A stretch of DNA of 64,000 nt from Nitrospira sp. (GCA_024331095.1 JANDJE010000003.1:99768-163767), one strand, 5' to 3'; positions 1-64,000 are shown, counted from the first letter of the stretch. Translations and numbers: made by a program. Notes: generated by a model from the sequence alone, not told the origin.

Positions 1-776
1 AGTGTATGGACCCAGACATCGCCCTCGGGGTGCCAGGTCGGATCTTGCGGACAGCCTTGAAGGGCCGCGAGTTCGGGATAAAACCGAAGCCAGCCAGTGT
101 CGCGTAAAAACGTCAGGCCGAGCGACGGTTTGACGCCGTCGAGCAGCAGCGTTTTCCATTCTTCCCAAATCCGTTCGGCCGGCTGCCCGGCTTGGGAAAG
201 AGTTCCACATAATCGAATCGTTTCCGGGGCGGGGGTCAGTTCGAACCGGGCGGCCAGTTGCATGCCGCGCAACACGCGCAGCGGGTCTTCGGCAAATCGA
301 TCGGAGACATGGCGCAGCACACGGAAGGTCAAGTCCTCCCGGCCGTTGAATGGGTCGCGGAGCTCCGACGTGGCGGGGCTCCAGGCCATGGCGTTGATTG
401 TGAAATCGCGGCGGGCCAGCGCCTCGTCGATGTCCATGGTGGGATCGGCATGATTCCGCATGGCGGCGACGGATGTATGGCCAGCCGGGATGCGCGACGG
501 AACGGATACGTCGATCGGCAGGCCGTCAAGCTTGAAGACGCCGAAGGCTTTCCCGACGAACCGGACTGTGAAATGTTCTCGGAGCACGTCGTGAAGTCGG
601 TCCGGGTCGAGACCGGTGACCTCGACATCGAGATCGTGAGGTTGCCGTTCCAGCAGCAAGTCACGGACGGAACCTCCCACCAGCCATGTCCTCCCCCCGG
701 CGCGGCGGACCGTTTCCTCGATGCGGCGCAGCGACCGAGCGAGCGCAGGAGCCTCGATGCGGAAGGAAACGGTCAT
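1..776 (-). CDS. CCA tRNA nucleotidyltransferase / poly(A) polymerase family protein (partial, C-terminus outside window)
   Basis: Read directly from the minus strand; it is not in the ORF track because no stop lies inside the window. The frame stays open from an ATG at 776 to base 1 (about 258 residues). The N-terminus has the class II nucleotidyltransferase motif GGSVRDLLLER followed by HDLDVEVTG, the metal-binding acidic pair. The RRDFTINAMAW segment and an RVLRGMQLAARF segment follow, typical of the head and neck domains of CCA-adding enzymes and poly(A) polymerases. The likely role is tRNA 3'-CCA addition or repair in the cytoplasm. The specificity, and any C-terminal HD domain, cannot be judged. 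It starts 6 bases after the galT-like stop, so the two are probably co-transcribed. Confidence 0.85.
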   Translation of the reverse strand, partial: MTVSFRIEAPALARSLRRIEETVRRAGGRTWLVGGSVRDLLLERQPHDLDVEVTGLDPDRLHDVLREHFTVRFVGKAFGVFKLDGLPIDVSVPSRIPAGHTSVAAMRNHADPTMDIDEALARRDFTINAMAWSPATSELRDPFNGREDLTFRVLRHVSDRFAEDPLRVLRGMQLAARFELTPAPETIRLCGTLSQAGQPAERIWEEWKTLLLDGVKPSLGLTFLRDTGWLRFYPELAALQGCPQDPTWHPEGDVWVHT

Positions 777-782
777 GATCCA

Positions 783-1787
783 TCACACATCGACATCGCG
801 AAGGAACTTGGCGGACTCTTCCGGCGAGACCGGGTTGATGTAGAACCCCGTTCCCCACTCAAACCCGGCGACTTGTGTCAGTTTGGGGATGATCTCCAGG
901 TGCCAGTGGTAAAACTCGCCGGTCCGTTCGTGAAGCGGCGAACTGTGGAGGATGAAGTTGTACGCGGGGCGGGACAGGGCCTTGTCCATTCGGCGGAGGC
1001 ATTCGGACAACATCGGCGCCAGACATTCAAACTGCGTTTTGTGACCTTCCTCGAAGTAGCCCGCGTGGCGCTTGGGCAGGATCCACATCTCGAAAGGAAA
1101 GCGCGGAGCGAACGGCGTGACACAGACGAACTCGGGGTTTTCAGCCACGATCCGCTCGCCGTCACCTGTTTCCTGTCGGATGATGTCGCAGTAGATGCAC
1201 CGTTCTTTCTGTTCGAAGTGGGCCCGGCAGCCTTCGATTTCGTCCTGCACGCTGGTGGGGACGATCGGCAGGGCGATCAACTGGGAATGGCTGTGTTCCA
1301 GCGTCGCGCCGGCAGCCAGGCCGTGGTTTTTGAAAATGATGATGTAGCGAAGCCGGACGTCTTTTTTCAAATCGATGATGCGGTCCCGATAGGCCCAGAG
1401 CACGTCTTCAATCTGTTTGGCCGGCAATTCCGCGAGGCCGTCGGTATGGCTGGGGGTTTCGATGATGACCTCATGGGCGCCGATGCCGTTCATGCGATCA
1501 TAGAGGCCGATCCCTTCTCGCCCCATTTCTCCTTCAACTTGCAGGGCGGGAAATTTGTTGGGGACCACGCGCACGGTCCAGTTCGGGGAGTTCGGTTCGG
1601 CCGGTTGCGGTCTGTAGGCCATGATTTCCTTGGGCGTCAGCCGCTCTTGTCCCGGACAGAAGGGACACAGCGCCGAGGGAGTGGGTCTGGTGGCCGGCAA
1701 GCGCATGAAGTCGTGCGGGCGGCCGTTTCGTTCCGTCGAAATAATGACCCACCGACCGACGATGGGATCGCGTCGCAGATCAGGCAT
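783..1787 (-). CDS. galT: Galactose-1-phosphate uridylyltransferase-like protein (HIT-superfamily)
   Basis: A 334-residue protein of about the usual GalT length. It opens with MPDLRRDPIVGRWVII, the classical GalT start. Zinc-type cysteines appear as CPFC near residue 41, and a second pair CIYC lies further on. The catalytic HIT-like motif is HSHSQ near residues 165-169, where the second His would be the nucleotidylated residue. The C-terminal half carries HWHLEIIPK. The family transfers UMP between UDP-glucose and galactose 1-phosphate. In organisms without galactose catabolism, close relatives may instead act as ADP-glucose or other sugar-phosphate nucleotidyltransferases. The GH57 glycosidase just upstream suggests a link to glycan or glycogen metabolism, which is inference. 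Confidence 0.85.
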   Translation of the reverse strand: MPDLRRDPIVGRWVIISTERNGRPHDFMRLPATRPTPSALCPFCPGQERLTPKEIMAYRPQPAEPNSPNWTVRVVPNKFPALQVEGEMGREGIGLYDRMNGIGAHEVIIETPSHTDGLAELPAKQIEDVLWAYRDRIIDLKKDVRLRYIIIFKNHGLAAGATLEHSHSQLIALPIVPTSVQDEIEGCRAHFEQKERCIYCDIIRQETGDGERIVAENPEFVCVTPFAPRFPFEMWILPKRHAGYFEEGHKTQFECLAPMLSECLRRMDKALSRPAYNFILHSSPLHERTGEFYHWHLEIIPKLTQVAGFEWGTGFYINPVSPEESAKFLRDVDV

Positions 1788-1881
1788 GGTATCCTCCGTC
1801 TATTGTCGTTTGTGGAAGGGAAAGCGACAGGGCCGCAACAGGGTTGTTCCCTCCACAAGCCACCTCGTCGTGTCCTCATTT

Positions 1882-4086
1882 CTAGACACGCCAGAACATC
1901 GCATCGAAGTCGGAACCCGGAACGGTCAACGTCGCGGGTCGCTGTCGCGGGTAACGGGCGACTTCGAGGCCATGTTCCAGCGCCACGATCGATAGACTCA
2001 GCTCATCCCCGGGATCCAGGCCCAGGTCCTTCCTGGGCGCCATCAATTCCAGAATCTTTTTTCGACAAATCGATGAATAGGTACCGACCTCCACCCACGA
2101 GTCCGGCCCCTCGGACCGGCTTAAGACAAAATGGTCGGGTTCCGGCTCTTCGAGGGAGAACGTGAGTCGAAAAGTGGAACCGGGGCTCTTGATCGTGATC
2201 TCCGCCCGCAAGGCTCCTCCTCGGTCGGCGGCGGATTGATCAAAGTCGAATCGAAGAAAAAATCCCTCATGACTCCACGCGAATCGAATCGCCGCCAACG
2301 GACCCTCGGCTTTCCACATGGCGCCGAGCGGCGGTCTGGTGTTGATGGACCCCGCTCCCCGCCATTCAAAGAAGTCGGTCACCAGTCCGTCGATCGTCGG
2401 CGTCAAGAGCGCCACCGGCTGGGTGACGACATCGGTTTCCATCTGGGATGAAAGACGGACGATCGGATGGTTTAAGTCGTCCGGAGGCTGGAGTCCCATG
2501 TGGTGCCAGACGTTGCGCAGATGCGTTCTGAAGAGTCGATCGAACTCCATCTTGAAGTCCGTCTCGAAGTCGTCGCCGTACCACCAGAACCAATCGCTGC
2601 CTTCGGCGGCGTAAAGTTCATCCCACGCGGCCTTGGCTTGCTCGGAAGCAAGCGTGGGCGCGATCGCGGCGAGCCTCGATCGCGTGTAACCCAGCAGATT
2701 CCAGGCTCGATTGTCCTCCTCATGGCCGATCCAAATTTTGAAGTCCGCGTTGATCCATGAACCGGAATGCAGAGTGGAGAGGTGATGGACGGGGGGAACG
2801 GCTCCGATCGCCTCGGAGACGGTGGAAGCCTGAATGACCGCATCCGGCGTCAGGTCAAGTTTTCGCGAGGAAAACATCGTATAAAGAAGAGAAAGAAACC
2901 GTTCTCCACCGTCGTGGTAGTGCTCCCAGGGGTTTTCTCCGTCCAGGATGATGGGGATGACGATCGACTCCTGCTCGGCCTCCCGAATGATCTGCGCCAG
3001 CCGACGGGCTACGTCTTCGGCCGCCGATTCGGGCGTCGTTCTGTAGTACACAAATCCGAAGGCGTCCGAGAGTTCCCGGTCACGGAACAGCAGGGCCAAC
3101 TCCTGGCCCGGCGTGCCCGCTTGATAGGGCCGGTAGAGGGCCGATCGCCGGTTCCAGGGACGGCCTTCCATTTCCAGTGAACGGGCAAGGATGCCCTCGT
3201 CAGTGGCGAGCCAACGCAAACCGACGTGATGCGCGAGAGGAAGCAGTTCCGGACAGACCGACCCTTCCGACGGCCACAGACCGACCGGCGGCCGGCCGAA
3301 GATTCGGTGATGGAAGTCCACCGCCATCCGGAGTTGTGCCACCGCGTCTTCGGGGGCGTGGAAGCGGGCGGGTAACGGAAGATCGGGCCTCGCGCGCCTT
3401 GTGGTTTCTGTGTCGATCACCAAGGGGAGAATCGGGTGAAAAAACGGCGTCGTGCTGATTTCGATCTGACCCCGCTCCGACAAGGCGCGGTAGCGAGGCA
3501 CGATGGCTTGCACGACGGAGCGTTGGAGCGCCAGCACTTCCTGCTTGTCTTCCTCCGTGTAGCCGCGATTCTTATTGCGCAGAGTCGCCAATCGAGGGTA
3601 CCCTTGGATCGCGCCGTATCCGAACCATGCCAAGTTGTGCCAGACCTGCAAGTCGAGAAAATCCTGGATGGAAAAACGGCGGGCCAGTTTGATCAAGTCC
3701 TGTCCCCGCACGTCCAATCCCCGCTTGACCAACAGCTCATGGTAGCGTCGATGGGGGCGCACCATGGTGGACCAGTTGGCGGAAAAAAAATGGCGAATGA
3801 TAAAAGCCCGTTCTTCTTCGGTCAGGTCCGAGGCCGGCCGTTGCGCATGTTCGAGAAACAGATCCCGTACGGTTCCCTCGCCGATCTCTTGGAGCTGCAA
3901 GAGCAAGGAGGGAGTGAAGTTGAACGTCGCGCGCACGGCGGGAAATTGCTCCAACAAATGGGCCATGTCGTAGTAGGCTTTGATTGCGTGCAGGCGCACC
4001 CACGGCATGCTGGCCAAGCCCGCAACCGGATCGGTATAGTAGGGCTGATGCATGTGCCACAGAAAACAGATATGGGCGTGTTTCAT
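1882..4086 (-). CDS. Glycoside hydrolase family 57 protein (alpha-amylase/amylopullulanase type)
   Basis: A 734-residue protein starting MKHAHICFLWHMHQPYY, the typical first strand of GH57 enzymes, with WHMHQPYY forming part of the active site. GLWPSEGSV near the middle matches the region carrying the GH57 nucleophile glutamate. LDGENPWEHYHDGGERF fits the acid/base aspartate region. There is no signal peptide, so it is probably cytoplasmic. The family acts on alpha-1,4 or alpha-1,6 glucans. The long C-terminal part, after about residue 540, looks like an added beta-rich domain. It lies upstream of galT in the same direction, separated by about 95 bases, which suggests a small carbohydrate operon. 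Exact substrate unknown. Confidence 0.85.
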   Translation of the reverse strand: MKHAHICFLWHMHQPYYTDPVAGLASMPWVRLHAIKAYYDMAHLLEQFPAVRATFNFTPSLLLQLQEIGEGTVRDLFLEHAQRPASDLTEEERAFIIRHFFSANWSTMVRPHRRYHELLVKRGLDVRGQDLIKLARRFSIQDFLDLQVWHNLAWFGYGAIQGYPRLATLRNKNRGYTEEDKQEVLALQRSVVQAIVPRYRALSERGQIEISTTPFFHPILPLVIDTETTRRARPDLPLPARFHAPEDAVAQLRMAVDFHHRIFGRPPVGLWPSEGSVCPELLPLAHHVGLRWLATDEGILARSLEMEGRPWNRRSALYRPYQAGTPGQELALLFRDRELSDAFGFVYYRTTPESAAEDVARRLAQIIREAEQESIVIPIILDGENPWEHYHDGGERFLSLLYTMFSSRKLDLTPDAVIQASTVSEAIGAVPPVHHLSTLHSGSWINADFKIWIGHEEDNRAWNLLGYTRSRLAAIAPTLASEQAKAAWDELYAAEGSDWFWWYGDDFETDFKMEFDRLFRTHLRNVWHHMGLQPPDDLNHPIVRLSSQMETDVVTQPVALLTPTIDGLVTDFFEWRGAGSINTRPPLGAMWKAEGPLAAIRFAWSHEGFFLRFDFDQSAADRGGALRAEITIKSPGSTFRLTFSLEEPEPDHFVLSRSEGPDSWVEVGTYSSICRKKILELMAPRKDLGLDPGDELSLSIVALEHGLEVARYPRQRPATLTVPGSDFDAMFWRV

Positions 4087-4192
4087 GGGCGTGAGAGATG
4101 ATGCTGTTTGATCAAAAGTATGTCATAGGGGGCATGGCCTTGCAATCAAACGGGCGGACAGTGCGCAACACGCCGGCCGGAGGGGCGGTCTG

Positions 4193-4600
4193 ATGGGGTG
4201 GTTGCGTTATTGGGGGCCGGTGTGCGCGTATGCCGGGTTGATTTTCTATCTCTCCTCGCTGCCCAATCCGGAGGACAAGCTTCCGTCGTTCGTCGGACTT
4301 TTCAGCGATAAGGTCCTGCACGCGGTGGAGTACGCGATGCTCGGCGGACTGTTCTACAGAGCCTTTCGTTGGGGAACCAACGAGGCCGTCAAGCCGTGGG
4401 CCGGTTTCCTGGCCGTGCTGGCGACGTCTCTGTACGGGCTCAGCGACGAAATTCATCAGTCTTTTGTGCCCCATCGTGATGCCAGCGGGTGGGATTGGCT
4501 TGCCGACAGCGTCGGGGCCCTGGTCGGCGTCGCGACCGTCCAACGCCTCTTCCGCTGGCGGCGGCCTGGATGGCTTGTGTGGGAATCGGATCGTGGATGA
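4193..4600 (+). CDS. VanZ-like family membrane protein
   Basis: A 135-residue protein with about four hydrophobic segments. The start at 4193 is supported by a GGAGGGG Shine-Dalgarno site about 6 bases upstream. The family signature is visible: the first helix ends in FYLSSLPNP, followed by FSDKVLHAVEYAMLGGLFYRAF and then DEIHQSFVPHRDASGWDWLADSVGALVG, which match the conserved VanZ/phosphotransbutyrylase-like pattern. VanZ proteins sit in the cytoplasmic membrane. Some confer low-level resistance to lipoglycopeptide antibiotics, but most have no known role. It diverges from the GH57 gene, and the AmgK/MurU pair lies downstream. Confidence 0.85.
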   Translation: MGWLRYWGPVCAYAGLIFYLSSLPNPEDKLPSFVGLFSDKVLHAVEYAMLGGLFYRAFRWGTNEAVKPWAGFLAVLATSLYGLSDEIHQSFVPHRDASGWDWLADSVGALVGVATVQRLFRWRRPGWLVWESDRG

Positions 4601-4751
4601 ATTGCCGGAATCAATCGTCTGCTCCCTGTTGATGACCGCCCCAGTCCGGCGTTCCTTTGAGCCGGGCGATGCCTGGGATACTTGGAGCGGGTGATCGCTC
4701 TATCGCTGTCTTCGTGACAAGCAGCAAGGTCGTCGATATAATCGACGGCGT

Positions 4752-5855
4752 ATGTCGGCGGTCAACTCGACATTTCCCTCTTCGGCCCCAATCGCTCCCG
4801 ATCCGTCCCGTGTGGCCCGGACGATTCAAACGTATCTTGCCCCCGGCCTGGCGTTGCGCGAGATCCGACCGTTGGCCGGTGATGCGTCGAATCGCCGCTA
4901 TTATCGTGCGGTGCTCGACGGCGGTCCTCCGCCCTCCGTGATCATCATGCAATTGGCCCAAGCGGAGGAATTCAAACAGTCCGAGGAGGCGGTCAGCGGC
5001 ACGGGCAAGGAACTCGACGAGTTGCCCTTTATAAACGTCCTCGCGCACCTGGCGAAAGCGGATGTGCCGGTGCCGACGCTCCATTATTACGACGTGGATG
5101 CCGGCCTTTTGTACCTTGAGGATTTCGGCGATGTGACGCTTGCGGAAGCGGCCCGTACGGCCGATCCCGCGACGCTGGAGTCGCGCTATAAGCAGGCCAT
5201 CGATATCATGGTTCGGTTCCAGATGGAAGCCACGACGCCGGCCGATATGGGCTGCGTGGCTTTTCATCGTCGCTTTGACGTTCCGTTATTGATGTGGGAG
5301 TTCGATCATTTTCTGGAGTACGGCGTCGTCGCGCGACGAGGGAAGCCGATGTGCGCGGACGATTGGGCGGCCATCCGCCGGGAGTTCGAGCATATCGCCG
5401 ACACGTTGGCGGGGCAGCCTCGTGTTTTCGTGCATCGAGATTACCATTCGCGCAACGTGATGGTCGATGGAGAGCGATTAGGCGTGATCGATTTTCAGGA
5501 TGCCTTGATGGGACCGGCGACCTATGACTTGGCGTCCCTCCTGCGGGACGCGTATATCGAGCTCGACGAATCGCTGGTGGATGAGTTGGCGGGCTACTAT
5601 TTGGACCGGATGGCCGCCCGGCGCGTCGTCTGGGCCAATCGCGCCTCGTTTCGCCGTTTGTTTGATCTCACCAGCATCCAACGAAATCTCAAGGCCGCCG
5701 GCCGATTCGTCTATATCGATTGCGTGAAACACAATCCCAAATTTCTGCCGGACATTCCGCGTGTGCTGGGCTACGTGAAGCGGAATCTTGCCAAGTATCC
5801 GGAATTAGACGAGCTGCGCCGCCGCCTGACCCCGTACGTGCCGGAGTTGCAATGA
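4752..5855 (+). CDS. amgK: Aminoglycoside-phosphotransferase-fold sugar kinase, AmgK-like (N-acetylmuramate/N-acetylglucosamine kinase)
   Basis: A 367-residue protein of the APH kinase fold. The Brenner motif is VHRDYHSRNVMV near residue 230 and the metal-binding aspartate follows in GVIDFQDALMGPATYDLASLLRD. In AmgK, the anomeric kinase of the peptidoglycan recycling shortcut, ATP is used to make MurNAc 1-phosphate. The assignment rests on the next gene in the same direction, a MurU-like nucleotidyltransferase 89 bases downstream, because amgK-murU pairs are a known arrangement in bacteria lacking the MurQ route. No clear Shine-Dalgarno precedes the ATG. Without the neighbour I would call it only a phosphotransferase. 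Confidence 0.75.
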   Translation: MSAVNSTFPSSAPIAPDPSRVARTIQTYLAPGLALREIRPLAGDASNRRYYRAVLDGGPPPSVIIMQLAQAEEFKQSEEAVSGTGKELDELPFINVLAHLAKADVPVPTLHYYDVDAGLLYLEDFGDVTLAEAARTADPATLESRYKQAIDIMVRFQMEATTPADMGCVAFHRRFDVPLLMWEFDHFLEYGVVARRGKPMCADDWAAIRREFEHIADTLAGQPRVFVHRDYHSRNVMVDGERLGVIDFQDALMGPATYDLASLLRDAYIELDESLVDELAGYYLDRMAARRVVWANRASFRRLFDLTSIQRNLKAAGRFVYIDCVKHNPKFLPDIPRVLGYVKRNLAKYPELDELRRRLTPYVPELQ

Positions 5856-5944
5856 GCGGTCATCCGTTCGGCGGGTGACGCCGGTCCGGAGTTGCGGATG
5901 ATCGTGCCGGTTTTGCGCTCGCTCCGGCTCTGGGGACCCGTGTT

Positions 5945-6691
5945 ATGAAAGCCATGATTCTCGCCGCGGGGCTCGGAACCCGCCTTCGGCCGTTGACCGA
6001 CGGCGTGCCGAAGCCGTTGTTGCCGGTCGGCGGCACGCCGCTCATCGTGTGGAATCTGTTGCTTCTCAGGCGTCATGGATTCCGGGACGTCGTCATCAAC
6101 CTGCACTATCTGGGCCCGATGATCGAAGAAGCCTTGGGCGATGGATCGCGATTCGGCCTGCGGATTACATATTCCAAAGAGACGACGATTTTGGGAACCG
6201 GCGGAGGCATTAAACAAGCCGAACCCTATTTCGACGGAGAGCCGGTGTTGGTCTTAAACGGCGATACCCTTGTCGAACTGGACCTGGATGAACTCGTAGC
6301 GTTTCATGTCGCCGAGAAGGCCATGGCGACGTTGGTTCTGCGGGAGGATCGCGACGCCGTCCGGTGGGGTTTGGTGGAGATGGGGACTGAACACCGCATT
6401 GTTCGAATTACCGGTCAAGGTCTTGATGACAGCGGTCCCACCGTGCCGCGCATGTTCGCCGGAATTCATATTCTGCATCCGGGCCTGCTTAGGGATGTGC
6501 CCAAGGAAACGGCGCTGTCGATCATTGATCCCTATGTCGCCGCCATCAAGCGAGGTGAAAGGGTGCTGGGGTATGACATGCAGGGCTACTGGTCCGACGT
6601 GGGGACCATCGAACGATATACTCAGGCCGAGCACGATGTTCGAGCGGGGCTGATTCGCCTGGAGGACCGACATCTCGCCTCTTCCCGCTAG
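5945..6691 (+). CDS. murU: Sugar-1-phosphate nucleotidyltransferase, MurU-like (MurNAc-1-P uridylyltransferase)
   Basis: A 248-residue protein starting MKAMILAAGLGTRLRPLTDGVPKPLLPVGG, the nucleotide-binding signature (GxGTRLxPxT...PKP) of the NTP_transferase family. The short length and the lack of a left-handed beta-helix extension fit MurU rather than GlmU. LNGDTLVELDLDELV holds a metal-binding aspartate. With AmgK it would produce UDP-MurNAc directly from recycled MurNAc, bypassing de novo synthesis and fosfomycin-sensitive MurA. The role as MurU is inferred from family and context. A mannose-1-phosphate or glucose-1-phosphate transferase is the alternative. Confidence 0.75.
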   Translation: MKAMILAAGLGTRLRPLTDGVPKPLLPVGGTPLIVWNLLLLRRHGFRDVVINLHYLGPMIEEALGDGSRFGLRITYSKETTILGTGGGIKQAEPYFDGEPVLVLNGDTLVELDLDELVAFHVAEKAMATLVLREDRDAVRWGLVEMGTEHRIVRITGQGLDDSGPTVPRMFAGIHILHPGLLRDVPKETALSIIDPYVAAIKRGERVLGYDMQGYWSDVGTIERYTQAEHDVRAGLIRLEDRHLASSR

Positions 6692-6767
6692 TCGATCGCA
6701 CGTCTTCTTCGGGACGGCCGGTGGAGAAACGGTCGGTTTGTATCCAACAAATCGATGGAAACGGTCG

Positions 6768-8171
6768 TCAGACGCCGTCGGACAGAACCGTGTTCCCAAG
6801 CTCTCCCATGGACTTGTGGCGTTTGATCAAACGAGCCAGGTAGGTGCGCTGGAGCTTTAAAAACTCCGCAGCCTTGGTTTGATTGCCATTGGCGTGGGCG
6901 ACGGCGCGGGCGATGATGTAGCGACTGTGTTCTTCCATCGATCGGTGGTAAGGCAAATCCAAATAAGGAAGGTAGGGACGATCGTTGGGGCGGAGATCCT
7001 GTTCTTCCTGCAACAGGGCGAGCATGTTGGGTTCGATCGTGTCGGTGGGGCTCAAGACGACGGCTCGGGCGATCACGTTTTCCAACTCTCGAATGTTGCC
7101 CGGCCAAGAATACCGGGTCAGGGCATCCAGCGCCTGGGGGCTCAAGGTCATGTGCGGGCGCTTGGCATCCTTGGCGTGCCGATCAAGAAAGAAGTGAGCC
7201 AATGCGGGGATGTCGCTTCGGCGCTCCCGCAGGGGGGGAAGGGTGAGCGTGATGACGTTCAATCGAAAATAGAGATCCTCGCGGAACTCACCGGCTTTCA
7301 CCGCTTTCTTTAAATCCTTATTCGTGGCCGCGATGATGCGGATGTTGACCGAAACGGTCTTGGTGCCGCCGACGCGGTGAAACTCGCGGTCCTGCAGCAC
7401 GCGCAGCAGCTTGGCCTGCAGCGGCAGCGACATGTCGCCGATTTCGTCCAGAAACACCGTGCCGCCGTCGGCCATTTCCAACTTGCCTTTCTGCAGTCGG
7501 TCCGCGCCGGTAAAGGCGCCGCGTTCATGGCCGAACAGTTCGTTCTCGAGCAGGGTTTCGGTCAGCGCCACGCAGTTGATGACGATGAGCGGCATGGCCT
7601 GGCGGTGGCTCCATTGGTGGATCGAGCGGGCGAACAGTTCCTTGCCGGTTCCGCTCTCGCCGAGCAGGAGCACGCCGGCGTCGGACTTGGCGGCCCGACG
7701 GGCCGCTTCGATGATGAGTTGGATCGACGGGCTGTTGCCGACGATCGAGGCGTAGCGTCCGGCGACTTCGGAGCGGAGGTAGTCGATCTGCCGGCGTAAA
7801 TGATCCCGTTCGAGGGCTTTTCTGATGACGAGCAACAGGTGGTCCTTGTCCAGCGGTTTGGTCAGAAAGTCATAGGCCCCTTCTTTCATCGCCTCGACCG
7901 CGATGTCGATGGAGCCGTGGGCGGTCATGACGACGACGGGCAGGTCGTTCGGTTGTTTCGAACGGTTCAAGTGTTTCAAAACGTCGAGTCCGGAGAGTTT
8001 GGGAAGGGTCAGATCCAGCAGCACGAGGTTGGGGGATTCCTGCGCAATTTGTCCTATCGCCTCTTGGCCGTCCCTCGCGGTGACGATGTCGTAGCCGTGG
8101 GACTGAAGCCGGTCTTGCAACACCGACACAATGTCCGGGTCGTCGTCGGCGATGAGGATTTTCTCGGCCAT
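6768..8171 (-). CDS. Sigma-54-dependent response regulator (NtrC/AtoC type)
   Basis: The track ORF begins at 8414, but that extension overlaps the DUF1015 gene. The real start is the ATG at 8171 (MAEKILIADDDPDIV), giving 467 residues. The domain order is a receiver domain (phospho-acceptor in LVLLDLTLPKLSG), an AAA+ sigma-54 interaction domain with Walker A GESGTGKELFARS and the sigma-54 contact loop GAFTGA, and a Fis-type helix-turn-helix near the C-terminus (NQTKAAEFLKLQRTYLARLIKRH). Phosphorylation would drive open-complex formation at sigma-54 promoters. No sensor kinase gene is adjacent, so it is an orphan here. It starts 17 bases after the DUF1015 stop and is likely co-transcribed with it. 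Confidence 0.93.
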   Translation of the reverse strand: MAEKILIADDDPDIVSVLQDRLQSHGYDIVTARDGQEAIGQIAQESPNLVLLDLTLPKLSGLDVLKHLNRSKQPNDLPVVVMTAHGSIDIAVEAMKEGAYDFLTKPLDKDHLLLVIRKALERDHLRRQIDYLRSEVAGRYASIVGNSPSIQLIIEAARRAAKSDAGVLLLGESGTGKELFARSIHQWSHRQAMPLIVINCVALTETLLENELFGHERGAFTGADRLQKGKLEMADGGTVFLDEIGDMSLPLQAKLLRVLQDREFHRVGGTKTVSVNIRIIAATNKDLKKAVKAGEFREDLYFRLNVITLTLPPLRERRSDIPALAHFFLDRHAKDAKRPHMTLSPQALDALTRYSWPGNIRELENVIARAVVLSPTDTIEPNMLALLQEEQDLRPNDRPYLPYLDLPYHRSMEEHSRYIIARAVAHANGNQTKAAEFLKLQRTYLARLIKRHKSMGELGNTVLSDGV

Positions 8172-8188
8172 GGTCCTGTCTCCCTGCG

Positions 8189-9511
8189 TCACTCCTCCAT
8201 CACGTGGAGAACCAAACCGGTGAGCGGTTTGGGGTAGAAGTACGTCGATTTGTGCGGCATGCGCTCGCCCGCCGTCGCGACCGCGCGGATTTCTCCCACC
8301 TTGGTCGCGTTGAGCAGCAACGCCCCGGCGCCGATTCCTTGAGCGACCCAATTCAACGCTTCGTGGTCGTCCTTCGTGTAAAGAATCGCTTCCTGCTCCT
8401 CGCGTGAAGGGCAAAGTTTGGCGATGATCAGTTGCTGGAGCAGCGACACGTCAAGTCGCGCGCGCGGAGAGGCGTCGGGCGACGGGCGATGGGCCGGTTT
8501 CAGCGTCAGTGTGGCGTATCGAGACTCGCCCTTCACGGCCATTCCAAACACGGGGGCGGATCGCCCGTTCGACCTGAGGGCGGCGATGAATTGCGCGCGC
8601 GCCGTCTCTTGCGAGGCGTCCGTATAGGGAAATTCTTGATAGTCGAACGTGTCGCCGAGCAAGGATTTGATCTTCTCGTACGACGGGAGAGGAGCGGTGA
8701 GAACCCGGTGTGTCGGCAGAACGGTCAAGCCGGGATCTTCCAACGGAGCCAGCAGCATCAACACGCAATCATAGGGCTGGAGATCCGCGGGACCGCCCCC
8801 TTGTCGGCGAAGCATCCGGTAATTCAGCGCGGTTTCATAGCGGTGATGGCCGTCCGCGATAAAAAGCGGTTTGCTCCGCATGGCGCGGACAACTTGATCG
8901 AGGAAAGCGGGATCGGTGACGGGCCAAAGCCGCTCGCGGAAACCGGCGTCGTCTTCAAAGTCGTAGCGGGCCGGTTGTCCTTTGACGGCCGTTTCCAAGA
9001 GTCCGATCACGCTGCCCTCCGGGTCGGAATACAGCGACCAAATGGGGCTCAGGTTCGCTCGGCAGGCCTGCAAGAGGTTCAGGCGGTCGGTTTTCGCCGC
9101 GGCCCTGGTGTTTTCATGGGGATAGATTCGTCCGGAGTCCAACGCCTCGAGCTTGACCAACGCGAGGAACCCGCGCAGGATTTTTGAAGCCGTTGCGCCG
9201 TCGCCGGATGAGGGGGGACGATATTCAATCGTATGGTAGTAGAGAGCCGGTTGCCGGTCTCGTTTGAGCGCGCCGCATGCGCGCCACTCGCGCAACGTGG
9301 AGGCGGCTCGGGTATAGCGGTTTTCGGTCGGCCCGTCTCCCGGCCTGTCGAGGCCCAATTCCAAGCGAATAATGTTGTGCGGATGACGTCGATGAAGCGC
9401 GTCTTGACCGGCCGCGTCGATGACGTCGTAGGGCGGGGCGACCACCTCTTTAATGTCGCCCACGACGGCGGGATCGTAGAGTGTGCCGTGAAACGGGAAA
9501 ATCTCTGACAT
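8189..9511 (-). CDS. DUF1015 family protein
   Basis: A 440-residue protein with the family signature near its start (FPFHGTLYDPAVVGDIKEVVAPPYDVI) and FIADGHHRYETALNYRM in the middle. The ATG at 9511 is preceded by GAGG about 7 bases away. DUF1015 proteins are widespread, soluble and poorly characterised. Some annotations link relatives to serine or SAM-related metabolism, but I cannot support a specific reaction. It lies between the prenyl synthase and the response regulator, all on the minus strand. Confidence 0.85.
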   Translation of the reverse strand: MSEIFPFHGTLYDPAVVGDIKEVVAPPYDVIDAAGQDALHRRHPHNIIRLELGLDRPGDGPTENRYTRAASTLREWRACGALKRDRQPALYYHTIEYRPPSSGDGATASKILRGFLALVKLEALDSGRIYPHENTRAAAKTDRLNLLQACRANLSPIWSLYSDPEGSVIGLLETAVKGQPARYDFEDDAGFRERLWPVTDPAFLDQVVRAMRSKPLFIADGHHRYETALNYRMLRRQGGGPADLQPYDCVLMLLAPLEDPGLTVLPTHRVLTAPLPSYEKIKSLLGDTFDYQEFPYTDASQETARAQFIAALRSNGRSAPVFGMAVKGESRYATLTLKPAHRPSPDASPRARLDVSLLQQLIIAKLCPSREEQEAILYTKDDHEALNWVAQGIGAGALLLNATKVGEIRAVATAGERMPHKSTYFYPKPLTGLVLHVMEE

Positions 9512-9637
9512 GATCGGGCCTCTTTGCTCCGTGTGACGAGGGTTGACCGATTGACATCGACCGGGAAATGAGTCTTGCCATCCTGCGGGGAGTTCTTTCC
9601 CAAGACCGTTCTGCGATATGGACGGGAGGGAAGACGG

Positions 9638-10627
9638 CTATCGATCTCTGGTGATCATGTAATCGGCGGCGACCGTCAAGGCGCGTCGTGCCGGACCGTC
9701 TTCGAACAGGTCGAGCTCGCGCTTGGCCGCAGCCACGTATGTTCGGGCCCGATCCATCGCATAGGTGATCGACCCGTATTCCGTCATCAGAAACAGGATC
9801 CGTTCCAAGTCGGCGGCGCTCAGGGTCCTGGTCTCCATTCGGTCTTTGATCATGCGCGCGTCCTGCTCCGAGCACTGCCGAAGCAGATGAAGCAACGGAA
9901 GCGTGGCTTTCCCCTGCCGCAGGTCCTGTCCGATGGTTTTCCCCAGCGAGGCGCCGTTTGCGGTATAGTCCAAGGTGTCGTCGGCGACCTGGAAGGCGAT
10001 GCCCAGGTACTGTCCGAATCGAAACAGGGCATCTTGCTGCGCTTCGGAGGCTTCGGCCAAAATGGCGCCCATTCGACAGGCGGCCGCGATCAACCCGGCG
10101 GTTTTATGTTCGACGATTTTGATGTAATCGCTTTCGGGGATGGACGGATTGCCGTTGTAGTATAACTGCAGGACTTCCCCCTCCGCCATTTTCTTGCAGG
10201 CCTCGGCCAGCACTTCGTTGATGCCCTGGCTCCGAAACTCCACGACGCGGCACATGGCCCTGGTGTAAAGGTAGTCGCCTACGAGGATGCTGATTTGATT
10301 GCCCCACACCCGTCGCGCGGTCCGTCTGCCACGGCGGAGATCGGCCTCGTCGACGACGTCGTCGTGCAACAACGTGGCGGTGTGAATGAATTCCACCAGG
10401 CTTCCCAGTTGATGGTGCTCTTTGTCCGCGTAGCCGCAGAGCCGGGCGCTCAACAAAAGAAGAAGCGGTCTGATGCGCTTTCCGCCGCCGCTTAAGATTT
10501 GGGCGGCCACCGTGTTGACGAGCGCGACGCTGGAGTCGAGGTTTTGCTTCACCCGCTCTTCGACTTCTTCCAGCTCGTGACGATACGCCTCCCAGACGTC
10601 CGCCATGGTGTTGATGGTTGAAATCAC
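9638..10627 (-). CDS. Trans-polyprenyl diphosphate synthase (octaprenyl/heptaprenyl type)
   Basis: The track start at 10990 is too long. A GTG at 10627 has a GGAGG site four bases upstream and gives 329 residues, normal for long-chain polyprenyl synthases (an internal ATG at 10606 is an alternative). The first aspartate-rich motif is LLHDDVVDEADLRRG and the second is FQVADDTLDYT; both bind Mg-diphosphate. GGGKRIRPLLLLLSARL is the IPP-binding region. The enzyme elongates farnesyl or geranylgeranyl diphosphate with IPP to make the side chain of menaquinone or ubiquinone. This would feed the quinone pool used by the bd-like oxidases in this window. The product chain length cannot be read from sequence alone. 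Confidence 0.9.
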   Translation of the reverse strand: MISTINTMADVWEAYRHELEEVEERVKQNLDSSVALVNTVAAQILSGGGKRIRPLLLLLSARLCGYADKEHHQLGSLVEFIHTATLLHDDVVDEADLRRGRRTARRVWGNQISILVGDYLYTRAMCRVVEFRSQGINEVLAEACKKMAEGEVLQLYYNGNPSIPESDYIKIVEHKTAGLIAAACRMGAILAEASEAQQDALFRFGQYLGIAFQVADDTLDYTANGASLGKTIGQDLRQGKATLPLLHLLRQCSEQDARMIKDRMETRTLSAADLERILFLMTEYGSITYAMDRARTYVAAAKRELDLFEDGPARRALTVAADYMITRDR

Positions 10628-10715
10628 GGGGCCTCCACTCATGGAGGGGGATGGTATGGCAGAGTGGGAAATAAAGTCAAGCAAACGGTGGCGGTCATGG
10701 GGCGTCGGTGCAATC

Positions 10716-10745
10716 TTGACAGAGAGAGGACCCATCCAGTAAGTT
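10716..10745 (+). promoter_or_regulatory. Candidate sigma70-type promoter for gltB
   Basis: TTGACA, 18 bases, TAAGTT, about 125 bases upstream of the gltB start in the divergent space with the prenyl synthase gene. The -35 box is perfect and the -10 box is weak. Position and orientation suit gltBD. Confidence 0.3.
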
Positions 10746-10870
10746 CCTGCCTGAGAATCGGCTGAGAAATTCGGCCGGAGAATAATGAAATCAACCGGGT
10801 CCAGATCTCCTCGTTCGACGCGCTCCGTCCGATCAGGAAACCTCCCCACATTGTGAACGGGATACGGGAC

Positions 10871-13800
10871 ATGAACGTTCCAGGCTTTCCTCTCAAACAA
10901 GGGCTTTATGACCCCCAACACGAACGAGATTCCTGTGGAATCGGCTTCGTGGTCAACATCAAGGGGCAGAAGTCTCACGACATCGTCCAAAAAGGACTCC
11001 AGATTTTAGAACACCTCGCGCATCGCGGCGCGCAGGGAAGCGATCCTCGGACCGGCGACGGCGCAGGCATTCTGCTGCAGATTCCCCACGCGTTCATGAA
11101 ACGCGCGGCGGCCGATGTCGGCGTCTCGTTGGGAGAGGCCGGTGAATACGGAGTCGGGATGGTGTTTCTTCCGCCGCTAGAAGATCAGCGGCGCCAGTGC
11201 GAGCAGGTGTTCGGCGATATCATCAAAGAAGAGGGGTTGCGGCTGCTCGGCTGGAGAGACGTGCCGGTGAAGAGCGACGTCATCGGGGAAACGGCCAGGC
11301 GCACCGAACCCTTCATGCGCCAGCTCTTCGTCGCGAGGGACATCTTCAACGAGGCTCAGTTCGAGCGCAAGTTGTACGTCGTCCGCAAGCGGGCGGAGCG
11401 CGCGATCCGCGAGTCGGCCATCCAAGGACGCGACTATTTTTACGTGGCCAGCCTGTCCGTCAATACCATCGTGTACAAAGGACTGCTGCTCCCCCATCAG
11501 ATGGCGGAGTACTATCAGGATTTGCGGGATGACTCGCTGGTCAGCGCATTGGCGTTGGTCCATTCGCGATTCAGCACGAACACGTTCCCCACGTGGCCGC
11601 TGGCGCATCCCTATCGATATATCTGCCACAACGGGGAAATCAACACGCTGAAGGGCAACGTGAATTGGATGAAGGCCAGACAAGGCCGATTGAATTCGGA
11701 TCTGTTCGGCCCCGACATTGTCAAATTGTTTCCCATCGTCGATGAGCATCAAAGCGATTCGGCTTGCCTGGACAACGCCGTCGAGTTTCTGACGATGGGA
11801 GGGCGCTCGTTGCCGCACGCCATGATGATGCTCATTCCGGAGCCCTGGGTCGGCAATCCGCAGATGGATTTGGATCGTCGCGGGTTTTACGAATACCATG
11901 CCGCGATGCAGGAGCCGTGGGACGGGCCGGCCGCCGTGTGTTTTACGGACGGCAAACTGATCGGCGCCACCTTGGATCGAAACGGCCTGCGGCCCTGTCG
12001 CTATACGGTCACGACGGACGGGTTGGTCGTGTTGGCGTCGGAAGCGGGAGTCCTTCCCCTGGACATTCAGCGGGTCCGCCAAAAGGGCCGGTTGATGCCG
12101 GGTCGGATGTTTCTTGTGGACACGGTACAGGGGCGGATCATCGACGACGAAGAAGTTAAAGCGGGGATCGCCGGCCGAAAGCCCTACCGCGCCTGGGTGA
12201 CCCAGTATCGAATTTCATTGGATGAGTTGCCGGAACCGCTTAACGTGCCTCAGCCGGATCATCCGACCCTGCGTCAGCGGCAGCAGGCCTTCGGCTACAC
12301 GGTCGAAGAATTGAAGATGGTGATTACGCCGATGGTCGTGGAGGGGCAGGAGGCGGTCTCATCGATGGGGACCGACACGCCGCTCGCCGTGTTGTCCGAG
12401 CGCCCGCAACTGCTCTTTAAGTATTTCAAACAGCTTTTCGCCCAGGTGACGAATCCGCCGATCGATCCGATCCGCGAAGAGCTGGTCATGTCGCTTTCCA
12501 CCAGCATCGGGCCGAAGCCGAATCTCATGGAGGAGCATCCCGAGTCGTGTCGCCGGATTCGCGTCAAACAGCCGATCCTGACGAACGCCGACCTTCAGAA
12601 AATTCGGGAAATCGCGGATCCGCACTTCAAAAGCAAGACGCTCAAGATGCTCTTCCGGGTCGCCGCGGGGCCGGACGGATTGGAATCGGCCGTGGACGAC
12701 CTGTGCCGCCAGGCGTCGCAGGCGATTCGCGAAGGCTACAAGTTCCTGATTTTGAGCGACCGCGGCGTGAACGAGGAATGGGCGCCGATTCCCAGCTTGC
12801 TCGGCATCTCGGCGGTCCATCACCATTTGGTGCGGGAATGCACCAGGACGGAAGTGGGACTCATCGTCGAAAGCGGCGAGCCGCGCGACGTGCACCATTT
12901 CGCCTGTCTCATCGGATTCGGCGCCGGTACGGTGAATCCCTATCTGGTGTTCGAGTCTCTGGTGGACATGGAGCGGGACGGCTATTTGCCGGAGGGGTTG
13001 GATGCGCAGACCGCCGAGGGAAAATATATCAAGGCCGTCGGGAAGGGATTGCTCAAGATCTTTTCCAAGATGGGGATTTCGACCGTGCAATCTTATTGCG
13101 GCGCGCAGATTTTTGAGGCCATCGGTCTGAATCATGAGTTGATCGACCGCTATTTTACGGGCACCGCCTCGCGCATCGAAGGCATCGGCATTCGAGAAAT
13201 CGGGGAAGAAACCGTTCGCCGGCATCGTGTGGCCTACGAGCCGGCGCCGATTCGTCAACTTGATTTCGGCGGGGAGATTCACTATCGCGTCCAGGGCGAG
13301 CATCACAACTGGAATCCCGAGACGATCTACAAGCTTCAACATGCGACCAGGTTGAACGACTCCAAGATTTACGAGGAGTTCGCGCAATTGGTGAACGATG
13401 AGAGCAAGCGGCGGTCGAATTTGCGGGGGCTGCTCGACTTTAAGTTCCTGCCGGAGCCTATTCCGCTCGAGGAGGTTGAGCCGGCAAAAGAGATCGTCAA
13501 ACGGTTCACGACCGGCGCTATGTCCTTTGGAGCGATTAGCAAGGAAGCTCACGAGACGCTTGCGATTGCGATGAACCGGATCGGCGCCAAGAGCAACACG
13601 GGGGAAGGCGGCGAGGACCCCGAGAGATTCATTCCGCTTCCCAACGGCGATTCCAAGAATTCCTACATCAAACAGGTGGCGTCGGCCAGGTTCGGCGTGA
13701 CGGCACACTATTTGGCCAACGCCAGAGAGTTGCAGATCAAGATGGCGCAGGGAGCCAAACCGGGCGAGGGCGGGCAGTTGCCCGGGCATAAGGTCGATGA

Positions 13801-15388
13801 AGTCATCGCGCGGCTGCGGTATTCGACGCCGGGCGTGCAATTGATCTCGCCGCCGCCGCACCACGACATCTATTCGATCGAGGACTTGGCCCAACTGATT
13901 TTCGACCTGAAAAACGCCAATCCAGAGGCGGACGTGTCGGTCAAGCTGGTCGCGGAGGTCGGAGTCGGGACCGTGGCCGCCGGCGTCGCCAAGGCTCACG
14001 CCGACAAGGTGTTGATCAGCGGAGACTCGGGCGGCACCGGCGCTTCGCCCCTGTCGTCCATCAAGTACGCGGGCATCCCATGGGAGTTGGGGTTGGCGGA
14101 AACTCACCAGACGCTGGTGATGAACGATCTTCGCGGGCGCATTCGCGTCGAAACGGACGGCCAATTGAAAACCGGCCGAGATGTCGCCATCGCCGCGCTC
14201 CTGGGAGCCGAAGAGTTCGGTTTCTCGACGGCGCCGTTGATCGTCGAGGGCTGCATCATGATGCGGAAGTGCCATCTCAATACCTGTCCGGTCGGAGTCG
14301 CGACGCAAGATCCCGCGCTTCGGAAAAAGTTCACGGGGCAGCCCGAACACGTAGTGAACTACTTTTTCTTCGTCGCCGAAGAACTGCGGAGAATCATGGC
14401 CGGGCTGGGATTCCGTACGGTCGGCGAGATGGTCGGACGAGTGGACAAACTCAAGGCCCACAAGGCGATCGACCACTGGAAAGCCAAGGGATTGGATCTG
14501 ACGGCCTTGTTGACGATGCCGAAAGTCGGGCCAGACACGGCGCGTCATTGCGTGCAGGCTCAGGATCACGGGATTGCGGACGTCCTCGATAGAAAATTGA
14601 TCGAGCTCTGTGCGCCGGCGATCGAACGAGGCGAATCGGTCAAACTCGATTTGCCGATCCGCAACGTGAATCGCGCGGTCGGGACGATGTTGTCAGGCCG
14701 CATCGCAAAGCGGTACGGCCTGGATGGCTTGCCGCCTGATACCATCACGATCAAATTCAACGGCTCGGCCGGGCAGTCGTTCGGTGCGTTTCTTGCCCGA
14801 GGCGTCACCCTCGTTCTTGAAGGCGAGTCGAACGATTATTTGGGTAAAGGCCTGTCGGGCGGAAAGATCGTCGTTTTTCCTCCCAAAGAGGCGACGTTCA
14901 ATCCCGAAGAGACGATTTTGATCGGGAATACGTCGCTGTACGGCGCGACGCAGGGCGAAGCCTATTTCTACGGTATGGCGGGAGAACGGTTTGCGGTCCG
15001 CAACAGCGGCGCGCGCGCCGTCGTCGAGGGGACGGGCGATCACGGCTGCGAATATATGACGGGCGGCGTGGTGGTCGTATTGGGGAGCACCGGCCGAAAT
15101 TTCGCCGCCGGTATGTCGGGTGGTATCGCTTTCATCTTGAACGAGTTGGGGAAATTCGAGTCCCGCTGCAATCTCGGCATGGTCGAGCTTGAAGCGGTGA
15201 GGACGGAAGAAGACAAAAAGATGCTGCATGAGATGATCGCGTCGCATTTCATGCATACCGGCAGCCGAAACGCGAAGCGGATTCTTGACGCGTGGGAGGC
15301 GTTGTTGCCCAAATTCGTGAAGGTGATGCCGACCGACTACAAGCGGGTGCTCGAAGAGCGCAAACGCAAGGCCGGCGCCGCGCACTAG
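10871..15388 (+). CDS. gltB: Glutamate synthase large subunit (GltB)
   Basis: The protein is 1505 residues from the ATG at 10871, chosen over the GTG at 10853 because it has purine-rich sequence just upstream and gives a normal N-terminus. The class II amidotransferase nucleophile is the Cys in [12 protein letters not shown], unmasked after removal of a short propeptide. The central region includes the FMN-binding synthase domain ([10 protein letters not shown], and later [13 protein letters not shown]). [15 protein letters not shown] holds the 3Fe-4S cysteines. A C-terminal beta-helix domain follows. Together with GltD it converts 2-oxoglutarate and glutamine to two glutamates in the cytoplasm, the second half of GS-GOGAT ammonium assimilation. 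gltD follows 26 bases later. Confidence 0.97.
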
Positions 15389-15414
15389 GACGTTCGTCGG
15401 AGCGTTGAACACAG

Positions 15415-16851
15415 ATGGGAGATCCGAAAGGTTTCATCAAATTCGCGCGCGAGGGGCCGAAGCGTCGCCCCGTCGAGTTGCGCGTTAAGGATTGGAAAGA
15501 ACTGTACGAGCCGATTTCCGACGAGAAGTTGCGGGTGCAAGGGGCTCGTTGCATGGATTGCGGCGTCCCGTTTTGCCAAAGCACCAACGGTTGTCCGGTC
15601 GTCAATCTGATTCCCGAATGGAACGACCTCATTTACCGAGGTCGGTGGCTCAGCGCCCTCAAGGCGCTGCACGCCACCAATAATTTCCCGGAATTCACCG
15701 GGCGCCTCTGTCCGGCGCCCTGCGAGTCCGCCTGTGTGTTGGGGATCAATGAAGATCCGGTCTCCATTCGGATCATCGAGTGGAATATCATCGAGCACGG
15801 ATTCAGCGAAGGGTTGGTGGAACCGATTCTGCCGGTCTCCAAGACAGGCAAGACGGTCGCGATCGTCGGATCGGGCCCGGCCGGGCTGGCCGCGGCGCAG
15901 CAGTTGTGCCGCGCCGGCCATGATGTCACGGTGTTTGAGAAGGCGGACCGCATCGGTGGATTGTTGCGGTACGGAATTCCCGATTTCAAGATGGAAAAAT
16001 GGGTCATCGACCGCCGCCTCGATCAGATGCGGGCCGAAGGCGTTACGTTCGTGACCAACGTGGCGGTCGGAAAAGACCTGTCCGGGGACGAGCTGCTTAA
16101 GCGATTTGACGCCGTCGGGCTCACGATCGGCGCCGAGCGGCCGAGGGATCTCTCCGTGCCGGGTCGCGAGCTGAAAGGCATTCACTTTGCGATGGACTAC
16201 TTGACCCAACAAAACAAGCGCAACGCCGGGGACTCGATCACGGACGAGCCGATCACCGCGAAGGATAAGCGCGTGGTGATTATCGGCGGCGGCGATACGG
16301 GGTCCGACTGTTTGGGGACGGCACACCGACAAGGTTGTCGAGAGGTGCATCAGTTCGAATTGTTGCCGGAACCGCCCCCGCAGCGCGCCGAGTCGACCCC
16401 TTGGCCGCTCTGGCCTATGCAGTTGCGTACTTCGCATGCCCATGAGGAGGGCTGCGATCGGCAGTGGAGCGTGTCCACCACGAAATTCAGCGGGCGGAAC
16501 GGCCATGTCACCAAGTTGCACGCCCATCGCGTGGCCTATGAAAACGGAAAATTCACGCCGATCCCCGATACCGACTTTGAGATGGATGTTGATTTGGTGC
16601 TGCTGGCCATGGGCTTCACCGGGCCCGTCAAGCAGGGGTTGTTGGACAGCCTCGGCGTGAAATATGATCAGCGGGGGGCGGTGCAAGTGGACGAAAACTT
16701 TATGACCGACCTTGACGGGGTGTTTGCCGGCGGCGATACGAGGCGCGGCGCTTCTCTTATTGTCTGGGCCATCGCCGAAGGGCGGAAAATGGCCGCCGGC
16801 ATCGACAGGTATTTACGGGCTGGAAAGTCGGCGAAACGCGCTCGGTTGTGA
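15415..16851 (+). CDS. gltD: Glutamate synthase small subunit (GltD)
   Basis: A 478-residue protein. The N-terminal 4Fe-4S cysteines are in CMDCGVPFCQSTNGCP and CPAPCESACVLG. FAD binding is shown by GSGPAGLAAAQQL and NADPH binding by GGGDTGSDCLGTAHR, with GVFAGGDTRRGASLIVWAI near the C-terminus. It oxidises NAD(P)H and passes electrons through its iron-sulfur clusters to GltB. It is placed immediately after gltB and surely co-transcribed. No strong terminator is evident downstream; only a short self-complementary CACGATCGTG followed by T residues occurs near 16880. Confidence 0.97.
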   Translation: MGDPKGFIKFAREGPKRRPVELRVKDWKELYEPISDEKLRVQGARCMDCGVPFCQSTNGCPVVNLIPEWNDLIYRGRWLSALKALHATNNFPEFTGRLCPAPCESACVLGINEDPVSIRIIEWNIIEHGFSEGLVEPILPVSKTGKTVAIVGSGPAGLAAAQQLCRAGHDVTVFEKADRIGGLLRYGIPDFKMEKWVIDRRLDQMRAEGVTFVTNVAVGKDLSGDELLKRFDAVGLTIGAERPRDLSVPGRELKGIHFAMDYLTQQNKRNAGDSITDEPITAKDKRVVIIGGGDTGSDCLGTAHRQGCREVHQFELLPEPPPQRAESTPWPLWPMQLRTSHAHEEGCDRQWSVSTTKFSGRNGHVTKLHAHRVAYENGKFTPIPDTDFEMDVDLVLLAMGFTGPVKQGLLDSLGVKYDQRGAVQVDENFMTDLDGVFAGGDTRRGASLIVWAIAEGRKMAAGIDRYLRAGKSAKRARL

Positions 16852-16935
16852 TCGCGTCCGAACGATAAAGACCTTTCCACGATCGTGTCTTTTTAGCTCC
16901 TTTCCGAACACTTCCCTTGGCCCCTTTATTTATTT

Positions 16936-17190
16936 TTAACGGGTGGCCGTCTGTCTTCTATCGGTATAAAAACGGGAGCCGTTGCCCGGTAAAGGCGAAG
17001 CCGGTCTTCCGGTCCTTGGCCCCGCCAGGTGTTTGGGCGGGGAAACGGAGGCCGCGTTGTTTTGCTGGGCCTGACGAAGTACCTTATTGGACTCTCCCTC
17101 GAATACCCTCCAGGCCAATCCCGCCATCGCGGTTCCGAAAAACCAAACAAACGTCGTAAACACCGCAAACCCGATCAGCATGATGGTCAT
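16936..17190 (-). CDS. Small single-pass membrane protein, unknown function
   Basis: An 84-residue ORF whose ATG at 17190 is preceded by a near-perfect AAGGAGG site five bases upstream, the strongest argument that it is real. Residues 4-28 form one transmembrane segment (IGFAVFTTFVWFFGTAMAGLAW). The rest is a polar tail with VFEGESNKVLRQAQQNN and then a low-complexity, basic end. I do not recognise a family. It is convergent with gltD and stands alone. A gene of this kind is often missed by automated annotation. Confidence 0.55.
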   Translation of the reverse strand: MTIMLIGFAVFTTFVWFFGTAMAGLAWRVFEGESNKVLRQAQQNNAASVSPPKHLAGPRTGRPASPLPGNGSRFYTDRRQTATR

Positions 17191-17479
17191 GTTGCCTCCT
17201 TGGGAAAATTTATTAACAAGTTCGGTTTATGATAGCACAGTCCGTAAACTGTTCGCCGCCGGCCAAGCAGGAGCGAAACTCCCTGATCGACTCCGTGGAC
17301 ATCGATTCCCTCCAAGCAGGCGAGGAGTTGAACGCACTTCACGATGCGGGTGAACGGTGTTTGAATCGGAACATTTTCAAGAGCCGCTTGACTCTCGCCC
17401 CGGTTATGGCATGGTGCGGAAAAATATGCCAGCGAAATGCGCCATTGGAGTCCGGAACTCTTAGCAAGGAGGAGAATTG

Positions 17480-17878
17480 ATGATCAAGGTTGTTGCCGTT
17501 GCCATCGCCGTTGTAGTGTGCTCGACTTTTCTGAACGTGCATGCCCAAGAAGAGGTCGTGGAGTCTCCTGCCCCCGCAACGTCCCCTTCTCCGACGCCCC
17601 CGGAGTCTTCGACGGATCGGGATTCGGTCATGGAGAAGAGAAAAGACAAGAAAATGAAGCGGAAAAAGCACGATGGGGAGCGTGATGACGATGGAGGCAA
17701 AGAGGGAGACAACGATAAAAACGATAAAGAGAAGGGGAAAGGAAAGGGCAAGCACAAACATCGGCAGGATGGAGATCATCGCAAACGGGGGCTTGATCGA
17801 GCCGATGAGGCGGCCGGCGAGCATGGGAAACAGGGACGCGACAAGGCCAGAGGCCACGGCAAACACGGCCGGGATTAA
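17480..17878 (+). CDS. Secreted, highly charged Lys/Asp/Gly-rich protein of unknown function
   Basis: About 132 residues from the ATG at 17480 (the TTG at 17477 is less likely), with AAGGAGGAG upstream. Residues 1-23 form a signal peptide (MIKVVAVAIAVVVCSTFLNVHA). The mature part starts with a Pro/Ser-rich stretch (ESPAPATSPSPTPPESS) and then becomes an almost pure Lys/Arg/Asp/Glu/His/Gly sequence such as KKMKRKKHDGERDDDGG and KEKGKGKGKHKHRQDG. It is probably intrinsically disordered and periplasmic or extracellular. Metal or polyanion binding is possible because of the His/Asp content, but that is inference. Similar small charged exported proteins occur in Nitrospira and Geobacter-type genomes. 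Confidence 0.6.
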   Translation: MIKVVAVAIAVVVCSTFLNVHAQEEVVESPAPATSPSPTPPESSTDRDSVMEKRKDKKMKRKKHDGERDDDGGKEGDNDKNDKEKGKGKGKHKHRQDGDHRKRGLDRADEAAGEHGKQGRDKARGHGKHGRD

Positions 17879-17933
17879 AAAGGGGGATGATCGTGGCGGA
17901 AAGGCCGCAAAGAAGTCTGCAACTCGTGGGCTC

Positions 17934-18365
17934 TTAGGCGAAAGGGAGATTCAGCAGCTTTTTTATTTCGCAATGGGCCATGACGACGTCGGGGGCCCGT
18001 TGGAGCGCTTCGTAATAGCTGCGCTCGAACCCGTCTCCCTCTTCGGACGGGCGGATGAGGGCTCGTGCTTCGGCAACGAGAAAGACCGCCTGCTCCGCGA
18101 CGACGCGTTCTTCTTTCTCCAACAGTTCGTCGATACGTATGATCAAGTTGGAAAGAGGATGAAGCCACGTGAACCAAGGATCGTTCATGACCAACTGGAG
18201 CAATTGACCGGTCGAGTCGATGCGTCCATAAATTCGCTCGAAGGTGATCTGTTCCGCCACGATGAGCGCCTTATGTAATTTCAAAAGACCGTGCCGGACG
18301 TTCACCAGGGCATGGCGGAGAGACGTGGGGGGCGGCATTCGCGTGTGTTTCGAGGAGAGTGCCAT
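17934..18365 (-). CDS. Conserved hypothetical protein (helical, cytoplasmic)
   Basis: A 143-residue protein from the ATG at 18365 (MALSSKHTRM); the track start at 18410 adds an unconvincing leader. It appears all-helical, with a notable stretch LLQLVMNDPWFTWLHPLSNLIIRIDELLE that I recognise from uncharacterised bacterial proteins but cannot name. There is no signal peptide or membrane segment. It lies between the charged secreted protein (convergent) and the AAA ATPase gene (same strand). No obvious Shine-Dalgarno is seen. Confidence 0.6.
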   Translation of the reverse strand: MALSSKHTRMPPPTSLRHALVNVRHGLLKLHKALIVAEQITFERIYGRIDSTGQLLQLVMNDPWFTWLHPLSNLIIRIDELLEKEERVVAEQAVFLVAEARALIRPSEEGDGFERSYYEALQRAPDVVMAHCEIKKLLNLPFA

Positions 18366-18587
18366 GAGGGTATTGTAACAGGTTATCGGACGACGGGGCC
18401 GTAACAGCACGACATGGTTTCTTTTTCGCGTCCTTGCAGATTCTTATCGGCTGCTGCGGGTCTGGACTGTAACGGAACGTTGGAAAAATTTCGGTAAGAC
18501 GAGGCACGCAGAACAGGTGTGGCAAGCGGCTTGTGGGTCGGTGGTTTCAAATCGAAGAGTCGTCGGGATGAAGAGATGGCAGCGTCG

Positions 18588-20141
18588 TTACCGCACGTTG
18601 ACGAACCGTCCTTGAGCCGTGCGTCTGAGTTCGTCGATGTCTTCATGCCTGGTGACGGAGATCGGAACGGTCTGGGACAATTCCTCGATCAGCAGATCGG
18701 TCGTCAGGGAAGTCCGTTGATGCAGGACACGATAGAGAGACGCCACGACGGCCTGTTCGATCTCGGACCCGCTAAACCCGTCGCTGGCGCCGGCCAGTTT
18801 GGTCAGGTCGAAGCGCGTCACGTCCTGCCTTCGAAGGCGCAAATGGATCTCCCAAATGGCCTTCCGTTCTTCATCGTCGGGCAAATCCACGAAAAAAATC
18901 TCGTCGAATCGACCCTTGCGAAGCAACTCGGGCGGCAAGGCCGAAAGATCGTTGGCGGTGGCGATGACAAAGACTTCCTGTTTTTTCTCTTGCAACCAGG
19001 TGAGGAAGGCGCCGAACAACCGGCGGCTCAAACCCGCGTCGGCCTCGCCGCCCCCTCGCCCTCCCGCCATGGCCTTTTCGATTTCGTCGATCCACAGCAC
19101 GATCGGCGACAGGGATTCGGCCGTCTCGATCGCTCGGCGGAAGTTTTTCTCCGATTCGCCGACGAATTTATCGAACAGCCGCCCCGCGTCGAGTTTGAGC
19201 AGCGGCAGTTGCCATGAGCGGGCGACGGCTTTTGCCGCGAGCGATTTTCCGCAACCGGGGACGCCTACCAGCATGATGCCGCGGGGAGGCGAGAGATTGA
19301 GCGCCTTGGCCTCGTCTGTAAACCCTACCTTGGCCCGCTCCAGCCACGCCTTCAAGTTGGCGAAGCCGCCCAGCTCGAATCGATTGTCTTCAAGAGGATA
19401 ATATTCCAGCAGACCTCCGTCCTTGATGAGTTGGATCTTGCGCTTCATGATGATGTGAACGGCCGAGGCGGAGAGGCGTCCATCCTCGACGAGACATTGC
19501 GTCACGACCTGGCGGGCTTGGTGAAGCGTGAGGCCGCGCAAAGCGCGGAGCACGGCTTCGTGCCCGTCGGTTCCGCCATCCGTCGTTGAAGTTATGTCGG
19601 CCCGACCGGCTTTATTCCGCGTGTGCCCGCCCGCGCCGCTCGGTTGCGGCGCCAGCCTCGGTCCGAGCGAGAGGAGCAGGTTGCGGAGCATGGATCGCAG
19701 CTCATTGACATCGGGCAACCGCAGTTCGAATCGAACCGAGAGATGTTCGATGTCCGACGGCAGGGTGAGGGGATGGCCGGTGATCACGCAGGTGGCGCGC
19801 GATCGGGAGAACACGGCCGCCACCTCTCGAAGCTGGCGCGCGACTTGCGGGTCCTGCAGATGCGGCGCCAGATCCTTGAGCCAAAAGACCGCTTCGACCG
19901 TCAATCCGTGCAGGTGTTGGAGCAGCGCCAGCGGGGCGGCGGTCAATTTGCTGAGCGTCGGCCCGTCGGATCGAGTCAGCCCTCTGGTGAGCGACCACTC
20001 GAACAGCGGCATCCGCTCTTGCGCCGCAACCGACTGAAGCAAGGCCGACACGCGATCTTCTTCCACCGTGTCGATCACGATGAGCGGATGAGAGGAGCGG
20101 ATCAGCGCGCGAAGGTCGTGCGTGCCGGTGGGAGGACTCAT
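18588..20141 (-). CDS. AAA+ ATPase, Ycf46/FtsH-like ATPase domain without protease domain
   Basis: 517 residues from the ATG at 20141. The N-terminal 250 residues match the non-catalytic region of Ycf46-type ATPases (LIVIDTVEEDRVSALLQSVA at the start, with a degenerate P-loop domain). The C-terminal half is a classic AAA+ module: Walker A GVPGCGKSLAAKAVARSW, pore-loop region DAGRLFDKFVGESEKNFRRAI, Walker B IVLWIDEIEKAM, and a Sensor 1 region IATANDLSALPPELLRKGRFDE. No HExxH zinc protease motif is present, so it is not FtsH. Cyanobacterial Ycf46 affects CO2 uptake regulation, but a role here is unknown. Cytoplasmic. Confidence 0.85.
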   Translation of the reverse strand: MSPPTGTHDLRALIRSSHPLIVIDTVEEDRVSALLQSVAAQERMPLFEWSLTRGLTRSDGPTLSKLTAAPLALLQHLHGLTVEAVFWLKDLAPHLQDPQVARQLREVAAVFSRSRATCVITGHPLTLPSDIEHLSVRFELRLPDVNELRSMLRNLLLSLGPRLAPQPSGAGGHTRNKAGRADITSTTDGGTDGHEAVLRALRGLTLHQARQVVTQCLVEDGRLSASAVHIIMKRKIQLIKDGGLLEYYPLEDNRFELGGFANLKAWLERAKVGFTDEAKALNLSPPRGIMLVGVPGCGKSLAAKAVARSWQLPLLKLDAGRLFDKFVGESEKNFRRAIETAESLSPIVLWIDEIEKAMAGGRGGGEADAGLSRRLFGAFLTWLQEKKQEVFVIATANDLSALPPELLRKGRFDEIFFVDLPDDEERKAIWEIHLRLRRQDVTRFDLTKLAGASDGFSGSEIEQAVVASLYRVLHQRTSLTTDLLIEELSQTVPISVTRHEDIDELRRTAQGRFVNVR

Positions 20142-20350
20142 CAAGAAATCATGGTAGCACGAGGGGCAAGTACGAAGAAGAAAACGAACGATTGTTGCGG
20201 GGATCGTCGCGAGGCGGGCGTCCGATGGGGGCGGCTTCTGATTACGGCGATTTCAGTTATGACGATTTCAAATGAGACTTGTCGGCATGACGCCGGCCGG
20301 GCCTGGATGATTCAGAGATCGCAACGGTCGGTTGGCGATCGGCTCCGGCA

Positions 20351-21085
20351 TCACGTCCTGCCCGGCGTGTCGAGCGCCTTGTTGATTTCGCCGATCAGGC
20401 GGCGCTCGATTTCCGCCGTCTCCTCCGCGCCGACGGCCAGGATGCGCCCGCCCTGGGCGATCTTTTCAAATTCCGCCTTGACGGCGAGCTTCGTGGCGTT
20501 GCCCGGCGCCGCTTGAAGGGAGACGAGATATTGGTTGCGAAAGCCGGCGACTTCCAGCGAGGCGGGGGAGGAGATTTTGCGGTCCGTCACGTACACGGCC
20601 CGTTGATCGGTTCTGAATCCGGCTTTGATCTGATAGCCGTTTCTCGCCAAGGCCTCTTCCGTTATTTTGGCGACGGTGTCCAGGGGGCGGGGGACGGTTT
20701 CGAACTGGGCTCCCTTGTCGTCGGCTTTGATGGACAGGGCCGCTTGGGCCTGGGCCGTCCGTTGAATCTCCGCGCTCATCCGCTTGACCTGCGCGAGTTG
20801 GACCTCCAGTTGTTCATTGAGGCGGGCGGTCGCTTCCTTGGCCGATTCGGTGGCCTGTTTGGCGTCGCGGAGTTCCTGATTCAGCAAATCGATTTGCTGC
20901 TGCATGACGCGATTGCCGGCTTGAAGCGAGGTCAACAGGGATTCTTGCTTGGCCACTTGCTTCTTCAGCGCCTCGTTTTCCGCTTTGAGAGGAGCATCGT
21001 CCGAGCTGCAGCCGACGAGGGCCGATGAAGGGGCGAGCAATCCGATGACCAGCAGGCGACGAAACATGTGAACGAGCCCAAGCAT
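20351..21085 (-). CDS. Lipoprotein with long coiled coil, unknown function
   Basis: The start at 21085 is chosen because GGAGAG lies nine bases upstream, giving 244 residues (an internal ATG at 21067 is an alternative). The signal peptide ends in a lipobox-like SSALVGCSS, so the protein should be lipid-anchored. Residues about 35-115 form a strong heptad coiled coil (LKAENEALKKQVAKQESLLTSL and further). The C-terminal part is a small alpha/beta domain (AVYVTDRKISSPASLEVAGFRNQYLVSLQAAP). Function not recognised. It is divergent from the exported protein at 21193, so the pair may share a promoter region. Confidence 0.7.
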   Translation of the reverse strand: MLGLVHMFRRLLVIGLLAPSSALVGCSSDDAPLKAENEALKKQVAKQESLLTSLQAGNRVMQQQIDLLNQELRDAKQATESAKEATARLNEQLEVQLAQVKRMSAEIQRTAQAQAALSIKADDKGAQFETVPRPLDTVAKITEEALARNGYQIKAGFRTDQRAVYVTDRKISSPASLEVAGFRNQYLVSLQAAPGNATKLAVKAEFEKIAQGGRILAVGAEETAEIERRLIGEINKALDTPGRT

Positions 21086-21192
21086 AGACGAGGTCTCTCC
21101 CAAAAAAGTCGGCCCGATTATCCATGCTTTCCGGCAGGTTGTCCATGCCTGGACGTTTGACCGTGGCGGAAACGGCCTTGTATGCTTCGACC

Positions 21193-21843
21193 ATGAGAAA
21201 GTTGGCGGCTATTCTGACGGTGGGATGCTGGCTGGGGTTGCCGTGGCAAGCGGTGTTCGGCGACGAGACCGGCGGGGGCGTGGCGGAAGCGCCCGTCGAA
21301 GATTATCCCCTGTATGATCGGGCGATCGAGCGCTTGTTCCTCACTTCCCGCACGCGATTGCTGTTGATCGAGCGGATGACCGTCACGCGGCTGTTGCCGA
21401 ACCAAACAGAACCGATGACGGTCGATTGGTTTTACGAACAGGATTATTTCACGGGACGCCTTTCAAGGGAGCTGGTGCACGACTTTGTCCACGCGAACCG
21501 CGCGGCCGCTCGACTTGAAGGACGATTCCGTATCGGCGTCCCGTATCGATTTCTGTCGAATGGGTTGATCGAAGAGCCGGAAGTCTTCTCTAGGAAGACA
21601 CTGAAGGTCGCGCGCTCGGCGCAGGCGCCGCTGCCGTCGTCAGAGCATCTGGCTTTTTCAAAGATCGGACGGACATGGCGCAACGAGCAGGCATTGCTCT
21701 ATGTGGAACAGGTCCGGCCTGACGGCACGGGAGCCGGTTTTCTTGTGTGGTTCGAGCGAAAGGGCCAGGATTGGAAGATTCTCGAGACGGACGTGGTATG
21801 GACCATCCGTGACGAGAGCAGTGAAGGAGAAGAGTTCCCATAG
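21193..21843 (+). CDS. Hypothetical exported protein
   Basis: A 216-residue protein from the ATG at 21193. The earlier track start at 21124 would put 23 unlikely residues before the signal peptide MRKLAAILTVGCWLGLPWQAVFG. The mature domain contains YDRAIERLFLTSRTRLLLIERMTVTRLLP and a beta-rich C-terminal part (FLVWFERKGQDWKILETDVVWTI). I do not recognise the family. Periplasmic location follows from the signal peptide. It is followed 40 bases later by the metallo-beta-lactamase-fold gene in the same direction. Confidence 0.6.
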   Translation: MRKLAAILTVGCWLGLPWQAVFGDETGGGVAEAPVEDYPLYDRAIERLFLTSRTRLLLIERMTVTRLLPNQTEPMTVDWFYEQDYFTGRLSRELVHDFVHANRAAARLEGRFRIGVPYRFLSNGLIEEPEVFSRKTLKVARSAQAPLPSSEHLAFSKIGRTWRNEQALLYVEQVRPDGTGAGFLVWFERKGQDWKILETDVVWTIRDESSEGEEFP

Positions 21844-21883
21844 CTTGCGGCGATAGACGGAAGAACGGTAGCATGAGGCGCCC

Positions 21884-22525
21884 ATGTCCGGACTGATTCG
21901 AAAAACCTTCGCCGTTCCACCACTCGGGTGCAACTGCTCGATCATCGGCGATCCCGTGACCAAACAGGCGATCATCGTCGATCCCGGCGGCGATCCTGAG
22001 CGGATTCTTGGAGAAGTGCGGCGGCTCGGGCTGACGGTGAGCCATATCCTACACACCCATGCCCACTTCGACCATTTTCTCGCGGCCGGTTTATTGAAGC
22101 AGGCGACGGGAGCGACTCTGTGCCTGCACCAGGACGACCTCGATCTCTGGAAGAATCTCGACGTCCAGTGCCGGCTGTTCGGGGTGCCGTCCGCGATCGT
22201 TCCATTGCCGGAGTATTGGTTGAAGGACGAAGAGCGATTGTCGGTCGGAGAGATTTCCCTTCTCGCGCTCCATACGCCCGGCCACACGCCGGGGTCGATG
22301 AGCTTCCACGTTCCGCATGAAAAACTGGTGCTGGCGGGGGATACCCTCTTTCGAGGCAGCATCGGTCGCACCGATCTTTGGGGCGGCGACTATCACGCCA
22401 TCGAACAATCGATCAGGGATCGACTCTACACGCTCGACGACGCCACGGTCGTCGTGACCGGGCACGGGCCGGAGACCGAAGTCGGGTGGGAAAAGGAAAC
22501 CAATCAGTTCATCCGGGCTTCGTAG
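21884..22525 (+). CDS. Metallo-beta-lactamase-fold hydrolase (glyoxalase II-like)
   Basis: A 213-residue soluble protein with the full MBL signature: THAHFDHFLAAG (HxHxDH), GHTPGSMSFHVP, an aspartate in VLAGDTLFRGSIGRTD, and a final GHGPETEVGWEK. These bind two metal ions. The length and the early PLGCNCSIIGDPVT match the short glyoxalase II-like group (YcbL type), which hydrolyses thioesters such as S-lactoylglutathione. The actual substrate is unknown. GAGGCGCCC just before the ATG serves as ribosome binding site. Confidence 0.85.
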   Translation: MSGLIRKTFAVPPLGCNCSIIGDPVTKQAIIVDPGGDPERILGEVRRLGLTVSHILHTHAHFDHFLAAGLLKQATGATLCLHQDDLDLWKNLDVQCRLFGVPSAIVPLPEYWLKDEERLSVGEISLLALHTPGHTPGSMSFHVPHEKLVLAGDTLFRGSIGRTDLWGGDYHAIEQSIRDRLYTLDDATVVVTGHGPETEVGWEKETNQFIRAS

Positions 22526-22547
22526 GGCGGATCGTCCAAGCGTCCCG

Positions 22548-22856
22548 TCATTCCCTCGCCATACGTTCTTTGAGCCGTTCGAGCCGTTTCTCGGTTGATT
22601 GTTTGATGAACGCCATGTTCTCGGCCAGGTGTCGGCGGGCGTCGATTTTTCCTTCCTCCCGGCGTTTTTGCTGATCGAGTCCGAATTGAGCGATGATCGG
22701 CCCGTCTTGCTCGTTCAGTTCTTTCCATATGTCGGCGCAGCGGGATTGTTTGGCTGGCGGGTACTTGTCGCAGGGCGGGTCGGCGGCCGATGCGACCGAC
22801 GCCACGACGGTTGCGGCGATGATCAGCATGGTCAGGTTTCCCCACGAACGGCTCAT
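22548..22856 (-). CDS. Small exported protein of unknown function
   Basis: 102 residues from the ATG at 22856 (GGAG five bases upstream), shorter than the track ORF. It has a signal peptide (LTMLIIAATVVASVASAADPP). The mature part has two cysteines (PPCDKYPPAKQSRCADIW) that could form a disulfide, then a highly charged helix (KKR/EE-rich) ending KRLERLKERMARE. No family recognised. Convergent with the MBL hydrolase gene. Confidence 0.55.
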   Translation of the reverse strand: MSRSWGNLTMLIIAATVVASVASAADPPCDKYPPAKQSRCADIWKELNEQDGPIIAQFGLDQQKRREEGKIDARRHLAENMAFIKQSTEKRLERLKERMARE

Positions 22857-22954
22857 AGAATCTCCAGTCAAGTGATCGGTCGCATTCGACACGATAGCAT
22901 AATTTGAGCGATTGTGCAGAACCATCAAGACGAGCCGCCGTCACTTCTCTTTTA

Positions 22955-23935
22955 TCAAAGAGACCGCCGGTTGACGGTAATGGGAGGAAGAGCTGCGTCA
23001 AGAAGGTGGTGTCGGGTTCGCAAGAGGGCCTGGGCTTCGACGATCGAGCAGGAAACGAATCGGACGGTGTCGCCAGGGCCCAACTGGGCGGCGGAAGGCA
23101 GATCAACCGAGATGACCGCGGCGATGGGAGGATAGCCCCCGGTGGTCTGGCGATCGGCCATCAGCAGGATCGGTTGCCCGTCGGCTGGGACTTGCAACGT
23201 GCCCGTCACCGTGCCTTCTGAGATGAAGTGGTGTGCGCCTGCGCGAGGGAGCGGGGGGCCTATCAACCGATACCCCATGCGATCCGACTGAGGAGCGACC
23301 GTGTAAACGGAACGGAGGAGGGTGGAGACCGCCGCGTCCTGGAAGAATTCACGACGAGAATCGAGAACGACGCGCAGGATGATGGATCGGTCATATCGAG
23401 GGAGCAATCGATCAGGCAGCCGTCGCCCGACCAATTGCTCGGCGCCACCGTCAAATGAGCCGCCAAACAGAAGATCCCCCGCTCGCAACGGACGCCCGTC
23501 AAGTCCACCGGTTTGGCTCGGGCAATGGGTCGAACGGCTTCCCAGGGCCGTCGGTGCGTCGAATCCTCCGGCGATGGCGAGATAACAACGAAACCCGACG
23601 CGCCGCATGCCGAATCGAAGTCGACCGCCGCGCCGAACGTTGAGACATTCCCAGAGGGGGATGTCGTTTCCGTCAAGCGTCGGAGAGAGGTCCGCTCCGG
23701 TGACCGCCAGGCGTGCGTCGTCACGAAAAAAGAGTTCGGGACCCTTGAGGGTACATTCAAGCACGGCCGCTCCGTCGGGGTTCCCGACAAGGCGATTGCC
23801 CACGATGGCCGCGAAGCGGTCCATCGCGCCGGAGACCGGCATGCCGTAACGTTGGTATCCGTGCCGTCCCAGGTCTTGGACGGTTGTGAGCCAGCCCGGT
23901 TTGACGACGTCGATCTCGGCCCGTTTGGGTTTCAT
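22955..23935 (-). CDS. pxpC: 5-oxoprolinase subunit PxpC (biotin-dependent carboxyltransferase-like)
   Basis: 326 residues from the ATG at 23935; the track start at 24100 overlaps pxpA. It begins IDVVKPGWLTTVQDLGRHGYQRYGMPVSGAMDRFA, the hallmark of the KipA/PxpC family (allophanate hydrolase C-terminal-like fold). With PxpB and PxpA it forms the ATP-dependent 5-oxoprolinase that opens the ring of 5-oxoproline (pyroglutamate), a damage product of glutamine, to glutamate. It begins 22 bases after the pxpA stop. Confidence 0.85.
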   Translation of the reverse strand: MKPKRAEIDVVKPGWLTTVQDLGRHGYQRYGMPVSGAMDRFAAIVGNRLVGNPDGAAVLECTLKGPELFFRDDARLAVTGADLSPTLDGNDIPLWECLNVRRGGRLRFGMRRVGFRCYLAIAGGFDAPTALGSRSTHCPSQTGGLDGRPLRAGDLLFGGSFDGGAEQLVGRRLPDRLLPRYDRSIILRVVLDSRREFFQDAAVSTLLRSVYTVAPQSDRMGYRLIGPPLPRAGAHHFISEGTVTGTLQVPADGQPILLMADRQTTGGYPPIAAVISVDLPSAAQLGPGDTVRFVSCSIVEAQALLRTRHHLLDAALPPITVNRRSL

Positions 23936-23957
23936 CCTGTTCTCGATCCGGGGGCCG

Positions 23958-24719
23958 TTACGGACGTGTCGGAGAGGCCGGTCGGTATCCCGCTGATTCG
24001 AGCTCCGCTCGAATGAGGTGGGCGAATTCAACGCTCCGCGGCGTGTCGGCATGGACGCACAGACTGTCGGCGTGGAGGGGCACCCGATACCCTTCGACAC
24101 TGGTCACGAAGCCCTCGAGGATCTCGCGTAATCGGCGGAGGATGTGTTGATCGGTCGTGAGCAGGGCGTCGGGATGAGAACGCGGCACGAGGGTGCCGTC
24201 GGCCCGGTAGGCGCGATCGACAAAAGCTTCTCGGACGACTCCCAGGCCGACTTGTTCCGCGCTCGCGATCAAGGCGGAGCCGGCGGGAGCGACGATCAGC
24301 AGCCGGCGATCGAAGGCCGCCACGACTTGGACGAACGATTTGGCGGCTTCAGCGTTCCAACTCACAAAGTGATAGAGCGCGCCATGAGGCTTGACATGGC
24401 GCAGAGGCAGACGTTCTTCCATCAAGACCTGCGACAGGGCGGTGAGTTGCTTGAGGACCAATGACGCCACTTCATCGGGGGATGTGCGACGGTCGCCTCG
24501 GCCGAAGTCCTCCCTGTTGGGAAATCCAGGATGGGCTCCGATCGCCACGCCATGTTCGGCGGCCAGTCGTGCGGTTCGGCGCATGAGGAGGGAATTGCCG
24601 GCGTGTACGCCGCAGGCGATGTTGACCGACGTGATGAGCGGCATCAGTTCGGTTTCGCGGAGCCGAAATTCCGCGCTGTCGTACTCACCGAGGTCGCTGT
24701 TAAGGTCGATCGTGTCCAT
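23958..24719 (-). CDS. pxpA: 5-oxoprolinase subunit PxpA (LamB/YcsF family)
   Basis: 253 residues from the ATG at 24719 (MDTIDLNSDLGEYDSAEFRLRE), the standard N-terminus of LamB/YcsF proteins; the ATG at 24752 is an alternative. SVNIACGVHAGNSLLMRRTARLA and GAHPGFPNREDFGR are family signatures. PxpA is the catalytic subunit of prokaryotic 5-oxoprolinase. Its start overlaps the end of pxpB by 20 bases, suggesting translational coupling and one operon pxpB-pxpA-pxpC. Confidence 0.88.
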   Translation of the reverse strand: MDTIDLNSDLGEYDSAEFRLRETELMPLITSVNIACGVHAGNSLLMRRTARLAAEHGVAIGAHPGFPNREDFGRGDRRTSPDEVASLVLKQLTALSQVLMEERLPLRHVKPHGALYHFVSWNAEAAKSFVQVVAAFDRRLLIVAPAGSALIASAEQVGLGVVREAFVDRAYRADGTLVPRSHPDALLTTDQHILRRLREILEGFVTSVEGYRVPLHADSLCVHADTPRSVEFAHLIRAELESAGYRPASPTRP

Positions 24720-25398
24720 GGGCCATTTCACGGCTGAGTCGTTCGAACTCATTTTGGTCAATTGGTCGGAATCGGACCCGGTCGCCCGGCTTGAGCAAAA
24801 AGGGATCGAGACCGGTCCGGTGATACAGGGGGATGGGAGTTCGGCCGATCAGTCTCCATCCTCCCGGCGTTGCGATCGGATAGATGCCGGTTTGACGGTC
24901 GGCGAGGCCGACCGATCCGGGCGGGACCCTTGGGCGTGGCGTTTGGAGTCGAGGTATCGCCAGTTGTTCGGGGAGCAATCCGAGATAGGGGAACCCAGGG
25001 GTGAACCCAAGCATATAGACGCGATAGCAAACGGAGGTGTGCAAGGCGATGACCTCGGACGGTTTCAGCCCCGCGAAAGACGCGACGCCTTCCAAGTCCG
25101 GTCCAGAGTCGCCGCCGTACAAGACTGGGATCTTGTGCAGCGCCCCCTGCGACTCCACTTCATGCGGGTGGGGGCAAGACAGGATCAGCAACCGGTCGGT
25201 CAGGGCGGTCAAGTCCCATTGAATCGGATCGTAATGAACGGTGATCGACCGATAGGTCGGGACGACGTCCACGATGCCGTTCCAACCTTGCTCGATGATC
25301 CTGTTCGCGTAGGCAACGACGAGCGCGTTGACGTCGGGATCGATCGCCTCCCCAAGTTCCACGGTGACGGCCGAGTCTCCGAGCGGAATGAGACGCAT
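24700..25398 (-). CDS. pxpB: 5-oxoprolinase subunit PxpB (KipI / allophanate hydrolase subunit 1 family)
   Basis: 232 residues from the ATG at 25398 (MRLIPLGDSAVTVELGEAIDP). The family signatures are YRVYMLGFTPGFPYLGLLPE and PRPRVPPGSVGLADRQTGIYPIATPGGWRLIGRTP. In Bacillus the relative KipI also inhibits a sporulation kinase, but with pxpA and pxpC adjacent the enzyme role is far more likely. First gene of the operon. Confidence 0.88.
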   Translation of the reverse strand: MRLIPLGDSAVTVELGEAIDPDVNALVVAYANRIIEQGWNGIVDVVPTYRSITVHYDPIQWDLTALTDRLLILSCPHPHEVESQGALHKIPVLYGGDSGPDLEGVASFAGLKPSEVIALHTSVCYRVYMLGFTPGFPYLGLLPEQLAIPRLQTPRPRVPPGSVGLADRQTGIYPIATPGGWRLIGRTPIPLYHRTGLDPFLLKPGDRVRFRPIDQNEFERLSREMAHGHDRP

Positions 25399-25469
25399 GA
25401 CGCGAGCCAAGGCGGCCGGGCGCGACGTGTATTGCCGTCGCGCCCGGCTTCAGCCGTTTGAACCGCCGA

Positions 25470-26054
25470 TCATTTCTTGACGGCGGCGTCGACCGAGAAC
25501 GGCGGCGTAAACGTGTCCAACAAGTTTTCGATGGCGGTCGCTGGAATGGCCGTGGGAATGAATTTCGGGTATTCCTGACACTCGACCTCTCCATTCGGTT
25601 CTACGTAAAGTCTGGACTGAACCTTGAAGGCTTTGATCGGCTGGGCCTTGGGCGTCGGCACATACACCGTTTTCCCGTCCGCATCGACGAACGACCAAAA
25701 TGTCTCGTCTCGTACCGCTTCTTTAGTGATGATTTCGTCCAGCGCGGCAACCGCTTGGCCGGTTTTGTGATCGCAGCGCCGATTGTCGAAGTACAGGTTG
25801 ACCGGATTCCCGCTTCCGGCGATCTTGTTCTTGAAGATGGAAAGAACGAAGACGGAGTCGCCGACTTTGAATGGAACAAGGGGCAGCTTAAAGAAGGGAC
25901 CGGCAAACTCGACGATGGGGCCGAGCGTCTTTCCTTTTGCGTCCACCATGACCAACGACTCGACCGTGCCGGCTTCGGCGGGAGGGCACGACGCCACGCC
26001 GAATAAGAGAGCGGACACCATGGTCACAGCCGCGACACCGTTCACTGCTTTCAT
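25470..26054 (-). CDS. Hypothetical exported protein
   Basis: 194 residues from the ATG at 26054, supported by GGAGG eight bases upstream; the track ORF start at 26327 overlaps the bactofilin gene and is wrong. The signal peptide is MKAVNGVAAVTMVSALLFGVASCPPAEAG. The mature domain is beta-rich (VMVDAKGKTLGPIVEFAG, DSVFVLSIFKNKIAG), with cysteines in NRRCDHKTG and EVECQEY. No known family. Lies downstream of the bactofilin gene and upstream of pxpB on the same strand. Confidence 0.6.
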   Translation of the reverse strand: MKAVNGVAAVTMVSALLFGVASCPPAEAGTVESLVMVDAKGKTLGPIVEFAGPFFKLPLVPFKVGDSVFVLSIFKNKIAGSGNPVNLYFDNRRCDHKTGQAVAALDEIITKEAVRDETFWSFVDADGKTVYVPTPKAQPIKAFKVQSRLYVEPNGEVECQEYPKFIPTAIPATAIENLLDTFTPPFSVDAAVKK

Positions 26055-26226
26055 GCCATACCTCCATGCTGTAGTTATGGCGCCCGGCCAAGGACGCCTG
26101 TGATTGACGATGGGATCGCTCGCAGTTCCGCAAGCGAGTCGCATTCTAGGAGATCGATGCAATGTGCGCAAGACGTTGACGACAGGTCGGCCGTTCCTCG
26201 AAAGTTTGTCGGGCTTGCGAAGAGAG

Positions 26227-26685
26227 CTAGCCGCGAGCGACACCTTCGATGAGCAGAGATGGAGAAACTTCAGGCTGTTCGACCGTGACGGGCAACGCTT
26301 GGGTGTCGGTGACGGGCTCCGTTTCAAAAGGATGGGTCCCCATGTCGCTGAGTCCCTTGAAGTAGGCTCCCTCTTCTATCAACAACACCGGCGTGCGGAC
26401 GTCGCCGATGAGGACGGCTTGCTTGAGGAGGTGAATTTTTTGGCGTGCCGTGACGGTTCCTTTGATTTTTCCGCTACTGATCAATGCGCCGACGTTGAGC
26501 GTGCCGTGAACGACCGCGTGTTCGCCGATCACGATCGTTCCCGTCGTGTGAATGTCGCCTTCGAAGCGGCTGTCGAGTTGAACGACGCCTTCGAAATGGG
26601 CGATCCCTTTGAAGACCACATCCTTGCCGAGAATGGTAAACGGTTCGCCGTTCGGTTTATCCAGCCATTTCTTGCTTTCCCACAT
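26227..26685 (-). CDS. Bactofilin family cytoskeletal protein
   Basis: 152 residues from the ATG at 26685 (MWESKKWLDK). Residues about 15-115 carry the bactofilin DUF583 pattern: ILGKDVVFKGIAHFEGVVQLDSRFEGDIHTTGTIVIGEHAVVHGTLNVGALISSGKIKGTVTARQKIHL, which folds as a right-handed beta-helix. A Pro/Glu-rich tail follows. Bactofilins polymerise without nucleotides and organise envelope or cell-shape functions at the membrane. Confidence 0.88.
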   Translation of the reverse strand: MWESKKWLDKPNGEPFTILGKDVVFKGIAHFEGVVQLDSRFEGDIHTTGTIVIGEHAVVHGTLNVGALISSGKIKGTVTARQKIHLLKQAVLIGDVRTPVLLIEEGAYFKGLSDMGTHPFETEPVTDTQALPVTVEQPEVSPSLLIEGVARG

Positions 26686-26915
26686 GACCGCCTTGCCCCT
26701 TGAAAGAATCGTCAGGTCTGCTCGGCGATAGTTGAGCAATACCTATGCCCTCTCAACATGAAGGGAATAGGAGCGGTTTCAGCCGACTTTGTGCGTAACG
26801 CTCGGTCGCAAGCCGCGCGGCGTTCGTAGGTCATTGACGACAGGGTCCTACACTTCTTTAGGGGAGAATAACGACGGTATTGCGGAGGGGGAGTTGGGGC
26901 GGTCGGAAGAGGCGC

Positions 26916-27806
26916 TTATTTCCCCGACGACTGTCTCAATCGTTCCAGTTCCGCCTCTTGCTCGGCCAGCTTTTTTTGCATGGCTTTTAATTCTTCTCTG
27001 AAGACGCGTAACTCCGTGTCGGTTGCACCCGGCATCGGTTGCGCCGGTTGTCCGCCGATTGCCGGGGTCGGGGAGGCAGATTGAGCGGCGAATGGCGAGG
27101 CGAGGAGTCTGTTGAGAAGCTGGTAATCGACGACCACCGTTCGGTCATCCGATCCGCCGAACCAGCTCGATGAGCCGATTTCTCTCCGCAACGCCTTTTC
27201 AGGAATAAATCGCACTTCGCGATTGCGCAGCCCGTCAGGATCGGGAAGCTGGTGGGGTTGTGTCTTGTCGATTTTCCCCGGGCGGTATCGATAATGTGTC
27301 AGTGTCAAGTTGAGCGAGAGCCCCTCCGCGGAGAGATACCCCGCGGTAACTTCCCTGATATCCTGCCCTCTGGCCGCGCGAACCTGTCCTTCCGGCGCGT
27401 AATACAGTCGGAACGCGACCTGTTGATTCGGAGTGGCCTGTGCGAGCGCGGCGGAAATGTGTGGTGCCAAGAGCGCGATGTCGTCTTCTGAAAAGGTCCT
27501 GATATCGCTCAGGTTGGCAGCCATCAAGGCTTTGCCGAGCAACAGCACCAGCCCCGGCTTCTCTTTGGTATGAACGCCGCGCAAGACGTTGGCGATCGTC
27601 GCTTCATCCAGCTTAATGGGATGAGCCGCTTGGAATGATTTGTCCCGCACAGTCTCAAGCAACACGGCGCCCCGACTCTCTTCGTAGACAGTGGTGACGG
27701 GGGGCTTCATGCCGGCGCAGCCGGCGAGAAAAAATGTGAGACATCCCGTCACAAGAACAAAGCAAGGAGAGAGAGCAAGCGAGCGATCGACAATGCGCAT
27801 GGTCAT
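26916..27806 (-). CDS. Predicted lipoprotein of unknown function
   Basis: 296 residues from the ATG at 27806. The signal peptide ends in the lipobox FFLAGCAG, so the protein is lipid-anchored. The mature part includes a region YEESRGAVLLETVRDKSFQAAHPIKLDEATIANVLRG and TLTHYRYRPGKIDKTQ. The C-terminus is a Pro-rich linker plus a short coiled coil (ELKAMQKKLAEQEAELERLRQ). I have seen comparable uncharacterised proteins in Nitrospira-type genomes but cannot assign a function. Confidence 0.65.
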   Translation of the reverse strand: MTMRIVDRSLALSPCFVLVTGCLTFFLAGCAGMKPPVTTVYEESRGAVLLETVRDKSFQAAHPIKLDEATIANVLRGVHTKEKPGLVLLLGKALMAANLSDIRTFSEDDIALLAPHISAALAQATPNQQVAFRLYYAPEGQVRAARGQDIREVTAGYLSAEGLSLNLTLTHYRYRPGKIDKTQPHQLPDPDGLRNREVRFIPEKALRREIGSSSWFGGSDDRTVVVDYQLLNRLLASPFAAQSASPTPAIGGQPAQPMPGATDTELRVFREELKAMQKKLAEQEAELERLRQSSGK

Positions 27807-28236
27807 ACTCTTGGTCGGTGAGTTAAAGAAAGACATAGAGTGCCAGTCTAACAAAAAGGGTCTCCTTAAAACAAACGCGCATAAGACTCATTGTGCCCAT
27901 GACGATCGTTGTCTCATAAGAGCAGCTCACCCGCCGCTTCTCTGTCTGATTGGGGTCGAGCCGTGAGGAATGATCGGCGTGGTCGCGTACCTTAACAGAA
28001 AGCACGTCTGTCAGCCATCGCTCTGTTGTCTCAAGAGAACGAGATCCGGCTCCCGTTCATCCCCAACGTGTGCGAAGCGTGTCGGATCATCGGCTCAATG
28101 CGTTGGTTCCAGAACCGCCCCCTCGATTACCGCCGTAAAACCTCATTTAAGCAGGCCGCACCGATCAACTCGGAGCTTGGATGGTCTGATTTTTCAAGAG
28201 AATCTGGCGCTGTTCGGCGGTAATGGAAGGAAAACG
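27807..28236. other. Intergenic region without convincing gene
   Basis: About 430 bases between the lipoprotein start and the porin terminator. The track shows only short ORFs here (for example 28026-28223) with no Shine-Dalgarno, signal or family resemblance. The stretch probably holds the promoter of the minus-strand lipoprotein gene. No clear -35/-10 pair was found. Confidence 0.4.
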
Positions 28237-28272
28237 GAAGAGCCGATCCAGGATACTCTGGATCGGCTCTTC
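28237..28272 (-). terminator. Strong intrinsic-type hairpin downstream of the porin gene
   Basis: A perfect 15-base inverted repeat (GAAGAGCCGATCCAG / CTGGATCGGCTCTTC) with a 6-base loop, 37 bases after the porin stop. On the minus strand it is followed by CGTTTTCCTT, a modest U tract. It would end porin transcription. Confidence 0.8.
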
Positions 28273-28308
28273 GTAAGAGGTCGTTGATCCTTGATCGATG
28301 CGTTCAAT

Positions 28309-29595
28309 TCAGTACTGCAACTGCAAGGCGACGTGGAACGAATCGACCTTGTCTCCCGTCGCAGAGGGGGAAAAGCTTCCCGCCGGGCCTCCCTTTGTTT
28401 TGAGATCGCCATAGGTGTAGTACGCAGATATTCTCGCATTGAAGCCGTCGATTACGTAGTTCACGCCGCCTTCCCATTCTTGACGTGTTGAACTGTTCAG
28501 AGGATTGATGGAGGTAAAACGAGCATAGGGCTGGAATTGGCCGATCCCCACCTTCGCGGGAATCAAGTACAAGCCGTAGACGGTCCACGAGTGGCCGTTG
28601 AAGATACAGAAACAATCCACCAGTCCGGTCACTGGCGACACAGCGGTAAATGCGTCAAGCGAATATCGAGCCCAGAATCGCTTGAACTCTCCATTGAATG
28701 TAAAGACGCCCCAGTTGTTCGGAAGGACCTTTTCCACCAAGAGATCAATGGACATGCCAGTGAAATCACTCACGCCAAACGCCGCATTGATGTTGCCTGC
28801 TCCGTCTTTCTGGTGTTGCCCGCTGATCGCGATGGCCAGAATGTCCCCGGCCGTCCCAAAATAGGTGCCGGATGTGTAATAGCCCGGAGAGGTTTCGTCG
28901 TTCAGCAGGTTCCACTGCAAGCGCCCGGTGTACATCAAACTGCTCCCGCTGTTTGCGGCGGCTCGTAACCCCTGAGACACGGAAACCGCGTACAATAAAT
29001 GGGTGCCCATGGGATGGATCTTTCCCCAGAGAGTCGCGCCATTATCGCGACCATAGAGTCCGGCCCCATTGTCGAAATTTGAGCTGAAGTCCGCCGGGAA
29101 AAACGGAGTTCTGAAACCCGCATAGGTCGCATGATAGAAAGGACCGTTCAACTCGCCGCGCTCGCTCGGCAGCAACAGCCGTCCAACCCAGATGTTGAAC
29201 TTTTCATCAAACTCGAATTTCCCGATCGCGTCCAACAGTCCAATAGTCGAGTTTCCACCGAAGATATTTGCCCCTCCAGCAACCCCGCAGTTGAAACACT
29301 CTGTGTTGAACTCGAACCCGACGTACTTGTGGATTTTGCCGTTAATATAGATTCGAGCGAAGTCCACCTTGAAGTCATTGGTGTAGTGCCCTGCGGGCGA
29401 GGCGCCTTCCACCGCGTTAAAACTTGTTTTGATACCCATTCCGATTGAAATCCACTTGTCATCATCGGCCTTGATCGTTCCCCCTGCATAACCATCTTCA
29501 GGTACCATGGCCCCAATACCAACTATCACGGCCACGAGAGTCCACGGAACCACACACCTCCTCCTCCTCCACCACCTTACTAGATCCACCTTCAT
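28309..29595 (-). CDS. Outer-membrane porin, probable urea/short-amide porin (FmdC-like)
   Basis: A 428-residue protein with an N-terminal signal (VVPWTLVAVIVGIGAMVPEDGYAGG) and no cytoplasmic helices. The mature chain is rich in alternating polar/aromatic strands (FKVDFARIYINGKIHKYVGFEFN, NIWVGRLLLPSE) and ends in aromatic LQLQY, as outer-membrane barrels do. AAAGGAGG precedes the ATG by 8 bases. The fold resembles phosphate-selective-porin-like proteins. Position next to the divergent urtABCDE-ureABCFGD genes suggests that it passes urea or amides through the outer membrane, like FmdC-type porins reported beside urea genes. The specificity is inference. Confidence 0.8.
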   Translation of the reverse strand: MKVDLVRWWRRRRCVVPWTLVAVIVGIGAMVPEDGYAGGTIKADDDKWISIGMGIKTSFNAVEGASPAGHYTNDFKVDFARIYINGKIHKYVGFEFNTECFNCGVAGGANIFGGNSTIGLLDAIGKFEFDEKFNIWVGRLLLPSERGELNGPFYHATYAGFRTPFFPADFSSNFDNGAGLYGRDNGATLWGKIHPMGTHLLYAVSVSQGLRAAANSGSSLMYTGRLQWNLLNDETSPGYYTSGTYFGTAGDILAIAISGQHQKDGAGNINAAFGVSDFTGMSIDLLVEKVLPNNWGVFTFNGEFKRFWARYSLDAFTAVSPVTGLVDCFCIFNGHSWTVYGLYLIPAKVGIGQFQPYARFTSINPLNSSTRQEWEGGVNYVIDGFNARISAYYTYGDLKTKGGPAGSFSPSATGDKVDSFHVALQLQY

Positions 29596-29729
29596 GATGG
29601 CGCCTCCTTTGTGGTAGTGATTAAAGATGCTCTACAGAGCCCACCCGTTCATCGTTGGTGAAAAGGCGGGATCCACTGGACGCACAGGGACACAATCGTG
29701 TCGAAAAAATGGGCTTGTTCCAAAGGCCG

Positions 29730-29746
29730 TAAGAAGTTTCTTCTTA
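29730..29746 (-). promoter_or_regulatory. Possible leader hairpin in the porin mRNA
   Basis: TAAGAAG-AAA-CTTCTTA on the minus strand forms a 7-bp stem with a 3-base loop inside the long porin leader. It is not followed by a U tract, so it may affect mRNA stability or translation rather than termination. Weak evidence. Confidence 0.25.
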
Positions 29747-29883
29747 ACTACGTAGGGGCATCGAAGTTTACAACCGACCAAAACACCCGTTGTGACAGGG
29801 GATGGAATGATGGGATGCAAGAGACCGATCTCCATATCCATGGCCGAGGTCTCTCTTCTTTGTTGGGAAGTTGAGGTGGGGGC

Positions 29884-29912
29884 AGTGTATAGAAACCGGT
29901 GAAACCTGTCAA
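29884..29912 (-). promoter_or_regulatory. Sigma70-type promoter for the porin gene
   Basis: On the minus strand: TTGACA, 17 bases, TACACT (alternatively TATACA at 15 bases). The predicted transcript has a leader of about 280 bases before the porin ATG at 29595. Immediately upstream of the -35 lie repeated TTCAAT/ATTGAA elements, a possible operator. Confidence 0.6.
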
Positions 29913-29950
29913 TCCTTCAATCCCTCAATGTAGCATTGAAATATTGAATC
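29913..29950. promoter_or_regulatory. Candidate operator: clustered TTCAAT/ATTGAA repeats with a short palindrome
   Basis: Contains TTCAAT, then the palindrome TCAATG-TAG-CATTGA (29925-29939), then a second ATTGAA. The cluster abuts the porin -35 box and lies about 300 bases from the divergent urtA promoter. The factor that binds it is unknown; the call rests only on symmetry and position. Confidence 0.35.
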
Positions 29951-30254
29951 ATCGACGATTGTGGCGAGGAGCCGATCTCGCATCGTCACTTGCTGTGCTT
30001 GTGATCCGGGTTATTAATTGATGGAGGTAGCCTTGCTTAAGAAGTCAGACGGTTCCGGAGCGGTCGATGATACTCTGCAGGTTTTTGTCATGCAACTTTG
30101 CCGTCCGGCATCATATCTCATTTCAATTCCTTTGACTGTCACATGATTTCTTTGAACATCGCAGGAATCCTGCGACGGCGCGCAGCGGCCTGGGTGTATT
30201 TTTCGGTATACGAACAACATCGTTCCGCATGATATTGAATCCGAGGAAGAGCGC

Positions 30255-30284
30255 TTGACAGGCTGGAAGGTCTTTCTTTATAAG
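30255..30284 (+). promoter_or_regulatory. Sigma70-type promoter for the urt operon
   Basis: TTGACA (30255-30260), 18 bases, TATAAG (30279-30284), or TTATAA at 17 bases. Both boxes are close to consensus. The predicted leader to the urtA start is about 270 bases. Confidence 0.6.
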
Positions 30285-30372
30285 GGCGATAGTGCTGGAA
30301 AAACAGGAAAAATCGGATGGTCGGTCGCGATGTTGAATTCTGAGGGTGACCGAGATATTTCAAGGAGTGGGA

Positions 30373-30441
30373 ATGGCATCATTCAAAATACAACCAACAG
30401 CCTTATTGGCGTCTCGAGAAAGGAGGGAATGTAGCCGATAG
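30373..30441 (+). CDS. Possible 22-residue leader peptide upstream of urtA (doubtful)
   Basis: ATG at 30373 is preceded by AAGGAGTGGGA, a good Shine-Dalgarno at suitable distance, and the frame runs for 22 codons (MASFKIQPTALLASRERRECSR) to TAG. It lies within the urtA leader. The sequence shows no runs of regulatory amino-acid codons, and chance cannot be excluded. Confidence 0.2.
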   Translation: MASFKIQPTALLASRERRECSR

Positions 30442-30559
30442 CCGAGTCGGGTTTTCGGGTGTGGCAGGAACCAGAGCGTCGGAACGTTTTGGCGAAGTTC
30501 CATAAGTAACGCATCAACCGGAAGTTTGCATCTCACGGCAACTGAAAGGAGTGATGCTC

Positions 30560-31930
30560 ATGGAAACGGGAATGCCACCATGTACGGAAAACCTCAGCAA
30601 AACGGAAGAGAGCACTACCGATAGCGGGTCGTCAAGACGAGAGTTCCTCTCTCAAAGCGGGAAAATAGCCGCAGGCGTAGGGGTTGCCGCTCTATTAGGC
30701 AATCTTGGAAACTACGCCCTCTCCTATGCGGCGAGCGGACCACCAATCAAAATCGGCGTTCTTCATTCACTGAGTGGCACCATGGCCATCAGTGAAGTGT
30801 CGTTGCGCGACGTCGTGCTGATGGCGGTTGAAGAAATTAACAAAGCCGGCGGTGTGATGGGACGGGAGATCCAGCCCGTCGTTGTTGATCCCGCTTCCAA
30901 TTGGGATCTCTTTGCCGAAAAAGCCAAACAGTTGTTGTTGCAGGATAAAGTGTCCGTCGTCTTCGGCTGCTGGACGTCGGTCAGCCGAAAATCCGTCCTG
31001 CCCGTCTTCGAGAAGAACAACGGCCTGCTCTTTTATCCGGTTCAGTACGAAGGCGAAGAATGTTCACGGAACGTGTTCTACACCGGAGCCGCTGTCAACC
31101 AGCAGGCTCAGCCGGCCGTCGAATATCTGATGAGTCCGGAAGGAGGTTCGTACAAAAAGTTTTATTTGTTGGGGAGCGACTATGTCTATCCTCGCACGAC
31201 GAACAAAATCCTTCGAGCGATGCTGCTGGCCAAAGGGGTGCCGCCGGCCAACATCGCGGAAGAATACACTCCCTTCCATCATCAGGACTATCAGACCATC
31301 TGCGGCAAGATCAAGAAATTCGCGGCCGGCGGAGGAGCCGCCGTCATCAGCACGATCAACGGCGATAGCAATGTTCCCTTCTACAAAGAATTCGCCAACC
31401 AGGGGCTAAGGGCAGAAGACGCTCCGATCATGGCCTTCAGCGTGGCCGAAGACGAATTGCGAGGAATGGACACGACGGCGTTGGTCGGACACCTGGCCGC
31501 GTGGAACTATTTTCAAAGTGTGGATACGCCCCAAAACAAGAAGTTTGTCGCGAATTTCAAGGCGTACTGCAAGCGAAATAACTTGCCGGACGGCGAGAAT
31601 CGGGTGACGGATGATCCGATCGAAGCCGCCTATTTCGGCGTTTATGTGTGGAAGCAGGCCGTTGAGCAGGCCGGCTCGACCGAGGTCGACAAGGTTCGCC
31701 GGGCCGTCTACAACCAAAAGTTTCTGGCTCCCGGCGGGACCATCATGATGGACTGTTGCAATCATCACACGCATAAGCCCGTGCTCATCGGGGAAATCCT
31801 CAAGGACGGTCAGTTCAAGGTGATCTGGCGATCCAAGGGGTTGGTCAAACCCGAACCTTGGAGCGAGTTTACGAATCCTGAGAAAGGATGTGATTGGGTG
31901 AACCATCAGGGGACGTATCAGAAGAAGTAG
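30560..31930 (+). CDS. urtA: Urea ABC transporter substrate-binding protein UrtA
   Basis: 456 residues from the ATG at 30560 (AAAGGAG nine bases upstream; GTG 30551 and ATG 30554 are less well spaced). A twin-arginine signal is visible: SSRREFLSQSGKIAAGVGVAALL, so export is probably by Tat. The mature protein begins PPIKIGVLHSLSGTMAISEVSLRDVVLMAVEEINKAGG, as in UrtA of the Peripla_BP_5 family, and contains VVFGCWTSVSRKSVLPVFEKNNGLLFYPVQYEGEE and the late TIMMDCCNHHTHKPVLIGEI. It binds urea in the periplasm and delivers it to UrtBC. Confidence 0.95.
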   Translation: METGMPPCTENLSKTEESTTDSGSSRREFLSQSGKIAAGVGVAALLGNLGNYALSYAASGPPIKIGVLHSLSGTMAISEVSLRDVVLMAVEEINKAGGVMGREIQPVVVDPASNWDLFAEKAKQLLLQDKVSVVFGCWTSVSRKSVLPVFEKNNGLLFYPVQYEGEECSRNVFYTGAAVNQQAQPAVEYLMSPEGGSYKKFYLLGSDYVYPRTTNKILRAMLLAKGVPPANIAEEYTPFHHQDYQTICGKIKKFAAGGGAAVISTINGDSNVPFYKEFANQGLRAEDAPIMAFSVAEDELRGMDTTALVGHLAAWNYFQSVDTPQNKKFVANFKAYCKRNNLPDGENRVTDDPIEAAYFGVYVWKQAVEQAGSTEVDKVRRAVYNQKFLAPGGTIMMDCCNHHTHKPVLIGEILKDGQFKVIWRSKGLVKPEPWSEFTNPEKGCDWVNHQGTYQKK

Positions 31931-31979
31931 CCTCTAATGAGCGGCGGGCCCTTCCGTGAGGATGCGCCCGCCTGAGAGG
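31931..31979 (+). promoter_or_regulatory. Intergenic hairpin between urtA and urtB
   Basis: Starts right after the urtA stop. The outer arms are CCTCT/AGAGG and the inner arms GGCGGGC/GCCCGCC (31943-31949 and 31966-31972). There is no U tract, so it is more likely an mRNA-stabilising or partial read-through element, which would allow a higher level of the binding protein than of the membrane subunits. Confidence 0.45.
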
Positions 31980-32079
31980 TCATGGCGGATCGGATGGAGG
32001 GGATATTCTGAAGAGCCAGGTTTTCGCTTCTTCATCCCGATGCCGATTGTGGTCCTTCATCTTGTCTGAGAGAGGATCC

Positions 32080-33660
32080 ATGAAGGGATGGCGGTGCGCC
32101 GCGGTCGTAACTCTGCTGATGCTTGTGTCGGCGGTGACGGACCCGCAACAAAGGTTGCTGTTTGCGGAGGAGGTATCTTCGCAACCATCCGAAACGGCTT
32201 CCGCTTCCGTCGCCGTTCTTTCCATTGAACAGGCGCTTTTGGGAATTCAAAGCGACGATGCCGCGGTTCGTCAGGCATCGGCCACATTTCTTATTGAGAA
32301 AGGAGATGCCGGGCTCATTCCAAAGCTTGACGACATTCGAGCAGAAGGCTCGCGGATCGTGCGTCAGACCATTAAGCCGGTCGTTGACCTCCTCAAGAAC
32401 AAAGCAAATTTGACGAATGAATCGCCTGATTTCAGGCGATCGGCCGCCGCCGATCTCGCTTTGACGGGTCGGGTCGAGGCCATTCCATATCTGAAGGAAG
32501 CGGCGGACAAGGAAGACGTCTGGTGGGTTCGATATACGATGGAGGAATCGTGGCATCTTCTTGAGCTGAACTCCGACGATCCGGCCGTTCGGCTGGAAGC
32601 CGTCAAGAAGTTGGGCGAACTTCGAAGCCTCAACAGCCTGAGTACGTTGAAAGAGCTGATTGAAGCGGGCGAGCAGTCCGAAGCAACGGAGCAACAAAAG
32701 GAGTTGGCCGCGGCAGGAAGGGCCGCGGTGGAACGAATTGAAACTTGGTCCATGTGGGCCGGTGTGTTGGAGACCCTGTTCCGAGGCATCAGCCTGAGTT
32801 CCATTCTCCTCATCATGTCTCTCGGCCTCGCTATTGTGTTCGGTCTCATGGGCGTGATCAACATGGCTCATGGTGAGCTGATGATGATCGGCGCCTATGC
32901 CACGTATGTCACCCAACAGGCGTTTATCGCCTGGTTTTCTCCGGACGTCTTCGATTGGTACTTCCCGGCGGCCCTCCCTGTGGCCTTTCTCACCGCGGCG
33001 GCGGTCGGGTGGGTCCTCGAAGCCACGGTGATCCGGTTTCTCTATGGCCGTCTCCTAGAAACGCTGCTGGCGACGTGGGGAATCAGCTTGATTCTCATGC
33101 AGGCGGCCCGGGTGTACTTCGGTGATCTCACGGCCGTCATTGCGCCGCAGGCATTGAGAGGAGGAGCGCAAGTGATGGTGGGAGTCTATCTCCCCTACAA
33201 CAGGATTTTCATCATCGTCCTGTCCATCGTGTGCGTCGTCGGCGTGTATTACCTCCTGTTTCGCTCGAATTTGGGAATGCGCGTCAGAGCCGTCACGCAG
33301 AATCGAAATATGAGCGCGTGTCTGGGCATTCCGACCCGGAAAGTCGATTCCTACACGTTTGCGTTCGCCTCGGGGCTAGCCGGGGTTGCCGGATGGGCTC
33401 TGACGATGGTGGGCAACGTCGATCCGGGCCTTGGACAAAACTACATCGTCGATTCCTTCATGGTGGTCGTGACCGGGGGAGTCGGCAAACTGGCTGGGAC
33501 GATATGGGCCTCGTTGGGGATCGGAGGCTTGAACAAGGTCATCGAGCCGTTCACCGGAGCGGTGTACGGAAAGGTGTTTATTCTCCTCGGAGTGATTCTT
33601 TTCTTGCAATGGCGGCCGTCCGGTCTCTTTGCCGCGAAAGGGAGAAGCGCCGATGCCTGA
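32080..33660 (+). CDS. urtB: Urea ABC transporter permease UrtB
   Basis: 526 residues from the ATG at 32080 (AGAGGATCC upstream). It has an N-terminal signal (GWRCAAVVTLLMLVSAVT), then a periplasmic region of about 200 residues with HEAT-like helical repeats (DDAAVRQASATFLIEKGDAGLIPKLDD, DDPAVRLEAVKKLGELRS). The permease follows with about eight membrane helices starting GVLETLFRGISLSSILLIMSLGLAIVFGLMGVINMAHGELMMIGAYA, the LivH-type signature. The extended N-terminus is normal for UrtB. It forms the membrane channel with UrtC. Confidence 0.95.
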   Translation: MKGWRCAAVVTLLMLVSAVTDPQQRLLFAEEVSSQPSETASASVAVLSIEQALLGIQSDDAAVRQASATFLIEKGDAGLIPKLDDIRAEGSRIVRQTIKPVVDLLKNKANLTNESPDFRRSAAADLALTGRVEAIPYLKEAADKEDVWWVRYTMEESWHLLELNSDDPAVRLEAVKKLGELRSLNSLSTLKELIEAGEQSEATEQQKELAAAGRAAVERIETWSMWAGVLETLFRGISLSSILLIMSLGLAIVFGLMGVINMAHGELMMIGAYATYVTQQAFIAWFSPDVFDWYFPAALPVAFLTAAAVGWVLEATVIRFLYGRLLETLLATWGISLILMQAARVYFGDLTAVIAPQALRGGAQVMVGVYLPYNRIFIIVLSIVCVVGVYYLLFRSNLGMRVRAVTQNRNMSACLGIPTRKVDSYTFAFASGLAGVAGWALTMVGNVDPGLGQNYIVDSFMVVVTGGVGKLAGTIWASLGIGGLNKVIEPFTGAVYGKVFILLGVILFLQWRPSGLFAAKGRSADA

Positions 33661-34786
33661 ACCGATGCGTTCACCGCAGGACAGCCGTGAGACATGGCCC
33701 TTTTATTCGGCGGTCGCGCTCTTTCTGATTGTGCTGCCGCTGTTGAACGTGTTGCCTCCGGAAGATTCCTGGCTGCACCTATCTGACTTTAGGTTGAATC
33801 AATTCGGCAAGTTTCTTTGTTTCGCCATCTTGGCGATCGGGCTCGATCTGACTTGGGGCTATTGCGGTGTACTGAGTTTGGGGCAAGGGGTGTTTTTCGG
33901 GTTCGGCGCCTATTGCATGGGCATGTATTTGGCGTTGCAGATTGGGAAGGAAAGTGTCTATGGCAGCGACCTTCCGGATTTCATGGTATGGACTCAAGTC
34001 AAAGAGCTCCCCTGGTTCTGGGTCCCGTTCAAGAGTTTTTGGGCCGGCCTCTTGGGGGCGATTCTTGTCCCCGTGCTCTTTGCCACCATTTTCGGGTTTC
34101 TGGCCTTTCGCAGCAGAATCAAGGGCGTGTATTTTGCCATCATTACCCAAGCTCTTGCCTTTGCTGCGTGGCTGGTTTTCAACCGCAACGAGACGCGGTT
34201 GGGAGGAACGAACGGCCTGACGGATTTCAAACAAATTCTCGGCTTCCGACTTTCGGACCCCTCCACGCAACGGGGCCTCTACATCTTGACGGTGCTGGCG
34301 CTGATCGGCGCCTACCTGCTCTGTCGCTGGATTGTCGAATCGAGGACCGGAAAGGTCTTGGTCGCCATAAGGGACAGCGAATCGCGAGTCGTGTTCTCAG
34401 GTTACACTCCCTGGGTCTATAAATTGTTCGTCTTCGTCGTGGCGGCGGGGCTGGCTGGACTGGCGGGGTTGTTGTATGTGCCGCAGGTCGGGATCATCAC
34501 GCCGGCGCAGATCGGGGTCCTGCCGTCGCTTGAGGTGGTCATTTGGGTGGCGGTCGGAGGACGGGGTACGTTGGTAGGGGCGGTGTTGGGGGCGGTGACG
34601 GTGAACTATGGCCGCAGTGTCTTGACGAACTATTTTCCTGAAGCCTGGCCGTTCATTCTAGGCGGACTTTTCGTCGTCGTTGTGACGATGTTTCCGGACG
34701 GACTGATCGGCATATTGAGGAAGCTTTTCTCCGGCGGGCCCCCGGCTCCGGGACTTGCCGTGCAGAAAGCACAAGGAGGATCGTGA
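33653..34786 (+). CDS. urtC: Urea ABC transporter permease UrtC
   Basis: 377 residues from the ATG at 33653, which overlaps the urtB stop by eight bases and has GGGAGAAG upstream; the track start at 33629 is too early. It has about nine to ten transmembrane helices. LDLTWGYCGVLSLGQGVFFGFGAYCMGMYLAL and TNGLTDFKQILGF are LivM-like signatures, and WVAVGGRGTLVGAVLGAVTVNYGRS lies near the C-terminus. It pairs with UrtB in the cytoplasmic membrane. Confidence 0.95.
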   Translation: MPEPMRSPQDSRETWPFYSAVALFLIVLPLLNVLPPEDSWLHLSDFRLNQFGKFLCFAILAIGLDLTWGYCGVLSLGQGVFFGFGAYCMGMYLALQIGKESVYGSDLPDFMVWTQVKELPWFWVPFKSFWAGLLGAILVPVLFATIFGFLAFRSRIKGVYFAIITQALAFAAWLVFNRNETRLGGTNGLTDFKQILGFRLSDPSTQRGLYILTVLALIGAYLLCRWIVESRTGKVLVAIRDSESRVVFSGYTPWVYKLFVFVVAAGLAGLAGLLYVPQVGIITPAQIGVLPSLEVVIWVAVGGRGTLVGAVLGAVTVNYGRSVLTNYFPEAWPFILGGLFVVVVTMFPDGLIGILRKLFSGGPPAPGLAVQKAQGGS

Positions 34787-34787
34787 C

Positions 34788-35552
34788 GTGGCCGAGGATC
34801 GCTTCATTCTCCGATGCGAAAACGTGACGGTTGATTATGACGGATTCAAGGCGCTCAACAACTGCAACTTCAGCGTCCGCCACAACGAACTTCGCGTGGT
34901 GATCGGGCCGAACGGTGCCGGCAAGACGACGCTGCTGGACGTGATTTGTGGAAAAACCAAACCGTTTTCCGGGAAGGTCATCTTCGGCGACAACGTTGAT
35001 TTGACGACGAAGAACGCGGAGACCATTGCGAAACTGGGGGTGGGCCGCAAGTTTCAAGCCCCCTCGATCTATGGCAATCTTTCGGTGTGGGAGAATTTGG
35101 ATCTGTCGCTCAAACGCACCAGCAAGGGAGTGTTCTCTACCTTGATCGGCAAGTCGACGCCGGCCGAGCGTGCACGAATCGAAGAAACACTGGAGATGAT
35201 CGGGCTCGAGGCCCATGCGTACGACAGGGCCGGTTCGCTCTCGCACGGTCAAAAACAGTGGTTGGAAATCGGCATGGTGATCTTGCAAGACCCGGCGTTG
35301 CTTCTTGTGGACGAGCCGGTTGCCGGCATGAGCGATAAGGAAACGGAGCAAACGGGACGGCTCTTGCAAGCCCTTTCCGAAAAACAGGCTATTGTCGTCA
35401 TCGAGCACGACATGGATTTTGTAAGACAAATCGCCCGTATCGTCACGGTGCTGGCGGAAGGGACGGTTATTTGTGAAGGGACGGTCGAGCACGTCCAGGC
35501 GGACGATCAGGTGAGAGAAATCTACCTGGGACGAGCCAAAGTCGCCCATTAG
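34788..35552 (+). CDS. urtD: Urea ABC transporter ATP-binding protein UrtD
   Basis: 254 residues from a GTG at 34788, chosen because AAGGAGG precedes it by eight to nine bases and the gene begins one base after the urtC stop. Walker A GPNGAGKTTLLDVICG, signature LSHGQKQWLEIGM, and Walker B LLLVDEPVAGMSDKETEQ are present, followed by the switch H in VIEHDMDFV. It is LivG-like and energises urea import from the cytoplasmic side. Confidence 0.95.
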   Translation: MAEDRFILRCENVTVDYDGFKALNNCNFSVRHNELRVVIGPNGAGKTTLLDVICGKTKPFSGKVIFGDNVDLTTKNAETIAKLGVGRKFQAPSIYGNLSVWENLDLSLKRTSKGVFSTLIGKSTPAERARIEETLEMIGLEAHAYDRAGSLSHGQKQWLEIGMVILQDPALLLVDEPVAGMSDKETEQTGRLLQALSEKQAIVVIEHDMDFVRQIARIVTVLAEGTVICEGTVEHVQADDQVREIYLGRAKVAH

Positions 35553-35596
35553 CGCTGGCGTATCCTGCGTTCCGACGTGACAGAGGATCGGAAGTC

Positions 35597-36310
35597 ATGG
35601 TGCTGAAACTTGATAACGTCAACGCCTACTATGGAGAGAGTCACATTCTACGGAATGTGTCCTTCACAATCGACCCCGGCGAAGTGGTCTGTTTGATGGG
35701 TAGAAACGGGGTGGGAAAAACCACGACCCTGAAGACTTTAACGGGTTTGCTGCCGGTGAAGGGCGGAACCATCATGTTCGACGGCAAGGACGTTACTCAT
35801 TGGAAAACGGATCTTCGGGCGAAATACGGTTTGGCCTACGTGCCTCAAGGACGGGAAATCATTCCGCATCTGACCGTCCGCGAGAACCTCCTGCTCGGCT
35901 ATTGGAACCGTCCCAAAATGAGGGGTGACATATCAGAAAAAGATGCGTTCGACGAGGTCTATCAACTGTTTCCCAAACTGACGCAAATCCTCCATCGGCC
36001 GGGCGGTGTTTTGAGCGGTGGAGAACAACAGCAGTTGGCGATCGGCCGCGCGATCTTGTCCAATCCCAAATTGCTCTTGCTCGATGAGCCGACGGAAGGC
36101 ATTCAGCCCTCCATCGTGGATCATATCGAAGACGTCATTATCGGTTTCAAAAAGTCCCGGCGGTTCGCGATATTATTGGTGGAACAAGGGCTTCATTTTG
36201 CCGCCCGCTTGGCTGAGAAATACGTGATCATGGCCAGGGGCGCCGTCAAGGCGCAGGGAAAGAGCACTGAGTTGAGCGCGGAGATGGTTCGGCAGCATCT
36301 GACGGTCTAA
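35597..36310 (+). CDS. urtE: Urea ABC transporter ATP-binding protein UrtE
   Basis: 237 residues. Walker A is GRNGVGKTTTLKTLTG, the ABC signature is LSGGEQQQLAIGRA, and Walker B is LLLLDEPTEGIQPSIVDHIE. It is LivF-like and forms the second ATPase of the UrtABCDE complex. It is followed by ureA 116 bases later; the ureA gene has its own strong Shine-Dalgarno but no clear promoter, so urt and ure may be one transcript. Confidence 0.95.
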   Translation: MVLKLDNVNAYYGESHILRNVSFTIDPGEVVCLMGRNGVGKTTTLKTLTGLLPVKGGTIMFDGKDVTHWKTDLRAKYGLAYVPQGREIIPHLTVRENLLLGYWNRPKMRGDISEKDAFDEVYQLFPKLTQILHRPGGVLSGGEQQQLAIGRAILSNPKLLLLDEPTEGIQPSIVDHIEDVIIGFKKSRRFAILLVEQGLHFAARLAEKYVIMARGAVKAQGKSTELSAEMVRQHLTV

Positions 36311-36426
36311 AGCGGTTGATTGCCGCGTATCTTCATTCTTTGAAAGACAGGCAAAGGTCGACAGTGCATTCAGCGGTTCGGTTTGAAAAAGATTGACGGC
36401 TAGATTGGCGGGCAGGAGGAGGATCC

Positions 36427-36729
36427 ATGCGGCTCACTCCGAGAGAACAGGAGAAGTTGTTAATTTATACAGCAGGACAGTTGGCGGCCGACCGGAAAAA
36501 GCGCGGTCTTCAGCTTAACCATCCGGAAGCGGTCGCGTATTTGACCGCCGCCGTTCTTGAAGGCATTCGAGACGGCATGTCGGTGGCTGACCTGATGACG
36601 TACGGCACCACGCTGCTTTCTCGCAAGGACGTGATGCCGGGCGTACCGGAAATGATTCATGAACTGCAGGTCGAGGGTACTTTCCCGGACGGGACCAAGC
36701 TAGTCACCATCCATGATCCGATCCGCTAG
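36427..36729 (+). CDS. ureA: Urease subunit gamma (UreA)
   Basis: A 100-residue protein ([46 protein letters not shown]), the standard length and sequence of UreA. AGGAGGAGGATCC precedes the ATG. It contributes to the structural (gamma-beta-alpha)3 urease trimer and has no catalytic residues. Confidence 0.97.
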
Positions 36730-36799
36730 ACGGTCAGTCTGGTCGTGGACTGCAATGGCGGTTCATTCCTGTGGGAATTCTTTTAGGAGGCGCGATGCT

Positions 36800-37270
36800 A
36801 TGACCAAGAAATCCGGGAAAGCAAAGACTGCTTCGACGCCGAAACGGGGCTCCATGGCTTCTTTGATCAAAAACGAATTGACCAGGCCGGTCGTTCCAGG
36901 ACAGGTATTCTTGGCCGCCGGTGATATTGAAGCCAATGCCGGCCGTCCGATCAGAGAATTGACCGTCACGAATACGGGTGACCGTCCCATTCAAGTCGGG
37001 TCGCACTGCCATTTTTTCGAGGCTAACCGCGCGTTGAGATTCGACCGGGAGCAAGCGTTCGGATTTCGACTGTCGATTCCCGCTGGGACGGCGGTGCGGT
37101 TTGAACCGGGAGAAGAAAAGCGAGTGACGATCGTTGCGTTGGCCGGAAGACGGATGGCGTACGGCATCAATGCCCTGACGGAAGGATCGTTGGACGATCC
37201 CGAGGTCAACTCGAAGGCGCTCGCTCGGGCGGCGGAGTCAGGATTTTCCGGCAAAGGAGGGACAGCGTGA
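36800..37270 (+). CDS. ureB: Urease subunit beta (UreB)
   Basis: 156 residues from the ATG at 36800 (TAGGAGG nine bases upstream); the track start at 36713 overlaps ureA and is wrong. It has a basic N-terminal extension ([17 protein letters not shown]) before the core [61 protein letters not shown]-terminal stretch beyond the usual UreB end (GKGGTA) is present. It overlaps ureC by four bases (GTGA), indicating translational coupling. Confidence 0.96.
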
Positions 37271-38991
37271 AAATTCCACGCAAACAATACGTCGATCTCT
37301 TCGGTCCCACCGTCGGAGACCGCATCAGGTTGGCCGACACGGAGTTGTTGATCGAGGTGGAAAAAGACCTTACGTCGTACGGAGATGAGGCGGTCTTCGG
37401 CGGCGGCAAGGTGTTGCGGGATGGAATGGGGCAATCGCCTCGCGCCACCAGCGCGGGCGGTGCGCTTGATACGGTGATCACCAACGCCGTCATCCTCGAT
37501 TACTGGGGGATCGTCAAAGCGGATATCGGGATCAAGGATGGACGCATCGTCGGAGTCGGCAAGGCCGGCAATCCCGATCTCATGCCCAACGTGACGCCAG
37601 GGATGGAAGTGGGGGCCGGGACGGAAGCCATCTCTGCCGAAGGCTGTATTGTGACCGCCGGCGGCGTGGAAACACATATCCATTTTATATGTCCTCAACA
37701 GTATTGGGAGGCGCTTTCAGCCGGTATCACGACCATGATCGGCGGGGGAACCGGTCCGGCGACCGGAACGAACGCGACGACTTGCACTCCGGGACCGTGG
37801 AATATTCATCGCATGTTGGAAGCTTCTGATGGCATCCCCATCAATCTTGGGTTTTTGGGGAAAGGTAACTCTTCGCGGCCCGAGGGATTGAACGAGCAGA
37901 TCGAGGCCGGGGCGATCGGCTTGAAGTTGCACGAAGACTGGGGGACGACCCCGGCCGCGATCGATACCTGTTTAAGCGTCGCCGACCGATACGATGTCCA
38001 AGTGGCCATCCATACGGATACGTTGAACGAAGCCGGATTCGTCGAGGACACGATTCGGGCCTTCAAAGGCCGGACAATTCATTCATTCCATACGGAGGGA
38101 GCGGGCGGCGGCCATGCGCCGGACATCATCAAGGTCTGCGGCGAGCCCAACGTGCTGCCGTCGTCCACAAATCCCACGATGCCCTTCACGGTTAATACAA
38201 TGGACGAGCATTTAGATATGCTTATCGTCTGCCATCATTTGAACAAACGAGTTCCGGAAGATGTGGCCTTCGCGGAATCCCGAATCCGTCGGGAGACGAT
38301 CGCGGCGGAAGACATCCTGCATGACTTAGGCGCGATAAGCATGATGTCATCTGACTCCCAGGCCATGGGCCGGATCGGAGAGGTGATCATCCGGACTTGG
38401 CAGACGGCTCATAAAATGAAAGTTCAGCGGGGACACCTTGCTTCACCAGACGGGCAGGATTCCGAACACCATGACAATTTCCGGGCGAAACGGTATGTGG
38501 CCAAGTACACGATCAACCCCGCCATCGCTCATGGGATCGCCCATGAGGTTGGTTCGGTGGAGGTCGGCAAGATCGCGGACCTCGTAATTTGGAAGCCGGC
38601 GTTTTTCGGGGTGAAGCCGGAGATGGTGTTAAAAGGCGGGTTTATCGCCCAAGCGCAGATGGGAGATCCGAATGCGTCCATTCCGACGCCGGAGCCGATC
38701 ATCAGTCGACCGATGTTCGGCTCGTTCGGACGGGCGCTCTATAGCACCAGTTTGACCTTTGTGTCCCAGGCGTCGCTGGACCGGGAAATTCCAAAGAACC
38801 TGGGCTTGCAAAAGCGCGTCGTTGCGGTGAAGAACTGCCGCGCCGTCAGGAAACGCGATCTGAAACTGAATGATTACTTGCCCAAGATTGAGGTCGATCC
38901 AGAAACGTATGTGGTGACCGCGGACGGGGTGCGGCTTACCTGTGAGCCAGCGATCGTGCTGCCGATGGCTCAGCGATATTTTCTCTTTTAG
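37267..38991 (+). CDS. ureC: Urease subunit alpha (UreC), catalytic
   Basis: A 574-residue protein starting at GTG 37267. The dinickel ligands and active site are visible: [12 protein letters not shown] (two His), the carbamylated lysine in [15 protein letters not shown], the His residues in [13 protein letters not shown] and [17 protein letters not shown], and the mobile-flap Cys/His in [24 protein letters not shown]. It hydrolyses urea to ammonia and carbamate in the cytoplasm, giving substrate for nitrification or nitrogen for assimilation. All key residues look intact. Confidence 0.98.
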
Positions 38992-39028
38992 CGACAGCAA
39001 GACTGCGGGGGAGAAAGACGTCGGCCCA

Positions 39029-39715
39029 ATGAATACGAGGGCGTTGCTGGAGGGGCTGAGATTTGCGGATACCTTTTTCCCGTCCGGGGGGTATGCGTTT
39101 TCTTCGGGACTGGAAGCGGCTGTTCAAGACGGCGCGGTTCGGGATTCGGCTCAACTCGCTCGATACGGTGAGGATCTGCTGCGTGGGGGGATGAGTCGGC
39201 GGGAGGCGTTGGCGGCAAAATCGGCGAGCCGAGCCGGATCGATCGGTTCGTTACCTGCGGCCGTCTGTCTGGATCACGAATTGGATGCCATGAAATTAAG
39301 CCGCGAATCCCGCTTGGCCAGTCGCCAGATGGGACGACAGGTTGTTAAAATTGCCGCGGACCAACTGCCCGGTCAAGCAATCGTACATGACTATCGGGAG
39401 GCCGTTGAAGCGAACCGAGCCCCAGGGCACTTGGCCGTCGGTCTGGGATTGACGTTGGGCGCCTGCGGCTGGAGCAGCCGAGAAACGGTCGCAGCGTTTC
39501 TTTATCAAACGGCCGTGGGGCTCGTGTCAGCTGCCATGCGGCTTTGTCCCATCGGTCAGCGCGAAGGACAGCGGGTTTTGGGTCAGTGGCTTCCATTGAT
39601 CGATCGCATCAGTCGAGAGATTGATATCAAGACCCCCATGAGTTCGTGGTCGCCTCTCCAAGACATTTATGCTATGCGCCATAGTCAGTTGGAGTGGAGG
39701 CTGTTTCGGTCTTAA
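39029..39715 (+). CDS. ureF: Urease accessory protein UreF
   Basis: 228 residues from the ATG at 39029 ([29 protein letters not shown]), the standard UreF beginning; the track start overlaps the ureC end. [26 protein letters not shown] is a family segment. UreF gates UreG in the UreGFD complex that delivers nickel to the apo-urease. There is no strong Shine-Dalgarno within normal distance, so it may be translated by re-initiation after ureC 37 bases upstream. Confidence 0.93.
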
Positions 39716-39771
39716 GGACGAGTGTAGGCGTAGAGAGGGTGGGCGGAGGAACGGTACATTTTGGTGTTCTT

Positions 39772-40446
39772 ATGCATGATCTGAATCATGGACATCATCA
39801 CGGCGGGATAGAGCCCACTCAAGCCAGAGCGAAGGGTGTTCCGGTCATCGGCGTAGGAGGGCCGGTTGGGTCGGGCAAGACCGCGCTCGTCGAAGCACTG
39901 TGTCGTCGCCTCCGGGATCGATATAGCCTGGCCGCCGTGACGAACGACATCTTCACGAAAATCGACGCGGAGATTTTGACCAGCCGCGCGGCCCTGCCGG
40001 TTGATCGCATCGTGGGGGTGGAAACCGGAGGCTGCCCCCACACGGCGATCCGGGAAGACGCGTCGCATAATCAAGAAGCGATCGACGATCTGTTGCGTCA
40101 TCACCCGGACGTTGAGCTGATCTTTCTGGAAAGCGGCGGCGATAACCTGGCGGCGACGTTCAGCCCTGAGTTGGTGGATCACGTGATCTACGTGATCGAC
40201 GTGGCGGGGGGAGACAAGATTCCGCGCAAGGGCGGGCCGGGGATCACACGTTCCGACCTCCTGATCATCAACAAGATGGATCTGGCCCCGTTCGTTCGGG
40301 CCGATTTATCCGTCATGGATCGGGATACCCGCCGTATGAGAGGCGATCTGCCGTTCATCTTTACCAATATATTGACCGGCGAGGGGCTTGACACTGTCGT
40401 GAATTGGGTTGAGCAGCGTATCCCCGCCAAGAACCGGTCGGTGTGA
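39772..40446 (+). CDS. ureG: Urease accessory GTPase UreG
   Basis: 224 residues from the ATG at 39772. A short His-rich N-terminus ([11 protein letters not shown]) is followed by the P-loop [17 protein letters not shown] and the nickel-binding CPH motif in [19 protein letters not shown]. Also seen are [19 protein letters not shown] and [11 protein letters not shown] (NKxD GTPase motif). It supplies GTP-driven nickel delivery to urease. The His-rich tail could partly make up for the missing UreE, which is inference. Confidence 0.96.
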
Positions 40447-41345
40447 ACGGCATACCCCCGCTTGTGACACGGAAACGATCGCGTACCCACCTTGGCCTTG
40501 ATGGAATCGAAGCGGTAGGCCGTTTCGGTACGTTGCAGCTTGCTTACGGTGCGCGCCATGGTCGGACAATCCTGACGCGCTCGCATTGCACGACTCCCTG
40601 GCATGTGCTTCCCCCCGTGTACCTCGATGAGACGGGCGCTGCCTACACGCAGTTGGTCAATCCCTCAGGTGGGTTGGTGGGGGGGGACTGTCTCTCCATC
40701 GAACTGAACCTGGATAAGGGGGCGCACGTTCTTATTTCCACGCCGTCCGCCAACCGTGTCTATCGATCAGAAGAAAAACCGTCGGAGCAGATTGTCACGA
40801 TTACGGTTGGGTCGGGTGCCATTCTGGAATGGTTGCCCGAACAGACCATTCCATTTGCCGGATCACGGTTTCGGCAGATCATTCGCGTGCAATTGGAGCC
40901 TGGTGCGACGATTATGTTGTGGGATGTTGTTGCTGCGGGACGAATCGCTCGAGGAGAACGGTGGGCGTTTGCCACTCTAGAGAATGAAGTGCAGATTACG
41001 ACGACTTTGGGAGGAGTGCTTCTGGAACGATATAGGCTTGACCCCTCGACGGATCTTGGACAAGTCGGACTGGCGGAAGCATGGAATTACGTCGCGTCGC
41101 TCTATGTAGTCGGTGACTCGATTGCACCGGAGATCTGGAATCGGCTGGAGTCGAAAGCGGCGTCTCTGCTGGATGAACGGCCGGGGCAGGTGCTGGGGGG
41201 AGTCTCGACACCGGTCGTGCCCGGTCTTGCCGTCAAACTCTTGGCCAAGGCGGCTCCGGATTTGAACCGAATCTTCGGCGCGCTGTGGGCGGCTGTGCGC
41301 CGGGAATTATGGAATCTCCCCGCAGCATCCTTGCGAAAGTATTAA
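40443..41345 (+). CDS. ureD: Urease accessory protein UreD (UreH)
   Basis: A 300-residue protein starting at a GTG that overlaps the ureG stop by four bases (GTGA). [81 protein letters not shown] is the UreD core, including the conserved PGGL(V)GGD-like segment. It scaffolds UreF and UreG on the apo-urease. Last gene of the urease block; the desaturase gene is convergent after 25 bases. Confidence 0.95.
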
Positions 41346-41370
41346 GCCGCGGTCTCCACGGTTTTTGCCA

Positions 41371-42321
41371 TCATCCGCCGGATGCGGGTCGAAGCCCGGA
41401 GCCCTTTGCCGCGGGATCACCGGCCGTTCGGAGCGACCAGGCTAATCCCAGGAATGCGAGGGTGGCGATCAGCCATTTCGATGGGTCGAAGTTGTACCAC
41501 CGCGGGCCGTTGCGATAGTCGCTCGGATAGGTGTGGTGATAATTGTGGTACCCCTCGCCGAACGTCAACAATGACACCAACCAACTGTCGCGGCTCGAAT
41601 CGGTTTGACTGTGCGGCTGGCGTCCCCAGATGTGGCAGATCGAATTGATGCAAAATGTGGAATTGAGGACGGCGAATGTTCGGCCGATGCCGGCCAGCAT
41701 GAAACAGCTCAGTCCGCCGCGCCACCCCCCGTATAGAAATCCCGCCAGAAACGGCAGCGCCAGCCCCGACAGCACGATCGGAACGTAGTACCGGTGTTGC
41801 CACATGACGATCGGATCCTGCCGGAGTCGCACTGCGTATTTTTCATCGGTGTACCGTTGTCCCACCAAGAGCCACCCGCAGTGGCTGTACCAAAATCCGC
41901 GCGTCGCGTTGTAAGGGTCGGCTTCTTGATCACAGGCCGCATGGTGCCGGATATGGTCGGCTCCCCACTTCAGCGCCGAGTTTTGGAGCGCCCATCCGCC
42001 GGCGATCAACAACCCCGCCTTGACCCAACCGGGACAGGCAAAGCTGCGGTGCGAAATCAAACGATGATAGCCGACGGTAATGCCCAGCCCGGTGACCACG
42101 TACAATAGACCGAACATCATCCAGTCAAGCCGATTGTACCCGTAGAGATATCCGAAGAGGGGGACGCCGATGACCGTCGCGGCCACAATCAGACAGAAGA
42201 GAAACACCGTTGCAAACTGAGGATAGGCGCGCCGTGGACCGGTTGAGGTTTGATCGGAAAGCCCCGAGAAAAAAGGACTGGGCGGTGGAGAGGCTTTGGA
42301 ACAATTTGATGTGTGAACCAT
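41371..42321 (-). CDS. Acyl-CoA/acyl-lipid desaturase (membrane fatty acid desaturase)
   Basis: 316 residues from the ATG at 42321 (MVHTSNCSKAS); the track start at 42420 is too early. All three histidine boxes of the delta-9 desaturase family are present: HRLISH, HIRHH and HNYHH. About four transmembrane helices occur (FATVFLFCLIVAATVIGVPLFGYLYG, MFGLLYVVTGLGITVGY, and others). It inserts a double bond into fatty acyl chains using O2, adjusting membrane fluidity. Convergent with ureD. Confidence 0.9.
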   Translation of the reverse strand: MVHTSNCSKASPPPSPFFSGLSDQTSTGPRRAYPQFATVFLFCLIVAATVIGVPLFGYLYGYNRLDWMMFGLLYVVTGLGITVGYHRLISHRSFACPGWVKAGLLIAGGWALQNSALKWGADHIRHHAACDQEADPYNATRGFWYSHCGWLLVGQRYTDEKYAVRLRQDPIVMWQHRYYVPIVLSGLALPFLAGFLYGGWRGGLSCFMLAGIGRTFAVLNSTFCINSICHIWGRQPHSQTDSSRDSWLVSLLTFGEGYHNYHHTYPSDYRNGPRWYNFDPSKWLIATLAFLGLAWSLRTAGDPAAKGSGLRPASGG

Positions 42322-42752
42322 GCAGGTGAATCGGACTCTAGATTCCCTCTGGCGAAAAAAAGAAAACCGGTAACGAAATCGGCTGCACTTTAGCAGGTTG
42401 CCGGCCGATTCGCCATTCATTTTTTATCAGGTCTGGTGTTCGGCGGCGAATCATGTCAGGCGCTATGCGGGAATTGTGATAAGGAGTGAGAATCGTCTTC
42501 TTAAGGAGAGCGAACCTGAAAGAGATTCCGTGCGTGCGATTCCACCGAAATTTTTGGTCTTGTTTGCAAAGGCGGGGTGCGGTAATATTCGTCCAAGTCA
42601 ACGAGTCCTAGGCCAGTCTTTCCGGCACGTTGCCGATCGTCGTGACACAATCCAGCGTAGGCTGTTCCCGTGTGTCGATCGGGGGGATCCGGGAGGGGAC
42701 TCCCTAGGGACGCAATGGGACCCCTAAAAGTCCATCACAAGGAGGCAATGTT
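42322..42752. other. Divergent intergenic region between desaturase and cupredoxin-like gene
   Basis: About 430 bases without a supported gene; the track ORF 42398-42727 has no signal, family match or Shine-Dalgarno. It contains a candidate promoter for the downstream gene at 42560-42588. No obvious repeats. Confidence 0.4.
42560..42588 (+). promoter_or_regulatory. Candidate promoter for the cupredoxin-like gene
   Basis: TTGTTT, 17 bases, TAATAT, about 165 bases upstream of the ATG at 42753. The -10 box is good and the -35 box is moderate. Confidence 0.35.
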
Positions 42753-43547
42753 ATGAGGCGTTCGTTATCGATCATGTTGGGCGTGGTAGCCGTCGCCGTG
42801 GTGGCGGCGCCTGTCGCGTCGTTTGCGGGCGGGACGATTTCCGGCAAAGTCACCTATGCCGGAAAATCCGAGCAGAAGGAGTTTTTATTCTCCAAATTCC
42901 CCAACCCGAATTTCTGTAATAAGATCCCGACCAAGGGCTTGGCGGAAGGAGATAAGCGGTTTATCAGGACGATCGAAGTGGGTAAGGACGGTGGATTGAA
43001 GAACGCGATCGTTGCAGTGGTGGATATCGAAGACAAAGCGTTCATGGATGGCTATGCCGGCACTGAGGTCAAGGCGGAGTTCTGTGATTTCCAGCCGTTC
43101 AGCGGCATTGTCGTCAACAATCGGCCGTTTAAGGTCGAAAATTTCGATGCCGATCCGGACGACCCCAAATCGGTGGCAGGCGTGCTTCATAACCCGCACA
43201 GTTTTGTGGTGAAGGGCGCAACTTCCGCGACCGGCTTCAACATCGGTCTTGCCAAGAAGGGTGACAAACTGGAAAAGCCGGTGGTGTTCCGCGGCGGTGC
43301 GGAGAAAGAGGGTTATTTCCGTTTGCAGTGCGATCAGCATGAGTTCATGCAGTCCTTCTTTCTTCCGGTGAACAATCCGTACTACGCGGTGGCGAAGGAA
43401 GACGGTTCGTTCGAGATCAAGGATGTTCCGGCCGGCAAGCATAAGGTGGTGGCGTGGCATCCGTTTGCCGGGAAAGCCAAGAAGATCGAGTTTGAGGTCG
43501 ATGTGACGGACGGTGGAACGGCCAATCTCAAGGCCGAGATCAAGTAA
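42753..43547 (+). CDS. Secreted carboxypeptidase-regulatory-like protein with cupredoxin-like copper site
   Basis: A 264-residue protein with a clear Sec signal (MRRSLSIMLGVVAVAVVAAPVASFAGG) and CAAGGAGG before the ATG. The mature chain begins with GTISGKVTYAG, a beta-sandwich start. A possible type-1-like copper site consists of His in LHNPHSFVVK and the C-x2-H-x2-M cluster in LQCDQHEFMQSFFLP. A C-terminal carboxypeptidase-regulatory-like module follows (YAVAKEDGSFEIKDVPAGKHKVVAWHPF). It stands alone between a good promoter candidate and a strong terminator, so it is probably expressed as a single gene. Periplasmic electron carrier or copper binder is inferred. Confidence 0.7.
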   Translation: MRRSLSIMLGVVAVAVVAAPVASFAGGTISGKVTYAGKSEQKEFLFSKFPNPNFCNKIPTKGLAEGDKRFIRTIEVGKDGGLKNAIVAVVDIEDKAFMDGYAGTEVKAEFCDFQPFSGIVVNNRPFKVENFDADPDDPKSVAGVLHNPHSFVVKGATSATGFNIGLAKKGDKLEKPVVFRGGAEKEGYFRLQCDQHEFMQSFFLPVNNPYYAVAKEDGSFEIKDVPAGKHKVVAWHPFAGKAKKIEFEVDVTDGGTANLKAEIK

Positions 43548-43575
43548 ACGACTTCTCTCGACTCACGGGTCTTGT

Positions 43576-43613
43576 CGAAAGGCAGCGGGCCATCCGCTGC
43601 CTTTCGTGTTTTT
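43576..43613 (+). terminator. Rho-independent terminator after the cupredoxin-like gene
   Basis: CGAAAGGCAGCGG / CCGCTGCCTTTCG, a perfect 13-base stem with a 5-base loop, followed by TGTTTTT. It lies 29 bases after the stop codon. Confidence 0.9.
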
Positions 43614-43690
43614 GCGGAGAATCAATCCCTTCGCTCCTTGCCTTTCGATTTCCGATCTCGGTAAGATTCTTCCTTTCTGCGGCAATACTG

Positions 43691-44695
43691 ATGACAGGGA
43701 GGCGTGTGTCGCGAGAGCTTTCGCTCGCCGAGGTTTTTCAGCTCGGCTACTACTGGGAAACGAAAATTTTATTGACCGCGGTGACGCTGGACGTGTTTTC
43801 CGCGCTGGACGGCATGCCAAAAACCGCCGGTGAGGTCGCAAGCCGGATCGACGCTCATGAACCGACGCTCCGCCTGTTGTTGAACGCCCTTGTGGCCATG
43901 AAATTGCTGACCAAAGAAGGCGATCGGTATGGCAATTCGTCGGTCGCGGACAAGCATCTTGTCAAACGGTCGCCCCACTATGTGGGGCACTTGCTGCTGC
44001 TTCATGATGCGGAATGGAACAATTGGGGCAAGTTGGAGGAAACCGTTCGCACGGGGAGGCGGGCTGTCGATCGACACGTGTTCGAGACCGACCCGGAATT
44101 AGGCGGCAACGTCTTGGCCGTGTTGGATCGAATCGGTCGGCAGAGCGGCCCGGAATTGGCGAGACGCCTTGGGTTGAGCGGGCCCGTTCGTCTGTTGGAT
44201 TTGGGGGGAGGAGCCGGAACGAACGCGATCGCGTTTTGTGAAGTATATCCTGATTTGACCGCGACGGTGTTTGATCTTCCTACCACGCTTCGACTGACGG
44301 AGAAGACGATAAAAGAAAGAGGGTTGGCCTCGCGGATCGCCTTGCGTCCCGGCGATTTTAACCGGGACCCTCTCGGCGGCCCCTACGACGTCGTGTTGAT
44401 GTCCGACGTGTTGCATTATCAGACCGATGACGCGAATGAAGCGTTGGTCGAAAAAGCGTTCGTGCATCTCGCGCCTCAAGGGCGATTGGTCATCAAAGAT
44501 CGTTTTCTTGACGAGGCGGGAACCGGTCCCGCATGGACGACCGCGTTTGCCGTGCACATCCTGGTGAACACCCAGGCCGGAAGTTGTTATCGATGCAGTG
44601 ATGCGGTGAGATGGATGACGAAGGCCGGGTTTGCCGACATTACGGAGTTGGAAAAGACGGCCGTCGTCCAAGGCGTCAAGAGTCGGGCGATCTGA
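43691..44695 (+). CDS. SAM-dependent O-methyltransferase (acetylserotonin-OMT/hydroxyneurosporene type)
   Basis: 334 residues. The N-terminal dimerisation winged helix is seen in FQLGYYWETKILLTAVTLDVFSALDG and the methyltransferase domain has motif I LLDLGGGAGTNAIAF, followed by VFDLPTTLRLTE and VLMSDVLHYQTDDANEALVEKAF. It transfers methyl groups to oxygen of an unknown small molecule. The start at 43691 has no good Shine-Dalgarno; the GTG at 43706 is a possible alternative. It is followed 85 bases later by the DUF420 gene in the same direction. Confidence 0.82.
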   Translation: MTGRRVSRELSLAEVFQLGYYWETKILLTAVTLDVFSALDGMPKTAGEVASRIDAHEPTLRLLLNALVAMKLLTKEGDRYGNSSVADKHLVKRSPHYVGHLLLLHDAEWNNWGKLEETVRTGRRAVDRHVFETDPELGGNVLAVLDRIGRQSGPELARRLGLSGPVRLLDLGGGAGTNAIAFCEVYPDLTATVFDLPTTLRLTEKTIKERGLASRIALRPGDFNRDPLGGPYDVVLMSDVLHYQTDDANEALVEKAFVHLAPQGRLVIKDRFLDEAGTGPAWTTAFAVHILVNTQAGSCYRCSDAVRWMTKAGFADITELEKTAVVQGVKSRAI

Positions 44696-44780
44696 CGCAT
44701 GGCACGTGAAGCGACGACGAATAGGCCTGGCGCTTTGAACCGAAACAGCCGGCGAACGATCTGACGAGAGAGATCCGACG

Positions 44781-45494
44781 ATGGATTGGCTGCGGGAGTC
44801 CGGATTTTTTGGCACCCATGCCACGGTGGGGGCGGACTTGAGCCAATTGATGGCGACGCTCTTTACCGTTTTGTTCATTGTCGGATGGGCGCAGGCTCGC
44901 AAGCAACACACCGATGCTCACCACTGGTTGATGTTGGGCGGCATGGTCTCCATGGCCGGTTTCTTTGTGGTCTATTATCTGTTCCGCCAGCTCGGCGTCT
45001 TGGCGTTCGAGGGGAAAGAAGGATTCGGCGGTTCTCAGGAACTGTACGACCGCGTGTTCGTCCCCGTGCTGATCCTTCACATTACCCTCGTCATCGTCGG
45101 TCTCATCATGGCGGTGTATCTCATCGTCCTCGGCTTTCGAGTCCAAACGTTTGTCGGCGGGAAACGGCGGCTGAAAGCCGGCCCCAGGCAAGCCTCATGG
45201 GGTGCGATCGCCAAGCTGTGGACCGCCGTCGGCGGCTTGATAGGAACGTATCTTCTCTATCTGCACCTGACAGACCGCCTTTCAATGCGGAGGTCCAGTG
45301 TCTGGATCGCGTTTATGCTCATCTTTACGGTGGTGTTGCTGATGGAGATGGCGATTCAACGGATATGGCCGGACGGAGCTCAGCGACATCGGGCGTTGGG
45401 TCGATTCACCATGATAATCTACTGCGTGCTGTTCATGACCGGGAGCTTCACCTACACGATGCTGTACATTCTCTATCCGGGAAAAATCGGGTGA
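44781..45494 (+). CDS. DUF420-like membrane protein
   Basis: A 237-residue protein with about six transmembrane helices (MATLFTVLFIVGWAQ, LMLGGMVSMAGFFVVYYLF, VFVPVLILHITLVIVGLIMAVYLIVLG, and others). The pattern of HTDAHHWLMLGG after helix 1, and LILHITLVI, fits DUF420 proteins. Some family members (CtaM) take part in cytochrome oxidase assembly. The bd-like oxidase genes that follow in the same direction make an oxidase-related role plausible, but this is inference. Confidence 0.7.
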   Translation: MDWLRESGFFGTHATVGADLSQLMATLFTVLFIVGWAQARKQHTDAHHWLMLGGMVSMAGFFVVYYLFRQLGVLAFEGKEGFGGSQELYDRVFVPVLILHITLVIVGLIMAVYLIVLGFRVQTFVGGKRRLKAGPRQASWGAIAKLWTAVGGLIGTYLLYLHLTDRLSMRRSSVWIAFMLIFTVVLLMEMAIQRIWPDGAQRHRALGRFTMIIYCVLFMTGSFTYTMLYILYPGKIG

Positions 45495-45603
45495 GGATCA
45501 TTGTGGCGAAGCGACGGCGCATGACCCTTGAGCGAGGTAGGGGGTCGGCCGCGAGTCGGGTCTTGCGGTCGCTGCTTCTGGAGCGACCGGCGGATATGGG
45601 ACG

Positions 45604-46098
45604 ATGTTGACCTGCGGCTGTGGGCGGTGGATGCATACGGAGGGGATCGAGGAACGGGCTTGCGAAGACGGAGCGGCCCAGTGGTTTATTCGGTCCGAAT
45701 GTCGTGGGTGCGGACTGAAGGTGGGCGTTGATGTGCCGGCGGGTAACATCGGCGGATTGGTCGATCGATTGATGTGGACGGACGAGGCGCTGCATCGGTT
45801 GGACCGAATGCCGCCGTACCTGGCATCACTCGTTCGGCAGGAAGCGGAAGAGCGGGCCAGAGCCAGAGAAACAAGGGTTGTTACTTACGACTTGCTGCTC
45901 CATCTCTCGTCCGAAGAACGGATCGAGTGGGAACCGGAAGCGGAACGGCGATTGGAAAAAGTGCCGGCCGCCGTGCGAGCGATGGCGAAGATTGAGCTGG
46001 AACGGACGGCGGTCGATCGCGGGATGACTGCCGTGACCGTGTCGCTGATGGAAGAGGTCAAAGCGAAGTATTTTGGAATGGGAGCTCAGCGGACGTAG
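45604..46098 (+). CDS. Zinc-ribbon-like protein with PCP_red domain (protochlorophyllide-reductase-57kD-subunit-like)
   Basis: A 164-residue protein. The N-terminus has CGCGRWMH and a later SECRGCG, suggesting a zinc ribbon. The C-terminus is WEPEAERRLEKVPAAVRAMAKIELERTAVDRGMTAVTVSLMEEVKAKYFGM, which closely matches the PCP_red domain found at the end of BchB/ChlB. Such domains also occur alone in non-photosynthetic bacteria. Its role here is unknown; a redox or cofactor-related function is inferred from its position between the DUF420 gene and the oxidase locus. Confidence 0.8.
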   Translation: MLTCGCGRWMHTEGIEERACEDGAAQWFIRSECRGCGLKVGVDVPAGNIGGLVDRLMWTDEALHRLDRMPPYLASLVRQEAEERARARETRVVTYDLLLHLSSEERIEWEPEAERRLEKVPAAVRAMAKIELERTAVDRGMTAVTVSLMEEVKAKYFGMGAQRT

Positions 46099-46189
46099 GA
46101 AACGGAGACGTCGCGCGGAAACGTGCGACCCAACGTACGACTCATGGCCCGCTTCTCTCCTCACACTTCACATTCGTCGGGGGAAGTTG

Positions 46190-47242
46190 ATGTTGCATCG
46201 GATGGCTTTGCGAGTGCTTCCCAGCTTGAGCCTGGCTGTGACGGAGGCATCCGTCCGAAAACGGAAACGCCTGATCATGCTTGTGCCGGGCTTGATCGCC
46301 TTCGCGGTGTATCGTGTGGTCAAACACCTGGTGTCGATTGCGGAGCCGCTGACGTTGCTCTCGTTAAGCAGTCTGATCGCGATGGCAACGGCCTTGTTCG
46401 CTTACCGGATCGGGCGATCCGCCTCCTGGGGGGTGATTGCCCGCCAAGACGGCGGACGTGTTCTCGCGTGGATGGCTTTCTGGATCGGAGCGGTCTACGG
46501 CGCGCAGCTCTCGCTGCTGGTGTTGGCGCTGTTGGGGATGGTGGGCTACGACTATCTGCAACATCCGGATGGTCCAGCCATGATGGCGATCATGGTGGCT
46601 TGCACGTCGGTCGCGCGGGATGCGTTCGAAATCGGCCATGTGCGCCGGCTGGCCGCAATGGGCAGACCGTTTCCCACGTTCCCCGACGGAGCGCCGTTGC
46701 GAGACATGATAAGGAGCCGCGCGGCTCAAGTCGGTCCCTGGGTGGCGGCCGGATCGGTGATCGGTGCGGCGGCCGCGTCCCTCGATCACGTGGTCATGGG
46801 ACAGCAGGCGATCATCGTGCAATTGCTCGCCGTGACGGTGTTGGGAGGTGCGATCACCTTGTGCGCCTATTTCGGCGGTATGGGCGGACGCGCCTCATGG
46901 ACGGCGAGATTTTCCGCGACAAGCGCATCCGAACTCTTCAAGTATTGGTGGTGGCCGGGGCTTGCGTTTTCGTCCACCTATTATTTGGTCGCGGCGGGCG
47001 TCGGCCTGTTTGTCGTGCAATGGCCGACCATGGCCCCCGGTTTTCCCGTCGCCGGCGGAGGATTCGTGGGCGGAATGATGGCGCTCTACGGATACTACTT
47101 GGGATATCGCCGGCATGTGGAAGAGCAACAGGGACAAAGAATCGATGAAGCCCTGCTCCGGTGTCCGTTTGTGATGGGCATTCTTGGAAAAGCACAACAT
47201 GTGAGCACGCCGATGCCGACTGTTCCTGGATCAAAGGTGTAG
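46190..47242 (+). CDS. Polytopic membrane protein of unknown function
   Basis: 350 residues from the ATG at 46190 (GGGGGAAG upstream); the track ORF adds an unlikely basic leader. About seven or eight transmembrane helices are visible (LIMLVPGLIAFAVYRVVKHLV, LTLLSLSSLIAMATALFAYRIG, VLAWMAFWIGAVYGAQLSLLVLALLGMVG, AAGSVIGAAAASLDHVVM, and others). I do not recognise a family. It ends one base before the first bd-like oxidase gene and must be part of the same transcript, so it is a candidate partner subunit of that oxidase. Confidence 0.7.
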   Translation: MLHRMALRVLPSLSLAVTEASVRKRKRLIMLVPGLIAFAVYRVVKHLVSIAEPLTLLSLSSLIAMATALFAYRIGRSASWGVIARQDGGRVLAWMAFWIGAVYGAQLSLLVLALLGMVGYDYLQHPDGPAMMAIMVACTSVARDAFEIGHVRRLAAMGRPFPTFPDGAPLRDMIRSRAAQVGPWVAAGSVIGAAAASLDHVVMGQQAIIVQLLAVTVLGGAITLCAYFGGMGGRASWTARFSATSASELFKYWWWPGLAFSSTYYLVAAGVGLFVVQWPTMAPGFPVAGGGFVGGMMALYGYYLGYRRHVEEQQGQRIDEALLRCPFVMGILGKAQHVSTPMPTVPGSKV

Positions 47243-47243
47243 C

Positions 47244-49124
47244 ATGGTTGTTCGGGATCGTTTGCGACGAGAGAAACGAGCGGCACTCAAATTGATGGGG
47301 ATCATTGCGACACTGATCGCCTTGCTGGGGTTCGTCGGCATGGAAGGGGCTTCTTTGGCCGAGGAGTCGCTGGACGTCTATTTCAACACGCCCGGCGCGC
47401 CGCAAGGTCCCGCCGCGCCCGCGCCTCATGAAACGGCGTACCCGCAGATCGGCTCATTCGACAGCCGGGCGTTGGTGTGGTTTGTGACTCAGCAGCACAC
47501 GTATTTCGGCGGGTTCGTGCTGGCGCTGCCGCTCTTTTGTGCCTTGCTGGAATTTCTGGGATTGATGACCTCCAAACCGGCGTTGTCGCTCAGATATGAC
47601 GGGTTGGCGAGGGATCTGGCGAAGGTGGCGGTGTTGGCGCTCTCCGTGACCGCCGTCATCGGAAGTCTGATGCTCGCGATGTTTATCGGGTTGTATCCGA
47701 GCTTCATGACCTACATGGGCGGAACCTTCAAATCGTTTATGCCGGCTTATGCCGCCGTGTTCGTGGTCGAGTCCGTGCTCCTGATCATTTATTACTATAG
47801 TTGGGACCGGATGACCGAGCGGGGCATGAAATGGGTGCACGCGGCCATTGGGGTGGCGACGAACATCGTGGGGACCGCCCTGTTGCTGCTGGCGAATGCC
47901 TGGTCGGCGTTCATGATGGCGCCGGCGGGCGTGGATGCTCAAGGCCGGTTTCTTGGGAACGGGTGGCATCTGCTGCATTCCGTCCTCTGGAATCCGCTCA
48001 ACGTGCATCGGTTTCTGGCCGACATCATGTCCGGCGGGGCGGTCGTGTTGGCGTACGCCTGCTACCGGTTCTTTACCGCCAAGACGATAGAGGAACGCGC
48101 CTACTTCGATTGGGTGGGGTACGTTTTTCTCTTCGTGACGGTGTGTGCGTTGGTGCCCATGCCGATCGCCGGGTATTGGCTGATGCGGTCGGTCTTCGCG
48201 TTTCGGCAAACCATGGGCGTGACCATGATGGGGGGGCTGCTGACGTGGATGTTTGTCGTGCAGGCGTTGCTGATCGGGGCTCTCTTTCTGGGCATCAATT
48301 ATTACATCTGGCAAGGCATGGCGCGGCTGAAGGGGGCGGAACGGTATCAACCATATTACCAATTGGTGTTCGGCGGTCTTCTACTGGCGTTGTTCATATG
48401 GTTGACTCCTCATACGCTGCTCATGTCTGCGGGAGAGGTGAAGGCGATGGGCGGCGCGCAGCATCCGGTCATCGGAAACTATGGAGTCATGTCGTCCAAG
48501 AACGGAGCCATCAACGTCATTTTGCTCTGCACCGCTCTCAGTTTCTTGTACATGCGACGGGCGAATCGGACCATGACGGTGCCGTGGGTCACGACGGGTA
48601 ATGTGGTGATTGCGGTGCTGTTTGCGGTCGGTCTCGTGAACGTCGTGGGACTGTCGATTTACGGGTTCTACGTGCCGGCGAACGTTCGCGTGGGATTATC
48701 GGCGCCGCAAGCCTTCACGACTTTTACGGTCATCGTCGTCGGGCTGTTAATCAATCGTGCCATGCTGAAGCGGTCGATCGTTCACGGGCCGATTCAATGG
48801 GGAAAAATTCCGGCGCGCGGCATGGTCGTGCTGTTCGCCATGGCGGCGGCCTTCAGTTGGGTGATGGGGCTGATGGGCTATATTCGCTCATCCGGACGGT
48901 TGGCGTGGCACGTGAGCGAAGTGATGGCCGACGTGTCGCCCTGGGCGTTCACTCCCGACCTGGCGTTCGCCGCGAAAATGGTGACGTTGAACATGGTGGT
49001 CTTTTGGGGGGCGGTGCTGGTTCTTTTTTGGATGTGTCAATGGGGTCGGCGACCGGTGATGGGCGAAGAACGTCATAATACGAATGCGCCGCTGTTGTCG
49101 CCGGTTTCTTCACCGGAAGCCTGA
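47244..49124 (+). CDS. bd-like quinol oxidase subunit I (paralog 1)
   Basis: A 626-residue membrane protein. It has an N-terminal membrane segment and a Pro/Ala-rich periplasmic stretch, then the CydA-like core: SRALVWFVTQQHTYFGGFVLALPLF (His 85, equivalent to the haem b595 ligand), VFVVESVLLIIYYYSWDRM, and WVHAAIGVATNIVGTALLLLANAWSAFMMAPAGV, like the haem b558 region of cytochrome bd. It is paralogous to the gene at 52707. No CydB-like gene follows. It should reduce O2 (or carry out a related reaction) using quinol or an unknown donor in the cytoplasmic membrane. Such divergent bd-like oxidases are known from Nitrospira. Confidence 0.85.
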   Translation: MVVRDRLRREKRAALKLMGIIATLIALLGFVGMEGASLAEESLDVYFNTPGAPQGPAAPAPHETAYPQIGSFDSRALVWFVTQQHTYFGGFVLALPLFCALLEFLGLMTSKPALSLRYDGLARDLAKVAVLALSVTAVIGSLMLAMFIGLYPSFMTYMGGTFKSFMPAYAAVFVVESVLLIIYYYSWDRMTERGMKWVHAAIGVATNIVGTALLLLANAWSAFMMAPAGVDAQGRFLGNGWHLLHSVLWNPLNVHRFLADIMSGGAVVLAYACYRFFTAKTIEERAYFDWVGYVFLFVTVCALVPMPIAGYWLMRSVFAFRQTMGVTMMGGLLTWMFVVQALLIGALFLGINYYIWQGMARLKGAERYQPYYQLVFGGLLLALFIWLTPHTLLMSAGEVKAMGGAQHPVIGNYGVMSSKNGAINVILLCTALSFLYMRRANRTMTVPWVTTGNVVIAVLFAVGLVNVVGLSIYGFYVPANVRVGLSAPQAFTTFTVIVVGLLINRAMLKRSIVHGPIQWGKIPARGMVVLFAMAAAFSWVMGLMGYIRSSGRLAWHVSEVMADVSPWAFTPDLAFAAKMVTLNMVVFWGAVLVLFWMCQWGRRPVMGEERHNTNAPLLSPVSSPEA

Positions 49125-49150
49125 TGAAAGAGACGGAGAGGGGTAAGCTG

Positions 49151-49804
49151 ATGCGATGGAATGTGCCGATTCAAATCATGGTCATCGCTTTTGTAGCGGC
49201 CGGATTTGCCTTCTGGCCCGGTTTCGGCCTGGCGGAAGGCCAAGTCCTGATCCTGGAGGATTTCAAAACAAAAGATGCCGACGGGTTTCCTTCGCATTGG
49301 GAACACGAAAGCCAACGGAGCAAATCAAAAGGTCGCGAAGCCTACAAAGTTCAATCGGAGAACGGCGACGTCTTTTTGTCGGCGAAGGACGCTGGGCAAC
49401 GAATCAAAAAAAAGAAAATCGATTGGGACCCCAAAGCCTATCCAGTCTTGACCTGGCGATGGCGGTTATTGAAGGCGCCGGCGGGAACCGAACCGCTCGC
49501 CGCCGTCTATGCTTCGCTCGATACCGATCTTCTGTTTATTCCGGTCTTCACGAAATATGTCTGGAGCCCCTCGAAGCCCGAAGGGACGCTCACCGAGGGA
49601 GGAATGTTCAGCGGGTCCGAGCTCGTGGTCCAAAGCGGGACCGCGACGTTGGGACAGTGGTTCGAGGAGCGCGTGAACGTGTACGAAGATTTCAAGAAGA
49701 TTCATGGGCATGAACCTGCGGCAAAGGCATGGGGGATCTCGATTGTGGCGGGACCCGGTGTCGAGATCGATATCGGTCCGCTGATGGCGCTTCCAGGAAA
49801 ATAG
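49151..49804 (+). CDS. DUF3047 family exported protein
   Basis: 217 residues from the ATG at 49151, supported by GAGAGGGG upstream; the track start at 49124 overlaps the oxidase stop and puts extra residues before the signal peptide (IQIMVIAFVAAGFAFWPGFGLAEG). The mature chain contains FKTKDADGFPSHWEHESQR, VLTWRWRLLKAPAGTEP and WGISIVAGPGVEIDIGPLMALP, as in DUF3047. Its role is unknown; the periplasmic location and the oxidase neighbours suggest an accessory role. Confidence 0.72.
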   Translation: MRWNVPIQIMVIAFVAAGFAFWPGFGLAEGQVLILEDFKTKDADGFPSHWEHESQRSKSKGREAYKVQSENGDVFLSAKDAGQRIKKKKIDWDPKAYPVLTWRWRLLKAPAGTEPLAAVYASLDTDLLFIPVFTKYVWSPSKPEGTLTEGGMFSGSELVVQSGTATLGQWFEERVNVYEDFKKIHGHEPAAKAWGISIVAGPGVEIDIGPLMALPGK

Positions 49805-49829
49805 AAAATAAATCAGTGAGTCAAGACCG

Positions 49830-50213
49830 ATGAATCAGCGACTCCGAGCGATGCCGATGGGGAAAGTTCTGGACATTCTTCTGGGGATGACGGTGATGGG
49901 GACCGTCGGAACTCTGATCGGGATGGTCATGGGATGGGGAGCGTTGCCCCTTGCCGTGTTGATCGGGTTGTTGCTGGGCGGTGTCGTCGGGTTTTTGGGC
50001 GGCCGCCGGTTTCTTGTGAGCATTATGACGGGAACGCTACTGGGAGGAGCGCTGGCGTGGTTGGTAGCGGATGTTGAGAGGATTTGGGTGGGCGCGGGCG
50101 CGGGCGCCGCGATGGGCGGATTCCTCGGTGTCCAAGTGTCGATGCTGCTGGATTTTCGTGCGGCCAGGAAGGCTTCGTCCGATCGCACCGAGCCGTCGGC
50201 GCCGCAACCGTAA
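49830..50213 (+). CDS. Small Gly-rich membrane protein
   Basis: A 127-residue protein with about four closely packed, glycine-rich hydrophobic segments ([40 protein letters not shown], and others), the last followed by a soluble tail. No family recognised. Starts 25 bases after the DUF3047 stop and overlaps nothing, in line with the oxidase gene block. Confidence 0.6.
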
Positions 50214-50230
50214 ACGGCGAGGGAAATGGC

Positions 50231-51151
50231 GTGGAAAACAGAGGCGTGTTGTATGGATCGATCATTTTTGTCTTTGCGTCGTTTTTTGGATTGATCGGCA
50301 TGCTGGTCTATGAATCGTACAAGGCGAGCAAGCTCAAAGAACTTGCGAAATCCGTGACATCCGAAACTCAGTCCGCGGCGCCAAAAGCGATGCCCCAAGA
50401 CTATTCGATGTACAAAACGAAAATCGGCGATGAGGGGCGTGAAATGGTGCAGATTCCCGAAGGGCCGTTCACCATGGGGAGTAACGACGGTGATCCGGAT
50501 GAAGCCCCTGAACACCAAGTGTTCTTAAAGGGGTTCTATATTGACTTGAGGGAAGTGACGCAGGCGGAATACATGCGATTCGCCAAAATGACGAAGCGCC
50601 CGATGCCGAGAATCGAAGTGTTCGAGGACGACCAATCCAAGCTGCTTCAGCCCGAGTTCGCCGCCATGAGCGTCTCTTGGAGCGACGCGGCGGCCTATTG
50701 CAAGTGGGCCGGCAAGCGCCTGCCTACGGAGGCGGAATGGGAAAAGGCGGGACGAGGCGAGGGGAAAAGGAAGTATGCCTGGGGCGATAAGTTTGCTCCG
50801 GAGCATGCCAATTTGGACGGGAGCGAAGACGGTTATAAATATCTTGCCCCTCCCGGCTCGTTTGAGTCGGGGCGGAGTCCGTACGGGCTGTATGATATGA
50901 CCGGCAACGTCGCGGAGTGGGTGGCCGATTCGTACGACGAGAACTATTACAAGAAATCGCCGTACCGCGACCCCAAAGGACCGGAAGACGGAGACCTCAA
51001 AGTGGTCCGCGGGGGATCGTGGCGAGAAACGACCCATAACGCGAGACTCTCCAAGCGATTTGCGGCAAAACACTGGCGTGCTGACATCACGATCGGGATC
51101 CGTTGCGCGGCGGATCTTGATCAGGAAAGCGGATCAGTTTCCGCTCCGTGA
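50231..51151 (+). CDS. Membrane-anchored FGE/SUMF1-fold protein 1, probably non-catalytic
   Basis: 306 residues from a GTG at 50231 (GAGGG upstream); the track start at 50084 overlaps the previous gene. One N-terminal membrane helix (GSIIFVFASFFGLIGMLVYESY) precedes a periplasmic FGE-sulfatase domain: MVQIPEGPFTMGSNDGDPDEAPEHQVFLKGFYIDLREVTQAEYMRF, KRLPTEAEWEKAGRG, YGLYDMTGNVAEWVADSY and VVRGGSW. The paired active-site cysteines of true formylglycine-generating enzymes are not in the expected C-terminal stretch, so sulfatase activation is unlikely. It resembles NirV-type accessory proteins. Confidence 0.83.
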   Translation: MENRGVLYGSIIFVFASFFGLIGMLVYESYKASKLKELAKSVTSETQSAAPKAMPQDYSMYKTKIGDEGREMVQIPEGPFTMGSNDGDPDEAPEHQVFLKGFYIDLREVTQAEYMRFAKMTKRPMPRIEVFEDDQSKLLQPEFAAMSVSWSDAAAYCKWAGKRLPTEAEWEKAGRGEGKRKYAWGDKFAPEHANLDGSEDGYKYLAPPGSFESGRSPYGLYDMTGNVAEWVADSYDENYYKKSPYRDPKGPEDGDLKVVRGGSWRETTHNARLSKRFAAKHWRADITIGIRCAADLDQESGSVSAP

Positions 51152-51158
51152 GGCGGGC

Positions 51159-52055
51159 ATGCTCGAGACCAAATTCAAAGTTGTTTTTTTGATCGTCGTG
51201 TTGATCTGCGCCGCTCTTCCCATAGCGGGCATTATGAAGGGGACGACGTTGACGCCTTACGAAGAGCCGGTTGGAGAAGCGACCACAATAGTTGAACCGG
51301 AGGTCGACAATGTATCCGAGGAAGAGCCGATTGAAGAAGAGATGGTGAGGATCCCGGCGGGACCGTTTATCCGGGGCACCGAGAGCGGGGGGTTTGACGA
51401 GCAACCACAACGAGCGGTCTATCTGGAGGAGTTTTTCATCGATCGATACGAAGTGACCAACGCGCAGTATCAACAATTCGTTCTGGCGACCGGACATCGG
51501 AAACCGGGTTTGCCGGCACGGTATGCCAAGAGCGGCGGAAAAATGAAGGGGCCCAATCAACCAGTGGTGTACGTCTCTTGGGAGGATGCGGACGCGTATT
51601 GCCGATGGAAGGGAAAGCGTCTTCCGACGGAGGCAGAGTGGGAAAAGGCCATGCGCGGCAGTGATGGGAGACTTTGGCCCTGGGGGAATAATGAATTGCC
51701 CAATGGCGCAAACTGGGCTCGAGTGCAGGACAGATACGAGGTGTCCGCCCCGGTAGGCAGTTTCAAAACGGACCACAGCCCTTACGGAGTCATGGATGGA
51801 GCGGGCAATGTGATGGAGTGGGTCGCCGATTGGTACCAGGAAACATATTATAGAGATTCGCCAGACAAGAACCCTACAGGACCGGAGTATGGAACCTATC
51901 GGGTACTTCGAGGGGGAGGGTACACGACCACCGGAGCCGACATCCGTATTACGAGTCGAAGCAAAATGATGCCTGATTTTCGGGATGAGACGATAGGATT
52001 TCGCTGTGCAACGTCAGAAATTTCGGGAAATGAGCGGGTCAATGAAAAGACTTGA
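51159..52055 (+). CDS. Membrane-anchored FGE/SUMF1-fold protein 2, probably non-catalytic
   Basis: 298 residues from the ATG at 51159, seven bases after the first FGE-like gene. An N-terminal anchor (KVVFLIVVLICAALPIAGIM) and an acidic linker (EPEVDNVSEEEPIEEE) precede the FGE fold: MVRIPAGPFIRGTESGGFDEQPQRAVYLEEFFIDRYEVTNAQYQQF, KRLPTEAEWEKAMRG, YGVMDGAGNVMEWVADWY and VLRGGGY. As in its neighbour, the catalytic Cys pair is missing and only the late GFRC cysteine remains. It is a diverged tandem copy of the previous gene; a structural role with the oxidase or cytochromes is inferred. Confidence 0.83.
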   Translation: MLETKFKVVFLIVVLICAALPIAGIMKGTTLTPYEEPVGEATTIVEPEVDNVSEEEPIEEEMVRIPAGPFIRGTESGGFDEQPQRAVYLEEFFIDRYEVTNAQYQQFVLATGHRKPGLPARYAKSGGKMKGPNQPVVYVSWEDADAYCRWKGKRLPTEAEWEKAMRGSDGRLWPWGNNELPNGANWARVQDRYEVSAPVGSFKTDHSPYGVMDGAGNVMEWVADWYQETYYRDSPDKNPTGPEYGTYRVLRGGGYTTTGADIRITSRSKMMPDFRDETIGFRCATSEISGNERVNEKT

Positions 52056-52057
52056 TG

Positions 52058-52162
52058 CTAAAGAAAATCGAAGTAATACAAGATCAAAAACACGGCCAAA
52101 ATGATGTTGACAACCATTCCAGCCAAAACTATAATGTCAAACACTTTTGCATTTTTCGACAT
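52058..52162 (-). CDS. Very small membrane protein (34 aa), unannotated type
   Basis: Found by reading the minus strand; too short for the ORF track. ATG at 52162 with GCAAGGA upstream, then MSKNAKVFDIIVLAGMVVNIILAVFLILYYFDFL and a stop. It is a single transmembrane helix. A good promoter (52211-52239) reads toward it, which is the best evidence that it is expressed. It faces the end of the second FGE-like gene. Size and type recall small oxidase subunits such as CydX, but no similarity can be claimed. Confidence 0.5.
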   Translation of the reverse strand: MSKNAKVFDIIVLAGMVVNIILAVFLILYYFDFL

Positions 52163-52210
52163 GATTTTTTCCTTGCAAATTCAAAATTTCACACCGCATT
52201 CGCGAGGAGT

Positions 52211-52239
52211 TGATTAACACAGGGTCACCTCTCTGTCAA
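52211..52239 (-). promoter_or_regulatory. Promoter for the 34-aa membrane protein gene
   Basis: On the minus strand TTGACA, 17 bases, TAATCA, about 50 bases upstream of the ATG at 52162. Perfect -35 and acceptable -10. Confidence 0.5.
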
Positions 52240-52292
52240 GAAACACAAGGCCGGTCATTCATTCCTTTTGATCAAGAACAAGGAGCTATGGG

Positions 52293-52418
52293 ATGGCAGA
52301 GGCAGCACAGCAGGATAGCGATATTAAAATCAAAATCGGCAAAATGATTTTTTACATCACCTGTGCGGTTGGGCTATGGTTTTTTTACTGGTTCGCGGGT
52401 ATTCAGTGTCCCTGCTAA
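52293..52418 (+). CDS. Very small membrane protein (41 aa) upstream of the second bd-like oxidase
   Basis: ATG at 52293 with AAGGAG upstream; reads MAEAAQQDSDIKIKIGKMIFYITCAVGLWFFYWFAGIQCPC and stop. A polar N-terminus is followed by one hydrophobic helix and a C-terminal CPC. Too short for the track. It lies upstream of the 43-aa gene and the oxidase in the same direction, so a role as a small oxidase subunit or assembly factor is plausible but unproven. Confidence 0.55.
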   Translation: MAEAAQQDSDIKIKIGKMIFYITCAVGLWFFYWFAGIQCPC

Positions 52419-52499
52419 ACGGGCGGGAGTATCAGGCGAAGTTGTGGGCCCGGCTGATATTGGTGAAACCGATGGAGAAGTAAAGAAAAGAGGAAGGAC

Positions 52500-52631
52500 A
52501 TGAGCGCACTAAATAATCCGGTCATTGCGGTAATTGTGTCGCTGGTCATCGCGGTGGGGTACTTTACGTTGGTTGATCACTACTTGATGGAGATGCAAGG
52601 GTTGGATTTTTGGTATCTCTTCCGCCAATAG
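52500..52631 (+). CDS. Very small membrane protein (43 aa) upstream of the second bd-like oxidase
   Basis: ATG at 52500 with AGGAAGGA upstream; reads MSALNNPVIAVIVSLVIAVGYFTLVDHYLMEMQGLDFWYLFRQ and stop. One transmembrane helix near the N-terminus, then an aromatic-rich end. Too short for the track. Lies 75 bases before the oxidase start, which has its own AAGGAGG. Candidate CydX-like small subunit, by size and context only. Confidence 0.55.
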   Translation: MSALNNPVIAVIVSLVIAVGYFTLVDHYLMEMQGLDFWYLFRQ

Positions 52632-52706
52632 GCTGACTTGACTTGAATGGAAGTGAAGCGAAGACGAGATCGCAAAGTAATTGTCCTGCTTTAAGGAGGT
52701 ATTTTC

Positions 52707-54623
52707 ATGGGTGTCGTAACCCGGAAGAAGTTATTCTCGACCATTGCGCTGGGCGCGATGGTTGTTGCTCTTCTGCTTCCGATCGTTATGGCGCTTCCAT
52801 CGCCGGCTACAGGTGAAGAGGCTCCAGTTGCCGAGGGGGCGCAGAAGGAAGGTGAAAAAGTTGAGAAGGCGAGGGATGTCTACTATAAGACCGAAGGTAT
52901 TGTAGTCGGTGCTCCTGCTCCTAAGACGACGGATGGCCCTGCCGATTATCCGCGATACAACTTTGAAAGCCGGGTCTTGCTCTGGTTTGCCAACCAGCAG
53001 CATCTTTACTATGGAAGCTTTGTTCTTGCCGTCCCAATTTTTTGCATGATCATTGAATTCATGGGGGTGGTTACGAAGGATAAGGCGCTCGCCAAGCGAT
53101 ATGATCAGTTGGCGTATGACTTTATTAAGATCAGTCTGACCGCCTATTCGTTGACGGCCATCCTGGGCGGAATTCTTATTTTTACTTTTCTGACGCTATA
53201 TCCGACCTTTTTCTCGTACCTATCAAGTATTTTCCGCCCGGTGATGCATATCTATGCCTTGATGTTCGTTGCGGAAAGTGGAACCCTCTATATTTACTAT
53301 TATGGTTGGGACAAAATGAAAGAGGGTTTTTTGAAGTGGATCCATTTGAGCATGTCCGTCATTCTGAATGTGATCGGGACGCTGCTCATGTTTCTGGCGA
53401 ATTCGTGGATCGGCTTCATGATGTCGCCTGCCGGTGTTGATGAGCAGGGCCGCTATCTGGGGAACATTTGGCACGTCATTCATACCGCTTTGTGGAATCC
53501 GCTGAACCTCCACCGCATTCTTGGCAACATGGCGTTCGGGGGTGGCGTGGTGGCTGCCTATGCAGCCTATAAATTCCTGGCTGCAAAAACGGATGAAGAG
53601 CGCGCTCATTATGATTGGATGGGTTATATCGCGATGGCGCTCGGAGTGGCGTTTCTCATTCCTCTTCCATTTGCCGGCTACTGGCTGATGAGGGAAGTAT
53701 ATGCTTACAGGCAGCAAATGGGGATTACGCTTATGGGCGGTCTCTTGGCTTGGCTGTTTATTATTCAGGCTACGATGATCGGGATCTTGTTTTTGAGTAC
53801 CAATTATTATTTGTGGCAAGCGATGGGCCGTATGCGAGGAGCCGAGAAGTATCAACGGTATATTAAGTACCTGGTCTTTTTGTTGGCGTGCGGATTCATG
53901 GTCTTTATTACTCCGCATACCATGGTGATGACGCCAGCCGAATTGAAGGCGATGGGAGGGCAGCAGCATCCGGTTCTGGGCAATTATGGTGTCATGTCGG
54001 CGAAAAATGGAGGCATCAACGTTATTATTACGACTACAGTGCTGAGCTTTGTCTGGTACATGAGAGGAAATAAGGTTTCAACTGTATCGTGGGCAAGGTT
54101 CGGCAATATCTTTATGGGAGTGTTTTTTGCCTGTGCGTATATAAACATCATATTCCTTGCCATTTATGGCTATTACATTCCGGCGAATGTTCGTGTCGGT
54201 CTCTCTGTGCCTCAAGTTGCAACGACTCTTTCGTGCCTCTTTTTCATGTTTACCCTCAACAGCATGATGATGAAGGGGGCCAAGCAGATGGGCCCGATCG
54301 AATGGGGGAAAATTTCAGCCCGTTCTCAGTATGCGCTCATCATGCTGGCAACCGCCTTTACTTGGATGATGGGGTTGATGGGCTATATTCGTTCATCGGT
54401 TCGTCTTTTTTGGCATGTCAATGAAATTATGCGGGACAACTCTCCGTGGGCCTATACTCATACGGTAGGGTTTGCTGCCAATGTGATTTCGGCCAACGTT
54501 CTGTTTTTCTGGATCAGTATTCTCTTTGTCTTCTGGCTCGGTAGTTTGACGGCAAAGAAGGCTCCTGTTGAGTCGAAAGTTGGGGTTCCTGGAGCTATTC
54601 CGCAGCCGGCTGGAAGTCATTGA
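52707..54623 (+). CDS. bd-like quinol oxidase subunit I (paralog 2)
   Basis: A 638-residue membrane protein with TAAGGAGG seven bases upstream. An N-terminal membrane segment is followed by a charged periplasmic stretch (EEAPVAEGAQKEGEKVEKARD), then the CydA-like core: SRVLLWFANQQHLYYGSFVLAVPIF (His 99), LMFVAESGTLYIYYYGWDKM, WIHLSMSVILNVIGTLLMFLANSWIGFMMSPAGV, and the long run of helices to the C-terminus. It is clearly similar to the gene at 47244 along the whole length. No CydB follows; c-type cytochromes come instead. Codon use is more AT-rich than in the first copy. Confidence 0.88.
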   Translation: MGVVTRKKLFSTIALGAMVVALLLPIVMALPSPATGEEAPVAEGAQKEGEKVEKARDVYYKTEGIVVGAPAPKTTDGPADYPRYNFESRVLLWFANQQHLYYGSFVLAVPIFCMIIEFMGVVTKDKALAKRYDQLAYDFIKISLTAYSLTAILGGILIFTFLTLYPTFFSYLSSIFRPVMHIYALMFVAESGTLYIYYYGWDKMKEGFLKWIHLSMSVILNVIGTLLMFLANSWIGFMMSPAGVDEQGRYLGNIWHVIHTALWNPLNLHRILGNMAFGGGVVAAYAAYKFLAAKTDEERAHYDWMGYIAMALGVAFLIPLPFAGYWLMREVYAYRQQMGITLMGGLLAWLFIIQATMIGILFLSTNYYLWQAMGRMRGAEKYQRYIKYLVFLLACGFMVFITPHTMVMTPAELKAMGGQQHPVLGNYGVMSAKNGGINVIITTTVLSFVWYMRGNKVSTVSWARFGNIFMGVFFACAYINIIFLAIYGYYIPANVRVGLSVPQVATTLSCLFFMFTLNSMMMKGAKQMGPIEWGKISARSQYALIMLATAFTWMMGLMGYIRSSVRLFWHVNEIMRDNSPWAYTHTVGFAANVISANVLFFWISILFVFWLGSLTAKKAPVESKVGVPGAIPQPAGSH

Positions 54624-54709
54624 TGGACTTTTATCTAAGGATCGGCTTTGTGAGAAAAGGAACGGCGTCGCAGCTCTTTTTCTTGTAAAGCGGTAGGAGG
54701 GTTAGCACC

Positions 54710-56023
54710 TTGGGTAATTTGATTGCTGAGGCATTTTCAATGGGTTGGATGGCGATTGCCATCCTGGCTGGGCTTCTTGTCTATTTTCAGGTATCGATCA
54801 GTGATCCTTCAGCCAAGAAACGAGCTGTTTTTAAAACGTTTATCGGGATCATTTCGACTTTCCTCTTATTTGTGGCAATCGCCAACTATAAGACCAATTT
54901 TTATGGAGAGAGCAGGCTGTTGCCTGTTTCTCTCGTCATGATTACCGCCACGTCCTTTATTATGGCTTTGTACTTCACCAATCTGAGCGCGTTGCTCAAG
55001 ATCGGTGGGTTTATGTTCTTTGTTGCGGCGTTTTTGTCCGGATATGGAAATTGGCTTCCTCAGGTGGAGGGAGGGTTTCCTCCGGTAGAGGAAAAGCTTG
55101 ATTTTAATTCCATGACGGCTCAACAGTTGGCTGATGAAGGGGAAAAGATTATTTTTGGAGGAATCGGAAAAAATAAAGAGCAAGGAGCCATTGGTAAAGG
55201 GCAGTGTCCCTTGTGCCATGCCTTCCATGCCGGGATGTTGGGAGAGCGTGCTCCAAATTTGCTCGGATTGGTTAATCGCTCCAAGGAGCGGTTGGAAGAT
55301 CCCAAGTACTCTAAGGGGAATCCTGCTAAACGAGACTATGCAGTAAAAGAAGCTTTCCCTGGATCTGGAACGGCTGAGAACGCTCAAGAGTATATTGCAG
55401 AGTCGCACGCTTGTCCGAGCTGTTACGTGGTCGCAGGGTATGGGGTGAAGGGGACGAATGATAGAGAGAGTCCCATGCCAGCCATTCATAAGCCGCCAAT
55501 TTCTTTGAGCCTTCCAGAATTGGCGGCTGTTGATACGTGGATGTATGTGCGGGAAGGGTTGGAGCCTCCTTCTTTTGAAGAAATAGTCAAGTCCTATGAA
55601 AAATTTATTCCTGAAGGGGATCGCCCGCAACTTCAGGAGGATAAGCCAGCAGGAGGGGGAGCGACATCATTAATGGCAGATGGTTCAGAGCCTGTTGATC
55701 AAATTTTTGCCAAAGCTCAATGTGTCGCATGTCACACCATACCCGGTATTCCCGGGGCTGTTGGCACTATCGGCCCGAAGCTTGAGGAAGGAACGACGGC
55801 CGCTCAGCGTATCAAGGCACCGGATTACAAGGGGACAGCCAAGTCGCCGGCCGAATATATTATGGAATCGATTGTTGATCCAAGTGCATACGTCGTCAAG
55901 CCGTTTCCTGACAACACCATGCCTAAAGTATTCGGTCAAAAATTGAGTGCCGGGGCTCTTAAGAAAATTGTGGATTATCTTTCCCAAGTCAAAGTGGGAG
56001 CACCGCCACCAAAAATTTCATAG
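54710..56023 (+). CDS. Membrane-anchored di-haem cytochrome c
   Basis: 437 residues starting at a TTG, chosen because TAGGAGGG lies nine bases upstream; an ATG at 54740 is the alternative. Residues 11-115 hold about four transmembrane helices (WMAIAILAGLLVYFQ, FKTFIGIISTFLLFVAIANY, LPVSLVMITATSFIMALYFT, IGGFMFFVAAFLSGYG). The periplasmic part has two haem c motifs, CPLCH (166-170) and CVACH (338-342). A third cysteine pair CPSCY (235-239) has Tyr where His would be, so it does not look like a haem site. It probably carries electrons for the oxidase and NxrC-like protein encoded around it. Confidence 0.87.
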   Translation: MGNLIAEAFSMGWMAIAILAGLLVYFQVSISDPSAKKRAVFKTFIGIISTFLLFVAIANYKTNFYGESRLLPVSLVMITATSFIMALYFTNLSALLKIGGFMFFVAAFLSGYGNWLPQVEGGFPPVEEKLDFNSMTAQQLADEGEKIIFGGIGKNKEQGAIGKGQCPLCHAFHAGMLGERAPNLLGLVNRSKERLEDPKYSKGNPAKRDYAVKEAFPGSGTAENAQEYIAESHACPSCYVVAGYGVKGTNDRESPMPAIHKPPISLSLPELAAVDTWMYVREGLEPPSFEEIVKSYEKFIPEGDRPQLQEDKPAGGGATSLMADGSEPVDQIFAKAQCVACHTIPGIPGAVGTIGPKLEEGTTAAQRIKAPDYKGTAKSPAEYIMESIVDPSAYVVKPFPDNTMPKVFGQKLSAGALKKIVDYLSQVKVGAPPPKIS

Positions 56024-56071
56024 ACTAGTTAGAGTCCATATTTTTGTTTGAGAGTGTAAAGGGAGTAAGCG

Positions 56072-57109
56072 ATGAAAGCACTGATGTCGCTCGGCGCCTT
56101 AGTGGGGGTTGTCGGTTTGCTGCTGCTGGCTGGAATGATATTCGATGTTATTCCTTCGAATACCATTCGTCTTGTCGAAGGGTACATGCCAATGCAGATG
56201 CTCTTCGAGGTCGGGTGCTACGTTCTTGGATTTACCGGCTTAAGCTATATGCTCAATGCGATGGGAATGGGAATTCCAAGATTCTGGCAAGGTATTGGAT
56301 TTTGGATATTTTTCCTTCTCTATATCAAGTACAGAGTTTATCCCCCCATTCCGTTCAGCGTTCGGGCCATGTATGGCACGGTGGGGCTTGTCGCCGTTCT
56401 TATGTGGGTTTCTGCGAATGAAGAAGATTGGAAAAAGTTCAAACAGCCTATCTTGAACGTCTTGGATGCGCAAACCGGGTTTAATAAAGTGCTTCGATAC
56501 GTTTATTTGATCGCTCTTCCGATTCTCACGTGGGGTTTTTCTTACAACGTTATGATGCCGAAATCGGAAGAACCGATTGAGTTGAGAACTGTGCATCCTG
56601 CTCCGCCTGCCAGTACCAAAGTGCATGGCAAGACGTATGTATTGCAAACCTCTTTGAATCCCTATCGTGTAAACACGGAAGGCAAATACGATCAGGAATA
56701 TAGCAATTCGCTCATTGTTGAGCAGGGCATGGGGCGGCTCATGAAGCCGAATGCCAATCCTTGGGATGAAAAAGCTGAAGGATACTTAAAGTATGTTCGT
56801 GAAGGCGGAGAAATCTTTTTCCAAAATTGCCACTTCTGTCATGGTGATAATTTAAACGGCCGTGGTCTTCACGCTTTTGCCTTTAATCCCATTCCCGCGA
56901 ATTTCACTGATCCAGGGACAATTGCCCAGTTGCAGGAGACGTTTATCTTCTGGCGTGTCGCAAAAGGTGGAATGGGGCTTCCGAATGAAGGGTTCCCATG
57001 GGCATCCGTCATGCCGCCTTGGGAGCAGCATTTGACGGCTGATGAAATGTGGAAAGTCATTCTGTTTGAATATTGGCATACTGGGTATTATCCGCGAACC
57101 TGGGATTGA
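56072..57109 (+). CDS. Membrane-anchored mono-haem cytochrome c
   Basis: 345 residues; AAGGGAG precedes the ATG at 56072. About four to five transmembrane helices occupy residues 1-160 (LGALVGVVGLLLLAGMIF, MLFEVGCYVLGFTGLSYML, WQGIGFWIFFLLYIKY, YGTVGLVAVLMWVS, YVYLIALPILTWGFS). A periplasmic cytochrome c domain carries CHFCH at 253-257, with a likely Met ligand in SVMPPWEQ. Starts 48 bases after the di-haem cytochrome and is co-transcribed with it. Likely links the oxidase with periplasmic electron carriers. Confidence 0.87.
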   Translation: MKALMSLGALVGVVGLLLLAGMIFDVIPSNTIRLVEGYMPMQMLFEVGCYVLGFTGLSYMLNAMGMGIPRFWQGIGFWIFFLLYIKYRVYPPIPFSVRAMYGTVGLVAVLMWVSANEEDWKKFKQPILNVLDAQTGFNKVLRYVYLIALPILTWGFSYNVMMPKSEEPIELRTVHPAPPASTKVHGKTYVLQTSLNPYRVNTEGKYDQEYSNSLIVEQGMGRLMKPNANPWDEKAEGYLKYVREGGEIFFQNCHFCHGDNLNGRGLHAFAFNPIPANFTDPGTIAQLQETFIFWRVAKGGMGLPNEGFPWASVMPPWEQHLTADEMWKVILFEYWHTGYYPRTWD

Positions 57110-57155
57110 TCGTATTTCAGATTTGTTCATTTCTTCATTAAGGAAGAGGAACGCT

Positions 57156-58931
57156 ATGCAAAACAGTGGAACTCAGAAGGCGGGTCTGACACTGTCAATT
57201 GCCTTCGGGGCCGTGTTAATTACCGTTGGTATGGAAATTCCGGCTTTTGCTCAAGGGGGAATCCCTGAAGGTTTTAAAAAAGGAGAACTGGCGGCACCGC
57301 CCTCCGCTGAAATGATTGAGGCCGGTAAACGGGTCTATTTTACAAAGTGCGTGTGGTGTCATGGTGTTGATGGTGCGGGGGATGGGCCTGGTGCCGATCG
57401 GCTCTGGCCGCGCCCGCGTAATTTTAATCAGGGAACGTTCAAAATTCGTCATACAGCCAGCGGTGAGCTTCCACTGTTTGATGCTAAAAAGCCTGTTCGC
57501 GGTCAGAATGACCTTTTCGATACTGTGACCCATGGGTTGCCTGGATCGGCTATGCCGCCCTGGGAAGGTATCTTGACCGAGGAACAACGACTCCAAGTGC
57601 TGGCTTTCGTTACAACTCAGCTCGTGAAAGATAGGAGCTTTACGGACAAGCAGTCGGAGACCCAAACCATTCTGAACATGGCGGAGCTGAAGCCCAAATC
57701 AGCAACGGAAGAAAGCATCAAAAGAGGATCCGAACTGATTGTTGAAAAAAAATGCATTGAATGCCATGGTCTTGAGGGCCGTGGTGATGGAAATGCGTTC
57801 AATTTGAAAGACGATTGGGGATTCTCCATTCAGCCAGCCAATTGGCATAAATGCTGGAACTTTAGAGGAAGCAGGCAGGACCCTTACAACGTAGTCAATA
57901 TTTTCAGGACTTTCTCGACAGGGATCAACGGAACTCCCATGCCGTCCTTTGCGGACAATACCACGATAGATGAGCGATGGGATATTGCCAATTTTGTGAA
58001 TTCCCTGTGCGAGCGGGATGAAGAGGGGAAGCCTCTTTCTATTGATCCTTTAACCGATAAGCCCAAGATCAATTTTGTGATCCCCTCGAATATGGTGGAG
58101 GGGGACATTCCGGCCGATATTGAGAATGAAGCGTGGAAAAATGCACCGCGTCGCTATGTCGCAATGGGCGGGCAAATTACCCATAAGCCAAGAAATTTTG
58201 TGAATCGAATTGACGACATCTGGGTTCGGTCTTTGTACAACGACAAGTCCATTGCCTATCTCTTGGAATGGGATGACCGGACAAAAAGCGTGGCCGAGGG
58301 CAAGCTGCCCTGGGCTCCAACGGAAGTCAACATTGATATTCAGGAACAAGAGCCTTCCACTGGAGAAGGGGGTTCCATCGCGGCAAAGCAAAATAACTAT
58401 CCCGTCTATAACGACGCCATCGCCATTGAAACTCCCGTCAAATGGAAGGAACTGCCGGCTCCAATTAAGCCGCGCTATTTGTTTGGAACGAACGAGCAGT
58501 TTCCGGTCGATATTGTGAAGTGGGAAGCCGATGGCTCCATTAGGGCCTTTAAAGGAACCGGATGGGACAAGGACTTTGAGGAGCGCGATAACTATGAGGA
58601 GCATCTGAAAGTCCTGAAAAGCGAATGGAAGAATGGTCGTTGGTACGTGATGATCGAACGCCCCCTGGGAAATAAGAAAGACCAGGATTATGACGAAGAC
58701 ACGTTTTTTGAGGTCGGCCAATATATTCCCACGGTCTTCTTCGCATGGGATGGCCATAATGGTGATGCGGGTCGAAAGATGGCCGTGTCGGCTTTTTATT
58801 ACACATTTATGAATCCTCCGATTCCCCAAGAGACTTATATTTATCCTGTTGTCATTGCCGTTGGCGTTGTGTTTCTGGAAGGGTGGGTCTTGACTCGCCG
58901 CGCTAACAAGAAGAAGGGGAAAACCCTATAA
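57156..58931 (+). CDS. Fused di-haem cytochrome c / EB_dh-type haem b protein (NxrC-like), membrane-anchored
   Basis: 591 residues from the ATG at 57156 (GAGGAACGCT upstream); the track start at 57042 is too early. After a signal peptide (SIAFGAVLITVGMEIPAFAQ), two cytochrome c modules carry CVWCH (65-69) with Met in SAMPPWEG, and CIECH (200-204) with Met in TPMPSFAD. From about residue 320 the chain is the ethylbenzene-dehydrogenase gamma-like haem b fold: WKNAPRRYVAMGGQITHKPRNFVNRIDDIWVRSLYNDKSIAYLLEWDD and further. A C-terminal helix (TYIYPVVIAVGVVFLEGWVLT) anchors it. The EB_dh fold is shared with NxrC of nitrite oxidoreductase; the fused haem c modules and oxidase context are notable. 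Confidence 0.85.
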   Translation: MQNSGTQKAGLTLSIAFGAVLITVGMEIPAFAQGGIPEGFKKGELAAPPSAEMIEAGKRVYFTKCVWCHGVDGAGDGPGADRLWPRPRNFNQGTFKIRHTASGELPLFDAKKPVRGQNDLFDTVTHGLPGSAMPPWEGILTEEQRLQVLAFVTTQLVKDRSFTDKQSETQTILNMAELKPKSATEESIKRGSELIVEKKCIECHGLEGRGDGNAFNLKDDWGFSIQPANWHKCWNFRGSRQDPYNVVNIFRTFSTGINGTPMPSFADNTTIDERWDIANFVNSLCERDEEGKPLSIDPLTDKPKINFVIPSNMVEGDIPADIENEAWKNAPRRYVAMGGQITHKPRNFVNRIDDIWVRSLYNDKSIAYLLEWDDRTKSVAEGKLPWAPTEVNIDIQEQEPSTGEGGSIAAKQNNYPVYNDAIAIETPVKWKELPAPIKPRYLFGTNEQFPVDIVKWEADGSIRAFKGTGWDKDFEERDNYEEHLKVLKSEWKNGRWYVMIERPLGNKKDQDYDEDTFFEVGQYIPTVFFAWDGHNGDAGRKMAVSAFYYTFMNPPIPQETYIYPVVIAVGVVFLEGWVLTRRANKKKGKTL

Positions 58932-58971
58932 TAGGCTACAGGTCAGACATCACGTAAATAGTGGCAGTGAG

Positions 58972-59010
58972 AGAGGGGGTGGGGTTTCCTCACCCCCTCT
59001 TTGTTTTTTC
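58972..59010 (+). terminator. Rho-independent terminator closing the oxidase-cytochrome cluster
   Basis: AGAGGGGGTG / CACCCCCTCT stem, extended by a few inner pairs, followed by TTGTTTTTT. It lies about 40 bases after the NxrC-like stop. Confidence 0.9.
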
Positions 59011-59033
59011 ATTGATCTTTCTGAGGCAAGAGG

Positions 59034-59648
59034 ATGATCTCTGACGTCGCGGGTATTCTCCTCGCCGGTGGCCGGAGTCGGCGGATGGGAAAAGATAAAA
59101 GATTTCTCTCAGTGGGAGAGCATACTCTTCTTGAGCGAAGCCTCGCCGTGTTGCAAGATGTCTTTCAGAACGTGAGCATTGTGGTCGGAGATGATTCCAC
59201 GATGATCGAGACTGCCACGCCGGTATGGCGGGACCTTATCCCAAATCGCGGAAGCCTGGGAGGGATCTACACAGGATTGAAACTGTCGCGGACACCATAT
59301 ATTTTTGCGGTCGCCTGTGACATGCCGTTCATCAGTCCGGTTGTGATTCGACATCTGGTTTCATTGAAAGACGATGCGGATGTAGTGATTCCTCGTTCCG
59401 AGTTCGGTCCGCAACCGACGCATGCGCTCTATAGCAGTCGGTGCCTGCCGGTCATCGAGAAGATGGTGCAGAGCGGTCGGCTCAGTATAAAAGAGGTTAT
59501 CAATGAGGCGAGTCTTCGAGTTCGATGGGTCCCGCAGGTGGAAATAAGCGGCCTTGACCCGGGGGGGCGGTCTTTTTTCAATGTCAACACGCCGGAGGAG
59601 CTGGAAACAGCCAGAAAAATGGTTGGAAGCCCTCGCATCGGAAGTTGA
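59034..59648 (+). CDS. mobA: Molybdenum cofactor guanylyltransferase (MobA)
   Basis: A 204-residue protein with the nucleotide-binding start VAGILLAGGRSRRMGKDKRFLSVGEHTLLER, and ACDMPFISPVVI and RSFFNVNTPEEL, as in MobA. It attaches GMP to molybdopterin to make the bis-MGD cofactor needed by enzymes of the DMSO-reductase family, which include nitrite oxidoreductase and formate dehydrogenase. Placed after the oxidase-cytochrome cluster, but separated by a terminator, so it is a new unit. Confidence 0.93.
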   Translation: MISDVAGILLAGGRSRRMGKDKRFLSVGEHTLLERSLAVLQDVFQNVSIVVGDDSTMIETATPVWRDLIPNRGSLGGIYTGLKLSRTPYIFAVACDMPFISPVVIRHLVSLKDDADVVIPRSEFGPQPTHALYSSRCLPVIEKMVQSGRLSIKEVINEASLRVRWVPQVEISGLDPGGRSFFNVNTPEELETARKMVGSPRIGS

Positions 59649-59659
59649 AGTTAGAGCAG

Positions 59660-60748
59660 ATGCCCAAAACCGTCCTCGTCATTCATCCAGGGTCTCTCGG
59701 TGACGTCCTTCTTGCGGTTCCGGCTCTTCAACGGCTTCGGGCTAATTATCCGAACCACCGATATGTCCTTGTTTCCCATGAACCGGTCGGGCGATTTCTG
59801 TTGGAAGTTAACCTAGTGGAAGAGTGGGTTTCTTTTGAATCCATTGCCATCCGGGATTTCTTATTTGGTGAAGAACCGTTTCCGTTGAGCGAGAAGTACT
59901 CCTGGATTCAACATTGCGAGTTTGCCGTCGGGTGGTTGAAGGATAAGGACGGTCTTATTGAGAATCGTCTCAACATGATGGGCATCAGCCACGTGCGAAT
60001 CGGATCACCGTTCGATTCCAATGTGACGGCGACGCATCAGAGCGACCGTTTTTGTCAAGCGATCGGAGAACAAGGGCACGGTCCGGCCGTTGTGCCACGC
60101 ATATGCCTTCCGCCGGTGTTCGAGCGGAGCGCAGAGATGTGTTTGACAAAACGAGGCATCGCTCTCGATCGTCCCATGATGGTGATTCATCCGGGGAGCG
60201 GGAGCCGAGCAAAATGTACGAGGCCGGAAATATTGGCCTCTGTCGTTGATGAATTACAGAATGCCGGGGCACAGTGTCTTCTCCTGGAAGGTCCGGCCGA
60301 TCAAGAAGCTGTGAAGGCCGTCATTGGGAGAATAGGCCGTCCTCTTCCCGTCTTGCGCGATGCCGACTTGACGACCGTCGCCGGCGTGCTTCTTCGAGCG
60401 CGGGTGTACATCGGACATGATTCAGGCATCACTCATCTGGCGGGACTGTTGGGAGTTTCCACCGTTGCCCTCTTTGGGCCGACCGATCCAGCCCGATGGG
60501 CACCCAAAGGACCGCACGTGATTGTCTTGCGCGCAGGACCGTGCACGTGCCCTTCGTGGGAGCACGTCACCGCTTGTTCCGAAAAAGTCTGTTTGGCCGT
60601 TTCCCCCGAGCAGATACTGGACGCGTGCAGAAAACATGAGCAATCGATAATCAAATCACAAGACCACTGCCCGGACTCTACCTTGTCTCCACCAGACCCG
60701 TGTGCTAAAGTGGCCCGTTCATTTTCTCCTTCTTTGCTGAGAACTTAG
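59660..60748 (+). CDS. Glycosyltransferase family 9 (heptosyltransferase-like)
   Basis: 362 residues from the ATG at 59660; a TTG at 59645 overlapping the mobA stop is an alternative. The start TVLVIHPGSLGDVLLAVPALQRLR is the GT9 signature. MMVIHPGSGSRAKC and VYIGHDSGITHLAGLLGVSTVALFGPTDPARWAPKG complete the ADP-heptose-binding C-terminal domain. It probably adds heptose or a related sugar to the LPS core in the cytoplasm. Likely co-transcribed with mobA and argS. Confidence 0.9.
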   Translation: MPKTVLVIHPGSLGDVLLAVPALQRLRANYPNHRYVLVSHEPVGRFLLEVNLVEEWVSFESIAIRDFLFGEEPFPLSEKYSWIQHCEFAVGWLKDKDGLIENRLNMMGISHVRIGSPFDSNVTATHQSDRFCQAIGEQGHGPAVVPRICLPPVFERSAEMCLTKRGIALDRPMMVIHPGSGSRAKCTRPEILASVVDELQNAGAQCLLLEGPADQEAVKAVIGRIGRPLPVLRDADLTTVAGVLLRARVYIGHDSGITHLAGLLGVSTVALFGPTDPARWAPKGPHVIVLRAGPCTCPSWEHVTACSEKVCLAVSPEQILDACRKHEQSIIKSQDHCPDSTLSPPDPCAKVARSFSPSLLRT

Positions 60749-60758
60749 GAGATTCGAC

Positions 60759-62483
60759 GTGTCTCACGGCGTCGTCCAGGAGATGGTGGCCACCGCTTTG
60801 CTCGGTGCGCTCAATGAGGCCAAAAAAAAGGGCCGATTGAAGACGGAAACCTGGCCGGCGTTGACTCTGGATGCGCCAAAACGTCCGGAATGGGGAGAAT
60901 TGGCGACGACGATCGCGATGTCCTTGGCGCCGTCGGAAAAAAAAGGACCGCACGAGATCGCCGAAATAATCGCCGAACATCTCACGGAAACGGAACAGCT
61001 CTTCGAGCGGGTGGAAATTGTCCGCCCTGGGTTTTTGAATCTGACGATCAAGCCGACCCTGTGGCACGAGGTGTTACGAGAGATCGACGCGAGAGGAGAC
61101 GCCTACGGCAAGGCCGATGTGGGACGGGGACATCGCGTCCTCGTCGAATATGTCAGCGCCAATCCCACCGGTCCGCTTCATGTCGGGCACGGACGGGGGG
61201 CTGCGGTCGGGCAGGCCGTCGCCCGCCTGTTGGAAGCAGTCGGGTATGACGTGACCAGCGAGTACTATATCAACGACGCCGGCAGACAGATGAAACTGTT
61301 GGGAGCGTCGGTCTATGCGCGCTACCGAGAGCTCTGCGGGCAGCCTGCCGAATTTCCGGAAGAGGGCTATCACGGCGCCTATATCAACGACGTGGCCCGA
61401 CGCCTCAAGCGCAAGCTCGACGACGAGACGGGATCTTCCGATCCGGCGGAGATCGAGGCGCGATGCCGGATGCTCGCTTATCAGGAACTGTTGGAATTGA
61501 TCCGTGGAGACCTTGCGTCGTTCGGCATCGAATTTCAGTCGTGGTTCAGCGAGGAGTCGTTGCTCAGGTCCGGGGCGGTGGAGCAGGCCTTGGACGATTT
61601 GCAAGCCCGCGGCCTTTTGTTTGAGCAAGAGGGCGCGTTGTGGTTTCGTTCCACGGCTTTCGGCGACGAAAAGGACCGTGTCGTCAAAAAGCAGGACGGC
61701 GAATACACCTACCTGGCGTCGGACATCGCCTATCACCGGGACAAGCTGCGGCGCGGATACGATCTGCTGGTCGACGTGTGGGGAGCCGACCACCACGGCT
61801 ACATTCCCCGCATGGAGGCCGTGATGCAGGCCTACGGTCATCCGAAGGAGCGGTTGCGGGTGGTGTTGGTTCAACTCGTCAAGCTTCTGAGAGCCGGGGT
61901 TGAAATCAAAATGTCAAAGCGGACCGGTTCGTTCGTGACCATGCGCGAAGTCATCGACGAAGTGGGCGCCGACGCCGCGAAGTTCTTTTTCCTCATGAGG
62001 GATTCGCGGACCCATCTTGACTTTGATCTGGAACTGGCCAAGCAACGATCGGCGGACAATCCGGTGTACTACGTGCAGTACGCGCACGCTCGTATCGCAA
62101 GTTTGTGGCGGATGGCCGCCGCGCGGGGGATCGAGTGCCCTCGACCGAAAGAGACGGACCTCGCTCTGTTGATCGATCCCGACGAATTGGGGCTGATTCG
62201 AAAGCTCTCCGCCTACCCCGACATTCTTCAGACCAGCGCGTCCATGTTCGAGCCCCATCGCGTCACATATTATCTCCAACAGCTCGCGGCGCTGTTGCAT
62301 ACCTTTTACAACAAACATCGGATACTTCCCCCCGCGGGCTGCCGGGAACACGAGGAAGCGGGATCGACCGAGGAACTGACACCCAAGCGGACCGCCGCCA
62401 GGCTGGCCCTCATGCGCGGCGTTCAGCAAGTCATCAGAAACGGCCTGACGGTGCTGGGAATTTCCGCTCCCGAGCAGATGTGA
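60759..62483 (+). CDS. argS: Arginyl-tRNA synthetase
   Basis: A 574-residue class I synthetase starting at GTG 60759 with AGGAG eight bases upstream. An N-terminal Add-1 domain precedes the HIGH-type motif HVGHGRG in NPTGPLHVGHGRGAAVG, and the KMSKS-type motif is KMSKRTG. A C-terminal DALR anticodon domain is indicated by YVQYAHARIASLWRM and ending QQVIRNGLTVLGISAPEQM. It charges tRNA-Arg. Confidence 0.97.
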   Translation: MSHGVVQEMVATALLGALNEAKKKGRLKTETWPALTLDAPKRPEWGELATTIAMSLAPSEKKGPHEIAEIIAEHLTETEQLFERVEIVRPGFLNLTIKPTLWHEVLREIDARGDAYGKADVGRGHRVLVEYVSANPTGPLHVGHGRGAAVGQAVARLLEAVGYDVTSEYYINDAGRQMKLLGASVYARYRELCGQPAEFPEEGYHGAYINDVARRLKRKLDDETGSSDPAEIEARCRMLAYQELLELIRGDLASFGIEFQSWFSEESLLRSGAVEQALDDLQARGLLFEQEGALWFRSTAFGDEKDRVVKKQDGEYTYLASDIAYHRDKLRRGYDLLVDVWGADHHGYIPRMEAVMQAYGHPKERLRVVLVQLVKLLRAGVEIKMSKRTGSFVTMREVIDEVGADAAKFFFLMRDSRTHLDFDLELAKQRSADNPVYYVQYAHARIASLWRMAAARGIECPRPKETDLALLIDPDELGLIRKLSAYPDILQTSASMFEPHRVTYYLQQLAALLHTFYNKHRILPPAGCREHEEAGSTEELTPKRTAARLALMRGVQQVIRNGLTVLGISAPEQM

Positions 62484-62500
62484 AGAAAGAAGGGCGCGGC

Positions 62501-63700
62501 ATGATCCAGTATCGGCTTCAACAACGAGATCGGCAATCCAAAGCCAGGGTCGGCCGATTGTGCACCGCGCGGGCCGTCATCGATACGCCGGCGTTCATGC
62601 CGGTCGGTTCGTTGGGGCCGGTCAAGGGACTGGCGCCGGACGATCTGCAGCTCATGGGATTCCGGTTGTTGTTGAACAACGCTTATCATCTCTACCTCCG
62701 CCCGGGGCATAAGATCGTGGCGGAGATGGGCGGACTGCACGCCTTTACCGGCTGGCCCGGAGCGATTTTGACGGACAGCGGGGGCTTTCAGGTGTTCAGT
62801 TTGGCCAAGTTATGCAAAGTGACGGACGAAGGCGTGGTCTTCCAATCGCATATCGATGGATCGAGTCATTTCATCACGCCGGAAATCGCCGTTGAAATCC
62901 AAGAAGCGTTGGGAGCCGATATCATCATGGCCTTCGATCACTGCGTCGCGTTGCCAGCGAGCCGCGAGGCGGTGCTGGACGGCGTGCGGCGAACCAAGTT
63001 ATGGGCCGAGCGTTGTTTGGCCGGCCGGCGCAGAAACGACCAAGCTCTGTTCGGCATCGTGCAGGGTGGCCTGGACGCGGATCTGCGCGTCCGCTCGGCA
63101 AGAGATCTCACGGCCATGGGATTCGACGGCTATGCGGTCGGCGGCCTGTCCGTGGGAGAAAGCAAGGCCGAAATGTACGCGATGCTCGACGCAACGGTGC
63201 CGGAACTGCCGGAGAACAAGCCGCGGTATCTGATGGGGGTGGGATATCCGGAAGATTTGATCGAAGGGGTCTTTCGCGGCATCGATCTCTTCGACTGCGT
63301 CGCGCCCTCGCGGCATGGACGGACCGGCTCGTTGTTTACGACCGCGGGACGGGTGGTCATCAAACAAGCCCGATATGCCCGGGATGAGCGGCCAATCGAT
63401 CCCGACTGCGGGTGCCCGGTCTGTGGGCGCCACTCGCGGGCGTATCTTCATCATCTGTTCTCGGTCAAAGAAATGTTGGCCTCGCGGCTGAACACCATCC
63501 ATAACCTTTGGTATTTTTCGGATCTGATGCGCCGCGTCCGAGCGGCCGTCGAACAAGGAACGTTTTCTGAGTTTCGAACGGCTTTTTATCGCAGTTACGC
63601 GCAGGAACCGTCGAGCGTCGCGGCGCGGGAAGATCCGGAGGCCGTTACGGCGGGAGACGGCGTCCACAACAAGGAAAGAGGAGATCGTTCATTATGTTGA
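62501..63700 (+). CDS. tgt: Queuine tRNA-ribosyltransferase
   Basis: 399 residues from the ATG at 62501; the long track start at 62105 runs inside argS and is wrong. The active-site DSGGFQVFS and the nucleophile Asp in FDCVAPSRHGRTGSLFT are present. Zinc ligands occur as DCGCPVCGRHSRAYLHHLF. It exchanges guanine for preQ1 at the wobble position of GUN tRNAs. Followed by yajC, the usual tgt-yajC order. Confidence 0.96.
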   Translation: MIQYRLQQRDRQSKARVGRLCTARAVIDTPAFMPVGSLGPVKGLAPDDLQLMGFRLLLNNAYHLYLRPGHKIVAEMGGLHAFTGWPGAILTDSGGFQVFSLAKLCKVTDEGVVFQSHIDGSSHFITPEIAVEIQEALGADIIMAFDHCVALPASREAVLDGVRRTKLWAERCLAGRRRNDQALFGIVQGGLDADLRVRSARDLTAMGFDGYAVGGLSVGESKAEMYAMLDATVPELPENKPRYLMGVGYPEDLIEGVFRGIDLFDCVAPSRHGRTGSLFTTAGRVVIKQARYARDERPIDPDCGCPVCGRHSRAYLHHLFSVKEMLASRLNTIHNLWYFSDLMRRVRAAVEQGTFSEFRTAFYRSYAQEPSSVAAREDPEAVTAGDGVHNKERGDRSLC

Positions 63701-64000
63701 TGGAATCCATAGCGTGGGCCCAGGGGGCCGGGGCGAACGGGGCGGGAGCCGGCGGTCAAGGCCCGGGGGGGCTGCTTTCCCTCGTCCCCTTTATTCTGAT
63801 TTTCATCATCTTTTACTTTCTGCTGATTCGGCCGCAGCAGAAGAAGCAGAAAGAGCAGAAGGCCTTGATCGACGCGCTCAAGAAAGGCGACAAAGTCGTG
63901 ACCACGTCCGGCATTTGGGGAACGGTCACCAATCTCGGGAAACACACCGTCACCCTCCAAATAGCCGACAATACGCGGATCAAGATCCAGCGGGATTACA
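63694..64000 (+). CDS. yajC: Preprotein translocase subunit YajC (partial, C-terminus outside window)
   Basis: Open to the window end, so missing from the track. The ATG at 63694 overlaps the tgt stop by seven bases and has GAGGAG ten bases upstream; ATG 63700 is an alternative. A Gly/Ala-rich N-terminus is followed by one membrane helix (LSLVPFILIFIIFYFLLIRPQQKKQKEQ) and KGDKVVTTSGIWGTV, the YajC signature. It assists SecDF in the membrane. secD probably follows outside the window. Confidence 0.93.
   Translation, partial: MLMESIAWAQGAGANGAGAGGQGPGGLLSLVPFILIFIIFYFLLIRPQQKKQKEQKALIDALKKGDKVVTTSGIWGTVTNLGKHTVTLQIADNTRIKIQRDY

Follow-up and report, generated by a model that had tools for sequence, protein, structure and literature searches.

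Nitrospira is a major nitrite oxidiser, and the terminal part of its electron path has so far been undefined biochemically. In N. moscoviensis, a cluster has been described that encodes a bd-like oxidase, two membrane c-type cytochromes and a diheme alt_NxrC with a transmembrane (TM) helix (PMC6606698). A homologous cluster has been noted in Nitrospina and Kuenenia, in passages that also document the absence of CydB and of the quinol-site residues in this type of protein and the replacement of its Q-loop by helices (PMC3578206). In Kuenenia, kustd1712-1709 encode a cydA-like, a diheme, a monoheme and a diheme protein, in the order found here, and the module of this anammox bacterium lies within the nxr cluster itself (PMC6423088, PMC11791136). 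The OR-N branch of the bd superfamily, as presented in passages of two further papers, comprises CydA-like proteins in which the quinol site is absent and for which cytochrome c donors are presumed (PMC10839748, PMC12342949), traits shared by the protein considered here. Judged by its published description, TO_1 of Mn-oxidising Nitrospirota likewise combines a bd-like oxidase with a cytochrome b subunit in the periplasm, and is common to other Nitrospirota (PMC9040806). The anammox ETM module (kuste2855-2856) is a different system.

The locus and its CydA-like core

The window, i.e. the whole 64-kb stretch of DNA analysed, belongs to a Nitrospira MAG (2.64-Mb assembly, 80% complete), and the closest named contigs to its own come from Nitrospira sp. 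MAGs. A preliminary description had singled out an AT-richer module (52293-58931, + strand) with two tiny membrane proteins, a CydA-like protein, two membrane cytochromes c and a fused haem c/EB_dh protein, all in one direction and closed by a strong terminator. Gene calls and domain searches confirmed every one of these genes (Table 1), and the terminator was the strongest in a 15-kb scan. The GC content is about 48% in this segment as against 57-60% outside; recent horizontal transfer is not favoured as the cause, the GC content of the segment being below that of the flanks also in the other Nitrospira loci for which it was measured.

Content and order are those of the bd-like_3/alt_nxrC_2 cluster of Nitrospira. 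On sequence grounds, the module is the 'bd-like_3 + two cytochromes + alt_NxrC_2' of N. moscoviensis, and hence already known; the core protein of that species is 92% identical to bd-like_3, and a second bd-like gene is found nearby there too. What appears to be new is the constant company of three tiny membrane proteins, T1, T2 and T3, and a promoter lying antisense inside one of them. No description of either was found in open-access paper passages or in Pfam/NCBIfam, and both are unmentioned in the passages of the N. moscoviensis cluster account (PMC6606698); reference-genome annotation may list some of the small genes. T3, the second CydA-like gene bd-like_4, two SUMF/FGE-like genes and a DUF420 gene did not figure in the preliminary description.

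Table 1. Features in and around the bd-like_3/alt_nxrC_2 cluster, in window coordinates.
Feature	Position	Strand	Properties
DUF420 membrane protein	44781-45494	+	PF04238 1e-19
bd-like_4, second CydA-like protein	47244-49124	+	~50% identical to bd-like_3
Two SUMF/FGE-like membrane-anchored proteins	50084-51151, 51060-52055	+	FGE-sulfatase 4e-57, 4e-61
T3	52058-52162	-	34 aa, 1 TM, MSKNAKVFDIIVLAGMVVNIILAVFLILYYFDFL; divergent from operon
Perfect sigma-70 promoter sequence TTGACA-N17-TATAAT	52107-52135	+	antisense inside T3
T1	52293-52418	+	41 aa, 1 TM, ends ..GIQCPC; no Pfam/NCBIfam family
T2	52500-52631	+	43 aa, 1 TM; profile match just upstream of bd-like_3
bd-like_3, CydA-like core (OR-N type)	52707-54623	+	Pfam Cyt_bd_oxida_I PF01654 1.6e-20
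Membrane-anchored diheme cytochrome c	54710-56023	+	4 N-terminal TM; CPLCH, CVACH
Membrane-anchored monoheme cytochrome c	56072-57109	+	CHFCH
alt_NxrC_2, two c-type haem sites fused to EB_dh (haem b)	57156-58931	+	Cytochrom_C 4e-20, EB_dh 4e-11
Intrinsic terminator	58970-59002	+	15-pair stem, 9 GC pairs, T-run

The PF01654 match of bd-like_3, which spans its N-terminal half, is to the CydA domain of canonical quinol cytochrome bd, and CydA chains were also the best matches in a fold search, the query being a low-confidence model (51 rows, pLDDT 63, pTM 0.58) that is too poor for the placement of haem ligands. As the preliminary description had stated for the locus, there is no CydB (PF02322), and our search found none elsewhere in the 80% complete assembly. 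Since the assembly is incomplete to this extent and the canonical CydA it encodes (on C83) runs off a contig end, the canonical CydB may simply be missing from it. The lack of a CydB partner is in any case typical of OR-N proteins and not peculiar to this genome.

Alignment with E. coli CydA placed methionines at the quinol-site positions K252 and E257 of bd-like_3, so that the quinol site is lost. The equivalents of H19, H186, E107 and R448 are kept, in the same pattern as in bdY, a paralogue on another contig (C42), and M393 and E445 are replaced by Gly and Leu (the alignment at M393 being uncertain), so that the canonical set of haem ligands is incomplete. Among 62 OR-N proteins, the equivalents of H19 and H186 occur in nearly all (H186, misplaced by the global alignment of the 62, was equated with H269 in a separate one) and that of E107 in 57; K433, H213, R562 and H570 are invariant, and M393 and E445 are replaced. 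The ligands checked are mostly common to bd-like_3, bd-like_4 and bdY, and bdX, also on C42, is devoid of several; this conserved set does not separate O2 from other acceptors. Compared with E. coli CydABX, then, the CydA fold, the four residues and, in principle, a small single-TM partner are shared, whereas CydB and the Q-loop residues are absent, two ligands are replaced, c-type cytochromes are attached and T1-T3 gave no Pfam match above cut-off.

With its CydA-like sequence, its lost quinol site, no CydB and adjoining c-type cytochrome genes, bd-like_3 has the features of an OR-N protein; OR-N1 and OR-N2 themselves are probably the proteins on C42. The idea of a non-canonical oxidase fed by c-type haems, put forward in the preliminary description, is sound; a bd-like complex of this kind, devoid of the quinol residues and with an EB_dh/NxrC-like subunit, is the accepted reading in the literature passages, and the idea is not new.

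The C-terminal domain of the diheme cytochrome matches a solved diheme protein (7zs0, E 7e-10), which is probably Kustd1711 of Kuenenia. Translation of alt_NxrC_2 more likely starts at 57156 than at 57042, because the ATG there has a ribosome-binding site; the resulting protein (591 aa) has a signal peptide and a C-terminal TM segment, and the longer frame would overlap the preceding gene. Its EB_dh domain resembles the gamma subunits of NXR (DMSO_red_II_gam 3e-18, below the cut-off of that model) and, taken alone, gave no match in the PDB.

Three microproteins and a promoter sequence inside T3

None of the microproteins matched a Pfam family above cut-off, nor T1 or T2 one in NCBIfam, and none was assigned to a CydX- or CydH-type family. 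Of the 75 Nitrospira loci with enough upstream sequence, 74 had T3 and 72 had T2. Variation in T3 is biased to third codon positions (15/6/26), with 20060 synonymous against 7753 nonsynonymous pairwise codon differences, and stops interrupt its antisense frames in 66-71 of 71 sequences. T1 likewise varies mainly at third positions (27143 against 5310), and constraint is weaker on T2 (35367 against 33341).

As the regular expressions that gathered T1-T3 were tuned over several runs until they matched, profile searches are the cleaner test. The profiles, for which 7-13 sequences were used (the window's being the single contribution from the genus Nitrospira), were run against 24,014 small ORFs. 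T1 was matched in 95 loci, T2 in 93 and T3 in 86, with one match per locus, T3 also in class- and phylum-level relatives; in this set, no match occurred at C42 (bdX/bdY), C28, C83 or other OR-N loci. Over 296 Nitrospirota genomes, the T2 profile gave a single match in each of 116, three of them marginal (E > 1e-3), hence in about 113. Strong matches that were compared with the survey of CydA-like proteins lie immediately upstream of bd-like_3; where a genome had only distant OR-N proteins, there was no match. These distributions are for Nitrospirota. Three small parts that are always beside the bd-like_3 cluster provide handles for purification and structure work.

The promoter sequence inside T3 is the single match to TTGACA-N17-TATAAT in the 64 kb (0.01 expected). 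It is invariant in all 74 loci with an aligned T3, and wherever it was found in the fetched loci there was one match, in the same place; one locus has it with no T3 nearby. The T3 codons whose third bases fall inside the hexamers (10, 11, 17 and 18) show no variation at all; among the remaining non-Met codons, just two are invariant. For this third-position invariance P = 0.0004, a value computed after the pattern had been seen, with codons taken as exchangeable and relatedness ignored. With a promoter lying inside an antisense microgene, the constraints on regulation and on coding overlap here with unusual clarity. In N. moscoviensis, according to transcriptomic passages, the cluster genes are among the 40 most strongly expressed (PMC6606698), which is in line with a perfect promoter.

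In three phylum-level relatives (L137, L138, L140) the order is T3-T1-T2-core, all on one strand, and T3 was therefore probably inverted later. A conserved TTGACA...TGTTA motif upstream of T3 (52163-52292, minus strand), facing the opposite way, may be its own divergent promoter.

A putative cytochrome-c-fed complex and its alternatives

A bd-like match was found in every genome sampled from the genus, the family and the order, and the gene order bd-like - diheme c - monoheme c - alt_NxrC is kept at class level. Two relatives are of particular interest. In G131 (96% complete) and G273 (95%), bd-like_3 is the only PF01654 protein, the cluster is intact with T1-T3, and bd-like_4 is absent; neither genome has a COX1 (haem-copper oxidase) match over cut-off, G273 having one sub-threshold piece, or a clear NxrA, the TIGR03479 matches being weak only. 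Twelve class-level carriers (f4-f11) show no NxrA-like protein, their best matches having E values between 1e-8 and 1e-21, where most of the sampled Nitrospirales reach about 1e-56 or better; NxrA does not, then, always accompany the cluster. Taken together, these genomes speak against an obligate CydA' partner and against an obligatory anchoring of NXR.

We propose that the encoded proteins form one membrane complex. A CydA-like core needing no CydB would carry T1, T2 and T3 as single-pass micro-subunits, together with the two membrane-anchored cytochromes (2 + 1 c-type haems) and, in the periplasm, a diheme-c/haem-b protein that is anchored through its C-terminal helix. High-potential electrons would be delivered by a donor in the periplasm, namely nitrite by way of NXR in Nitrospira and different donors in its relatives, and would pass from the haems of alt_NxrC through the two cytochromes c to the haems of the core and on to O2. 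That there is one complex and that the microproteins belong to it is probable. The order conserved at class level and in Kuenenia, the occurrence of T1-T3 once per bd-like_3 locus, and the ligands kept while the quinol residues are lost speak for the proposal. To the statement as a whole, a cytochrome-c-fed complex with O2 as the acceptor, we assign a probability of roughly 0.45. We would advance only tentatively its fullest version, in which seven subunits, three of them obligate micro-subunits with a single TM pass, make up a cytochrome c oxidase of the bd superfamily that has no CydB, is ancestral to the Nitrospirota carriers and independent of NXR, and is driven by an operon promoter antisense in the gene of one of its own subunits.

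An oxidase function is supported by G131 and G273, with bd-like_3 as the only CydA-like protein and no haem-copper oxidase over cut-off, and by the window's own assembly, in which no haem-copper oxidase was found either (80% complete). The two relatives favour this reading only if the organisms respire O2; superoxide dismutase (SOD) as an aerobic marker did not discriminate, the window's own assembly being without it too. Relatives of this kind, with a single CydA-like protein, offer a clean test of O2 reduction by such proteins. Against an oxidase stand the anammox homologue within the nxr cluster of Kuenenia, the loss of the E445 and M393 ligands, the other OR-N pair of Nitrospira on C42, and the several haem-copper oxidases of phylum-level carriers (f13/f18), where an additional oxidase would be redundant. 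The haem-copper oxidases of these carriers and the anammox homologue favour a non-oxidase role.

A close rival, and a possible one, is transport in the reverse direction, in which the pmf would drive high-potential electrons from cytochromes of the periplasm onto quinone and so serve CO2 fixation; the helices present in place of the Q-loop would then provide a new site for quinone. Such a function has been proposed for this cluster in passages of the literature (PMC6606698, PMC3578206), and high-potential donors are used by all the carriers that are NXR-linked, reportedly Mn-oxidising or anammox; the homologue in anammox bacteria and the retention of the cluster beside several haem-copper oxidases agree with it as well. 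Yet all known quinol-binding residues are lost, the new quinone site is putative, and G131 and G273 would be left with no recognised O2 reductase.

We also considered the possibility that T1-T3 are assembly factors or regulators rather than stable subunits, in keeping with the nearby SUMF and DUF420 genes, which could encode maturation factors. SUMF/FGE-like genes lie upstream of bd-like_3 in class-level relatives too (L173/L174), and at class level a homologue of the DUF420 protein is found downstream of alt_NxrC (BLASTP to the L173 gene: 43% identity, 3e-57). This role is doubtful in view of the single-TM size of T1-T3, their one copy per cluster with no independent occurrence in the profile searches, and the fact that bd oxidases usually have small single-TM subunits like CydX (annotated in E. 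coli). A modification of the CPC of T1 by SUMF was considered and dropped; SUMF genes are also present where T1 has no CPC.

Another proposal on composition is a CydAA' heterodimer with bd-like_4 in the place of CydB, for which a model exists in passages on OR-N1/OR-N2 (PMC10839748, PMC12342949). In most Nitrospira loci with enough flank, bd-like_4 is indeed found about 5.4 kb upstream of bd-like_3 on the same strand, a fixed synteny. We hold such a pairing to be unlikely, since bd-like_4 keeps all the ligands checked, unlike bdX, which lost some, lies outside the conserved operon, and is missing from G131 and G273, where bd-like_3 is alone. Like the assembly-factor proposal, it can be combined with either O2 reduction or reverse transport. 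Directly upstream of bd-like_4, at 46073-47242, lies a gene for a 389-aa membrane protein of no Pfam family.

That the complex serves mainly as a membrane anchor and electron entry point of NXR, through alt_NxrC_2, is improbable: the likeness of EB_dh to NXR gamma subunits, the clustering with NXR in Kuenenia and the high expression in N. moscoviensis speak for it, but the twelve class-level genomes carry the cluster with no NxrA-like protein, and its transcripts in N. moscoviensis are given as 2.5-4-fold below those of other NXR subunits (PMC6606698). The same relatives, in which the whole cluster is kept with no recognisable NxrA, limit the earlier suggestion of EB_dh as the link between a molybdoenzyme and the oxidase; this is plausible for nitrite oxidisers and is not a general role.

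Within the genus, one genome (G110; one contig, 99% complete) has bd-like_3 and T2 and no NxrA-like TIGR03479 match (best 3e-13); it is possibly a Nitrospira genome without NXR, or a miss of the search. The window's assembly encodes five CydA-like proteins in all: two in the window, one canonical CydA, and bdX and bdY, which have cytochromes, an EB_dh protein and a cytochrome b-like gene as their neighbours on C42 (8604-16183), a region that matches the published CIII_1/bd-like_1/bd-like_2/alt_nxrC_1 region.
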